From the NCBI GenBank assembly GCA_014239365.1, contig JAAZZB010000051.1, positions 1 to 64,000 of the forward strand: DNA of 64,000 nucleotides. The letters run 5' to 3'. Source of the DNA: Verrucomicrobiia bacterium. Its GTDB lineage: Bacteria > Verrucomicrobiota > Verrucomicrobiia > Limisphaerales > UBA1100. A model generated the notes under the pieces. That model was not told the DNA's origin and searched no databases. It worked only from the letters and a program-made list of their open reading frames with translations. A program made the translations under genes and the position numbers. Shown here in pieces: positions 1 to 64,000 of the stretch. Within the stretch, counting starts at the first letter, position 1. Each line of letters opens with the position of its first letter.

Positions 1-83
1 ACCACGGCTCAGCAGGAGCTTCGCCCTCCCAATATCCAGTTCAAAAAACTTGCAGCCCATCCCCAATCCCGTAGCCTCACGCA

Positions 84-557
84 ATGCCCGCCACATTCAT
101 CAACACCCCGCTCGGAAAATTCCGCGCGCAATTCACCGCGCGCGGCCTTGCGCGTTTACAGTTTCCCAAAGCCGCTGCCGACCCCATCGCCGAATCCATC
201 GAGCCGCCAAAAAACTGGCTGCGCCAAACCACCGCCGCGCTCAAAACCATGCTCGCCGGAAAGGCCCCAAAAAACCTGCCGCCTTTCGACCTCTCGACGG
301 GCACCACGTTCCAACAACAAACCTGGCGCGCGCTGCTGCGCATTCCCGCCGGACGCACGCGCGGCTATGGCGAACTCGCCCGCGCCGTGCGTCGCCCCAA
401 AGCCGCCCGCGCCATTGGAGGTGCTTGCGGAGCCAATCCAATTCCAGTGCTCATCCCGTGCCACCGCGTCATCGGCGCCAACGGCAGTCTCACCGGATTT
501 TCAGGAGGCATGGATTGGAAAATCAAACTGTTGAAAATCGAACGCGTCATGCTTTGA
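84..557 (+). CDS. ogt: Methylated-DNA--protein-cysteine methyltransferase
   Basis: This 157-residue protein is a suicide repair enzyme that moves the methyl group from O6-methylguanine (or O4-methylthymine) in DNA to its own cysteine. The active-site motif PCHRV is present with the acceptor Cys at residue 126. It is preceded by a helix-turn-helix-like stretch with RGYGEL near residues 93-98 and followed by the conserved GSLTGFSGG segment. The N-terminal part is short, as in single-domain Ogt/MGMT proteins rather than Ada fusions. It ends 42 bases before ileS on the same strand. The motif is diagnostic; the choice between Ogt and Ada C-domain naming is by length only. Confidence 0.93.
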   Translation: MPATFINTPLGKFRAQFTARGLARLQFPKAAADPIAESIEPPKNWLRQTTAALKTMLAGKAPKNLPPFDLSTGTTFQQQTWRALLRIPAGRTRGYGELARAVRRPKAARAIGGACGANPIPVLIPCHRVIGANGSLTGFSGGMDWKIKLLKIERVML

Positions 558-599
558 CATGCCCGCGTGCGATTGTTAGCGTCCCGCCCTTTGCCGGGC

Positions 600-3449
600 A
601 TGAATTATAAAGACACCCTCAATTTGCCGAAGACCGGTTTTCCCATGAAAGCCGGCCTCGTGCAGCGCGAGCCCGAACGCCTCGAGCAATGGTACGCCGA
701 GAACATCCACGACCGCATCCGTGCCCGCCACGCCAAGGCCGCCGAATCATTCATCCTCCACGACGGCCCGCCCTTCGCCAATGGCGACGTGCACATCGGC
801 ACGGCCCTCAACAAAACGCTCAAGGATTTCATCCTAAAATTCCAAACGATGCGTGGCAAAAATGTGCCGTACGTTCCCGGCTGGGATTGCCACGGACTGC
901 CCATCGAATTCAAAGTGATGCAGGATCTCCGAAAGGAAAATCGGCAGGACGCCACCGCCGCAGAGATCCGCACCGCCTGCGAAGCGTACGCCCTCAAGTA
1001 CATCGACATCCAACGCGAACAGTTCAAACGCCTCGGCGTCTTCGGCGATTGGGATAATCCCTACCTCACGCTCGACAAAAAATACGAAGCCGAAGAGCTG
1101 CGCCTCTTTGCCGATCTCGTCGAAAAAGGCTTCGTCTATCGCGGCAAAAAACCCGTCTACTGGAGCATCCCCTGTCGCACCGCCCTCGCCGAGGCCGAAG
1201 TGGAATACGCCGATCACATCAGCCAAAGTGTGTTCGTGAAATTTCCCGTCAATGGTGAAGACAACACGCACCTCCTCATTTGGACCACCACGCCGTGGAC
1301 GCTTCCCGCCAATCTCGCGGTGGCGTACAACTCGCGGTTCACTTACAAAAAAGTGCGCGTCAATGGCGAGCAATACATCGTCGAAAGCACGCTACTTCCG
1401 ACCGTTGCCAAAACGTGCGGCTGGGAAAACATCGAGGAAATGCAGTCGCTCAACGGCGATGAAGTTGGCGCGTTGGAATACCGCCATCCGTTCATCGACA
1501 AAACCGCCAAGCTTTTTGCCGGCGACAACTTTGTCGAAAACACCACCGGCACCGGCTTCGTCCACGTCGCGCCCGGACACGGCATGGACGATTACCACCT
1601 CGGCTGCGCGAATGGCCTGCCGATTTTTTGCCCCGTCGATGACGATGGAAAATTCGCCCACACTGATGACTTGCCCGTGGCCGAACAAATGCCCGCCGCG
1701 TTGCTCGGCAAATCCATTCTCGAAAAGAAAGGCAAAAGCGAAGCCAACGAAGCAGTGCTCGAATTGCTCCGCGAGAAATCCGCGCTCGTGCATCAGGAAA
1801 ATTATACGCACAGCTACCCGCATTGTTGGCGCAGCAAAACGCCCGTCATCTTTCGCGGCATGGATCAATGGTTCATTAACATCGATCACAACGGCTTTCG
1901 CCAAACCGCACTGAACGCCATCGACGACGTGAACTGGGTTCCCGACTGGGGCAAAGCCCGCATCCAAGGCGCCGTCGAGTCACGCCCCGATTGGTGCATC
2001 AGCCGCCAACGCACGTGGGGCGTGCCCATCCCCGCCTTTTACAATGCCGATGGCGAGCCGCTGCTCGACGCCCGCATCGTCCGCAACACCGCCGACCTCA
2101 TCGAACAACACGGCTCCAACGTTTGGTTCGAGCGCGACACCACCGAACTCTGGGCCGACGTTCGCCCCGACGATTGGACCGGCGATGCCCCGACCAAAAA
2201 ATCCACCGACACCCTCGACGTCTGGATCGATTCCGGCTCCAGCTCCCGCGCCGTATTAATGCAGCGCAAGGAACTAACGCGCCCAAGTGCTGCCGGCATC
2301 TTGCCGGCAGAAGACAGCCCTGAATCTGCCGGCAAGATGCCGGCAGCACAATGGCGAGCCGACATTTACCTCGAAGGCAGCGACCAACATCGCGGTTGGT
2401 TCCAAAGTTCGCTGCTGATCTCCCTCGCCGGCAATGGCGCGCCACCATACAAAACCGTCCTCACTCACGGTTTTATGGTCGATGCCGATCGCGAAAAAAT
2501 TGCCAAAAGCAATCAAGGCAAAAGCACCAAACCACAAACCAGCGAAGCCTACATCGGCGAGTACGGCGCGGACATCGTGCGCCTGTGGATTGCCTCGCAG
2601 GATTTCCGAAACGACATCACCGTCAGCACCGAGCGCATCAAAAAAGTTGCCGAAACCTATCGCAACCTCCGCAACGCCCTGCGCTATCAGCTCAGCAATC
2701 TTTACGATTTCGATCCCGCGCAACACACCGTGCCCGATGCCGACCTCACCGGCCTCGACCGCTGGATGCTCGATCAATTCAGCACGATGCAACACGACGT
2801 CTCCGCCGCTTACGAGCGCTTCGAGTACCACGTCGTTTACCAACGCATCAGCCAGTTTGCGTCCGTAGAACTCTCCGCTATCTATCACGACTGCATCAAA
2901 GACCGCCTCTACGCCGACGCCGCCAATGCCCCCAGCCGCCGCGCCGCACAAACTACGCTGCACCGACTCGCCACCGGCCTCACTCGAATGCTCGCGCCCA
3001 TCTGCGTCTTCACCGCCGAAGAAGCGTGGGGATTTCTGCCGGGCAATAATGTAGATTCCATCCACCTTGCCGATTGGCCCGCTGAACATTTTGAAATGCC
3101 CGCCGAAGAAAAAACAGTGTGGCAAACCCTCTTCGCCCACCGCGAACCCGCCCTCGCCGAATTAGAAAAAGCCCGCCAGGAAAAACAAATCGGCAAAGCC
3201 CTCGAAGCCCGCGTCACCCTCACGGCCCCCGATCTCGCCACCGCCCAAGCCCACGCCGAACCCCTGCGCGAGCTCATCAACATTTCCCAACTCGAATTGG
3301 TCGAAGACAAATCCGCCGAAGCCGCAACTTACACCGTCACCAAAGCCCACGGCGAAAAATGCACCCGCTGCTGGCGCTGGGAAGAAACCGTCGGTCAACA
3401 CGAAGCGCACCCGGAATGCTGCACGAGGTGCGTGGATGCTGTGTCTTAA
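600..3449 (+). CDS. ileS: Isoleucyl-tRNA synthetase carrying an in-frame palindromic repeat
   Basis: Class I aminoacyl-tRNA synthetase that charges tRNA-Ile, 949 residues, close to the usual bacterial length. I chose the ATG at 600 because the protein then begins MNYKDTLNLPKTGFPM, matching the conserved start of bacterial IleS; a GTG at 567 would add eleven unlikely residues. Visible motifs are HIGT at residues 65-68 (variant of HIGH), DVWIDSG, YLEGSDQHRGWF, a KIAKS variant of KMSKS, and a C-terminal zinc site with two CxxC pairs (CTRCW and CCTRC). Residues 563-583 (bases 2287-2349) are translated from a family A inverted repeat placed just before the YLEGSDQHRGWF block; E. coli IleS has nothing comparable there. 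The 3' end overlaps the stop of the convergent membrane-protein gene. Confidence 0.97.
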   Translation: MNYKDTLNLPKTGFPMKAGLVQREPERLEQWYAENIHDRIRARHAKAAESFILHDGPPFANGDVHIGTALNKTLKDFILKFQTMRGKNVPYVPGWDCHGLPIEFKVMQDLRKENRQDATAAEIRTACEAYALKYIDIQREQFKRLGVFGDWDNPYLTLDKKYEAEELRLFADLVEKGFVYRGKKPVYWSIPCRTALAEAEVEYADHISQSVFVKFPVNGEDNTHLLIWTTTPWTLPANLAVAYNSRFTYKKVRVNGEQYIVESTLLPTVAKTCGWENIEEMQSLNGDEVGALEYRHPFIDKTAKLFAGDNFVENTTGTGFVHVAPGHGMDDYHLGCANGLPIFCPVDDDGKFAHTDDLPVAEQMPAALLGKSILEKKGKSEANEAVLELLREKSALVHQENYTHSYPHCWRSKTPVIFRGMDQWFINIDHNGFRQTALNAIDDVNWVPDWGKARIQGAVESRPDWCISRQRTWGVPIPAFYNADGEPLLDARIVRNTADLIEQHGSNVWFERDTTELWADVRPDDWTGDAPTKKSTDTLDVWIDSGSSSRAVLMQRKELTRPSAAGILPAEDSPESAGKMPAAQWRADIYLEGSDQHRGWFQSSLLISLAGNGAPPYKTVLTHGFMVDADREKIAKSNQGKSTKPQTSEAYIGEYGADIVRLWIASQDFRNDITVSTERIKKVAETYRNLRNALRYQLSNLYDFDPAQHTVPDADLTGLDRWMLDQFSTMQHDVSAAYERFEYHVVYQRISQFASVELSAIYHDCIKDRLYADAANAPSRRAAQTTLHRLATGLTRMLAPICVFTAEEAWGFLPGNNVDSIHLADWPAEHFEMPAEEKTVWQTLFAHREPALAELEKARQEKQIGKALEARVTLTAPDLATAQAHAEPLRELINISQLELVEDKSAEAATYTVTKAHGEKCTRCWRWEETVGQHEAHPECCTRCVDAVS
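2287..2349. repeat. Family A inverted repeat inside ileS
   Basis: Two perfect 25-base inverted arms lie at 2287-2311 and 2325-2349, separated by 13 bases. Each arm itself holds two GCCGGC palindromes. The element is a multiple of three in effect and keeps the ileS frame open, adding the peptide SAAGILPAE...SAGKMPAA. The same arms occur at 8652, 38522, 48932 and 55288. Confidence 0.95.
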
Positions 3450-3769
3450 GAACCATTCACAAACTCAATTGGAATCTTTACTTTGAGCGGGTTGGCGAAT
3501 GACCATTTGCTACCAGAATATTCCACTGTGGCTTCAGCCGACGCTTGGCTGATTCTTTTCGAAAGGCTCAAGTACTGTGTTGAAACCAAACAAAGGTACA
3601 ACAACATCAAGCCTACGCCCCCGTAGCTCACTGCGCTTTGGTTGAAAAGGTAACCCGCGCCAATGATCAGGAGAATCGCATATAACAGATACACGAAGCC
3701 CGTTCGAAATTCGTAGACCACAAATTCATCGGATGCTTCGATTTGCCGGTACGGCTTGAATAGATCCAT
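3446..3769 (-). CDS. Small two-helix membrane protein of unknown function
   Basis: A 107-residue protein that I do not recognise. Two adjacent hydrophobic segments near residues 25-43 and 48-66 suggest a helical hairpin in the inner membrane, followed by a polar C-terminal domain ending IPIEFVNGS. It starts at an ATG eight bases after the stop of the Gfo/Idh gene on the same strand and is probably co-transcribed with it. Its stop overlaps the end of ileS by four bases, which supports neither gene nor counts against it, as tight convergent ends are common here. The call as a real gene rests on sensible amino-acid composition, the membrane pattern and the position. Confidence 0.6.
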   Translation of the reverse strand: MDLFKPYRQIEASDEFVVYEFRTGFVYLLYAILLIIGAGYLFNQSAVSYGGVGLMLLYLCLVSTQYLSLSKRISQASAEATVEYSGSKWSFANPLKVKIPIEFVNGS

Positions 3770-3777
3770 TCAACAAC

Positions 3778-5079
3778 TTACACCTTAAGTTCCCAACCCT
3801 TCCGATATTCACGCCCCCAGTATTTTTTTACGGCGTCTTCGTTGCCGATTATTTTTCCGGTCTTGGTGTTTACGTCGATCGCGCCGCCGGTGCGGTGGGC
3901 GATGTTGCCGAGGTGGGTTAGGCGGGTGCTGATTTGGGCGTCGGCAATTTCTGAGTTCAATGGTTCGTCGGTGCGGATGGCGTTGAGGAAATTGCCGAAG
4001 TGAAAGCCGTCGTCCCATTTGCCGACGTTGGCTTTCACTTCCTTGCCGGCTTTGTCGAATTGCTTGTAGCCGGCGCCGTGGATTTCAAGTTGGCCGGTGT
4101 CGCCATAAAACGTCACGAACGAATGCGGCTCGGGCTTGCGGCGGTGGCAACTGCTTTGGTCCCAACTGATGCCCACGTTGCCGTAATCGTAAACGGCATA
4201 CGCGGTGTCGGGCGTTTCCTGATCGTCATCAAAATGATACCGGCCGCCGCCCATCGTCACGCGCTTCGGGTAATCCACTTCCAACCCCCAGCGCGCCACG
4301 TCCAAAAAGTGCGGCCCGTTGTTTTGCATTTCGCCGCCGCCATAGTGCCAGTGCCAATGCCAGTTATAATGCACGAGGTTGTCCTTGTACGGCTGCTCGG
4401 GGCACGGGCCTTGCCAGCGTTCCCAGCCTTGTTTGCCGAGCCACGCCGGTACGTCCACAAACTTTCCTTTGCCGATACTGCCGCGTGAGCCGTTATAATA
4501 GCAGCGCGCGTACAGCGGCTTGCCAATCTCGCCGGTTTTCACGCGCTCGACGCCCTCGATGATGCCCGGCTGGCTGCGCCGTTGGTTGCCCATCTGCACT
4601 TTCTTTTTGTACTTGCGCGACGCGGCCACAATCAACTCCGCCTCGCGACTGTTCTGGCTGCCGGGTTTTTCCACGTACACGTGCTTGCCCGCTTCCATCG
4701 CGAGAATTGCCATTGTGGTATGCCAAAAATTCGGTGCGGCAATTGAAACCACATCAATGGATTTATCATCCAAAATGCGCCGGAAATCATCGATGCCCTG
4801 CGGCGCTTTCGTTTGCGGCACTTTCGCCAACGGCCCCTTCGCCCGATTCATCCCACTGGCGATGCGCCGCGAATCCACATCGCACAAATACCCCACCTCG
4901 CAATTCGACGCCTCAATATATTTCATCACGTGCCCCATCCCGCGACTGAGCCCGATGACGCCCACGGTAATTTTCTTTTGCGAATCCTGCGCGCGAAGGA
5001 TGGAGGGAAAGGCAACCGCCGCAGCCGCCGAGGCCGCAGTAGTGCCAACGAATTGACGACGTGATAAATGTGTTTTCAT
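3778..5079 (-). CDS. TAT-exported Gfo/Idh/MocA family oxidoreductase
   Basis: A 433-residue NAD(P)-dependent oxidoreductase-like protein, presumably acting on a sugar or sugar derivative in the periplasm. I chose the ATG at 5079 because it places a twin-arginine signal ([12 protein letters not shown] followed by an alanine-rich hydrophobic stretch) at the N-terminus. After the signal come the Rossmann motif [10 protein letters not shown] and the family's EKP motif ([10 protein letters not shown]), then a C-terminal domain with [18 protein letters not shown]. Secreted members of this family are very common in Planctomycetes and Verrucomicrobia. The substrate cannot be told from the sequence. 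It is followed closely by a small membrane-protein gene. Confidence 0.9.
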
Positions 5080-5142
5080 AAGCCGGTTTGCAGAAAGCAA
5101 AAGGCTACGCCACACGGCGGAATTGGCAAGGGAAAGCGTGAA

Positions 5143-5895
5143 TTAAATCGTGCCTTTTTTGATCAAGGCGCGGCCATATTCGCGGTTCATTCGGGCAATG
5201 AAATCGAGGGAGATTTCCTTGGGACACACTGCTTCGCACGCGCCGGTGACGGTGCAGTTGCCGAAGCCTTCGTCGTCCATTTGCTTGACCATCGCCAACG
5301 CACGACGTTCGCGCTCGGGTTGTCCTTGCGGCACGAGGCTGAGATGGGAAATTTTCGCGGCGACAAAAAGCATCGCGCTGGCGTTTTTGCAGGCCGCCAC
5401 GCACGCGCCGCAGCCGATGCATTGCGCGGCATCCATCGCGAGGTCGGATTCATCCTTGGGCACGGCGATGGCATTGGCGTCGGGCACGCTGCCGGTGCGC
5501 ACGCTGATGAAGCCGCCTTTTTGCTGAATGCGATCGAACGCCGTGCGGTCCACCACCAAATCGCGATGTACCGGAAACGCCGTGGCGCGCCAAGGCTCAA
5601 TGGTGATCGTCATGCCATCGCTAAAATGCCGCATATGCAACTGACACGCCGTGGTGCCTTTCTGCCCGCCGTGCGCCGTGCCATTGATGACCATCGAGCA
5701 CGTGCCGCAAATGCCTTCGCGGCAATCAGAATCGAAGGCGATCGGTTCTTTGCCGGTTCCCATGAGCCCTTCGTTGACCACATCGAGCATTTCCAAAAAC
5801 GACATGTCGGGACTGATGTCGCGCGCTTCGTATTCTTCGAAGCGGCCGTGATCGTCCGCGTTGTCTTGGCGCCAAACTTTTAAGGTGAGATTCAT
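5143..5895 (-). CDS. sdhB: Succinate dehydrogenase iron-sulfur subunit
   Basis: Carries electrons from the SdhA flavin to the membrane anchor in succinate:quinone oxidoreductase (fumarate reductase in reverse). The 250-residue protein shows the 2Fe-2S ligands Cys58, Cys63, Cys66 and Cys84 and then two ferredoxin-like clusters: [11 protein letters not shown] and [12 protein letters not shown], the latter pattern serving the 3Fe-4S/4Fe-4S sites. The ATG at 5895 shares its A with the TGA of sdhA, so translational coupling is likely; a GTG one codon upstream is possible. It is the last gene of sdhC-sdhA-sdhB. Its clusters would depend on the SUF system at 30-37 kb. Confidence 0.97.
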
Positions 5896-7832
5896 CACTT
5901 GTAACTCCGTTGCGTCATCTTCACTTCTTCGTATTCAAGATTCTCCTTGTGAAGCTCAGGCGCTTGATCGGCTCCCTTGTATTCCCACGCGCCGACGAAG
6001 GAGAAATGTTCATCGTCGCGTTTGGCTTCGCCTTCGGGGGTTTGGTGTTCCTCGCGGAAATGTCCGCCGCAGGATTCTTCACGTTGCAGCGCGTCGCGAC
6101 ACATCAATTCGCCAAACTCCAGAAAATCCGCCACGCGCCCGGCGTGCTCAAGGCTTTGATTAAGCGAACCATTTTCGCCGGGCACATTGAGATTCTCCCA
6201 AAATTCCGCGCGCAACTCGGGAATCTTTTTAATGGCCTCTTCCAGCCCCGCTTTGTTGCGCGCCATCCCGCACTTATCCCACATAATTTGGCCAAGCTCA
6301 CGATGAAATGAGGTCGGCGTGCGTTTGCCTTTAATGGACAGCATTTGATCAATCTGCCCACGCACTTTTTCTTCCGCACCGGCAAACTCGCTACCATCGG
6401 CGCTGGGCCGACCGTCCGGCCCCACCTCTGCGAGGTATTGGCCAATGGTGTACGGCAGCACAAAATATCCATCCGCCAAGCCCTGCATCAACGCGCTCGC
6501 GCCCAAACGGTTTGCCCCGTGATCGGAAAAATTTGCCTCACCCACCACGTACAAACCGGGCACGTTGCTCATCAAATTGTAATCCACCCACAGCCCGCCC
6601 ATCGTATAATGCACAGCGGGGAAAATGGTCATCGGATTTTTGTACGCGTTGCTGCCGGTAATTTTTTCGTACATATCGAAAAGGTTTCCGTACCGCTCGC
6701 GCACCGCGGACTCGCCCAATCGGCCGATAGCATCTTCAAAATCCAAATACACGCCCAACCCAGAACCCACCACGCCACGGCCGTCGTCGCACGCTTCCTT
6801 TGCGTTCCGCGACGCCACATCGCGTGGCACGAGATTGCCGAAGCTGGGGTACTTGCGTTCGAGATAATAATCGCGATCGGCATCCGCCACATCGCTCGCC
6901 TTCAGCTCACCGCTGCGAATTTGTTCCGCAACCACCTGACTTTTTGGCACCCACACGCGGCCATCGTTCCGGAGCGATTCGCTCATCAACGTGAGCTTGC
7001 TCTGATGCTCGCCGCTCACCGGAATGCAAGTGGGATGAATCTGCGTGTAACACGGATTAGCAAACGCCGCGCCGTGCTTGTACGCGCGGAACGCCGCCGT
7101 GACATTGCAGCCCATCGCGTTGGTGGAAAGGAAAAATGCGTTGCCGTAGCCGCCGGTGGCGAGCACCACCGCGTGCGCGGAGTGGCGGCTGATTTCGCCG
7201 GTCACCATATCGCGCACCACGATCCCCTTCGCGTGGCCATCCACCAAAACCACATCGAGCATTTCTGTGCGCGGAAACATCTGCACTTTGCCGAGGCCAA
7301 TTTGCCGACTCAACGACGAGTACGCGCCGAGCAATAATTGCTGCCCCGTCTGGCCGCGTGCATAAAAAGTTCGGCTCACCTGCGCACCGCCAAAAGAACG
7401 ATTGGCCAACAACCCGCCGTACTCGCGCGCGAAGGGCACGCCTTGCGCCGCGCATTGATCAATGATGTTTACACTCACTTGCGCCAGCCGATGCACGTTA
7501 GCCTCGCGCGAGCGGTAGTCGCCGCCTTTCACGGTATCGTAAAAAAGCCGATGCACGCTGTCGCCGTCGTTCTGATAATTCTTGGCCGCGTTGATGCCTC
7601 CCTGCGCGGCGATGGAATGCGCGCGCCGCGGGCTATCCTGAAAACAAAAACACTTCACGTTATAGCCCAACTCCGCCAACGTGGCCGCCGCCGAAGCGCC
7701 CGCCAAGCCGCTACCCACCACGATGACCTCGTACTTCCGCTTGTTCGCGGGGTTCACCAGCTTCAAGTCAAACTGATGCTTATCCCATTTCTGGGCCATC
7801 GGGCCGGACGGAATTTTGGCGTCGAGATTCAT
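5895..7832 (-). CDS. sdhA: Succinate dehydrogenase flavoprotein subunit
   Basis: Catalytic subunit of succinate dehydrogenase/fumarate reductase, 645 residues. The N-terminal FAD-binding fold is visible ([17 protein letters not shown]), with the conserved histidine for covalent FAD in [16 protein letters not shown]. Further conserved pieces are [26 protein letters not shown] and [20 protein letters not shown] followed by [15 protein letters not shown]. The form resembles the enzymes of Bacteroidetes and epsilon-proteobacteria, which work with a single-subunit di-heme cytochrome b. It lies one base after sdhC and overlaps sdhB. Direction of the reaction in the cell cannot be read from sequence. 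Confidence 0.97.
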
Positions 7833-7833
7833 C

Positions 7834-8592
7834 CTATTTAATAAAGCCCGCGAGCACGCTCACGGGGATGGAAATGTAACCCAAGAAAATCAGCACCGAT
7901 GAGCCCACCGCAAATCGATCCATCCACGGCGCGAGATTTTTATTTTTAAATCCAAGCGACTGAAACATCGCACTCAAGCCGTGGCTCAAATGAACACAAA
8001 GCAACCCTACCGCCACCACATAAAAAACCGAAACCGCCGGCACTTTGAAACCGGAGACAATCATCCTGAAAACATCCGCGTGATCTTTGCCCTCTTCGCC
8101 CCCCTCCAACGGGGTGGTGAAATCGGCCGTCACATAAAACGATTCGAAATCCGCGCCCGCGCCGTTGATCTGCGGCACCTTCCACGTGTAATGCGCCAAA
8201 TGATAAAACGCGAACGCCGCAATAATCAGCCCGCTAAAAATCATCGTGCGCGCGGCAAACTTCGCCACAATGTCATCGCGCCGATGCGCGTCCACCGGCT
8301 CCGCAGCCGCCTCGTATTCCACCGTGCGCGCCTCGCGATTTTCTGAAGTCAATTTCAGGGCCGACCAAATATGCAGCCCCACCATCCCGAGCAATCCAAT
8401 CCGCGCCACCCACAGCAACGGCCCCAACGCGTGCAGCTTCGCAGCGTACTCATTGATCGCCGCCGGTCCCGCGAACACCAGCAAGTTGCCCAGCATATGC
8501 ATCACCACAAACCCAAACAGACCCGCGCCCGTGATGGCCATAAGATACTTACGCCCCAGCGACGTTTTGAAAATGCCCGTGATGTAATCCAT
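7834..8592 (-). CDS. sdhC: Succinate dehydrogenase cytochrome b subunit
   Basis: Single membrane anchor of the complex, 252 residues with about five transmembrane helices. Candidate heme ligands lie in [25 protein letters not shown] and CVHLSHGL, the four-histidine pattern of di-heme anchors that usually work with menaquinone. I chose the ATG at 8592 ([18 protein letters not shown]). A longer frame reaches 8664, but its first residues come from the family A repeat upstream, so that start is unlikely. First gene of the sdhCAB operon; any promoter must lie in 8593-8800, but I see no clear -35/-10 pair. Confidence 0.93.
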
Positions 8593-8651
8593 CCGCTGCG
8601 CAAAGGTATCGTACAGACCCCGCCCGCCGTCAATGGAATTGCGGCTCCAAA

Positions 8652-8703
8652 GTGCTGCCGGCATCTTGCCGGCAGAAGTTGCGCCTCCGATCTGCCGGCA
8701 GCA
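8652..8703. repeat. Family A inverted repeat with an internally deleted arm
   Basis: The left arm (8652-8676) is a full 25-base copy. The right arm (8691-8703) matches the start and end of the full arm but lacks 11 central bases, as expected for recombination between its two internal GCCGGC copies. It lies between the divergent sdhC and JAMM-like genes. Confidence 0.85.
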
Positions 8704-8805
8704 AAAAATTTCAACAATCCCATAGAGCTTTCACTGTTCATGTCCTCGGATCAATACTCCGAAAAAAAAGTTGACAAATATTGCACAATCTCATTTTCTC
8801 CGTAT

Positions 8806-10230
8806 ATGAAGAGTCTCGCCCACACTCGCATCTGCATCTCCGCCTTCATTGGTTTCATCCAAATTTGCCTTGGAGCTCACTCATCAGATCCATTGGATAG
8901 AAAGCACAATGATCTCATTGAAGAAAGTATGTTCCCCTCTATCCTCAACTTGTACAATGAGGAACTATACGTTCCATTAAATGCTGGCTTTGAATTTCCG
9001 AGTATTGAAAACAGCGACCCATTGGGCGAAAGTGAATATGAAACCATACCCATGGCAGGACAATATTTGCCCGAGAATCCTTTTGCCGAACCATACTTCA
9101 CGTGCATCAAGATTGCCAGAATGGTGGAAGCCTACTGGACAACTCAGCCAATGCCACCCACAGATGGCAAACTGCCGATCGGTGCACTCTCCACCAATCC
9201 GTACCAACTTGATCCAGAATTGTTTTTTTTAGGATCGCACTACTTCGAATGGGTAGAGAAAAACTTCACCTCTCCAATCGATATCTACTGCCTACAACGA
9301 GTCATCCTAGACTGGCAAATCGGCGAGACACCCATTCTGCACAGAGCCGAACCCGCTAAATGCGCACCAACCTTTACCGTGCCGCTGGACATAATGCCTA
9401 AATTATGGGAATCATGGGAAAAATCTTTTCTGACTGAAAAATTAACGGACGCGGGCGGCATAGTTCATGAACGCGGCGCTTCAATAATTCGCACTAATGA
9501 TAAAAAAGCACTGGTAAAATCCAAGATCGTAAAAGGCGGCAAAGATTTTATTGACCATGGAAAATACACCAAACCCAAGGCAAATGAAATCCATGTTGGA
9601 AGCTACCACACGCACCCATACACCAATCAAGAGAATTCAATAAGAACATATGGCTCCTTTCCATCAACGAGTGATCTGGTTTATTTTCTTAACCTCCAAA
9701 ACAACCATCAAAATGATGGCTTAAACAATACCAGATTTAGCTACGAGATTGTTTTTTCTCCGCCAAGAATTTCAGCAATCACAATTCGGAATGATGCAAA
9801 TTTTGAAAAATTAGACAAGATGTTCTTTAAGCAAATGGATACCAGAGCTAATGACTTAATGAAACATTTTTCTAGTGTTTACATCAGTGAGACAAACGTG
9901 CTTAAAGCCGCCGTTCATACACTGGCGAATGAATACAAACTTTGCGTTTATTCACATACATACGCGCATGTATTAAAAACTGGCCCGCGAGCCGGCGAAA
10001 AGTGGGGTGATTTTATGAAGAAACATGGATTTGATCCAAATGTCAATTTCGATGCCGCCGTATGGAAAGCAACTAATAAAATTCTCCCAGGACTTAAAGA
10101 CCCCCCGCTGGGGCCACGCCCACTTGTTATCATACCTCCAAAATCTTTTTATTTCAAAAATAACAGTGTAAGCAAGACAAAAATCAATATATTACATGAG
10201 CTCACAATGCCCCCGCCGCCAAAGAAATAG
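8806..10230 (+). CDS. Exported protein with JAMM/MPN-like metal-binding motif
   Basis: I do not recognise the full-length protein (474 residues from the ATG at 8806). This start gives a signal-peptide-like N-terminus (MKSLAHTR then a hydrophobic stretch ending near CLGAHS). The longer open frame reaching back to 8371 runs antisense through sdhC and a repeat and is rejected; an ATG at 8740 is a weaker alternative. A metal-protease-like pattern is visible: His268-Thr-His270-Pro, then Ser287-x-x-Asp290, with a candidate upstream Glu222 in GGIVHERG. This matches the HxHP...SxxD signature of JAMM/MPN and DUF4329-type domains, with a longer loop than in Rpn11. Base composition is clearly richer in A and T than its neighbours, suggesting transfer. 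It is followed eight bases later by a lipoprotein gene. Confidence 0.7.
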   Translation: MKSLAHTRICISAFIGFIQICLGAHSSDPLDRKHNDLIEESMFPSILNLYNEELYVPLNAGFEFPSIENSDPLGESEYETIPMAGQYLPENPFAEPYFTCIKIARMVEAYWTTQPMPPTDGKLPIGALSTNPYQLDPELFFLGSHYFEWVEKNFTSPIDIYCLQRVILDWQIGETPILHRAEPAKCAPTFTVPLDIMPKLWESWEKSFLTEKLTDAGGIVHERGASIIRTNDKKALVKSKIVKGGKDFIDHGKYTKPKANEIHVGSYHTHPYTNQENSIRTYGSFPSTSDLVYFLNLQNNHQNDGLNNTRFSYEIVFSPPRISAITIRNDANFEKLDKMFFKQMDTRANDLMKHFSSVYISETNVLKAAVHTLANEYKLCVYSHTYAHVLKTGPRAGEKWGDFMKKHGFDPNVNFDAAVWKATNKILPGLKDPPLGPRPLVIIPPKSFYFKNNSVSKTKINILHELTMPPPPKK

Positions 10231-10237
10231 TATTAGA

Positions 10238-21692: not shown

Positions 21693-21794
21693 AAGTCTGT
21701 TTTCCTAGATTTCCTAAACGTTAGGGGTTCAGGGAGAAAAGTAGGCCCACGAGGCGGCCGTGGTCAACGCGTTTTTGCGAAATGTTTTAAATGC

Positions 21795-23273
21795 TCATTT
21801 TGCCCAGCGCGCCAATGGCCCATCGGCACGCAAAACCGGCCGAAGCACGGTGAAGGGCACGAGCACGTGGTAGCTGCCTTCCGCATAGGAGCCCACGGCG
21901 TAAGGCGCGAAATGAAACTCCACGCCTGCGGGCGAAAAGGTGAAGGCCGCCTCGGTTGCTTCCTTGTCCGTCTTGGGCGGCCATGAGGCACCGCGTTTTT
22001 TTAGGTCGCGCCGGATGAACCCGCCCACGGTGGACTGCCAGTTTTTCTTAGGTTCAAACAAATCCACCAAATTCACCTGCGCGGCGCGGCCATTTTTCAG
22101 CCAGTAGTTCACCGGAAAATCGTAGTAATTGCCGTGCGCACCGCCGGTGTATTCGTAATTGTGCCCGCGCACGCTGATGAGGTCTGGTGAAAAATACCGC
22201 ACGGTTGCCGAGTCTTCAAATGTCCAACGCTTGTAACTTGCTCCGAGCGCGTCGGGATTCTTTTTCACCTCCGCCGCCAATTCCAAAAAAGTTTCGTCGA
22301 ATTCCTCACACGACTTCCGATAGCGCTCGAGAAACCCCTTGGCGATCGCCGCATTAAAACGCTGCCCCACCGCGCCGGTGAATTGTGGGTACGCCGTCAC
22401 GCACGAGGATTCGTGCGGGCCCAGCTCCGTGCGCGCCTGCACCGCTGCCACTTGCTGAAAGCGCAACGGATATTTTTTACGCCCGTCCGCACTACGCCAT
22501 TCCCCCGCCCAACCCGTCGCTTGCTTCGTGAGAGTGAGCGTCGCCGTCACTTTTTTGTCGGACATTTCTTTGAGTACCAATCGGTTTGCGCTGGCTTCGC
22601 CTTCAAGTGAAATGAGCGTGCCGTATTTCTCATAATAATACGTGCCGCTCACCCGGCCGCGCTGATGCTCCAAGCCCATTTGCAAACGCGTAGCTTTGCC
22701 GAGCAAACCGGTGAAATGCGTTCGCCCTGCCGCCAACGCCTTCGCGCTGCCGTCGCCACTGACGAGCACAAACTTGCCCTCCGGCCAATCGGCCATCACC
22801 GCCTGCACTGTCGGGTTTAGCGGATACCGCGCGCCATCGAATTTCATCGCCGCGTATTTCTGCTTCGCCCCGCGACCGTGCACGCGCACGGCCAAATCGC
22901 ACCAACCTTTTGTTTTCGTTTTCATCACGCACACCGAGCCCTCCATCGGAAACTGCACGCACGTCATCCGCCCGAGCCAAGAGAATCCATCGCGTGTGCC
23001 GCGAAAAAGAAACATCGATTGCCCGCCCGAGCCACCCCAATGCCGCCCGAGCATCAGCACCATTGCCTCACGCACGCCATCGCCATTGAGATCCAGCAAC
23101 TCCACGCGATACTCCGTTGGCTCAATCGGCTGGAATTTCGCCGCGCCAAAATAACCCTGTTTGTTCGCCAGCAAATGCGCATTCAACGCCGCGTGCAATT
23201 TCGGGTATAACGGCAGCGCCGCCCACAACACCAAAGGCAACAGCCCCAAAATGAAAACAAAAAACCTCCTCAT
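21795..23273 (-). CDS. Exported protein with DUF3298/RsiV-like C-terminal domain
   Basis: A 492-residue protein with an N-terminal signal or anchor (RRFFVFILGLLPLVLWAAL). The N-terminal half includes VELLDLNGDGVREAM, an integrin/EF-hand-like calcium loop. The C-terminal half, from about residue 300, shows YEYTGGAHGNYYDFPVNY and FHFAPYAVGSYAEGSY, which are hallmark pieces of the DUF3298 domain found in RsiV and PdaC-type proteins. It is likely periplasmic or surface-exposed; no catalytic role can be assigned. It is divergent from leuB. Confidence 0.75.
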   Translation of the reverse strand: MRRFFVFILGLLPLVLWAALPLYPKLHAALNAHLLANKQGYFGAAKFQPIEPTEYRVELLDLNGDGVREAMVLMLGRHWGGSGGQSMFLFRGTRDGFSWLGRMTCVQFPMEGSVCVMKTKTKGWCDLAVRVHGRGAKQKYAAMKFDGARYPLNPTVQAVMADWPEGKFVLVSGDGSAKALAAGRTHFTGLLGKATRLQMGLEHQRGRVSGTYYYEKYGTLISLEGEASANRLVLKEMSDKKVTATLTLTKQATGWAGEWRSADGRKKYPLRFQQVAAVQARTELGPHESSCVTAYPQFTGAVGQRFNAAIAKGFLERYRKSCEEFDETFLELAAEVKKNPDALGASYKRWTFEDSATVRYFSPDLISVRGHNYEYTGGAHGNYYDFPVNYWLKNGRAAQVNLVDLFEPKKNWQSTVGGFIRRDLKKRGASWPPKTDKEATEAAFTFSPAGVEFHFAPYAVGSYAEGSYHVLVPFTVLRPVLRADGPLARWAK

Positions 23274-23372
23274 ACGGCCAGTCTAACTCCATCGTCTTCT
23301 CCGGCAAGTCGGCGTTATCCCCACAATTTTCTTCTCCAACAGCTTGAGCCGTGCCTAAGCTGCGCGCACAGA

Positions 23373-24485
23373 ATGAGTGAACGAACATACAAGATTGCAG
23401 CGTTAGCGGGCGATGGGATTGGGCCGGAGGTGATGCGTGAGGCGCTGAAAGTGCTGCGCGCGACTGAGGGCAAATTTGGTTTTCAACTGGAAGTCACTGA
23501 AGCCGCTGTGGGTTGGGCGGGGATCGACGCTGGCGGCAAAGCGTTGCCGGATGACACGCTCGCGCTGTGTCGCGAAAGCGATTCGATTCTGTTTGGTTCC
23601 GTGGGTTTGCCCGATCGCGACCCGACCATCCCGAAGGAAGAACGCCCCGAACGCGCTGCGCTGTTGGCATTGCGCAAGGAGTTTGGTCTGTTCGCCAATC
23701 TGCGACCGGTAAAACTGCCCGCCGAGCTGGCACACGCGTGCCCGTTAAAAGCCGAACGCCAAGGCGATGGAATCGATTTACTCGTCGTGCGCGAGCTGAC
23801 TGGCGGAATGTATTTCGGCCAACCCAAAACCACCGAGACACTCGAGGACGGCCAGCAACGCGCCATCGACACGATGGTTTACACCACCCACGAAATCGAA
23901 CGCATCGCGCACGTGGGCTTCCAAAGCGCGCAACTCCGCCGCAAACACGTGACGAGCATCGACAAAGCCAACGTGCTCGAAAACGGCGTGCTGTGGCGCG
24001 AGGTCGTCACGCGCGTGGCCACCGAGTATCCGGATGTGACGCTCGAGCATATGTTTGTGGACAATGCCGCGATGCAATTTCTGCTGCGGCCCACGCAGTT
24101 TGATGTCGTGCTGTGCGAAAATCTATTCGGCGATATTCTCAGCGACGAAGCCGCCGCGCTCGCTGGTTCCCTCGGGATGCTCCCCAGCGCCAGCCTCGGC
24201 GCAACCAGTGGCGAACGCACCTTTGGCTTTTACGAACCCGCCGGTGGCACCGCGCCCGACATCGCCGGCCAAGACCTCGCCAATCCCATCGCGCAGATTC
24301 GGTCCACCGCGATGATGCTTCGCCACAGCTTCAACGAACCCGAAGCCGCCGCCGCCATCGACACCGCCGTGGCCACCGCCATCACCGCCGGCCACCGCAC
24401 CGGCGACATCTTCAGCAACGAAGATCCCCACGCCCAAAAATCCACCACCACCCAAATGGGCGATGCCATTGCAGCGGCGGTTTAG
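23373..24485 (+). CDS. leuB: 3-isopropylmalate dehydrogenase
   Basis: NAD-dependent oxidative decarboxylase of leucine biosynthesis, 370 residues. Seen are ALAGDGIGPEVM at the start, LLALRKEFGLFANLRPVKL, VVRELTGGMYFGQP, the YPDVTLEHMFVDNAAMQ segment, CENLFGDILSDEAA and EPAGGTAPDIAGQDLANP. No other leu genes lie in the window. The same family includes isocitrate and tartrate dehydrogenases, but the RELTGG(M/I)Y(F/W) pattern and length fit LeuB. Confidence 0.95.
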   Translation: MSERTYKIAALAGDGIGPEVMREALKVLRATEGKFGFQLEVTEAAVGWAGIDAGGKALPDDTLALCRESDSILFGSVGLPDRDPTIPKEERPERAALLALRKEFGLFANLRPVKLPAELAHACPLKAERQGDGIDLLVVRELTGGMYFGQPKTTETLEDGQQRAIDTMVYTTHEIERIAHVGFQSAQLRRKHVTSIDKANVLENGVLWREVVTRVATEYPDVTLEHMFVDNAAMQFLLRPTQFDVVLCENLFGDILSDEAAALAGSLGMLPSASLGATSGERTFGFYEPAGGTAPDIAGQDLANPIAQIRSTAMMLRHSFNEPEAAAAIDTAVATAITAGHRTGDIFSNEDPHAQKSTTTQMGDAIAAAV

Positions 24486-24521
24486 GCTGTGATTTTTGCG
24501 ACTTTCAGCTACAATAAAAAC

Positions 24522-24746
24522 GTGACTGAACAGGAGCGAGAACATGCCAAACAATGGGCCGAGGCATGGGCAAAGGCTGGACCAGAACTTGAGCGTATTC
24601 GGCGAAAAGAGGTTCGGGAAACTGACACCTTTGAAGCAGTGAAAGCCTTTTTGGGGCCCATCGATTTTACGGTCGAGCCGTTTGCGCCCCATCCGTCATC
24701 GGGCTTGGAGGAGCAACAAGCCCGGTTTGCCAAACTGCAAAAGTGA
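24522..24746 (+). CDS. Small charged protein paired with a nucleotidyltransferase
   Basis: A 74-residue helical, highly charged protein (TEQEREHAKQWAEAWAKAGP, then IRRKEVRET) with no recognised domain. The GTG at 24522 is the most plausible start; an upstream GTG at 24489 would give 85 residues. Its TGA overlaps the GTG start of the next gene (GTGA), implying translational coupling. By position it could be the antitoxin or chaperone of the downstream nucleotidyltransferase, but the sequence itself gives no proof. Confidence 0.6.
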   Translation: MTEQEREHAKQWAEAWAKAGPELERIRRKEVRETDTFEAVKAFLGPIDFTVEPFAPHPSSGLEEQQARFAKLQK

Positions 24747-25318
24747 TTGCCGTCTTCCAAGCCGCAGCTGACCTCGAGGCATTTTGTGTCAAACAGGGCT
24801 GGCAGCATTGTTTCATTGGCGGCCTCGCGGCTCAACGCTGGGGTGAAGTCCGGTTCACGCGGGATGCCGATGCTACTATCTATACCGGCTTTGGGACGGA
24901 GAAAGAATTTATTCAACCGCTGCTGAATGAATTTGATGCCCGTATTTCTGATGCCGGCCAATTCGCCATCGAGAAAAGAATCCTGCTTTTAATGAGCAAA
25001 GATTCCGTTGGCATTGATGTGGCACTGGGGGGATTGCCGTTTGAGAAAACCCTCGTGGAACGAGCGACGCGTTTCACATATCCACCCGACTGCATCCTCA
25101 CCACCTGTTCGGCTGAAGACTTGGTGATTACCAAGGCCTTCTCCGGTCGGGACCGGGATTGGCTGGACTTGGAACAAATTCTCATTCGCCAACAGGGCAG
25201 CTTGGATTGGAAACTGATTGAGGGGGAATTGACAGAACTCCTCAAATTGAACGAATGCGGCGACCACTGGGAACGGCTCAAGCATCTTCGCCAAAAGGTT
25301 CAGAATTTTGACGACTAA
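24743..25318 (+). CDS. AbiEii/MNT-like nucleotidyltransferase
   Basis: A 191-residue protein with the minimal nucleotidyltransferase pattern: GG at residues 26-27, Asp41-Ala-Asp43 in RFTRDADATIY and a third acidic residue Asp92 in VGIDVALG, followed by AEDLVITKAFSGRDRDWLD, typical of AbiEii/DUF1814-type and related proteins. These enzymes can act as toxins by adding nucleotides to tRNA or proteins, or have housekeeping roles. It starts with a GTG overlapping the small upstream gene and is followed directly by yjbQ with no gap. Toxicity is inference. Confidence 0.75.
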   Translation: MIAVFQAAADLEAFCVKQGWQHCFIGGLAAQRWGEVRFTRDADATIYTGFGTEKEFIQPLLNEFDARISDAGQFAIEKRILLLMSKDSVGIDVALGGLPFEKTLVERATRFTYPPDCILTTCSAEDLVITKAFSGRDRDWLDLEQILIRQQGSLDWKLIEGELTELLKLNECGDHWERLKHLRQKVQNFDD

Positions 25319-25738
25319 ATGAAATCCCTCACCGAAGAACTTTGGTTTGATATCCCCACACGCCGGGCGTTCATCAACATCACGCCGCAAGTCGAGGAGC
25401 TAGTGCAAGCAAGCGGCGTTGCGGATGGGCTTTGCCTGGTGAATGCGATGCATATCACGGCGAGTGTTTTTATTAATGACGACGAGTCCGGCTTGCACTC
25501 GGATTACGAGCGATGGCTGGAGGAGCTCGCGCCCCACGAACCGGTCGACCACTATCGCCACAACGACACCGGCGAGGACAACGCCGACGCGCATCTCAAA
25601 CGCCAAGTGATGGGCCGCGAAGTCGTCGTCGCCATCACGAAAGGCCGGCTGCATTTCGGCCCGTGGGAGCAGATTTTTTACGGCGAATTCGACGGGCGTC
25701 GCCGCAAGCGGTTGCTCGTCAAAATCATTGGCGAATAG
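25319..25738 (+). CDS. YjbQ/UPF0047 family protein
   Basis: A 139-residue member of the YjbQ family, some of which have thiamine-phosphate synthase activity in vitro. The signature is clear: [42 protein letters not shown] and [18 protein letters not shown], with the metal-ligand histidines in HIT, H..D and HLK. Its ATG immediately follows the TAA of the nucleotidyltransferase gene. A real role in thiamine synthesis is not shown, though thiG is in the same window. Confidence 0.92.
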
Positions 25739-25765
25739 CAGCGCGCGTGGTATCGTCCCACCCTG

Positions 25766-27844
25766 ATGATGCCGCGCTTGACCATTCTGATTTCACTCTT
25801 GGCGACACCGGTATTTGCAGCGGATTTTTCCAAGGAAGACCGCGCGTGGTGGTCGTTTCAGCCGGTGCAAAAACCAGCCATTCCTGCTTACGGAAAAGGT
25901 TGGGCGAAAAATGAAATCGACCCTTTCATTGCCCGCAAACTTGCCGCGCAAAAGCTCGCCCCCGCCAAGGCTGCCGATGCGCGCACGCTGATTCGACGCG
26001 TCACTTTCGACCTCACCGGACTTCCGCCCACGCCGGCCGAAGTGGATGCCTTTCTCAAATCGTCCATCGCAAATCCCAATTCAGCATACGCAACGCTCGT
26101 CGACCGATTGTTGGCCAGCCCGCGCTTTGGCGAACGGCAGGCGCGCTTCTGGCTGGACCTCGTGCGCTACGCGGATTCCGATGGCTACAATGCCGACCAT
26201 CCCCGACCCGAGGCGTGGCGTTATCGCGATTACGTCATCAACGCGTTCAATGCCGACAAGCCGTACGATCGGTTTGTGCGCGAGCAAATCGCCGGTGATG
26301 AAATGGCCCCCGGCAACCGCGAGGCACTCACGGCCACGATGTATTTGCGCCATTGGATTTACGAATACAACCAGCGCGACGTCGAGACCCAGTGGAGCGA
26401 AATTCTCAATGACATCACCGATGTGACCGGCGATGTATTTTTGGCGATGGGCGTGCAGTGCGCCCGCTGCCACAACCACAAGTTCGATTCAATCTTGCAG
26501 AAGGATTATTTCCGGCTGCGCGCATTCTTCGAACCACTGCAGCCCCGCGAAGCGATGCCGGTGGCCGATGCCGCCACGCGCAAAAAGTTTGCCGCGCAAC
26601 AACACAAATGGGAGACCGCAACACAATCAATTCGCCAACAGTTACGCGCGATTGAACAGCCGGTTTTACTGGCGAACAGCACGAAGGAAGGCTTCAGCAA
26701 ATTCAACGACGACATCAAGGCGATGATTCGCAAGCGGCCAAAGGACCGCACGGGGTACGAGCATCAAATCGCCGAGCTATCGCTGCGGCAGATTGGGCTG
26801 CATCCGGAAAAACTGCCCAAGCTACTCAAGGGCGATCAAAAAGCCGCATGGGAAAAGCTGCGCGCGGAACTCGCCAAGCACGACGCGCTCAAGCCCAAGC
26901 CGCTGCCGACGATGGCCTTCGTGGCCAGCGATGTGGGGCCAGTCGCGCCGCCCACGCGCATCCCGAAGAAATCCAAAACTGGGATCATTGCACCCGGATT
27001 TCCGTCCATTCTAAATCCCGCCCCGGCACGCATTACGCCACCGATCGCGGCGCTGCAATCCACCGGCCGCCGCACGGCACTCGCCAACTGGATTACCTCG
27101 CCCAAAAACCCATTGACCGCCCGCGTCATCGTTAACCGATTATGGCAGCAACATTTCGGGCGCGGCCTCGCGGCTAATGCCAGCGACTTTGGGCACCTCG
27201 GCGAACAACCCACACACCCGGAACTGCTCGACTGGCTGGCGACTCGATTGGTGAAGGACGGCTGGAGCCTTAAAAAAATCCACCGCCTAATGGTCACCAG
27301 CGCGACATATCAGATGCGGAGTGTTTCGATGCAGAGTGCAGAATTGGCAGATCCCGAGAATCGGTTCCTTTGGCATTATCCAATTCGGCGACTGGACGCC
27401 GACCAAATCCACGACGCAACGCTGGCGGCCTCGGGCGAGTTGGACACCAAGGCCGGCGGAGCTGGCGTGGACTTGGCGAAGGTGCCGCGCCGCGCGGTGT
27501 ACGGCACAGTGTCACGCAACAAACCGGCGGAGATGATGAACGCCTTCGATTCGCCCGACGCCATTTCGCACGCACCCTCGCGCAATGTGACCACCACGGC
27601 CACGCAGTCGCTGCTAATGCTCAACGGCGAATGGATGCTGGCGCGCGCGGCGGTGTTTGCGTGTCGGCTGGAATGTGCGGAAGAATCCGATGCCGACCGA
27701 GTGAAGATGGCTTATCGATTGGCCTTCGGCCGCGCGCCCACTGCGGGAGAGTTGACGGCGGCATTGGAATTTATTGGTGAATCCAAATTGGAAAATTTTT
27801 GCCACGCGCTGCTTAATGCGAATGAATTTGTTTATTTGGACTGA
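25766..27844 (+). CDS. Exported DUF1549/DUF1553 (PSD1-type) protein
   Basis: A 692-residue exported protein with a signal peptide (MPRLTILISLLATPVFAA). The N-terminal DUF1549 domain contains LIRRVTFDLTGLPPTP and RFWLDLVRYADSDGYNAD; the motif CARCHNHKFDSI near residue 231 is the family's heme- or metal-like CxxCH. The C-terminal DUF1553 domain has WLARVIVNRLWQQHFG-like residues and RMLDADQ-like RRLDADQIHDA. The cytochrome c domain found in some members is absent. It is followed by a DUF1501 gene, the standard pairing in Planctomycetes and Verrucomicrobia. Function is poorly known; a role in handling polysaccharide is often suggested from context. Confidence 0.92.
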   Translation: MMPRLTILISLLATPVFAADFSKEDRAWWSFQPVQKPAIPAYGKGWAKNEIDPFIARKLAAQKLAPAKAADARTLIRRVTFDLTGLPPTPAEVDAFLKSSIANPNSAYATLVDRLLASPRFGERQARFWLDLVRYADSDGYNADHPRPEAWRYRDYVINAFNADKPYDRFVREQIAGDEMAPGNREALTATMYLRHWIYEYNQRDVETQWSEILNDITDVTGDVFLAMGVQCARCHNHKFDSILQKDYFRLRAFFEPLQPREAMPVADAATRKKFAAQQHKWETATQSIRQQLRAIEQPVLLANSTKEGFSKFNDDIKAMIRKRPKDRTGYEHQIAELSLRQIGLHPEKLPKLLKGDQKAAWEKLRAELAKHDALKPKPLPTMAFVASDVGPVAPPTRIPKKSKTGIIAPGFPSILNPAPARITPPIAALQSTGRRTALANWITSPKNPLTARVIVNRLWQQHFGRGLAANASDFGHLGEQPTHPELLDWLATRLVKDGWSLKKIHRLMVTSATYQMRSVSMQSAELADPENRFLWHYPIRRLDADQIHDATLAASGELDTKAGGAGVDLAKVPRRAVYGTVSRNKPAEMMNAFDSPDAISHAPSRNVTTTATQSLLMLNGEWMLARAAVFACRLECAEESDADRVKMAYRLAFGRAPTAGELTAALEFIGESKLENFCHALLNANEFVYLD

Positions 27845-27911
27845 ACAATGATGGGCACGATGTTCAGGATTCATTATCCTGCCTATCGTAAATATCCGTG
27901 TAAATTATAGT

Positions 27912-29354
27912 ATGAAATTTTACGAACACCAAGGCTTGCACGTGCCGCACGATGTGCCGATCGCGTCGCGGCGGGATTTTTTGCTGCGTGGCGGCGCGGG
28001 CTTTGGCGCGCTGGCGTTGAGTGGGTTGTTGAATGCAAACCCGCTAAAAAACTCGGCCAATCCGTTGGCGGCCAAACAGCCGCATTTTGCGCCCACGGCG
28101 AAGAGTTGTATTTTCCTGTTTATGGAAGGCGGCCCGAGCCATCTCGATTTGTTTGACCCCAAACCGTTAGTGAAAAAACTGGCGGGGCAACGTTTGCCGC
28201 CGAGTTTCAAACGGCCCATCACGGCGATGGGCGAGGCGGAATCGCCCATCCTCGATCTGCCGCGCAAATGGAAACAGCACGGCCAAAGCGGCCTGTGGGT
28301 AAGCGATTGGCTGCCGCACATCGCGGAGTGTATGGACGACATCGCGGTGATTCGCTCGTGCTGGACCAACGGCATCAACCACAGCGGCGGCGTTTGCCAA
28401 ATGAACACCGGCCAACCGCTGGGCGGGCGGCCGAGCCTCGGCGCGTGGGTGAGCTACGGGCTCGGCAGCGAGAACGAAAACTTACCGTCCTTCGTGGTGA
28501 TGACCGACACGCCCGCCGCGCCCGCCAATGGCCCGCGCAATTGGAGCGCGGGGTTTATGCCGGCGATGTATCAAGGCGTTCGGCTCAATCCCGGCAAGGA
28601 ACCGATTCGCAATCTCAATCTTCCCAAAGGCACAACCCCCGGCCAATACCGCAAACAACTGGAATTTCTCCGCCGCCTCAACGAGCAGCACCTCAAGTCG
28701 CGCAAACACCAAACCGAACTCGAGGCCCGCATCCGCGCTTACGAGCTGGCCTACCGTATGCAAGCCTCCGCGCCCGAGGCGGTGGACCTCACTCGCGAAA
28801 CCGAGGCCACAAAAAAAATGTACGGCTTCGGCAACAAAGACACCGAGCCATTCGGCCGCAATTGCCTGATGGCGCGGCGGCTTGTCGAACGCGGCGTGCG
28901 TTTCGTGCAGCTCTATCATGGCACCAAAAGCAAATGGGATTCGCACAGCAAGATGGAGGAAAACCACGGCCGCCAATGCCGCCAAAGCGATCAACCGGTG
29001 GCGGCGTTGCTGAAGGATCTCAAGGCGCGCGGGTTGTTGGACGAGACACTCGTCGTGTGGGGCGGCGAATTCGGCCGCACGCCGATGAGCGAAAAGGGCG
29101 ACGGCCGCGACCACAATCCCACCGGCTTCACGATGTGGATGGCCGGCGGCGGCGTGCGCGGCGGGCAAGTCATCGGCGCCACCGACGACCTCGGCCTCTA
29201 CGCCGTGCACGACCGTCTGCACGTCCACGACCTCCACGCCACCATCCTCCACCTCATGGGCATCAGCAACCTCGACCTCATTTACCGCTACAAAGGCCGC
29301 CCCGAAACACCGACCATCAACGAAGGCGAGGCGTACACGAAAATCACAAGTTGA
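27912..29354 (+). CDS. TAT-exported DUF1501 (sulfatase-like fold) protein
   Basis: A 480-residue protein of the DUF1501 family with a twin-arginine signal (SRRDFLLRGGAGFGALAL). It shows FLFMEGGPSHLDLFDPKP, the GGVCQMNTGQPLGGRPS block, FVQLYHGTKSKWDSH and VVWGGEFGRTPM, all typical of this alkaline-phosphatase-like fold. It follows its usual DUF1549/DUF1553 partner after 67 bases and is presumably co-transcribed. The substrate is unknown. Confidence 0.92.
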   Translation: MKFYEHQGLHVPHDVPIASRRDFLLRGGAGFGALALSGLLNANPLKNSANPLAAKQPHFAPTAKSCIFLFMEGGPSHLDLFDPKPLVKKLAGQRLPPSFKRPITAMGEAESPILDLPRKWKQHGQSGLWVSDWLPHIAECMDDIAVIRSCWTNGINHSGGVCQMNTGQPLGGRPSLGAWVSYGLGSENENLPSFVVMTDTPAAPANGPRNWSAGFMPAMYQGVRLNPGKEPIRNLNLPKGTTPGQYRKQLEFLRRLNEQHLKSRKHQTELEARIRAYELAYRMQASAPEAVDLTRETEATKKMYGFGNKDTEPFGRNCLMARRLVERGVRFVQLYHGTKSKWDSHSKMEENHGRQCRQSDQPVAALLKDLKARGLLDETLVVWGGEFGRTPMSEKGDGRDHNPTGFTMWMAGGGVRGGQVIGATDDLGLYAVHDRLHVHDLHATILHLMGISNLDLIYRYKGRPETPTINEGEAYTKITS

Positions 29355-29461
29355 AATTTATCCCTTGCCTTTTCCCGCCATAACCGTCACTTTTCGAACA
29401 CGCATAACGGTTCCGCATTCTGCGGCAGTGCCGTGTATGCCAATCAAAAAATAACAGTAAA

Positions 29462-29887
29462 ATGGGTAATAAAGTGTTTGTAGGAGGCATCCCTTGGGCG
29501 GCCTCGGATCAAGATCTTCGGGATCTTTTCAGCGAAACAGGTGAAGTCACGGACGCCGTGATTCTTCAGGATCGGGAGACCGGCAAGTCAAGAGGGTTTG
29601 GGTTTGTAACCTACGCCTCGGATGATGATGCCCAATCCGCAGTCGAAAAATTCAACGGCCACGATTTTATGGGCCGCGAACTCACCGTGAACGAAGCACG
29701 CCCGCGTGAAGAACGCAGTGGCGGCGGCGGCGGTGGTGGTGGCGGCTACGGCGGTGGTGGCGGCGGCGGCGGCCGTGGCGGCTACGGCGGTGGTGGCGGC
29801 GGACGTGGCGGCGGCGGTGGCCGACGTGACGGCGGCAACAACAAACGCGCCCGACGCGACTTCGAAGGCGGCGGCGGCGGTTGGTAA
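29462..29887 (+). CDS. Glycine-rich RRM RNA-binding protein
   Basis: A 141-residue protein with one RNA-recognition motif (residues 3-80): RNP2 is KVFVGGI and RNP1 is KSRGFGFVTY. The C-terminal 55 residues are almost pure glycine with Tyr and Arg (RGG-like), encoded by a GGC/GGT-rich tract at about 29716-29885. Such proteins in cyanobacteria and other bacteria are cold-induced RNA chaperones. The 107-base upstream gap holds a small CCGCA...TGCGG hairpin at 29413-29425 but no clear Shine-Dalgarno. A terminator follows at 29936. Confidence 0.93.
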   Translation: MGNKVFVGGIPWAASDQDLRDLFSETGEVTDAVILQDRETGKSRGFGFVTYASDDDAQSAVEKFNGHDFMGRELTVNEARPREERSGGGGGGGGGYGGGGGGGGRGGYGGGGGGRGGGGGRRDGGNNKRARRDFEGGGGGW

Positions 29888-29916
29888 ACCGAACCGCCAA
29901 GGCTAATTAGCCAACG

Positions 29917-30405
29917 CTAGTTTTCCTTTTTCAATATGCGCAACCTGCCTTGGGCGGGTTGCGCATTTTTATTAAGGCTGTCCATCAGCGACGGAATGTT
30001 TTCCGGCGTGGATTCAGTTTCAGTTTTCTGCTCATCCGAAACTAACGCCGACTTAAGTGCGCCTTCGACCAATTGCGCGCAGTGAATTTTCATCGGCGGC
30101 AACGCGCCGAGATCACCGGTGAGTTCATCGTGCCGCAGCGCCAAGGCTTCCTCGGCGGTTTTGCCGCGAATTAATTCCGTGGCCATACTCGCCACCGCGA
30201 TGGCCGTCTCGCAGCCGAAAGATTGGAAGCTCGCCTGATCGATCACTTTGCGACCGTGCTCCTCTTTGAACTTCACCCACAAGCGAAGCATCTCGCCGCA
30301 GTCGGAATTGCCCACCGTGCCCATCTGATCGGCATCGGCCAACTCGCCCATATTTTTTGGGTTCGCGATGGCGTCCTTGATTTTTTGTTCGAGCGATTCG
30401 TCCAT
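29917..30405 (-). CDS. NifU/IscU-type Fe-S cluster scaffold
   Basis: A 162-residue scaffold protein on which iron-sulfur clusters are built. The three cluster cysteines are Cys36 (GNSDCGE), Cys65 (FGCETAIA) and Cys109 (HCAQL). A 45-residue tail with Gln/Glu/Asn follows and is not conserved. It is the last gene of the suf operon, 15 bases after the rhodanese-like gene. The operon already has SufBCD, which can act as scaffold, so this is a second possible scaffold or carrier. Its 3' coding end overlaps the terminator hairpin of the convergent RRM gene. Confidence 0.9.
   Translation of the reverse strand: MDESLEQKIKDAIANPKNMGELADADQMGTVGNSDCGEMLRLWVKFKEEHGRKVIDQASFQSFGCETAIAVASMATELIRGKTAEEALALRHDELTGDLGALPPMKIHCAQLVEGALKSALVSDEQKTETESTPENIPSLMDSLNKNAQPAQGRLRILKKEN
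29936..29971 (+). terminator. Rho-independent terminator of the RRM gene, inside nifU 3' end
   Basis: An inverted repeat with ATGCGCAACC at 29936-29945 and GGTTGCGCAT at 29957-29966, extendable inward with GC pairs, is followed by TTTTTA on the + strand. It lies about 50 bases after the RRM stop. The same bases encode the end of the convergent NifU-like gene. Confidence 0.8.
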
Positions 30406-30420
30406 AATGATTGAAATAAT

Positions 30421-30969
30421 TTATGAAAATTCGTAACGCGGCACCGACTCATCCACCTCCAAACTCCACGCATCAATGCCGCCGCGAAGGCACCGCACAT
30501 GCTTCAACCCGTGCCCCAAATAATACGCCGCCGCATCCAAGCCCTGCTGGCCTTGATGATCGATGATGACGAACGGCGTTTCCGGATCCCATTTGCCCAT
30601 AATTTCCTGCATCAAATCGCGCGTCATATGCGTGGCCCCATCAATGCGTGCCGCGTCAAATTCCTCCTGCGACCGAACATCCAGCAACTTCAAATCCGGC
30701 GCGGCCGCCAACTCTTCCTTCAGCGCCTTCGGCTCCACCAAAATTTTTTGATCCGCCTCGTGGCTCGATTGAATTTCCGCCAACACCTCCGCGACATCGA
30801 GCGCATTATTCCGCTCGCAAACGCCACCCAATGTTTCGTCCATCTTAAACCCGCAACTCGAACAGCCGCCGATATGATACTTCCGAAACAACGCCCGCCG
30901 CGCCCCCGGAAAAACCGTCAGCACCGCCTCCATCGCGGAGTCAGCTGTGATGTCTATTGTCGTGCTCAT
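30421..30969 (-). CDS. DUF1858/ScdA-like domain fused to a rhodanese-like domain
   Basis: A 182-residue two-domain protein in the suf operon. The N-terminal part has YHIGGCSSCGFKM with Cys36 and Cys39, resembling the DUF1858/ScdA N-terminal domain linked to iron-sulfur or nitrosative repair proteins. The C-terminal part, from about residue 85, reads as rhodanese (LLDVRSQEEFDAARIDGATH and HVRCLRGGIDAW), but the active-site loop is DHQGQQG at residues 137-143 with no catalytic cysteine. It is therefore probably not a sulfurtransferase through that site. It sits four bases after sufS and 15 before the NifU-like gene. Confidence 0.8.
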   Translation of the reverse strand: MSTTIDITADSAMEAVLTVFPGARRALFRKYHIGGCSSCGFKMDETLGGVCERNNALDVAEVLAEIQSSHEADQKILVEPKALKEELAAAPDLKLLDVRSQEEFDAARIDGATHMTRDLMQEIMGKWDPETPFVIIDHQGQQGLDAAAYYLGHGLKHVRCLRGGIDAWSLEVDESVPRYEFS

Positions 30970-30973
30970 AGAT

Positions 30974-32194
30974 TTATTTTAACAGTTTAATGACTTTTTG
31001 CAGCACTTCGATGAAACGATCCACTTCGCTTCGCGTGTTGTAAAAATAAAAACTGGCGCGGGCCGTGGCGGGGACGCCGAGCTTTTCGTGCAGCGGCTGC
31101 GTGCAGTGATGGCCAATGCGAATGGCCACGCCTTGCTGATCGGCGAGCGTGGCAAGATCCAACGCGTGCACATTCTCAAAAACAAAACTGACCAAACCGC
31201 CGCGTTCCATCGCGGGGCCAAAAATGCGGATGCCCTCAAATTCACTTAACCGTTCTCTGGCGTATTGGGCCAAATCGGTGTCGTGCGCGTGGATGGCTTC
31301 GAGGCCGATGGCGTCGAGATAATCGAGTGCTGCGTGGAGCCCTGCCGCCCCGGCGACGTTGGGGGTGCCGGCCTCGAATTTGTGCGGCGGCACGTTGAAT
31401 TCGGATTTATGAAACCCGACTTTGGAAATCATTTCGCCGCCGCCTTGGTAGGGCAGCATTGCTTCCTGCAATTCGCGGCGGGCGAACAACGCGCCGATTC
31501 CCGTGGGGCCACATAGTTTATGGCCGGAGAATGCAAGGAAATCGCAGTCGAGCGCCTGCACATCCAGCGGCTGATGACCGGCGCTTTGGGCGGCATCAAC
31601 TAATGTCACCGCACCGGCGGCTTTCGCTTTGGCGCAGAGCTCGGCCACGGGATTGAGGGTGCCGAGCGCATTGGAAATGTGCGTGAGTGAAAGCAGTTTT
31701 GCGCCTTCGAGTAATGCGTCGAGATCGCTGAGGTCGAGCGTGCCCTCGTCGCCGGTGACGGGAATGAAACGCAGCTGCGCGCCGGTGCGTTCGGCGAGCA
31801 GTTGCCACGGGACGAGGTTGCTGTGGTGCTCAAGTTCCGTGAGGAGAATTACATCGCCCTCGCCAAGATTGGCCGCGCCCCAAGTGGCGGCGACGAGGTT
31901 GATGGCTTCGGTGGTGCCGCGTGTGAAAATAATATCCTCGCGCGCGGGCGCGTTGATGAACTGCGCCACGCGATCACGCGCGCCTTCGTAAGTCGCGGTG
32001 GCGCGAGTGCTGAGCTCGTGGATGCCGCGATGGACGTTCGCGTTGTCGTGCTCGTAATATTTCTGAATCGCGTTGAGCACCGCGCGTGGCTTTTGCGTGG
32101 TAGCGGCATTGTCGAAGTAGACGAGCGGATGCCCATTAATTTCCTGCGCAAGTGCGGGGAAGTCATCGCGAATATCGGGGAAGATTGCGCTCAT
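30974..32194 (-). CDS. sufS: Cysteine desulfurase SufS
   Basis: PLP enzyme that takes sulfur from cysteine and passes it to SufE or SufU, 406 residues. It shows YFDNAATTQKP near the start, HHSNLVPWQ, the Schiff-base lysine in FSGHKLCGPTGIG, the persulfide cysteine in RIGHHCTQPLHEKLG and the FYNTRSEVDRFI C-terminus. I chose the ATG at 32194, which overlaps the Rieske gene's TGA by four bases. The short active-site loop fits the group II (SufS) type, which needs an activator such as SufE. Confidence 0.97.
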   Translation of the reverse strand: MSAIFPDIRDDFPALAQEINGHPLVYFDNAATTQKPRAVLNAIQKYYEHDNANVHRGIHELSTRATATYEGARDRVAQFINAPAREDIIFTRGTTEAINLVAATWGAANLGEGDVILLTELEHHSNLVPWQLLAERTGAQLRFIPVTGDEGTLDLSDLDALLEGAKLLSLTHISNALGTLNPVAELCAKAKAAGAVTLVDAAQSAGHQPLDVQALDCDFLAFSGHKLCGPTGIGALFARRELQEAMLPYQGGGEMISKVGFHKSEFNVPPHKFEAGTPNVAGAAGLHAALDYLDAIGLEAIHAHDTDLAQYARERLSEFEGIRIFGPAMERGGLVSFVFENVHALDLATLADQQGVAIRIGHHCTQPLHEKLGVPATARASFYFYNTRSEVDRFIEVLQKVIKLLK

Positions 32195-32502
32195 TCGACC
32201 TCCACTTTGATTTGGCCGCCCTCGATTTGCACCGGATACACCTCCACGCCACAAGTCGCTGGGGCGTGCAAATGTTTGCCGGTGGTTAGCTCAAACTCCG
32301 CGTAGTGCCACGGGCAACCAATATTGCCGTTTTCCAGATAACCCTCGGCGAGGGATGCTCCCGCGTGCGGACATGCATCGTCGATTGCGTGAAAATTTCC
32401 AGCCACGTTGAAAATCGCGATGCGTTTTTCGCCCACATCGAAGGCCTTGCCCTTGCCCTCGGCGATTTCGTCCACGCTGGCAATGGTCGTGGCGGCGCTC
32501 AT
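32191..32502 (-). CDS. Rieske-type ferredoxin
   Basis: A 103-residue small Rieske 2Fe-2S protein, similar to NirD-like or biphenyl-dioxygenase-type ferredoxins. Cluster ligands are Cys44 and His46 (CPHAG) and Cys63 and His66 (CPWH). I chose the ATG at 32502, which overlaps the sufT TGA. It lies inside the suf operon with overlaps on both sides, so it probably serves as the electron donor or carrier for cluster assembly, but no such role can be proven from sequence. Confidence 0.9.
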   Translation of the reverse strand: MSAATTIASVDEIAEGKGKAFDVGEKRIAIFNVAGNFHAIDDACPHAGASLAEGYLENGNIGCPWHYAEFELTTGKHLHAPATCGVEVYPVQIEGGQIKVEVE

Positions 32503-33047
32503 CACATCATCCCCAGCTCGAGCCGCGCGGCTTCGGTCATCATCTCGCGGGTCCATTGCGGTTCCCACACAAGTTCCACGTTCACTTCGTCAACGGTTTC
32601 GACACAAAGAATTTTGTTTTCCACGTCGGCCTGAATCGTCGGGCCCATTCCGCAGCCGGGCGCGGTGAGGGTCATTTTCACACTGGCCTTGTGGCTGCCG
32701 TCTTTGAGGTCTTCGAGATGACAATCGTAAATCAAACCGAGGTCGACAATGTTCACGGGGATCTCCGGGTCGTAGCAGGTTTTCATTTGCTCCCAAACTT
32801 GCTTCTCCAAATCCTCGGCGGTTTCGGCTTTTTTGACCGGCGTGTTTTGTACTTCCTGCCCGATGGCGTCGGCATCTTTGCCATCGATTCGAAACATATT
32901 GCCGTGCACCACTACGGTGAACGTGCCGCCAAGCGACTGAGTGAGAATTGCGGTCTCGCCTTTTTGCAATGTGACGCGCGTGCCCGAAGGCACTACCGAC
33001 GCCTCCACATCGCGCTCGATCGCTACCGTTTCCGATTCGCCCATCAT
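32502..33047 (-). CDS. sufT: SufT (DUF59/MIP18-like) Fe-S assembly protein
   Basis: A 181-residue protein with a DUF59 domain in its second half (CYDPEIPVNIVDLGLIYDC, then LTAPGCGMGPTIQADVE), the arrangement of SufT, which aids maturation of iron-sulfur proteins. The N-terminal half (LQKGETAILTQSLGGTFTVV) is the usual SufT extension. Two successive ATG codons (33047 and 33044) are possible starts; both overlap the sufE stop. Confidence 0.92.
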   Translation of the reverse strand: MMGESETVAIERDVEASVVPSGTRVTLQKGETAILTQSLGGTFTVVVHGNMFRIDGKDADAIGQEVQNTPVKKAETAEDLEKQVWEQMKTCYDPEIPVNIVDLGLIYDCHLEDLKDGSHKASVKMTLTAPGCGMGPTIQADVENKILCVETVDEVNVELVWEPQWTREMMTEAARLELGMM

Positions 33048-33481
33048 TCCGCCGCCTCCGCTTCAATTGCTTGGGCGAGTTCGCGCACGCGCTGCACCAT
33101 CGCGAACAATCCGTTTTTGCGAGTGGGGCTGAGGTGCGACGCCAACTGCAAACGATCAAGCTGCGCCTCACCATCGGTATCCAAAATTTCCTTCGCAGTT
33201 TTGCCTGAGTAAATGGTGAGCAACACCGCGATAAGCCCCTTCACAATAAAGGCATCGCTGTCGGCCACGATGGTGATGCGGGCGTCGGCTTCGGGCATCA
33301 GCTTCATCCACACCTGCGCTTGGCAACCGTGCACGCGATTGGCTTCGGATTTGTCTGCCTCGCCCATCGGCGGCAATTCCTTGCCGAGATCAATGAGATA
33401 ACCAAAGCGCGATTCCCAATCGCCGAGCAACTCAAAGTTGTCGGCCAGTTCATCTATGCTGTTCAACGCGGCAGTCATCAA
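33044..33481 (-). CDS. sufE: SufE sulfur acceptor
   Basis: Takes persulfide sulfur from SufS and passes it to SufBCD. The 145-residue protein has the acceptor cysteine in NRVHGCQAQVW and the family's KGLIAVLLTIYSGK segment. It overlaps sufD by four bases at its start and sufT at its end. Having both SufE and a NifU-type scaffold in one operon is notable, since SufU-type proteins often replace SufE. Confidence 0.95.
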   Translation of the reverse strand: MMTAALNSIDELADNFELLGDWESRFGYLIDLGKELPPMGEADKSEANRVHGCQAQVWMKLMPEADARITIVADSDAFIVKGLIAVLLTIYSGKTAKEILDTDGEAQLDRLQLASHLSPTRKNGLFAMVQRVRELAQAIEAEAAE

Positions 33482-34707
33482 CTTTCAGTGCTCTCCAATC
33501 GATCCCACACCAACTTATCAAGCTCCTCGCGCGCCAACGTGCATCCGATGCGCGCAATGATTTCGCCCGCGAAGGCGTGCATAATCATTCGGCGCGCGGA
33601 TTCCTCATCTAACCCGCGGGCGCGCAGATAAAAAATCTGTTCGGCATTCATTTGGCCAATCGTTGCGCCGTGCGTGCACTTCACATCGTCGGCATAAATT
33701 TCCAACTGCGGTTTGGTATTCACCGTCGCGTTATCGGAGAGCAACAGATTCTTATTCGTCTGTTTCGCATCTGTTTTATCCGCACCTTTGTGAACGTGGA
33801 TGCGCCCGTGGAACACCGCCCGCGCGTGATCATCGAGAATGCCGTTAAAATATTCGTGGCTGTCGCAATGCGGTTGAAGATGATCGACCACCATATGATG
33901 ATCGATGAGCTGTTTGCCGCGTGGCAGATACAAACCGTTCAGCACCGCCTCGATGCCGGTGCCGTCGAGCCGCGCGCGGATGTTGTTGCGCGCGATGCGT
34001 CCGCCCAGCGCGATGGAGTGATGCGCCACGCGGCTGTCGCGCCCCATCTCCGCGCGCAATCCGGCTACGTGAAATGCAGCCGTGCTTTCATCCTGAAACT
34101 TCACGTGCTCCACCTGCGCATTATCGCCCGCGGCAAGTTCGGTGATGATGTTATTAAAATACGCGCCATCCGTGCCCGTCCAACTTTCGAGAATCGTCGC
34201 CTTGCTGTTTGCGCCAATTGTGAAGTGATTGCGAATATTCGCCGTCGCGCCATCACTGCCGGTGCTCAAATAGTAAACGCGAATGGGAGTTTCAAAACTC
34301 ACATCATCCGCCACGCGCACAAATGCGCCGTCCGAATAACTCGCGGCATTTAATGCGCCAAAAGCACCTTCGCCCTCAGCAGATTCAAAAGCCTTCGCAG
34401 CGATGTTGCCAATCTCCACACCAGCGGGCAGTTCGCTCACGTTGGAAAGTTCACTGGAAAAATGGCCATTCACGAAAACCAATTGCGGGCCTTCAATTTC
34501 TGAAAACACGCAGCCTTTCAAACTCGCGCTCGCATCGGCCTCGGCGGCGGTGAAGTCTAGTTCCGCAATCGGCGCAACGCTGGTGAACCGCCAATCCTCA
34601 TCGCGCGTGGTGGGAAAGCCCAACTCCGCAAATCGCGCGCCGCCTTCGGCTCGCGTTGGCAAGGCGGCGAGCAGACGATCCACGGCGTTGTTGGCGGGGG
34701 CAACCAT
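33478..34707 (-). CDS. sufD: SufD, SufBCD scaffold subunit
   Basis: A 409-residue beta-helix protein that forms the SufBCD cluster scaffold. The typical SufD core is seen in FTIGANSKATILESW, HHMVVDHLQPHCDSHEYFNG and CTHGATIGQMNAEQIFYLRARG. The ATG at 34707 shares its A with the TAA of sufC. The C-terminal RGLDEESARRMIMHAFAGEII is the family's helical end. Confidence 0.96.
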   Translation of the reverse strand: MVAPANNAVDRLLAALPTRAEGGARFAELGFPTTRDEDWRFTSVAPIAELDFTAAEADASASLKGCVFSEIEGPQLVFVNGHFSSELSNVSELPAGVEIGNIAAKAFESAEGEGAFGALNAASYSDGAFVRVADDVSFETPIRVYYLSTGSDGATANIRNHFTIGANSKATILESWTGTDGAYFNNIITELAAGDNAQVEHVKFQDESTAAFHVAGLRAEMGRDSRVAHHSIALGGRIARNNIRARLDGTGIEAVLNGLYLPRGKQLIDHHMVVDHLQPHCDSHEYFNGILDDHARAVFHGRIHVHKGADKTDAKQTNKNLLLSDNATVNTKPQLEIYADDVKCTHGATIGQMNAEQIFYLRARGLDEESARRMIMHAFAGEIIARIGCTLAREELDKLVWDRLESTES

Positions 34708-35465
34708 TAGGCGGTTTGGAGTTCTCCGTTGGTGATCCAGTCGTAACCTTTTTCCTCAAGCTCGTGCGCCAATTCCTTGCCACCGGATTTCACGATGCGA
34801 CCGTCGAACAGCACGTGCACAAAATCGGGCACAATATAATCAAGCAAACGCTGATAATGAGTGATGACCAGTTGCGCGTTGTCGGTGCGCTTGAGAGTGT
34901 TCACGCCATTGGCCACGATTTTGAGCGCGTCGATGTCCAAGCCCGAATCCGTTTCATCCAACACAGCCATCGTCGGGTTGAGCAACGCCATTTGCAAAAT
35001 CTCCGCGCGCTTTTTTTCGCCGCCGGAAAAGCCTTCGTTCACCGAACGCTTGAGCAACGACTCGTCCAGTTGCAGCAGTTGAATTTTCTCACGCATCAGC
35101 TTGAGGAAATCCACCGCATTGAGCGCCGCATCGCCGTGATGCTCATGCACGGCATTCACCGCCGCGCGCAAAAAGTAAGTCGTGTTCACGCCGGGAATTT
35201 CCACCGGATATTGAAAAGCCAAAAACAGCCCCTCACGCACGCGCACTTCCGGCGCAAGCTCCAGCAAATCCTGCCCTTTATAAGTCACCGAACCTTTGGC
35301 AACATCAAACGCCTCACGCCCCGCCAACACCTGCGCCAGCGTGCTTTTGCCGCTGCCGTTGGGGCCCATAATCGCGTGCACTTCACCGGCGTTGATGGTC
35401 AGGTTTACCCCTTTCAGGATGTCCTTACCCTCGACGCCTGCCTTCAGATTTTTAATTTCCAACAT
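34707..35465 (-). CDS. sufC: SufC ATPase
   Basis: ABC-type soluble ATPase of the SufBCD complex, 252 residues. Walker A is GPNGSGKST, the signature is FSGGEKKRAEI and Walker B ends LDETDSGLD, a SufC-specific form. It starts nine bases after sufB and overlaps sufD by one base. Confidence 0.98.
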   Translation of the reverse strand: MLEIKNLKAGVEGKDILKGVNLTINAGEVHAIMGPNGSGKSTLAQVLAGREAFDVAKGSVTYKGQDLLELAPEVRVREGLFLAFQYPVEIPGVNTTYFLRAAVNAVHEHHGDAALNAVDFLKLMREKIQLLQLDESLLKRSVNEGFSGGEKKRAEILQMALLNPTMAVLDETDSGLDIDALKIVANGVNTLKRTDNAQLVITHYQRLLDYIVPDFVHVLFDGRIVKSGGKELAHELEEKGYDWITNGELQTA

Positions 35466-35474
35466 TGTAAATTC

Positions 35475-36926
35475 CTACCCCACACTGCCTTCAAGACTCA
35501 CGTCCATCAGCGCCTGCGCTTCCATCGCAAATTCCATTGGGAGTTCGCGGAAGACTTCTTTGCAAAAACCGTTCACGATCATATTCACTGCGTCCTGCGT
35601 TTCGATGCCGCGGGCGTTGCAATAAAAAATCTGGTCCTCGCCAATCTTTGAAGTGGTGGCCTCGTGCTCGACTTGGGCCGATGGATTTTTTACTTCAATG
35701 TACGGGAACGTATGCGCGCCGCAACGGCTGCCGATGAGCAACGAATCGCACTGCGTGTAGTTGCGCGCGTCCGTGGCGTTCTTGCCCATTTGCACCAACC
35801 CGCGATAGCTGTTCTGGCCTTTGCCGGCGGAGATGCCTTTGCTGATGACGGTGCTGCGGGTGTTCTTGCCGAGATGAATCATCTTGGTTCCGGTGTCCGC
35901 CTGTTGTGCGAGGTTGGCGAGGGCCACGGAGTAAAATTCGCCGACCGAATCGTCGCCACGCAAAATCACGCTTGGATATTTCCAAGTGATCGCTGAACCG
36001 GTTTCCACTTGGGTCCAGCAAATCTTCGAGCGCGCGCCTTTGCAGATACCGCGTTTCGTCACAAAATTGTAAATGCCGCCGTTGCCGTCTTCATCGCCGG
36101 GGTACCAGTTTTGTACGGTGGAATATTTGATCTCCGCATCACCGAGCGCGACCAATTCCACCACCGCCGCGTGCAATTGATTTTCATCACGCATTGGCGC
36201 GGTGCAGCCTTCGAGATAACTCACGTGACTGCCCTCATCAGCAACGATGAGCGTGCGTTCAAACTGTCCCGTCTCGGCGGCGTTAATTCTGAAATACGTG
36301 CTCAACTCCAGCGGACACCGCACGCCCTTCGGGATATAAACAAACGAGCCATCGCTGAACACCGCCGAGTTGAGCGTGGCAAAAAAGTTGTCCGTGTACG
36401 GCACCACCGTGCCGAGATATTTTTTGATGAGTTCCGGATGATCGCGCACCGCCTCGGAGAACGAACAAAAAATCACGCCGTGTTTGGCGAGTTCCTCCTT
36501 GTGCGTGGTGCCGACCGAGACGCTGTCGAACACCGCATCCACCGCCACACCCGCCAACCGCTCGCGCTCGTGTAAGGGCACGCCGAGTTTGTCGTAGGTC
36601 TCCAGTAGCTTGGGGTCGACTTCGTCGAGGCTCTTGGGGCGGTCTTTATCTTTTGCGCCGGGCGCGGAGTAGTAGCTCACCGCCTGATAATCAATCGGCT
36701 CGTATTTCACCTGCGGCCAGTGCGGCTCCTCCATCGTCTGCCAATGGCGGAAGGCTTTCAGCCGCCAATCGAGCAGCCACTCCGGCTCGTTTTTCTTGGC
36801 GGAAATATGGCGCACCACGTCTTCATTCAGGCCCGGCGGCAGCGTGTCGGTTTCGATGTCGGTATAGAAACCCCACTTATATTCCTGCGCCACAAAGCGA
36901 TCGATGGTTTCGGTGTCCGCGCTCAT
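35475..36926 (-). CDS. sufB: SufB, SufBCD scaffold subunit
   Basis: The 483-residue core scaffold protein for cluster assembly. Conserved blocks include [37 protein letters not shown], the core beta-helix [17 protein letters not shown] and [19 protein letters not shown]-like ([16 protein letters not shown]). The ATG at 36926 is preceded by a good Shine-Dalgarno (AGGAAAGG) and overlaps the regulator's TGA. It opens the structural part of the suf operon. Confidence 0.98.
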
Positions 36927-37393
36927 TTCGTTTTTTCCTTTCCTGAACAATCCGCGCACACGCCGCGCATTGAAACTTCTGAATGCGTCACCTTAAAACC
37001 CCGCGGCACTTTGAACCCGCTTTGGCGTGGCTTGGACGCGCCTTCGAAATCTGAAATATCGCCACACGTTTCACATTGGAAATGCGCGTGCTCGTGCATA
37101 TTCGGGCAGTAACGCGTGGCCGCGCGATCGAGGTGCACTTGCTTCACGAGATGATGTTTCACCAACGCATCAAGGCAGTTGTAAACCGTGGCCATCGAAA
37201 TATCCGGCTTCTCCTGTTTGGCGTGCAGAAACACTTCATCCGCCGTTGGGTGATCGAGCTTGTCCAGTAAAATGCCGTACACCACCTCGCGCTGCGCCGT
37301 AGGCCGGAGGCCGGATTCAACGATGCAACGGCTCACCACTCCGCGATCGCGGCGGGGCGGCACAAAAACAGTACGTGCTTTGACGTCCTTCAT
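36923..37393 (-). CDS. Fur-family (PerR-like) regulator of the suf operon
   Basis: A 156-residue metal-dependent repressor. The winged helix is at residues 20-85 ([13 protein letters not shown], then [16 protein letters not shown]). The structural zinc site has CETC (107-110) and CADC (146-149). The end, [22 protein letters not shown], closely resembles B. subtilis PerR. By-eye alignment puts His48, His102, His104 and Asp115 at PerR metal-sensor positions, but PerR Asp85 corresponds to Cys96 here. I chose the ATG at 37393. Its stop overlaps sufB, and a palindrome at 37436-37454 in its promoter suggests self-regulation. Confidence 0.92.
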
Positions 37394-37435
37394 GGTGCCG
37401 CCAGCATTGCCGATGGCCCGCGTGGCGTCAACAGT

Positions 37436-37454
37436 ATTTAGAATAATTCTAAAT
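37436..37454. promoter_or_regulatory. Putative Fur/PerR-type operator of the suf operon
   Basis: A perfect 9-1-9 palindrome, ATTTAGAAT-A-ATTCTAAAT, lies 43 bases upstream of the regulator gene and 63 upstream of the divergent dehydrogenase gene. The inner 15 bases match the form of PerR boxes (TTATAAT-N-ATTATAA) with one change per arm. Confidence 0.8.
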
Positions 37455-37516
37455 CGCATTCGCAAGACCCATCCTTTGCACCCGCGCACGCGCACGCTAC
37501 ACTGCCGCCCAACGCT

Positions 37517-38518
37517 ATGTCTTGGAACATCTTAGCCACCCCGGGCACGATTGCTGGAATTGGGGCCGAATCCGCCGATTTTATGCGTAAAAACGGCTGT
37601 AAAGTTACTATTACCAAACCCTTTCGCGCCCAATCGGCAGCGGATTTGCAGCCATTGTTGGCCGACATTCAGGCGGTCTATGCGGGGCCGGATGAGTTTT
37701 CAGCTGAATTATTGGCGAGTCCGGAGGCGGCTGAATTGCGAATTATTTCCCGTTGGGGAGTGGGTTTTGATCGGATTGATGTGGACGCCGCCACGGCGCA
37801 CGGCATCGTGGTCGCTACCACGCCCGCGATGCTCGATGAGGCGGTGGCGGATTACACCTTCGCGCTGCTGCTCGGCATCGCGCGCCGCATCCACACCGCG
37901 CACGCCTCGATGAGCGCTGGCGAATGGGCACCGCAATGGGGGCACGATGTGCACGGCAAAACGCTGGGCATCATCGGCTGCGGCCGCATCGGCACAGCGG
38001 TGGCTCGGCGCGCGGCGGGGTTTAATTTGCGCGTCTTGACGTGTGACCCAGTTCCAAATGAGGCCGCCAAAAAATTAGGCGTGGAATTTGTGCCGCTTGA
38101 ATCGCTGCTCGCGCAAAGTGATTTTGTTTCGCTGCACGCCGCGGTGACGCCCAAAACTCAAGGGCTCATTGGCGAAGCGCAATTAAATTTGATGAAGCCG
38201 GACGCGTATCTCATCAACACCGGCCGGGGCGCGTTGGTAGATGAAGCCGCGCTGGCGCGGGCGCTGAATGAGGATGACATCGCGGGGGCAGCGGTGGATG
38301 CATTTGTGGAAGAGCCATTGCCGAAAGAGCATCCGTTTCGCACGGCAAAAAATCTTTTACTCGCGCCGCATCAAGCGGCGTTTTCAAATGAGACCGGCCG
38401 CAAAGTCAGTGCCGCTTGCGCGGAGACGATTGTGGATTTGATGCACGGCATACGGCCGAAGATGGTTTTGAATCCGGAGGTGTTTGATTCGCCCAAGCTT
38501 CGGGTGCAGTTGCAGTGA
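37517..38518 (+). CDS. D-3-phosphoglycerate dehydrogenase-like 2-hydroxyacid dehydrogenase
   Basis: A 333-residue NAD-dependent D-2-hydroxyacid dehydrogenase. The Rossmann motif is LGIIGCGRIGTAVARRAAG near residue 150, with SRWGVGFDRID before it, LINTGRGALVDEAAL and the catalytic histidine in APHQAAF. It lacks the C-terminal ACT domain of full SerA, so the substrate is uncertain. It is divergent from the suf regulator and shares the palindrome-bearing promoter region, so co-regulation by that repressor is possible. Confidence 0.88.
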   Translation: MSWNILATPGTIAGIGAESADFMRKNGCKVTITKPFRAQSAADLQPLLADIQAVYAGPDEFSAELLASPEAAELRIISRWGVGFDRIDVDAATAHGIVVATTPAMLDEAVADYTFALLLGIARRIHTAHASMSAGEWAPQWGHDVHGKTLGIIGCGRIGTAVARRAAGFNLRVLTCDPVPNEAAKKLGVEFVPLESLLAQSDFVSLHAAVTPKTQGLIGEAQLNLMKPDAYLINTGRGALVDEAALARALNEDDIAGAAVDAFVEEPLPKEHPFRTAKNLLLAPHQAAFSNETGRKVSAACAETIVDLMHGIRPKMVLNPEVFDSPKLRVQLQ

Positions 38519-38521
38519 GGG

Positions 38522-38546
38522 TCTGCCGGCAAGATGCCGGCAGCAC
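38522..38546. repeat. Single family A arm between convergent genes
   Basis: One full 25-base arm (TCTGCCGGC...GCAGCAC) lies four bases after the dehydrogenase stop and four before the nifJ stop. The inverted partner is missing, leaving only the internal GCCGGC palindromes. Confidence 0.9.
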
Positions 38547-38550
38547 GATT

Positions 38551-41500
38551 TTAGTTTCCGGCGGCGGTGGCGACTTGTTCGTTTAAGAGTTCCCAGCCAC
38601 GTTCGAGAAGGTCGTCGCGGGTGAGTTCGCCTTTGTCGACTTTTTCCACGAGGATTTTTTGGGCGAGATAATCGGCGTTCACGATGCCGGCGCGGCTTTG
38701 GAGCATCCGCCACGATTTGCGGCGCTCGATGTGGAAGAGCACCATCTGGCGGCTCACGGTGTAGTATTTCATTTTGCCGTTCACCTCGGCCTTAAAGTAC
38801 ACGCCCCAGTCGGGAACGTAGGCGCGATGGGTTTCGTCGAACACGCGGCGGTAAATGACATCCTGTTGCGTGATGGCAGTGAGCATGTTGTCCATGTGAA
38901 TGAACTCGCCGGCTTGGGCCTCGGGGATGGCCTTGAGGTGCAGGCGGAAGCGCGCCTCGGTGATGGCCCAATGGGCGACGGTGTAATTGTATTTGTCGCC
39001 GGTGGAGGGGTATTTGGCTTCCCACCAATCGCGTTTGATGGAGGGATTGCCCTTGATCTCGAAGCCTTCCTGCAAGGTCTCGCCCGCACGCGGGTTGTAA
39101 ATAAACTCCGGCATCCCGCGGCTGTCGCGAATCATCCGGGCTTGATCGGCGCTCATATTATCCGCCACGCCGTGCTCGGGCTGGCAGGTGGTATAGCACT
39201 GATAAAACGCGGTGCCACGATATTCGAGGCCGTCGAGCATCGCCTTGTAAACTTTCGCGGAGTTGGCCATTGAGACTTGCGCGACGTAAGGCGAGCCGTG
39301 GCCGGCGGTGAAAGTTTCGGCAACGCTCTTTTTCTCGATGAGCTTGCCTTGGGAGGCGACGCCGAATTGGTTCATATCGTAGCCTCCCAGCATATTGGAA
39401 CTGTCAGAATTTTGGCCGCCGGTGTTGGAGTACACCTGCGTGTCAAGCATCAGCATCAACACGTTGGGTTTGTTTTGCAAAACCACTTTGGAAACATTTT
39501 GGAAACCAATATCGCCCATCGCGCCGTCACCACCGATGGCCCATACCTTGGGCATCTCGCGCACCTCCTGATCGGTCATTTGCGTGTCATCGAGGTGGGT
39601 AAGCTCAAAATATTCGCGTTCGCTGCTCACGCTATCCGCGCGCTCGAGCAGCGCGGTGGCCAAACGCTCGGGCGCCACCGAACGCCGCGCGTGGTTGAGC
39701 ATTGACGATTCGCCAAACAGCCAGCTGATGGTGGTACCATCTTGGAACAACGAATTCATCCACGGATATGGGTGGGGATTGCTCGGCGGCGTGGAGCCAT
39801 ACACCGTGTTGCAGCCGGTGTGGGCGCCCATATACATGACGCTCATGCCGTTGGCGTGGCGGCCGTCGATGGCTTGGATGTCGCGATGGTTGAAAGCGTC
39901 CTGCCGCAGCACGGCAATGAGCGCGTCGATGATTTCGGCATCGGCAATCTCGCCGTGCGCTTCGAGGCGGTGATCGGTGTCAGCGTCATTCTCACCGCCG
40001 AGCCCCATCACCACGTGGGCGATGCTGCGTTTGTAAAACTTGTATTCCTCCTCGCTGCGTTCCTTAAGCGCCGCGAGGTTAGCCGCGCCGTTGGATTCCA
40101 GCTCATTAGCCTTCTCGCGCAGGCGCGCGGCTTTCTTGTGATACATCGGCCGCATATACGCCTCAGTAACGGAAGCCACCGCGCGCAGCACGCTCTTCTC
40201 GCCGCAACCGGCGCACGCACCATCGCCGCTGACGAGCGCCTCGTAATTGCGCCGCACCATCAAATGATTTCGCAGCGCCGCTTCGCGCGATGCTTCGGGC
40301 GTGTCATCGTTATACAGCCCGAGGAATTTCTGGCTGGTGTCAGGCAACAACCGGCTGAACACCTGCGCGGTGGTCAACTCGGCGTTGAGTTCCGGCGTTT
40401 CAGTCACCATTCGCAGCGCGTCGTGATCGCCGCAAACCTGCACGCACTCGCCGCAGCCTTTGCAGAGGTCTGAAACAAAAATCGCAAAGAGACCGCCATT
40501 GCCGGGGCTCTTCTTTTCGACGCTACGGTAAATTGCGGAGACATCATTATACGCCAACGGTAGTTTATCGATGATCGTCATAAACTCCGCACGCGCGCTT
40601 TCATCGATGGTGGTAAGCTGATCCACTTCAGATCGCAAAATATCTTTAAACGGTTCCTTGCCTTTAATGGCCACATTCTCATTCATCCGCGCGCGGCAGC
40701 GATCGTCGAGGCCTTTGACCTCATTAAGCAGCGCCTTTTGTGCGTCCTTGTCGCCGACGTAATTTCGGACGGCCGTGACCAAAACTGTGCTGAGATCCTG
40801 CGCGGTATTCGGCAGCGCGGTGTCCGGACAGGCGGTGATGCACTCCATACATTGGGTGCAATTTTCCGCGATATAAACCGGCGTCTCGCGGCGAGCCACA
40901 TATTTGCTCTGCGTGGCGCCACTGCCCGAGCCCATCACGCCCAAGCTGGCAAAAGCCCCGGCAGGTTGGTGGTAACCCAGTTCGTTGCGGAACTCGGAAT
41001 CAAATTTCTCCATCGTCTGGAACGGCGCACGTTCCTGTTCTTCGGGCATGGCGCAGCTGGGGCAGCCGCTGGAGTCGCAGCCGGCGGTGCCTGGCATTTC
41101 GATATCGGACGCAGTGTGCGGGGCGAGCATCGGGTTGCGCATGCTCGAGGTGTCGGCGTCTTCAATTTCGCCGTGCTGGATTTCCACCACGCGCTCGAAG
41201 CCGCCGAGCATCACTTTCATATTCGACTCCACGACAGCCTTACCGAAGCGGCCGAATTTTTTCTCGTACTGATCGTGCACGATTTGGTGGTACTCCTCCT
41301 CGCCGAGGTTGTGATCCTTGAGAAAACTGGAGACGCGGAAAAACGCGCCGAGGAAGGAGTTGCCCTGCATACGCAGCTGTAGATCCGCGCGGCTGGTGGC
41401 ATCACGGGCGATATCGAAACCAGGTAGGATGAACACGCGAATGTTGTTCTCTTTAATAAAGGCGCGATGATGGGCGGGGATGCGTTGCCACGCGGTCTCG

Positions 41501-43287
41501 GGCGATTCACTCGATTCCCAAACAAGGCTGCCGCCTTTGTTGATACCCTCAAGCGGATTGCAGTGCGTGAAGGCTTTGGGATCGCAACAGAGCACCACAT
41601 CCACGTGATTTAGCTCGCAGTTGACCAGAATACGCTCGGGTGCGACGGTGAGAAAATAATTGGTGGGCGCGCCTTTTTTCTCAGAGCCATACTTAGGGTT
41701 GGCCATGATGAAGAGCTTGTCTTCGAGTTGGCCGAGGTCGTCGTAGCTCGGGTTGCGCTCGGAAATGGTTTGGCCGAATTTGCCGACAATTTCGCCAAGG
41801 TTTTTGCCGGTGGTAATCATTCCCCAACCGCCGATGGAATGAAACCGTACCGCGATCGCGCCGTTGGGCAGCAGCGACGGGGTGTCTTTGGAAATGACGC
41901 TGTACGGGTGGTCGATGCCGAGCGTGAAATAGGATTCGCCGTCCTCGGCGCTGCGGCCGTCTTTGCGTTTGGTTTGGCCGGTGGCGAATTCGTACGCGCC
42001 CAGCGAATGTTCGGGACGAAAATCGCGTGAGCCCATTCCGTAACTGCCGCGAAAGATGCGGGGCATTTCGGCATCGGTAAGCGAAGGCAAATCGCTGCCG
42101 TGTTTGCCGCTCTCCAAGCCCTTGGAAAGCGCGGTGCGAATGTCGCGGCCGAGCGGGTTGTCGCCGGCCAACGCCTCATCGGTGCGCTCGATGATGATCA
42201 CGTTTTTCTTGCCGCGCAGCGCGTTGATCACCGCCGCCTCGGGGAAAGGCCGGATGACGTTGATGTGGATGGAGCCGACTTTGGCGTTGCGTTGCTCGCG
42301 CAAATAATCGCAGGCGCTTTCCACATTTTCAGCGGCGCAACCGAGCGACACAAACACGGTGTCTGCATCCTCGGTGCGATATTCCGAAATGAGCCCGTAA
42401 CGGCGGCCAGTGAGTTGGGCAAATTCCTCGTAGCATTGCTCGAGCATCCCGAGGATAGGTTCACTGAAATTATCGCGGCGCGCGATGCAGCCGTTCATAT
42501 GATGCTCTTGGTTTTGGACAGGGCCGAGCAGCACAGGGTTTTTGAGATCCATCATCTCCGGCACGCGACGGCGCGTAGGGCCAAAGAGCTCGCGCTGGGC
42601 GGGCGTGGGGCATTCGATAATCTCATCAGGCGCGCCCAGATATTCGCGCAGCAAATCCGCTTCGGGCGCGCGATAGGTGCGTTCGGAATGGGTGGTGAGC
42701 ATTCCGTCCTGAATATTCATCCCGGGGTTCAGCGCAATCTCGTTGCACTTGCGCAGGATGATCGCTTGGTCGGCGGCTTGTTGGGCGTCGCGGCCCATCA
42801 GCATCGTCCAGCCGGTATCCATCGCGGCATAAAAATCATCGTGCCCGCAGTGGACATTGAGCGCGTGCTTGGTGAGCGCGCGGGCGCCGACTTCCACTAC
42901 CATCGTGGAGAGCTTGCCGGGCGCGTGGTAATACTGCTCCATCGCGTACACGATGCCCTGGCCGGAAGTGAAGTTTACCGTGCGCTTGCCGGTGACGGCC
43001 ACGGCGGTGGCTCCGCCTTGCGCGGCGTGTTCGCCTTCGCACTCGATAGCCAGCTTTTGATTGCCCCACACATCCAACGCGCCCTGCGCAAAGGCTTGTT
43101 GATAAATCTCGCCGCCTTCGGTGGAGGGCGTGATGGGATAAAATACGCCGCCTTCGGTGACGCGCGTTTCCACCCATTCGGTCACCAATTGGTTGCCGTT
43201 GCAGGTGACGGGAAAGCCGGGGTACTTCGGCTTATCGCCGGTCGGCACAGTGGCGGGAGTTTCTTGCTCAATGGTTTGTTCTGGCAT
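38551..43287 (-). CDS. nifJ: Pyruvate:ferredoxin (flavodoxin) oxidoreductase, extended form
   Basis: Converts pyruvate and CoA to acetyl-CoA and CO2 with reduction of ferredoxin. The single chain has 1578 residues, well above the roughly 1170-1200 of most NifJ/PFOR proteins. In order I see the PP-domain start FYPITPSTEGGEIYQQ, EGEHAAQGGATAVAVTG, the gamma-type region RFHSIGGWGMITTGKN near residue 490, a short Cys-rich insert (CDSSGCPSCAM) near 730, ferredoxin clusters CTQCMECITACP near 810 and CKGCGECVQVCG near 945, and the TPP domain with GDGACAGCGE and GGDGAMGDIGFQN near 1250. A Shine-Dalgarno AAGGAA precedes the ATG. It implies anaerobic or fermentative capacity. Confidence 0.95.
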   Translation of the reverse strand: MPEQTIEQETPATVPTGDKPKYPGFPVTCNGNQLVTEWVETRVTEGGVFYPITPSTEGGEIYQQAFAQGALDVWGNQKLAIECEGEHAAQGGATAVAVTGKRTVNFTSGQGIVYAMEQYYHAPGKLSTMVVEVGARALTKHALNVHCGHDDFYAAMDTGWTMLMGRDAQQAADQAIILRKCNEIALNPGMNIQDGMLTTHSERTYRAPEADLLREYLGAPDEIIECPTPAQRELFGPTRRRVPEMMDLKNPVLLGPVQNQEHHMNGCIARRDNFSEPILGMLEQCYEEFAQLTGRRYGLISEYRTEDADTVFVSLGCAAENVESACDYLREQRNAKVGSIHINVIRPFPEAAVINALRGKKNVIIIERTDEALAGDNPLGRDIRTALSKGLESGKHGSDLPSLTDAEMPRIFRGSYGMGSRDFRPEHSLGAYEFATGQTKRKDGRSAEDGESYFTLGIDHPYSVISKDTPSLLPNGAIAVRFHSIGGWGMITTGKNLGEIVGKFGQTISERNPSYDDLGQLEDKLFIMANPKYGSEKKGAPTNYFLTVAPERILVNCELNHVDVVLCCDPKAFTHCNPLEGINKGGSLVWESSESPETAWQRIPAHHRAFIKENNIRVFILPGFDIARDATSRADLQLRMQGNSFLGAFFRVSSFLKDHNLGEEEYHQIVHDQYEKKFGRFGKAVVESNMKVMLGGFERVVEIQHGEIEDADTSSMRNPMLAPHTASDIEMPGTAGCDSSGCPSCAMPEEQERAPFQTMEKFDSEFRNELGYHQPAGAFASLGVMGSGSGATQSKYVARRETPVYIAENCTQCMECITACPDTALPNTAQDLSTVLVTAVRNYVGDKDAQKALLNEVKGLDDRCRARMNENVAIKGKEPFKDILRSEVDQLTTIDESARAEFMTIIDKLPLAYNDVSAIYRSVEKKSPGNGGLFAIFVSDLCKGCGECVQVCGDHDALRMVTETPELNAELTTAQVFSRLLPDTSQKFLGLYNDDTPEASREAALRNHLMVRRNYEALVSGDGACAGCGEKSVLRAVASVTEAYMRPMYHKKAARLREKANELESNGAANLAALKERSEEEYKFYKRSIAHVVMGLGGENDADTDHRLEAHGEIADAEIIDALIAVLRQDAFNHRDIQAIDGRHANGMSVMYMGAHTGCNTVYGSTPPSNPHPYPWMNSLFQDGTTISWLFGESSMLNHARRSVAPERLATALLERADSVSSEREYFELTHLDDTQMTDQEVREMPKVWAIGGDGAMGDIGFQNVSKVVLQNKPNVLMLMLDTQVYSNTGGQNSDSSNMLGGYDMNQFGVASQGKLIEKKSVAETFTAGHGSPYVAQVSMANSAKVYKAMLDGLEYRGTAFYQCYTTCQPEHGVADNMSADQARMIRDSRGMPEFIYNPRAGETLQEGFEIKGNPSIKRDWWEAKYPSTGDKYNYTVAHWAITEARFRLHLKAIPEAQAGEFIHMDNMLTAITQQDVIYRRVFDETHRAYVPDWGVYFKAEVNGKMKYYTVSRQMVLFHIERRKSWRMLQSRAGIVNADYLAQKILVEKVDKGELTRDDLLERGWELLNEQVATAAGN

Positions 43288-43506
43288 ATTGAAAATTCCT
43301 TGGGTTACTCAAAGCAAAGCAGCAGGCCCAGCCGAAGCTGGTTATTGACTACACCGTGGTTGCGTTTCAAATGTTTGCATCATCGTGTCCCAATCGAATG
43401 GGACGCTTTGCGGTGGCCAACGGTAGCAGCGCCAAACCGAGGAATCAACCCCAATCCCGCGCGCCGTTTTGTTTACAATTGCCCTGTTTTTCGGCAAAAT
43501 ACGGGG

Positions 43507-44127
43507 GTGCAAACGGTATTGGACACAGACGCGCTGCCCGCCGGAGGGCTGCATCCATACGCCGCGCAGCTCGATGCGCTGGAGGGCGTGCTGTGCGTGG
43601 ATAGCGTTTCGCGCGCGCTCGGCACCGCCCGCATGGGCACGGTGCTGGAGCTTTCCGTGCTGCTCGAACGCTACCGCGTGACGCTGCTCGAACCGGTGGA
43701 ATTGCCCGCCGTAGCCGCCGCCCATCGGCACGCAGCCCGCGGTGAAGCGCTGGAACTGATCGCGCTCGATGAATCCCTCGCGGGCACACACCCCGAGTGG
43801 TTGCAACTCGCGCCCGCCAGCCAACGCTTCGGCACCGATCACCTGAAACGCCTGCAACCGCTGCGCGACGAACGCGTGGTGCAACGCTTCCTCGACGCCG
43901 CCCGCGAAGGCCGCGCGCCGGCCAATCATCCCGTGGTGTTCGGCCTCACGATGGCGGTGTTCTCCATCGCCCCGAGGCCAGGCCTAGCCGATTACGCGCA
44001 AAGCGCGCTCGAAGCCGTAGTGGCCACCGCCGCCGGAAAATTGAAGCTCACCCAAGCCGACCGCAACAATCTCATCAGCCGCTCCCAAGCAAGACTGCCC
44101 GAAGCGATTGAGCGGATGGTGGCTTAG
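43507..44127 (+). CDS. UreF-like protein
   Basis: A 206-residue helical protein from a GTG at 43507; the longer open frame extends antisense through nifJ and is rejected. It opens VLDTDALPAGGLHPYAAQLDA, reminiscent of the S-x-PTGGFAHSGG-type start of urease accessory UreF, and the later part NHPVVFGLTMAVFSI followed by LEAVVATAAGKLKLTQADRN fits the UreF C-terminal pattern. No urease structural or other accessory genes occur in the window, so either the urease locus is elsewhere or the assignment is wrong. GTG start and function are both uncertain. Confidence 0.5.
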   Translation: MQTVLDTDALPAGGLHPYAAQLDALEGVLCVDSVSRALGTARMGTVLELSVLLERYRVTLLEPVELPAVAAAHRHAARGEALELIALDESLAGTHPEWLQLAPASQRFGTDHLKRLQPLRDERVVQRFLDAAREGRAPANHPVVFGLTMAVFSIAPRPGLADYAQSALEAVVATAAGKLKLTQADRNNLISRSQARLPEAIERMVA

Positions 44128-44157
44128 CCTTCGCTACCAACTTTTCAACCCGCAAAG

Positions 44158-44376
44158 ATTCCCGAAGGGAATCAATAACAATAGCCCCGGGTGAAACCCG
44201 GGGAATGCAGTTTGAATTCAAAGCAACCCCGAATGGGGTTGAACCGTTTCCGCCGACCTTCAACCCCGTTGGGGTTGCTCCAATTTGAACCGGTTATCCC
44301 CGGGTTACACCCGGGGCTATTTTTGTTCCATCCCTTCGGGATGGCCATTTGAAACCTTCGGGATGGCCGTTTGAAA
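44158..44376. repeat. Family E cluster of six nested palindromes
   Basis: Between the UreF-like gene and yebC lie six short perfect hairpins: 44158-44172 (ATTCCC-GAA-GGGAAT), 44185-44203 (CCCCGGGT-GAA-ACCCGGGG), 44224-44241 and 44261-44277 (CAACCCC...GGGGTTG), 44298-44316 (CCCCGGGT-TAC-ACCCGGGG) and 44329-44343 (CATCCC-TTC-GGGATG). The outer ATAGCCCCGGGT and ACCCGGGGCTAT are themselves inverted, and a GGGATGGCC(A/G)TTTGAAA unit is directly repeated at 44338 and 44360. Confidence 0.92.
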
Positions 44377-44388
44377 AAATCGCACACC

Positions 44389-45146
<758 letters not shown>

Positions 45147-45260
45147 AATCGAAAAAGTGAACGCCGAGTGAACACCAAGCAGCGGATTGGCAAAAGACAA
45201 AACTCGCAGGACGCCGATTGGATTAGTTGATTGAAGAAACTTCGGGCAATTCCACGGACA

Positions 45261-46487
45261 TCACTTGGCCTGTTTGCCAGCGTTCTCTTTTGTTTGCTGC
45301 AGCACAGGCCGGGCGATCAAACTGTCTACCACCGCCTCCATACGGTTCATCGTAAAGTTGCCACGCGACTGCGTGCAGTACAGAACGATCAGATCTTGAG
45401 CCGGCCAAGCCCAGGCGCAAGTGCCGTCCGACCCGCTGTGGCCGAAGGCGATGACCTTGCCGTCTTTGTCATAGAGATGCATCAGCTGACCGTACGAAGA
45501 TCCGAGGCCGGCAAATCCCGTTGGCATTGTTGACCGCGACACCGGCGTGAGCATCCGTGCAATCGCAGCTTTGGATAACAGCCGTTGCCCGTTTGCGACA
45601 CCGCCGTCCATCACCATTGCGAGAAAGCGCGCGTAATCGGCGGGCGTCGAATAGAAACTCTGCGCGAACATCGGAAATGAAAAGTACGGCTTACCGTTCC
45701 AACGCCAAAACTGATTCCAACGACCTCGACCGCCGGCGTGTTTGCCCGCAACACGATCGACCCGCGGATCACCTTCGCGCAACAACGTGATCGTGTCGCG
45801 CATACCAAGTTTCGCGAACAGCCGTTGCTCGATGAGCGCCTCGGCGGGCTTGCCGCTGGCAACCCGGATGACGGCGCCAAGCGTGTCGACGTTGGCGTCC
45901 GCATAATGGTATTGTTCTCCGGGCGTGAACAGTCGGGGGCCGTACTCGCCCCAGTAGTCGGCAATCTGCAGGACGTTGGTATAGCTCGAGTAATTCGACC
46001 AAAGCGGGCCGGCGGATTTCATCGGGAAACCGCTTCGGTGCGTCAAGAGGTGTTCGAGGGTCACGCCCCGTGACTGTTCGTTATCGAAAGAGTTGAGGTA
46101 CTTTGCAACCGGATCCGAAAGTTTCAGTACGCCGTCGTCGATCAACATTTGTGCCGCGACCCCGGCCAGCGGCTTGGTCATCGAGCGGATGCTAAAGATT
46201 GTGTTCTTCACCATCGCCTTTTTATTGCGGCGATCGTCGTGGCCAAACACCTCGTGCATCACAGTTCGCCGGTTCTTAATAACCAACAGCTCCGCTCCAA
46301 CAATTTCTTCCGCCTCAACGAAACCGGTGACCAACTCCGCCAGCCGGTTGAGCGCACCACTGGGAATCCCCTGACTCTCGGGCGTCGCATTCGGAAACGG
46401 GTTCAAACCCAAATCGGGCTGCAGATTTTTCTTTGTCACGCATCCCATCGCCAAGCCGAAGAACACGCTGATGATTATGAATTTCAC
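45261..46487 (-). CDS. Beta-lactamase-family serine hydrolase (lipoprotein)
   Basis: A 408-residue serine hydrolase of the class C beta-lactamase/esterase fold. The signal MKFIIISVFFGLAMGC has a lipobox, so it is probably lipid-anchored. Catalytic elements are SMTK in FSIRSMTKPLAG (Ser and Lys), a Tyr motif in YHYADANV and the third motif HSGSDGT. The start codon is GTG. It likely cleaves esters or small peptides rather than beta-lactams, but the substrate is unknown. It lies after yebC, separated by about 115 bases. Confidence 0.85.
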   Translation of the reverse strand: MKFIIISVFFGLAMGCVTKKNLQPDLGLNPFPNATPESQGIPSGALNRLAELVTGFVEAEEIVGAELLVIKNRRTVMHEVFGHDDRRNKKAMVKNTIFSIRSMTKPLAGVAAQMLIDDGVLKLSDPVAKYLNSFDNEQSRGVTLEHLLTHRSGFPMKSAGPLWSNYSSYTNVLQIADYWGEYGPRLFTPGEQYHYADANVDTLGAVIRVASGKPAEALIEQRLFAKLGMRDTITLLREGDPRVDRVAGKHAGGRGRWNQFWRWNGKPYFSFPMFAQSFYSTPADYARFLAMVMDGGVANGQRLLSKAAIARMLTPVSRSTMPTGFAGLGSSYGQLMHLYDKDGKVIAFGHSGSDGTCAWAWPAQDLIVLYCTQSRGNFTMNRMEAVVDSLIARPVLQQTKENAGKQAK

Positions 46488-46608
46488 GGCGTTGTTTTAA
46501 GGGCACAAGACATCGTCCGTCCAGCTTCTCTTTAATGGCCCGCGGACGTGCCCCATTCACAAGCTTGACCCACAGCCTCCCGCAGGCATCATCGGCCCGT
46601 ACCATCTT

Positions 46609-47577
46609 ATGAAAAAAATCCTCTCTCTATCCCTGTTGCTCGCGTTCAGCGCGGATGCCGCGAAGTGGACCGTTAAACCCGCCGCCAATCCCAAAGCTCC
46701 CGGCGAAGGATTGGCGATTGCCAAGGGCGGCAAGCCGATCGCGCATTTTGTTTTTGGCAAAGGCCAGAAGAAACCGTTCCTCCACGTGTACGGCACAAAA
46801 GGTGAGCTGCTCACCAACCCCGGCGTCGGCCCCGATGGTAAAGACACCGGCCAGTATCCGCATCATCGCGGCATTTATATTGGCTGGCGCGTGCTCGCTG
46901 GCGGTGGCTCGTATGATTTGTGGCACATCCACAAAGGCGAAATTATGCGCGTGAAAAAAATCTCAAGCGCCAAAGCCACCGACGATGGAGTCATCATCGT
47001 GGCCGACATCGAATGGCGCACCGGCAAGGTGGGCAAAGAAGACGTGCTGCTGCTTTCCGAAACTCGCACGCTTTCCATTTCACAAAATGCCGCCGGTCGC
47101 ACGCAAGTCGATTTCCACACCGCGCTGACCGCCGCGCGCGATCTCACGCTCGGCGGTGATTTGCAGCACGCCGGTTGCCACTTCCGCGCCCACGCCGAGG
47201 TGGCCGCGAAAGGCACGAAATTCACCAGCTACCTTTGGGAACCCAAAGGCAAAACAGTCGGCAACGGCAAAGTGCTCAGCAAAGATTGGAAATGGAATCG
47301 CCTACAATTCAAGCTCGGCAACAATTGGTACAGCGCCACGCAATTCAACGCGCCCAATCAACCGGTGGAAGAACTTTCCTGGCGCAACTACGGGCGCTTC
47401 GGTTTTTTCTTCAAAAAGAAAATGGCCAAAGGCGACACCCAAAAACTCAATTACCGTTTCCACATTGCGCCGAGCGAGCAACCCGCGCTGGAAAGCTTCC
47501 CGCCACAGGTCAGTAAAAACCAGGAAACCCGCTGGCGCGCCGCCGCGCAAAAGGCATACGACCAATTTGCGCGTTAG
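46609..47577 (+). CDS. Exported PmoA/DUF6807-like protein
   Basis: A 322-residue protein with a signal peptide (KKILSLSLLLAFSADAA). It shows PFLHVYGTKGELLT, the hallmark QYPHHRGIYIGW, and WRNYGRFGFFF, matching the DUF6807 ('PmoA family') proteins common in Planctomycetes and Verrucomicrobia. Despite the name, these are not particulate methane monooxygenase subunits. Function is unknown; it probably works outside the cytoplasm and is followed on the same strand by a PQQ-repeat protein. Confidence 0.8.
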   Translation: MKKILSLSLLLAFSADAAKWTVKPAANPKAPGEGLAIAKGGKPIAHFVFGKGQKKPFLHVYGTKGELLTNPGVGPDGKDTGQYPHHRGIYIGWRVLAGGGSYDLWHIHKGEIMRVKKISSAKATDDGVIIVADIEWRTGKVGKEDVLLLSETRTLSISQNAAGRTQVDFHTALTAARDLTLGGDLQHAGCHFRAHAEVAAKGTKFTSYLWEPKGKTVGNGKVLSKDWKWNRLQFKLGNNWYSATQFNAPNQPVEELSWRNYGRFGFFFKKKMAKGDTQKLNYRFHIAPSEQPALESFPPQVSKNQETRWRAAAQKAYDQFAR

Positions 47578-47628
47578 GAATTGAAGGCACGCCGCAATTA
47601 CCGCGTCTGAATTTTAACCCATATAATT

Positions 47629-48930
47629 ATGATCCAAAAACTCATCCTCATTCTCGCCGCTCTCACCCTCACCGCCTCTGCCGGAGACTGGACTAACTGG
47701 CGCGGCCCCAATCACAATGGCACCACCACCGCGAGCGGGTTGCCGGTCAAATTTTCCAAAACGGAAAATATCGCGTGGAAAACACCGATGCCCGGGCCGA
47801 GCGCGGCCACGCCGATTATTTTGGGCGACAGAGTGTTTGTGTCCTCCACCGATCCGAAGGCGAAGGAGCTGCTGGCGCTGTGTCTCGACCGCCGCACGGG
47901 CAAGGAAATCTGGCGGCGCGTCGTGGGCGCAGGCTATCAACTCGATAACCGCAGCAACTACGCCTCGCCCTCGCCTGTTACCGATGGCGAAGGGGTAACT
48001 TTTTTTTATGGCAATGGCGACCTCGCCACATTCGATTTGAACGGTAAAAAACTTTGGGCCAAAAAAATCCAAGCCGAAGAAAACGGCTTCGCCTTTCAAT
48101 GGACCTTCAGCTCCAGCCCGTTGCTGCATGATGGCATTCTTTATTTGCAAATTCTCCAGCGCAACACCGGCGTGCGCGGGCACGGCAAAGCCAATGGCAA
48201 CGAGAGCTACTTGCTCGCGCTTAATCCGAAAACCGGAAAGCAACTCTGGAAACACAACCGCCCCTCCAACGCCAAAGCCGAAAGCCTCGAAGCCTTCAGC
48301 ACGCCCATGCCGTTCACGCACAACGGCCGCAAAGAATTGGTCATCGTCGGTGGCGACTGCCTCACGGGGCACAACCCCAAAACCGGCAAAGAACTCTGGC
48401 GCTGGGGCACGTGGAATCCATCGCGCATCGGTCATTGGCGGCTGGTGCCCTCGCCCGCTGCAGGCGGTGGCGTGATCCTCGCCTGCGCCCCCAAAGGAAG
48501 TCCAGTCTACGCCGTGAAAGCCGGCGCGAATGGGGAAGGCAAACTCGCGTGGAAAAGCGAAGGACGCAAGGACGCCGTGACCAGTGACGTGTGCACGCCA
48601 TTATTTTATGGCGGAAATTTCTACGTGGTGTACGGCGAAGCGCGCGACAAAATGATTTCCTGCATCGCGCCCGATACCGGCAAAATCCACTGGAGCACCC
48701 ATTTGGAAAGCCGCGCCAAATTCCGCGCCTCACCCACGGCGGCCGATGGAAAAATCTATCTGCAAAACCACGCCGGCGAAGCCTTCGTGGTGGACGCCAA
48801 AAAAGGAACCGTGCTGCACCGCACAATGCTCGGCGAAAAAGGCGACGACCTCACCCGCGCCTGTGTAGCCATCGCGGGCGGGCAGCTGTTCATCCGCACG
48901 AATGGGGCGTTGTATTGCGTGGGACGTTAA
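47629..48930 (+). CDS. Exported PQQ-repeat beta-propeller protein
   Basis: A 433-residue exported protein (signal MIQKLILILAALTLTASA) made of PQQ-like WD-type blades, as in quinoprotein dehydrogenases and BamB-like proteins. Repeats such as LCLDRRTGKEIWRRVVGAG, ALNPKTGKQLWKHNRP and IAPDTGKIHWSTHLESRAKF mark the blades. No catalytic aspartate or cysteine pair of PQQ alcohol dehydrogenases is evident, so it is likely a structural or binding propeller. Such proteins are abundant in this phylum. A family A repeat follows the stop. Confidence 0.85.
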   Translation: MIQKLILILAALTLTASAGDWTNWRGPNHNGTTTASGLPVKFSKTENIAWKTPMPGPSAATPIILGDRVFVSSTDPKAKELLALCLDRRTGKEIWRRVVGAGYQLDNRSNYASPSPVTDGEGVTFFYGNGDLATFDLNGKKLWAKKIQAEENGFAFQWTFSSSPLLHDGILYLQILQRNTGVRGHGKANGNESYLLALNPKTGKQLWKHNRPSNAKAESLEAFSTPMPFTHNGRKELVIVGGDCLTGHNPKTGKELWRWGTWNPSRIGHWRLVPSPAAGGGVILACAPKGSPVYAVKAGANGEGKLAWKSEGRKDAVTSDVCTPLFYGGNFYVVYGEARDKMISCIAPDTGKIHWSTHLESRAKFRASPTAADGKIYLQNHAGEAFVVDAKKGTVLHRTMLGEKGDDLTRACVAIAGGQLFIRTNGALYCVGR

Positions 48931-48931
48931 C

Positions 48932-49005
48932 GTGCTGCCGGCATCTTGCCGGCAGATTGAAAATGAGCGCGCGCGCAAGACCTGCCGGCAAGATGCCGGC
49001 AGCAC
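48932..49005. repeat. Family A inverted repeat between convergent genes
   Basis: Full arms at 48932-48956 and 48981-49005 are separated by 24 bases; the right arm has one change at its first base (CCTG for TCTG). The element fills the gap between the PQQ-repeat gene and the porin gene. Confidence 0.95.
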
Positions 49006-49006
49006 A

Positions 49007-50317
49007 TTAAAACGAAAAGATCACATCAAACGAAAAACGATGGGTGGTTTTGTCCGTACCGCTGACGTCGTTTTTGATGGCCTCGGTGATGCCCCAGCCG
49101 AAGCCAAGCTTCACGTTGTCGTAGAGCTGATAGCGCCCTTTGATGAGGCTGCCTTCCACGTTGGTGCCGTTGTAATATTTGTTGCCATCACTGCCGGTGA
49201 CGTTGCGTACGCCGAAGGCGCCGAAGTCTGAATCACTCAGCCCGTGCGACGTGGAATCCTGCTCGAGGTGCCGCCATTCGTAACCGATCTCCCATTCGCC
49301 GGGTTTTTTGGCGCTGCCGTATTTAATGCCGAGGCTGTAACCGGTGTCCTCGCTACTGGCGGCGGCAGCGGGGTTGTTAAGATACATCGCAGAAAATTTC
49401 AGAGGACGCGCCCACCCCTTGTACGTCAACGCGGCATCAACAAAGTACGGGTTGAAATTGGAAGCGATTTTGTTGCCGCTGGTTTCCGAGTTGCCGGCGG
49501 ATACCCCATCCGCACTGCTGGATTTGGTTTGGCCGGCATTGAACAGCCAACTACCGCCGAGGCCGAATTTCAACACAGTGTTGTTGGAAAACTGATGCTC
49601 ACCGGTAAGCTGACCGATTAACATACCGTCATCGGCGTGGGAGGATTCTGTGATGGAATGCCAACCGCCATGCAGACTCAACGGCAATCCGCCCGCATCG
49701 AGATCGTAATGCAATTCAGCGCCTTCGGGGGTGTAATCGGTGTCAATGAGCGCACTGCTGATCATCCAACCGGTTTTGGTGTGGTTGGGCATTTTGCCGC
49801 CCATAATTGTGAATCCGTCGCGGCTCCATTGGGCGTAGGCCTGATCGATATTGAGTGAATCATTATGGCCGGCGTCGTCGAGAGTTTGGTTGGTGGAAAT
49901 GGGATTGCTGGTGCTGCCGGTGGCAATGCGGAAGCCGACCTTCATATCGTTTTGCAAATCCGCAAGGGCGCCGTAGCGGAAGCGATAGCGAAACCGATTG
50001 CGGCGCGACTGGCTTCCGGCGGCCCATTCCTGATGTTTCATTTCGTAACGCAGCCGGAGATCGCCTTTGAAGGTGATGCTGTCCACCCAACTTTTGGGTT
50101 TGGCTGCATTTTCGGCATTCGCTTCGTTGCGGAGTTCGCCGGCCTCGGCCTCAGTGAGGATGCCTTTTTCCACCAGCTTCTTCAGAAGGCTTTCGGAAGA
50201 TTGTGCCTCGGCGGTTTCCACCAGCGCCAATCCGGCGAGGATGGCCACAGTGAATGCCACAGTTAACTTGGGTAACTTGATGTTCAAATTCAATTTAATG
50301 TTTGTTTTCCCTCGCAC
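49007..50317 (-). CDS. Outer-membrane porin of a phosphate-uptake operon
   Basis: A 436-residue (from GTG 50317) exported protein with a signal (LTVAFTVAILAGLALVETAEA), a short helical segment SESLLKKLVEKGILTEAEA, then alternating beta-strand sequence such as TFKGDLRLRYEM and GYEWRHLEQ ending in a C-terminal Phe, the usual outer-membrane barrel signal. It resembles putative porins of the OprO/P-like or DUF type. It follows nptA and phoU, so phosphate is the likely but unproven cargo. Start choice is uncertain: TTG at 50335 and an in-frame TTG further downstream are alternatives. Confidence 0.82.
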   Translation of the reverse strand: MRGKTNIKLNLNIKLPKLTVAFTVAILAGLALVETAEAQSSESLLKKLVEKGILTEAEAGELRNEANAENAAKPKSWVDSITFKGDLRLRYEMKHQEWAAGSQSRRNRFRYRFRYGALADLQNDMKVGFRIATGSTSNPISTNQTLDDAGHNDSLNIDQAYAQWSRDGFTIMGGKMPNHTKTGWMISSALIDTDYTPEGAELHYDLDAGGLPLSLHGGWHSITESSHADDGMLIGQLTGEHQFSNNTVLKFGLGGSWLFNAGQTKSSSADGVSAGNSETSGNKIASNFNPYFVDAALTYKGWARPLKFSAMYLNNPAAAASSEDTGYSLGIKYGSAKKPGEWEIGYEWRHLEQDSTSHGLSDSDFGAFGVRNVTGSDGNKYYNGTNVEGSLIKGRYQLYDNVKLGFGWGITEAIKNDVSGTDKTTHRFSFDVIFSF

Positions 50318-50374
50318 GAGGTTGGGAATTCTCAATGCGGGTCAGGGTTTAGCACAGGCCTTCGACCGTTGGGC

Positions 50375-51058
50375 TTACGATTCCTTTTTTATTTTCTCGT
50401 TGTACCCAATCCGATGGAACGGATTGACGATGCTCGTGACGATATTGCGAGAATGGCTGCCGATGCGCTTAAGGAAGCGGGCGTACAACACCACGGCGGC
50501 GGCTTCGGGCGCTTCGAGATCGCTCACTTTGCCGGTGATGATGTCATCGGCCATATCATCGCAATCGGTGGAAATTTCCTCTTTGTATTCTTCCATCACC
50601 TGCCGGGCCAAATGCTCATCGCCCTCCTTAAAAGCCTTGGCGGCACGCTCAAACACCTGCGCGATGTGCGTCTCCACTTCGCATAATTTTTCCTCAAGGC
50701 TGCCGGCCTTCAGTCGCTTGGGGTGGCTGCGGGCGAGGTCATAAATGTTTTTGGTGTAATCGCCAATGCGCTCGATATCGATCACCACACTCACCAGCGC
50801 GAGGCCGGAGTTGAGCTGGGTGTCGCCCGAAAGCATCAGGTGCTTCATCACCTTTTTGCGCACGTCGCGCTCGGAACGGTTGACCTCCTTGTCGAGCCCG
50901 TAAATATCCAGCTCGATGTCGGCGGTGTCCGATTTGCGCAGCGATTCCACCGAAGCGGCGTACATTTTTCCGTCGGTCTCGAGCATCTCACACGCCTCGT
51001 CAAATGCCTGTTGGTAGAGATTGTCTTTCTTAAAGACGCTGATGATTTCCTTCCACAT
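50375..51058 (-). CDS. PhoU-domain phosphate regulator
   Basis: A 227-residue all-helical protein with PhoU-type regions (VIDIERIGDYTKNIYDLARS and LYARFLKRIGSHSRNIV), the E/D-xx-RIGD and R-xxx-H patterns that bind metals. PhoU/DUF47 proteins link phosphate transport to regulation. It lies 12 bases after the Na/phosphate transporter gene and is co-transcribed with it, so it may gate that transporter rather than a Pst system, which is absent here. Confidence 0.92.
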   Translation of the reverse strand: MWKEIISVFKKDNLYQQAFDEACEMLETDGKMYAASVESLRKSDTADIELDIYGLDKEVNRSERDVRKKVMKHLMLSGDTQLNSGLALVSVVIDIERIGDYTKNIYDLARSHPKRLKAGSLEEKLCEVETHIAQVFERAAKAFKEGDEHLARQVMEEYKEEISTDCDDMADDIITGKVSDLEAPEAAAVVLYARFLKRIGSHSRNIVTSIVNPFHRIGYNEKIKKES

Positions 51059-51070
51059 GGGGATACCTTA

Positions 51071-52222
51071 CTATTTTTTGAACGCCGCCGCAATGGTGGA
51101 CCACGTGACCACCAGCGGGATGAGATAAAACACGAGCACAATAAAGACAATCGGGATCACGCGGTTGCGCAGGCACAGCTCCGCCAACCATTCAGCGAAC
51201 TTCACCGGCAAAGCGCGAATGGGCGCGAAGGGCAGGAAAATCAACGCGCCCGCCAGGTTAAAAAGCAAATGAGCAAACGCCACCGTGGCACCGGCCACCA
51301 CTGCGGGCGGTAGCGGATCACCGGGCTGCACCGTTACCGCGCTGGCCGCGGCTAGTGCGGCGAGCAAGCCGGTGACGGTGGTGCCGATGTTGGCGCCGAT
51401 GGTGAAAGGGAAAATTTGTGGCAAACGCAACACGCCCGCGCCCGCCAGCGGGACGATGAGGCTGGTGGTGATGGAGCTGCTCTGCACAAGCACCGTGAGG
51501 CACAGGCCCACCATAAACGCGATGGCGGCGTTGCGGAAAAGATACGCATCGAAAAACGCCTCCAGCTTTTTGAGCACGAGGCTTTGCAGCAGCTTCACGA
51601 TGGCGAACAGCATGATGAAGGTAATCACCACCGAGACAACCAACAACGCCGGGTCGCTCAGCATATCACCCATCCAATCAATGAACGGCTTGGTGATTTT
51701 CTTGAGATAATTCTCCGGCTTCGTCACGCCAGTGATTTCAACAAAATGCTCACCCAGAAAACGCGCCCATTTTTCAAGAATGCCAAAACTGTATTCTAAC
51801 GGTAACAAGAGGGCCACGGTGATTAAATTAAACGTGTCGTGCACCGACGACGCCGCAAAGGCTCGGCGGAATTCCGCCCGTCGCGTGATATGCCCGAGCG
51901 ACACAATTTTGGCCGTCACGGTGGTGCCCACGTTGGCGCCCATCATCATAAAAATCGCGCCGCCCACATCCACCGCGCCCGCTGCCACGAGGCCCACGAT
52001 GAGGCTCGTGGTGGTGGAAGAACTTTGCACAATGGTGGTGGCCAGAATGCCAATGAAGAGTCCCACGATAGGCGACTTCGTCGCTTCGAGCAGCTTGGCC
52101 GCCGTTTCTTTGAACTCCCCCTTGAACGCCGCGCCCATGCCGCCGATGCCGATCAGGAAAAGATACAGGCACACACCGACACCGAGTATTTTCAAAAGGG
52201 TCTGGAGCTTCTCGTTTTTCAT
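51071..52222 (-). CDS. Na+/phosphate cotransporter
   Basis: A 383-residue inner-membrane protein of the NptA/PNaS family that brings in phosphate with sodium. The two family repeats are plain: TTIVQSSSTTTSLIVGLVAAG and its inverted-topology partner TVLVQSSSITTSLIVPLAGAG, each followed by a GAN(V/I)GTTVT segment. About nine to ten helices are visible. The ATG at 52222 is preferred over a TTG at 52231. It heads an operon with phoU and a porin gene. Confidence 0.93.
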   Translation of the reverse strand: MKNEKLQTLLKILGVGVCLYLFLIGIGGMGAAFKGEFKETAAKLLEATKSPIVGLFIGILATTIVQSSSTTTSLIVGLVAAGAVDVGGAIFMMMGANVGTTVTAKIVSLGHITRRAEFRRAFAASSVHDTFNLITVALLLPLEYSFGILEKWARFLGEHFVEITGVTKPENYLKKITKPFIDWMGDMLSDPALLVVSVVITFIMLFAIVKLLQSLVLKKLEAFFDAYLFRNAAIAFMVGLCLTVLVQSSSITTSLIVPLAGAGVLRLPQIFPFTIGANIGTTVTGLLAALAAASAVTVQPGDPLPPAVVAGATVAFAHLLFNLAGALIFLPFAPIRALPVKFAEWLAELCLRNRVIPIVFIVLVFYLIPLVVTWSTIAAAFKK

Positions 52223-52405
52223 TGAGAACAAGGGGGTAAGTAAACGGGGCTGAGGCTATCCGCAATTGCAGTGCTTCTCTGGATCAGTCATTAGGGGTTT
52301 CACCTGGGCTGCGTTCCATACGTCGCGGCGGGTATTGCAGCCGCACGCGCTGGAGCCAAGAGCAAGTTGCTCACAGCGACTCACACAGCTAGACCAAGAC
52401 GGTGA

Positions 52406-52972
52406 ATGAAACCCAAACTCTTAAAAAAGTCTCGGAAACCGACCGCCCCGTTGCTTCACTGCCGGATGTCGTCGTCGTTGCCATATCGCATTGCCACGTT
52501 GCTCTATGCTTTCCACGAAGATGGACGCGTGCTGCTGATCCAGCGCAACCACGATCCCAACCGCGGCTGCTACAGCCCGCCCGGCGGTAAACTGAAAACC
52601 GATACCGGCGAAAGCCCGCACGCCTGCGCCATCCGCGAAGCGCGCGAAGAAACCGGCCTGCAACTCGCCGCCGCCGATCTCCACCTCACCGGCGTCATCA
52701 GCGAACACGGCTACCAAGGCAACGCCCATTGGCTGATGTTTCTTTTTGAAATCAAACCGCGCCTCACCGAACTGCCGCCCGAACACGAAGAAGGCGCGTT
52801 CCATTTCGCCACCCGCGAAGACCTCGAATCCCTCCCGCTACCGGGCACCGATCGCGAACAAATTTGGCCTCTCTTCTGGCAACACCGCAACGCCTTCTTC
52901 GTCGCCCACTGCCAATGCACCGAAAACCAACCCGACGATTGGGCAATACTGCAATCCTCCCTCGACTCATAA
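52406..52972 (+). CDS. Nudix hydrolase
   Basis: A 188-residue protein with a Nudix fold: LYAFHEDGRVLLIQRNHD then the Nudix helix ESPHACAIREAREETGL near residues 69-85. The spacing between the leading GG and the first Glu is two residues longer than in the canonical GX5EX7REUXEE box. It may clean or regulate a nucleoside diphosphate-linked molecule such as 8-oxo-dGTP or ADP-ribose; the substrate is unknown. Its TAA overlaps the ATG of tadA, so the two are translated together. Confidence 0.88.
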   Translation: MKPKLLKKSRKPTAPLLHCRMSSSLPYRIATLLYAFHEDGRVLLIQRNHDPNRGCYSPPGGKLKTDTGESPHACAIREAREETGLQLAAADLHLTGVISEHGYQGNAHWLMFLFEIKPRLTELPPEHEEGAFHFATREDLESLPLPGTDREQIWPLFWQHRNAFFVAHCQCTENQPDDWAILQSSLDS

Positions 52973-53436
52973 TGGACGAACAATTTATGCAAGACGCCAT
53001 CCGTCAGGCGGTGAAAGCTTACGAGGCCGACGAAGTGCCCGTGGGCGCGGTGGTCGTTCGCAAGGGCGCCGTCATCGCCCGCGCGTGGAACCAAGTTGAG
53101 CTACTCAAAGACGCCACCGCCCACGCCGAGATGATCGCCCTCACCGCCGCCGAAGCTGCCGTGGGCGATTGGCGCCTCACCGACTGCACACTGTACGTCA
53201 CCAAAGAGCCCTGCCCGATGTGCGCCGGTGCGCTTGTCCATTGCCGAATCGCCCGCGTTGTTTTTGGCGCGCCCGATGCCAACGGCGGCGCAGCCGGTGG
53301 CGCGATGAATCTCCTGCAATGGCCCACGCTCAATCACCAATCCGAAATCACCGGCGGCGTGATGGAAAATGATTGCCGCAGCCTGCTCCAAACTTTCTTT
53401 CAGGAAAAACGCAATCGCCCCACTGACGACAAGTGA
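52972..53436 (+). CDS. tadA: tRNA-specific adenosine deaminase
   Basis: Makes inosine at the wobble position of tRNA-Arg(ACG). The 154-residue zinc deaminase has the catalytic His51-Ala-Glu53 (HAEMIAL) and the zinc ligands Cys81 and Cys84 (PCPMCAGA). The C-terminal part ending TFFQEKRNR fits TadA. I chose the ATG at 52972, whose A is the last base of the nudix stop codon. A family C repeat follows after 23 bases. Confidence 0.95.
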   Translation: MDEQFMQDAIRQAVKAYEADEVPVGAVVVRKGAVIARAWNQVELLKDATAHAEMIALTAAEAAVGDWRLTDCTLYVTKEPCPMCAGALVHCRIARVVFGAPDANGGAAGGAMNLLQWPTLNHQSEITGGVMENDCRSLLQTFFQEKRNRPTDDK

Positions 53437-53459
53437 TAAACTCCGCCGCCAACCCCCAA

Positions 53460-53513
53460 GGTAGGGCGTGCTCTCCGAGCGCGCCAAGGCGGTTCCAGAG
53501 AAACCGCCCTACC
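53460..53513. repeat. Family C palindromic repeat after tadA
   Basis: An element bounded by GGTAGGGCG (53460-53468) and CGCCCTACC (53505-53513), with an inner GGCGGTT...AACCGCC (53488-53494/53502-53508) and a small GCTC-TCC-GAGC hairpin at 53470-53480. Only one copy is in the window. An open frame of the next gene runs back through it, but the likely start is downstream. Confidence 0.8.
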
Positions 53514-53521
53514 AAAACCCA

Positions 53522-55336
53522 GTGAGCCTCAACCCCGCCAGACTCCAAACCGCGTTGGCAACCGCCCGCCAAGCCCTCCTCGCCGAGCGCAACGCCGACG
53601 GCCATTGGAACGGCCAACTCTCCAGCAGCGCCCTCGCCACCGCCACCGCCGTCGTCGCGCTGCAACAAGTCCAAACCCACACCGACGCCGATCATTCCCC
53701 TTATATAAAGGGCGGCCTCGATTGGCTCGCCGCTAACGCCAACCCCGACGGCGGCTGGGGCGACTCCACCAAAAGCAAAAGCAACATTTCCACCACCACA
53801 CTGTGTTGGGCTGCGTTCGCAAATGCCCCCGAAAAATACGCCGCCACTGTGGCCGCCGCCGAAACTTGGCTCACCAACGCCGCCGGTGGCATCACGCCCG
53901 AAAAACTCGCGCCCGCCATCATCCGCCGCTACGGCAAAGATCGCACTTTTTCCATTCCCATCCTCACCCACTGCGCCCTCGCCGGCAAAATCGATTGGGC
54001 CGATGTGCGACCGCTGCCCTTTGAACTCGCCGCGCTGCCGCAAAGTTGGTTCGGCGCGCTGCGGTTGCCGGTGGTCAGCTACGCGCTGCCCGCGCTCATC
54101 GCCATTGGCCAGTGCCGCCATCACCATCGACCCACGCGCAATCCCATCACGCGCATCCTCCGCAACGTCACGCGCAACAAAACGCTGAACGTGTTGGAGC
54201 GCGTCCAGCCCTCCAACGGCGGGTTTCTGGAAGCAACGCCGCTCACCAGCTTCGTGACCATGAGCCTCGCGGGCAGCGGACTCGCCAATCATCCCGTCGC
54301 GAAAAAAGGCGTCGCCTTTATTTTGGATTCCGCCCGCGCCGATGGCAGTTGGCCTATCGACACAAACCTCGCCACGTGGGTGACCACGCTTGCCGTCAAT
54401 GCCCTCGGCAATGCCTTGCCCACTGAAGCGCGCGCGCCCGTTCGCGATTGGCTCCTCGCCCAGCAATATCGCGAGGTGCATCCGTACACCCTCGCCGCGC
54501 CGGGCGGTTGGGCGTGGACGCCTCTGCCCGGTGGCGTGCCCGATGCCGACGACACCCCCGGCGCATTGCTCGCGCTAAAAAATCTCGGCGACCTCACCGC
54601 CGCCACCCGCGAAGCCGCGCGCCTCGGCTGCACGTGGCTGCTCGATTTGCAAAACCGCGATGGCGGCATCCCCACATTTTGCCGTGGCTGGACCAACCTC
54701 CCATTCGACCGCTCCAGCCCCGACCTCACCGCCCACACCCTCCGCGCGTGGCTCGCGTGGCGCGATGAATTGCCCGAACTGCAAACCCGCATCGACAACG
54801 CCTTCGCACGCGGCACACGGTTTCTCGCCCAAAACGAAGGTGCGGGAATGGATGGCTGGGCACCGTTGTGGTTTGGCAACCAACACGCGCCCGACGAAAT
54901 CAACTGGACCTACGGCACCGCCAAAGTGCTGCTCGCATTAAACGAACCCGCCCAGCAAGCCCTCCCCGGCGGCGCACTGCGCGTGACCCGCGCCAAAAAC
55001 GCCCTCCTGGAAATGCAACGCACCGACGGCGCGTGGGGCGGATTCAAAGGCGGCGAACCTTCCATCGAAGAAACCGCCCTCGCACTGGAAGCCTTGGCGG
55101 ACGTGACAGAAAATGACATCGACGCGCAGGCCGCATTAGAAAAAGCCCGCGACCACGGCGCGTTGTGGCTTATTGAAAAAGTCGAAAACGGCGAATGGAC
55201 CGAGCCTTCGCCCATCGGTTTTTATTTCGCCAAACTTTGGTATTTTGAAAAGCTGTACCCGATGATCGCAACGGTGGCGGCGCTAACGTGCTGCCGGCAT
55301 CTTGCCGGCAGACCCGATGTAATCGAACATCATTGA
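53522..55336 (+). CDS. Squalene-hopene cyclase-like terpene cyclase
   Basis: A 604-residue class II triterpene-cyclase-like protein, which would cyclise squalene to hopene-type products. The DxDD acid motif is present as PDADD (residues 341-344), and several QW-type repeats are seen (DGHWNGQL, DGGWGDSTKSKSN, DGGIPTFCRGW, DGAWGGFKGGEPSIEETALAL). I prefer the GTG at 53522 because the longer frame starts inside a family C repeat. The last residues (TCCRHLAGRPDVIEHH) are read from a family A repeat; a normal end would be near YPMIATVAAL. A squalene/phytoene synthase lies at 63 kb. Some members act on other prenyl chains. Confidence 0.85.
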   Translation: MSLNPARLQTALATARQALLAERNADGHWNGQLSSSALATATAVVALQQVQTHTDADHSPYIKGGLDWLAANANPDGGWGDSTKSKSNISTTTLCWAAFANAPEKYAATVAAAETWLTNAAGGITPEKLAPAIIRRYGKDRTFSIPILTHCALAGKIDWADVRPLPFELAALPQSWFGALRLPVVSYALPALIAIGQCRHHHRPTRNPITRILRNVTRNKTLNVLERVQPSNGGFLEATPLTSFVTMSLAGSGLANHPVAKKGVAFILDSARADGSWPIDTNLATWVTTLAVNALGNALPTEARAPVRDWLLAQQYREVHPYTLAAPGGWAWTPLPGGVPDADDTPGALLALKNLGDLTAATREAARLGCTWLLDLQNRDGGIPTFCRGWTNLPFDRSSPDLTAHTLRAWLAWRDELPELQTRIDNAFARGTRFLAQNEGAGMDGWAPLWFGNQHAPDEINWTYGTAKVLLALNEPAQQALPGGALRVTRAKNALLEMQRTDGAWGGFKGGEPSIEETALALEALADVTENDIDAQAALEKARDHGALWLIEKVENGEWTEPSPIGFYFAKLWYFEKLYPMIATVAALTCCRHLAGRPDVIEHH

Positions 55337-55361
55337 TCTGCCGGCAAGATGCCGGCAGCAC
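55288..55361. repeat. Family A inverted repeat forming the tails of two convergent genes
   Basis: Full perfect arms at 55288-55312 and 55337-55361 with a 24-base spacer. The stop codons of the cyclase (55336) and rsmD (55330) both fall inside the element, so each gene's last 10-16 codons are repeat sequence. Confidence 0.95.
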
Positions 55362-55923
55362 TTTTCAGCACCCGAATCCAAGTATCGCCGTGCTTCAGAG
55401 TTTTGTGTTCACTCCACGGCTCTGAAATTTCCACGGCATCACGTTTGGTGTGGCCCACGAGCAAGCGGCCTTCGGGTTTCAAAATTTTCACCAAAGCCGG
55501 TTCATCCAAAAGTTTTTGCGCCCAACTCACGGAACGCTTGCCGGGCGCGGTCTTGTCGCCATAAGGCGGATCGGCACAAATAAAATCAAACGTACGGTTT
55601 GCCTCGGCCAGTTGCTTCACCGCCTGCAACGCGCATTGCACGCGCACTTCTACTTTGATCTCCAGCGCCTTCGCGTTGCGGCGAATGTACCCGGCGTGCT
55701 TGGAACTTTTCTCCACGGCCACGGCAGACGCCGCCCCGCGACTGAGGCATTCGAGACTCAGCGCGCCACTGCCGGCGAACAGTTCAAGCACAGTGCAGCC
55801 GTCAATCCACGGGCCGAGGCTATTGAAGATGGCTTGGCGAACTTTATCCGGCGTGGGCCGCACGCCGAGGCCGGGCGGCACGGCGAGGATGCGGCCGGCC
55901 CATTGACCGCCAGTGATGCGCAT
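55330..55923 (-). CDS. rsmD: 16S rRNA (guanine966-N2)-methyltransferase
   Basis: A 197-residue SAM-dependent rRNA methyltransferase. It begins MRITGGQWAGRILAVPPG, with RPTPDKVRQAIFN, the SAM loop VLELFAGSGALSLE and catalytic DPPYGDK near residue 120, all typical of RsmD. The protein would normally end near HGDTWIRVLK; the final ten residues SAAGILPADQ come from the family A repeat. It overlaps the end of the cyclase gene. Confidence 0.95.
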   Translation of the reverse strand: MRITGGQWAGRILAVPPGLGVRPTPDKVRQAIFNSLGPWIDGCTVLELFAGSGALSLECLSRGAASAVAVEKSSKHAGYIRRNAKALEIKVEVRVQCALQAVKQLAEANRTFDFICADPPYGDKTAPGKRSVSWAQKLLDEPALVKILKPEGRLLVGHTKRDAVEISEPWSEHKTLKHGDTWIRVLKSAAGILPADQ

Positions 55924-55932
55924 AGTCAGTCG

Positions 55933-56760
55933 TTAGGGTTTGCGCGCGGGATTGGTGAGCAGTTCGCGCATCCGTTCGTTGTCGGATTCCAATTGCCGAA
56001 TGCGCGCAAGCAAAGCGGCGCGGGTTTGGGTCGGCGCTGGATTCGGATTTTTCTGCGCACGCAAACGGGCGAGCTCTTCCTTGAGCCGATGATTTGCGCC
56101 CAAGGCCTGAATGTACAATTTCTCGCTGCGCAGGGCTTGGGTGCGCAGGTATTTCAAATCCGCATCGAGCTTGTCTTTTTCGCTTTGGAGTTTGTTGTTC
56201 TCGACCTGTACCTTGGCGTAAAGTTTGGGGTCGGCCGATTTGGGCCGGGCGGCCAGCGCCTCGCGCAATTGTTCTTTTGCGAATTCTGCCGCCTGTTCCG
56301 CCTCAGCCCATTTGCGCTGGGCAATCAAGTTTACCTCATTGAGCTTGGCAAACTTTTGTTCCGCGAGGCGTTTTTCCTCCTGCAATTTTGCTAATTGAAT
56401 TTCCCAATTCTGCGCGGGCACCGGCTGGGCTGGCGCTTTGGGCGGAGCGTTGCCAATAATTTGCTCCGGCGTGATGCCCAGCACGCGAGCGAGCGGAATA
56501 ATTTCCTTATCAATTTGCGCAAGCAAACTTTTCACCACTGCAGGATTCCACGTCGCGTGTTGGCGGGAAATCACTTCCAATTTCCGCCGCGCATCGACGA
56601 AGCTGCCGAGCGCTTTTTCTTTCGCGCCGCTCCGAGCCAGAGTACGACCTTCCTCAAAAAGAGTATAGGCATTGTGATACTCATCGTTGGGCAAACCTCC
56701 GGCCCATGCCGATACAGACAGAATAATCCCCAAAATGAAACTGAGTCCCCACCCCCTCAT
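55933..56760 (-). CDS. Exported coiled-coil protein of unknown function
   Basis: A 275-residue protein with a signal peptide (RGWGLSFILGIILSVSAWA). A tetratricopeptide-like helical part (YTLFEEGRTLARSGAKEKAL) is followed by a long charged coiled coil from about residue 120 to 240, rich in Gln, Glu, Lys and Leu, and a proline-rich bridge NPNPAPTQT before a second short coil. No enzymatic motif is visible. I chose the ATG at 56760 to give the signal peptide; a longer frame reaches 56796. It is ten bases upstream of the rsmD start codon, on the same strand. Confidence 0.75.
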   Translation of the reverse strand: MRGWGLSFILGIILSVSAWAGGLPNDEYHNAYTLFEEGRTLARSGAKEKALGSFVDARRKLEVISRQHATWNPAVVKSLLAQIDKEIIPLARVLGITPEQIIGNAPPKAPAQPVPAQNWEIQLAKLQEEKRLAEQKFAKLNEVNLIAQRKWAEAEQAAEFAKEQLREALAARPKSADPKLYAKVQVENNKLQSEKDKLDADLKYLRTQALRSEKLYIQALGANHRLKEELARLRAQKNPNPAPTQTRAALLARIRQLESDNERMRELLTNPARKP

Positions 56761-56864
56761 CGCCGCCACCGTGCCAGATTCAATCTGGCAAAGCAAGCTT
56801 TTCCATTTCTATTCGGCGGGCATCGGTTGACATTCGCCGCTGCAAATTGCTACCCTTGGGCGTT

Positions 56865-57485
56865 GTGAGTGTGCCCTTACACCAGCCCGTGCTCGTGCTA
56901 AACCGCCTTTGGCAGGCGGTGAATGTCTGCTCGGTGCGCCGCGCCGTGGGTCTGCTCTTCACCGGGCACGCGCAAGTGGTTTACAATGATGACGCCGACG
57001 GCTTCCAAACGTTTAGCTTTGGCGAGTGGCAAGATTTTTCTGAGGCCGAGCCGCATCCCGATTCCATCGCGGCGGTGTCCTTTCGCCTCCGCATTCCGCG
57101 CGTGATTTTGCTGCTGGGTTACGATCGGTTTCCGCGACAGGAAGTGAAGTTCACGCGGCACAATATTTTTGAGCGCGATAAAAATACCTGCCAATATTGC
57201 GGCGGACGTTTTGACCGGCGCGATTTGAATCTCGACCACGTCATCCCGCGCGACCGCGGCGGGCCAACCACGTGGGAAAACATCGTGTGCTCGTGCATCC
57301 CGTGCAACACCCGCAAGAGCAACCGCACCCCCCGCGAGGCCGGCTTGAATTTGATCACCAAACCGCGAAAGCCAAAATGGCGGCCGTTCATTCAGGTAAG
57401 TTTTGGCGTGAAAACGCACGATAGCTGGAAGCACTTCATCGATGTCGCCTACTGGAACGTCGAATTAGGTGAGGAAAAAGACTAA
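56865..57485 (+). CDS. HNH endonuclease family protein
   Basis: A 206-residue protein with the N-terminal LHQPVLVLNRLWQAVNVCSV region and a C-terminal HNH domain: CQYCGGRFDRRDLNLDHVIP followed by GGPTTWENIVCSCIPCN, with the zinc-type CxxC pairs. This architecture is a widespread chromosomal HNH family of unknown role, often single copy. The GTG at 56865 is the preferred start; GTG at 56871 is also possible. It overlaps the stop of the convergent RelE-like gene by four bases. Confidence 0.85.
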   Translation: MSVPLHQPVLVLNRLWQAVNVCSVRRAVGLLFTGHAQVVYNDDADGFQTFSFGEWQDFSEAEPHPDSIAAVSFRLRIPRVILLLGYDRFPRQEVKFTRHNIFERDKNTCQYCGGRFDRRDLNLDHVIPRDRGGPTTWENIVCSCIPCNTRKSNRTPREAGLNLITKPRKPKWRPFIQVSFGVKTHDSWKHFIDVAYWNVELGEEKD

Positions 57486-57859
57486 GCCTCCTCGCGCGAA
57501 GCGGAGGCGGCTTCATCAATCATCTCCCAAAAATCCGGATTCTCCGCCAACGCATCGTCTTCGTCCTGCGTCATGTTCACGTTGCGGAAGAAAAAATCCT
57601 TCAGCGTGTTGCGCGAGAAAATCCGGTGCACCACCACGCCTAATTCGTGGCATTCAAAATACACGCGATAATTTCCCACGCGATAGCGATGCAAACTTTT
57701 CACTCCATGCTCCAGGCGTCCATAAAACCCACTCGCCCGAACCTCATCCGGCAGCCCGCGAAACTCGCCTAAAATTTGCAGCTGCAAATCCTTCGGCATC
57801 CCCGCCAGCTCCGCCGCGCTGGTGGGATTAAAAATAATCTGAAAATATTTCAGCGCCAT
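57482..57859 (-). CDS. RelE/HigB-like toxin-type protein without partner
   Basis: A 125-residue protein whose core (KSLHRYRVGNYRVYFECHE, then VVVHRIFSRNTLKDFFFR) fits the RelE/ParE toxin superfamily. A long acidic C-terminus (NMTQDEDDALAENPDFWEMIDE) is not typical of toxic RelE and could act as a built-in inhibitor, which is inference. No antitoxin gene is next to it; the neighbours are an HNH gene (convergent) and a tRNA. Confidence 0.7.
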   Translation of the reverse strand: MALKYFQIIFNPTSAAELAGMPKDLQLQILGEFRGLPDEVRASGFYGRLEHGVKSLHRYRVGNYRVYFECHELGVVVHRIFSRNTLKDFFFRNVNMTQDEDDALAENPDFWEMIDEAASASREEA

Positions 57860-57902
57860 GCCTGTTCCTTTTCCGTAACTCCTTATTCCAATGACACCAA
57901 AA

Positions 57903-57977
57903 TGGTAGCCCGTAGGGGAATTGAACCCCTCTCTCAGCCTTGAGAGGGCCGTGTCCTAGCCGATAGACGAACGGGCC
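57903..57977 (-). tRNA. tRNA-Glu (CTC anticodon)
   Basis: Read on the reverse strand, 75 bases including an encoded CCA. The 7-base acceptor stem pairs with one G-U at the first pair, the D-arm has GTCTATCGGCTAGGAC, the anticodon loop is CTCTCAA giving anticodon CTC (reads GAG), and the T-arm is GGGGTTCAATTCCCC. Overall similarity to bacterial tRNA-Glu is high. Confidence 0.95.
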
Positions 57978-58032
57978 ATTGGACGGAAAAGCTAACACCC
58001 TGTGAATAAATGTCAACACCGCGCCGGAAGAG

Positions 58033-59271
58033 TTACCACCTCCAAAGCGCCGACAACGGTACCGCATACAAATCGGTGGCGAATGGCACTACCTCCGATC
58101 CCGTATACAAAACCACACCCCGCTGAAACCGACGGCCCGCTGCCGCCTTCAAGGCACGCAAACCCGAGAAATGCTTACCCCCGGGACTCATCGTGGCTTT
58201 GATTTCAATCCCCACCAACCGGCCTCGGCCATCCTCAAGCACCACATCCACTTCCTGTCCGCCCGCCGTTCTCCAGTGAAACATTCCCGGGCACACGGTG
58301 CTCCACCCCAATTGCTTTTGTAATTCCATCACCACAAAATTTTCCAGCATCGGCCCCAAATGCACCGGATCCTCACGCAACCATTCCGGCGTTGCCTGCT
58401 GCAAATGCGCCAGCAGACCGGTGTCGTTCAGATACAGTTTCGGTGCCTGAATTAGTCGCTTCCCCAAATTGCCCGACCAAGCCGGCAATAAGCGCACTAG
58501 AAATAAACGCTCCAGCAATACTTGGTATCGCTTCAGCGTGGATTGTGGAATGCCCGCCGCCTGAGATACCAACGAGTGATTTACCAAAGCCCCCACCCGC
58601 GCCGCCAACAAGCTGAGCAAACGTGGCACTGCTGTGACATCCTGAATGTTTGCCAACTCGCGCACATCCCGCTGCAACACCGTGGCCAAATAGGAATCAA
58701 ACCAAGCCCGTCGCCGGGTTGACGCCTTGCGCCCTTGCACTTCCGGAAAACCACCCAAACAAATCATCGAAACTAATTCCTCACGATCCATTTTCTCCCC
58801 CCGCAACCGGTTGGGAAATGTGGCCCCGAACAACACATCCAAAAACCCTTCACGCCGCCCCACAATTTCCCCATGCGAAAACGGCCCCAACTCCACCACC
58901 TGCATCCGTCCCGCCAGCGAGTCCGCCACACGCGGCAACAACAAAACGTTGGCGGATCCGGTGAGCAAAAACCGCCCGGGCCTTCGATCCCGATCCACTG
59001 CAACTTTCAATGCCAAAAATAATTCCGGCGCGCGCTGCACTTCATCCAAAACTGTCAACCCTTCACCCAAACCCGCCACAAACCCCGACGGATCCCCCTT
59101 GGCCGCCGCCAGCACCACCGGATCATCCAGCGTCAAATACCGACCTTTCCGCAGTATCGCCGGCGACTGCACCAGCGTGCTCTTGCCGCACTGCCGAGGC
59201 CCCAGCAGCAACACCACCGGGGTATCCCTCAGAGCCGCCTGAATCTCACGCGCCAAGTGTCGACGTTTCAT
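58033..59271 (-). CDS. AAA ATPase with DUF4143 domain
   Basis: A 412-residue protein of the AAA_14/DUF4143 family. Walker A is LLLGPRQCGKSTL near residue 21, Walker B is LTVLDEVQRAP, and the sensor LLTGSANVLLL follows. The C-terminal DUF4143 domain shows a PD-(D/E)XK-like pattern EVDVVLEDG...GIEIKAT, as in restriction-nuclease folds. Such proteins are frequent, variable across strains, and of unclear function, possibly mobile or defence-linked. It starts at an ATG and lies alone between the tRNA and the pseudouridine synthase. Confidence 0.88.
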   Translation of the reverse strand: MKRRHLAREIQAALRDTPVVLLLGPRQCGKSTLVQSPAILRKGRYLTLDDPVVLAAAKGDPSGFVAGLGEGLTVLDEVQRAPELFLALKVAVDRDRRPGRFLLTGSANVLLLPRVADSLAGRMQVVELGPFSHGEIVGRREGFLDVLFGATFPNRLRGEKMDREELVSMICLGGFPEVQGRKASTRRRAWFDSYLATVLQRDVRELANIQDVTAVPRLLSLLAARVGALVNHSLVSQAAGIPQSTLKRYQVLLERLFLVRLLPAWSGNLGKRLIQAPKLYLNDTGLLAHLQQATPEWLREDPVHLGPMLENFVVMELQKQLGWSTVCPGMFHWRTAGGQEVDVVLEDGRGRLVGIEIKATMSPGGKHFSGLRALKAAAGRRFQRGVVLYTGSEVVPFATDLYAVPLSALWRW

Positions 59272-59363
59272 AGCCGGATATTAACCGCTTTCTGGATGAC
59301 AATCAACCATAAAATGGCTAATTATCAGAATCTTAGCTTTAGGGCTTTGCGGGGCTCAATCCT

Positions 59364-60113
59364 TCAATCGAAATACGTTTCCTCTTCTGCTTCGCTCACG
59401 GTTTCGATGAAGTCCACGAATTCATCCGCCGGTTCGGCCACGAATTCCCAGTCGTGATCGCGCCACCGGAAACGCAGGGTGTGGGCGTGGAGAGCTTGGT
59501 TTTTGAGAATGAGCTGTTGCCGATCGGCATCGGTTAACTCGGATCTCACGAATTTCAAATACCACGATTTATCAAGCCCATAAAGTTTGTCGCCCACGAT
59601 TGCATGACCGAGGTGCTGGAGGTGGATGCGGATTTGGTGTTTCCGACCGGTGACGGGTGCCACGCGCAGCCACGTGAATTTTTCATCATCGCGCTCGAAC
59701 TTCCATTGCGTCCAATAACGCGTTTGCGAGGGATGCCCATCATCGCGCACGCAATCTTTCAGGGCCACTTCGCTGGCGTCATCCGCGCCGAGCGGGGCGT
59801 CGATGGTGCCTTCGCTTTCCGCCACGTGCCCGTGGACGATGGCCCAGTATTGTTTTTCCACCTCGCGACTTTCCCACAGTTTGCGCAACTCACGCGCGGC
59901 CTCATCGGTTTTGCCCACGCACACCACGCCGCTGGTTTCGCGATCCAGCCGATTGATGAGATGCACCGACTGCTCCGCGCCGCGATACAGCCGCAACCGC
60001 CCCGCCAAGCTCGAGCGCTCATCGCCCTTCGTGGGATGACACACGAGCCCCGCCTGTTTGTTGATGACCAGCAAATCGTCGTCCTCATGCAGAATTTCAA
60101 ATAAATCGGACAT
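59364..60113 (-). CDS. RluA-family pseudouridine synthase
   Basis: A 249-residue RNA pseudouridine synthase. The catalytic aspartate is in HLINRLDRETSG, with KQYWAIVHG and the C-terminal VTGRKHQIRIHLQHLGHAIVGDKLYG typical of RluA/RluD. The N-terminal S4 domain of RluD is absent. I chose the ATG at 60113 (MSDLFEILHEDDD); the longer frame back to 60173 reads through a degenerate repeat (peptide MEIENWSFLGYWVLG). RNA target is unknown. Confidence 0.9.
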   Translation of the reverse strand: MSDLFEILHEDDDLLVINKQAGLVCHPTKGDERSSLAGRLRLYRGAEQSVHLINRLDRETSGVVCVGKTDEAARELRKLWESREVEKQYWAIVHGHVAESEGTIDAPLGADDASEVALKDCVRDDGHPSQTRYWTQWKFERDDEKFTWLRVAPVTGRKHQIRIHLQHLGHAIVGDKLYGLDKSWYLKFVRSELTDADRQQLILKNQALHAHTLRFRWRDHDWEFVAEPADEFVDFIETVSEAEEETYFD

Positions 60114-60194
60114 AGTTAAAACCCAATGACCAAGAACCCAATACCCAAGGAATGACCAATTCTCAATCTCCAAAAACCTCCAATCACCAAGACC

Positions 60195-64000: not shown

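Follow-up and report, generated by a model that had tools for sequence, protein, structure and literature searches.

Rickettsia palindromic elements (RPEs) reportedly go back to Ogata et al. in 2000. A later study of R. japonica (PMC3767692) describes RPEs of 68–192 nt that lie in coding frames and are solvent-exposed by modelling, and lists RPE-7 in isoleucyl-tRNA synthetase (RJP_0691); a single origin is favoured there for RPE-4, -6 and -7, with hot spots considered 'not negligible'. REPINs, as set out by Bertels and Rainey (2011; PMC3116915), are doublets of REPs that form a hairpin. REPs can also lie inside genes: Di Nocera et al. (2013; PMC3733652) report intragenic GTAG/CGTC REP dimers that code for 20–30 residues. 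Their verrucomicrobial examples come from O. terrae, uvrA being one; X. oryzae, E. lithoralis and S. alaskensis have such REPs in tRNA synthetases, and recB is struck at about the same site in X. campestris and X. oryzae. In-gene REPs and RPEs are already published; what is new here is the family described below and the finding that the same loops have been used repeatedly and independently. The open-access literature, covered mostly through search listings, yielded no paper describing REPINs that inserted repeatedly and independently into ileS of Verrucomicrobiota.

The window, that is the whole stretch of 64,000 nt analysed here, comes from a Verrucomicrobiota MAG (3.3 Mb, 89 contigs, 93.6% complete). 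The following features are relevant:

600..3449, + strand: ileS, isoleucine--tRNA ligase, 949 aa (NCBIfam TIGR00392, 863.5 bits, cut-off 621.4)
2287..2349, no strand assigned: REPIN-like element of 63 nt, in frame, coding for (S)AAGILPAEDSPESAGKMPAA, IleS residues about 563–583
2287..2311, + strand: left arm of the ileS element, consisting of the head GTG and then the hairpin CTGCCGGCA-TCT-TGCCGGCAG
2312..2324, + strand: 13-nt spacer of the ileS element
2325..2349, - strand: right arm of the ileS element, the reverse complement of the left arm
8652..8678, + strand: single arm, the partner arm of which looks internally deleted
38520..38546, - strand: single arm just past the stop codon of the gene ending at 38518
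48932..49005, no strand assigned: intergenic full pair (74 nt) between two convergent genes, whose stop codons are 1 nt away
55288..55361, no strand assigned: full pair (74 nt) that overlaps two convergent genes at their predicted 3' ends

An earlier note on this DNA had reported perfect 25-base inverted arms within ileS that keep the reading frame, and this is confirmed: the arms (GTGCTGCCGGCATCTTGCCGGCAGA; 2287–2311 and 2325–2349) are perfect 25-nt reverse complements, and the open reading frame, which matches TIGR00392, is continuous across the element. The same arms had been assigned to four other loci in the window; two of these are indeed full pairs (48932–49005 and 55288–55361), but the other two (at 8652 and 38520) are single arms only. 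Each 25-nt arm folds by itself into a 9-bp stem with a TCT loop, which makes the element a doublet of two REP-like hairpins. Folded as single-stranded DNA, its 63 nt reach −35.9 kcal/mol, whereas shuffled versions average −11.0 (z −12.6) and 0 of 200 are as stable; as RNA it reaches −54.8 kcal/mol, a stability equalled by 0 of 200 shuffles. No Rfam family matched the element at the gathering threshold, the sole Rfam match in the window being a tRNA. The translation of the element is SAAGILPAEDSPESAGKMPAA, and SAAGILPAEDSPESAGK is a peptide stretch of the predicted IleS insert. Since the arms contain no stop codon in any of the six frames, a frame-keeping copy can be translated, as this one presumably is in the cell. 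The genome showed no second full-length IleS; the remaining matches listed are at most 35% identical, and the one on contig C2 is ValS.

Searches of the genome with up to 2 mismatches recovered 53 forward and 53 reverse arms, and none with a reversed-pattern control. Read as loci, these give 50 convergent pairs and 6 single arms with up to 2 mismatches, although one of the 50 pairs (C42/C85) was probably counted twice because two contig ends overlap there. The family is uniform: the head GTG is present in all 100 paired arms and is followed by C in 99 of them, and a 21-nt core is near-invariant. Pairs are most commonly 64 nt long (17/50), with a length divisible by three in 16/50. According to our own codon-score gene calls, and with two weak single-arm hits (4–5 mismatches) set aside, 33 of the 56 sites lie between tandem genes, 9 between convergent and 5 between divergent genes, 6 inside called genes and 3 at contig edges; the distance on the stop-codon side is exactly 1 nt in 17/53. 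Outside called genes are 45 of the 50 pairs, five of which overlap a predicted gene end. No target-site duplication was detected at k≥4 (0 of 49 pairs), and matches at k=2–3 were at the shuffled level. The flanks elsewhere favour TAAT (14/98) or TTAT (9/98), unlike the sequence of the IleS loop. The arms number at most 12 per strand in the six congeners, so the family is expanded in this species. In the order, a 24-nt arm (up to 1 mismatch) is present in 24 of 320 genomes scattered across 12 genera.

These properties place the element close to the REPINs. Each of the 50 convergent pairs consists of two short imperfect palindromes, inverted and separated by a spacer, doublets outnumber singles (50 against 6) at high copy number and mostly outside genes, and the absence of target-site duplication agrees with a REPIN and disagrees with a MITE of a DDE transposon. 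As in the REPINs of PMC3116915, the spacer is short and no transposase lies inside. In comparison with that source, the element differs in its head, which is GTG(C) and not the GTAG or related head of REPs, in that a cognate RAYT was not found, and in that 5 of the 50 pairs (one unsure) lie in coding frames. The earlier note had called the insertion RPE-like, which is apt as an analogy, given a palindromic repeat in frame within conserved genes (ileS, acnA and mqnC), but does not extend to membership, the anatomy being that of a REPIN (a doublet of REP hairpins) and not of a Rickettsia RPE. RPE-1 to RPE-7, which come from a different phylum and were compared by description, are alike in being palindromic and in coding frames, with one in IleS; as given in PMC3767692 they are longer, and no REP doublet is described there.

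The genome contains four Y1_Tnp (RAYT-type) genes, and this class of transposase is thus present, each gene being accompanied by its own inverted flanking hairpins, which differ from the hairpin of this element. A PF01797 search of this 93.6% complete assembly gave no RAYT flanked by the element's own hairpin GTGCTGCCGGCATCTTGCCGGCAG, and none was found in nine related genomes searched with the same profile (five had a match). A tblastn search with 13 RAYT proteins, covering the surroundings (up to 1.5 kb) of 30 element loci from the order as well as the other loci retrieved, gave no cognate RAYT either. Movement would most likely have occurred in trans, as a single-stranded hairpin acted on by a Y1 transposase of the RAYT/TnpA-REP type.

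A codon-score scan identified three pairs that pass through genes, namely ileS, acnA and mqnC, and two further copies in coding frames were recognised by eye in hemA and an mqnA-like gene, giving 5 of 50 pairs, one of them unsure. The three clear internal inserts measure 63, 60 and 78 nt, all multiples of three, against 16/50 in the family, and all read AAGILPA...AGKMPAA. The mqnA-like copy (75 nt; PF02621, 150 bits), near the N terminus, would read the same; it is counted as unsure because translation could begin at an ATG inside the element. The 64-nt hemA copy forms a C-terminal tail and is entered in another frame. The peptide that the earlier note had suggested searching for is thus found in AcnA and MqnC, probably in the MqnA-like protein, and in part in the HemA tail.

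Related genomes show empty sites for three of these insertions. The insert is absent from ileS in all six congeners (G001–G006), whose IleS proteins are 89–93% identical; three have DKEGNEN at this site and three a shorter loop. The ileS insertion would accordingly postdate the split from the sequenced congeners. The earlier estimate of 21–26 added residues holds for the element itself, which encodes 21, but not for the protein, where the net gain is 15 relative to G001–G003 and 22 relative to G004–G006, since the loops of the congeners differ among themselves. All three close orthologs of acnA that were read over the site (G001, G002 and G004) are insert-free, a count that leaves aside G011, matched upstream only, and weaker matches (about 30%) in other genomes. 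For mqnC, flanking matches lie 0–6 nt apart in G002–G005, G010 and G014, as at an empty site, and insert-free orthologs were aligned from G002, G005, G010 and G014; among the 11 genomes covered, G003, G004, G006, G011 and G012 matched without yielding a sequence by the pattern used, and G001 had no match. In G007 this loop of mqnC holds a different insert, in which no clear palindrome could be recognised by eye. The proposal that the element spread into coding DNA and is tolerated there as a peptide is supported by the congeners without the insert and by the same peptide in other proteins.

In an AlphaFold model of IleS (39 aligned sequences; mean pLDDT 90.9), the only residues with pLDDT below 50 are 565–577, within the insert (about 563–583), which sits between a helical segment ending ...AVLMQRKEL and the strand 587–594 of (I)YLEGSDQHRGWF. 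Two solved IleRS chains were examined in alignment, and both have a gap of 24 residues at the insert site. Most of the corresponding loop regions in distant IleS comprise 36–39 residues against 61 here (14 of 110 IleS loci gave no loop by the pattern used and were dropped); across the order the region is mostly 42–50 residues long, and 39 in three congeners. The structure check that had been proposed thus returned a low-confidence, presumably disordered loop, and the insert probably occupies a sequence-tolerant, solvent-exposed loop that is predicted to be disordered. Its place in such a loop may be the reason that the ileS copy survives.

This loop (loop A) is occupied repeatedly in the order. 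Among 245 Limisphaerales genomes searched, 218 matched and places were listed for 148; an in-frame inverted REP-like doublet stands at the same IleS loop in at least 14 of these 148, this genome included (G000, G024, G051, G055, G088, G093, G095, G098, G141, G155, G165, G169, G189 and G235). The count is a lower bound, because genomes spanning at least 570 nt were read, shorter ones were read in part and otherwise judged by span, and the 97 genomes without a listed place (27 of these without a match) lie outside it. The elements mostly differ in sequence between genomes; their heads are GTAG, GTGG, GGAG, GCAG or GTGC, and most of those in other genomes are GTAG, GTGG or GGAG. Genus g46 has three different elements in three species, and g19 and g41 each have two elements in two species. 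Different REPINs at the same ileS nucleotide in sister species point to independent insertions. Some exchange between lineages is also possible, since G088 and G235, of different families, have an almost identical element (96%), and G055 and G189 have the right arm in common and the right flank nearly so. Hairpins (stem ≥8, loop 3–4) number 21 in the 4,980 nt of loop A, compared with 30 in 241,938 nt elsewhere, where some sit at a second IleS loop. A composite query of 12 loop-A elements gave 7 to 81 matches on both strands in each of 13 other genomes, including dozens for the G141 element in G141 and for the G051 element in G051; from a composite query it does not follow, genome by genome, that the element present in many copies is the one in ileS. 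In other species, loop A is filled with short, non-palindromic tandem repeats.

We inferred a tree (FastTree) of 89 IleS sequences with the loop removed, the rows being enriched for long loops since they were mostly chosen for them. The presence of loop-A elements requires 13 changes on this tree, 11 of them forced by supported branches, with gains and losses not told apart. Shuffled labels gave a mean of 13.3 changes, and 273 of 500 shuffles were as low as 13; presence is therefore unclustered on the tree. Independent insertion finds support here in the tree and in the differing sequences that sister species carry, which sets this case apart from the Rickettsia RPEs as presented in PMC3767692. 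It likewise differs from the intragenic REPs of PMC3733652, which hit other genes of the category at different sites, whereas here a single IleS loop is struck in at least 14 species by mostly different elements.

The second IleS loop (site B), between IDH and FRQ, has a length of two residues in 46 of the 89 rows (15 of the 89 did not fit the pattern). Similar elements are present at site B in 11 genomes in which their ends were measured, and G189 and G095 have elements in both IleS loops. ValS was tried as a negative control and failed, since it carries REPIN-like pairs too: 28 pairs in 19 of 47 ORFs against 1 in codon-shuffled copies, a count that is enriched because 20 stretches with long or split frames were chosen on purpose, and in which some pairs look like chance by eye. 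The pattern is accordingly not peculiar to IleS. Applied to ileS, the same detector found 29 pairs against 9 false hits in codon-shuffled copies, for which reason loops A and B were judged from the sequences read.

Taken together, we consider it very likely that 2287–2349 belongs to a family of REPIN-like mobile palindromes amplified in this species, and that this copy is tolerated in an ileS loop that serves as a repeated landing site across the order. The recurrence might instead reflect insertion bias more than tolerance, if the transposase or a local single-stranded structure prefers the DNA of this loop. Positions are sharp, as a targeted hot spot would predict: 9 of the 14 loop-A elements start at the same nucleotide, exactly 9 nt past the EL codon, while 8 of the 11 elements at site B have their right end 1 nt before the F codon of FR. 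Yet the nucleotides flanking the loop-A elements differ between insertions, the usual two-residue turn at site B (46/89) means that structure alone may fix the position there, ValS loops and other genes are struck too, and the family's preference for TAAT or TTAT elsewhere is not for loop sequence. We therefore regard targeting as a possible but rather unlikely main cause; tolerance and targeting are not fully separated, and the sharp offsets (9/14) could fit either. A single old lineage insertion that was conserved and later diverged, of the kind favoured for RPE-4, -6 and -7 in PMC3767692, could be read into the loop region of mostly 42–50 residues in the order against 36–39 in most other bacteria read. 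It is scarcely credible given sister species that are insert-free or have different elements at the same point (three in g46, two each in g19 and g41), and for the palindromes a single old event is contradicted by the insert-free congeners and the tree.

Selection for a function, with the RNA hairpin or the peptide tuning translation, folding or tRNA handling of IleS, would suit the stable RNA hairpin (−54.8 kcal/mol) and the repeated gain in one essential enzyme. Such a role is improbable, however, because six congeners with 89–93% identical IleS manage without the insert, inserted peptides and lengths vary widely, non-palindromic repeats fill the loop in other species, and the same frame and peptide occur in unrelated enzymes of this genome. 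Descent from a cut-and-paste (DDE) transposon as a MITE fares equally poorly: MITEs resemble the element in being short and non-autonomous, and it has terminal inverted repeats (GTG...CAC) and no coding capacity, but none of 49 pairs shows a target-site duplication, the arms form hairpins of their own, and the copies lie mostly downstream of genes, like REPs. That the repeat was misjoined inside ileS during assembly or binning is highly implausible; the MAG consists of multiple contigs, and a break between two of them (C42/C85) coincides with at least one further copy, but the ileS flanks continue the same gene at 89–93% identity to the congeners with the frame intact, and comparable in-frame inserts occupy the same loop in other genomes.

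If the REPIN-like reading holds, selection would purge frame-breaking copies and leave a few tolerant loops on which different REPIN families land repeatedly, and this IleS loop seems to be one where selfish DNA can insert with unusual safety. More tentatively, and with considerable doubt, loops of essential enzymes could act as refuges for REPINs: an in-frame copy in IleS or ValS would not be removable by imprecise deletion, so that the same few loops would collect and swap REPIN families throughout the order. The question of hot spot versus one old event, weighed for RPEs in PMC3767692, can be tackled in this order, whose IleS and ValS proteins form a ready series of insert-bearing and insert-free orthologs in which the cost, disorder and loss of inserted peptides are measurable. 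AGILPA or AGKMPAA in Verrucomicrobiota proteins may be repeat-derived and not domains. Should the loops prove to be refuges, they would provide a standing route for selfish DNA to extend housekeeping proteins.

Copies of the ileS element, a REPIN-like inverted pair of hairpin arms, also occur in other genes of the source genome (G000):

C58:557-634 and 2220-2294 (L106), copies in neighbouring menaquinone (futalosine) genes, mqnC and an mqnA-like gene
L093:2499-2562, copy in hemA, forming the C-terminal tail of HemA

The two menaquinone genes are neighbours on contig C58, and each carries a copy either within its reading frame or where the gene begins. The HemA with the element tail is short (358 aa), with a match covering model positions 1-336 of 416, and the tail directly precedes a hemC-like start (hemC assigned by eye).

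Across the source genome, 17 of the 53 distances from a gene's stop side to the element are exactly 1 nt, and in these cases TAAN often precedes the element head GTG, as it does in 22 of 98 flanks. Judging from such junctions, exemplified near gene stops at window 48931 and 38519, it is as if TAA stop codons served as landing sites for the element.

In relatives of the same order, both IleS loops of the single gene in G189 (L242) hold closely similar REPINs, and the right flank of its loop A, CGAAAAATGG, almost matches that of G055, a member of a different family. ValS open frames reach 1166 codons in these relatives (L349-L368), compared with 890 in the source genome, and REPIN-like pairs recur near ORF codons 216-263 and 393-471.

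Single arms and other repeats were also found:

window 8652-8700, single-arm copy, second arm CTGCCGGCAGCA
L092 about 6188-6217, single-arm copy, one hairpin with GTG and CAC immediately at its ends
window 14012-14043, 19012-19076, 21128-21202 and 44160-44341, other inverted repeats, e.g. CGGACTCGCAAGCTCGTCCCTCCATT and AGACACGGATTTCACAGATTTTCACGGATT
window 44386-44433 and 60194-60263, tandem arrays of the 7-mer ACCCTCA and the 14-mer CATTGGAACTTGCT

Both single arms look like remnants, the second arm at window 8652-8700 lacking its hairpin core as if excised, and they resemble the deletion events that a published account includes for REPINs (PMC3116915). The other window inverted repeats bear no relation to the ileS element. 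In other species of this order, the IleS loop is filled by short tandem repeats that resemble the 7-mer and 14-mer arrays.

The source genome also carries four RAYT-like genes for Y1 transposases (L009-L012):

C81:16245
C17:47783
C3:10681
C58:6792

Each is bracketed by inverted pairs of hairpins whose sequence is particular to that gene: one genome with several separate REP systems. As for the ileS element, 24 of 320 genomes of the order contain near-identical copies of its 24-nt arm. They are spread across distant families (e.g. G068, G252 and G290), a pattern suggestive of either horizontal transfer or repeated reuse.
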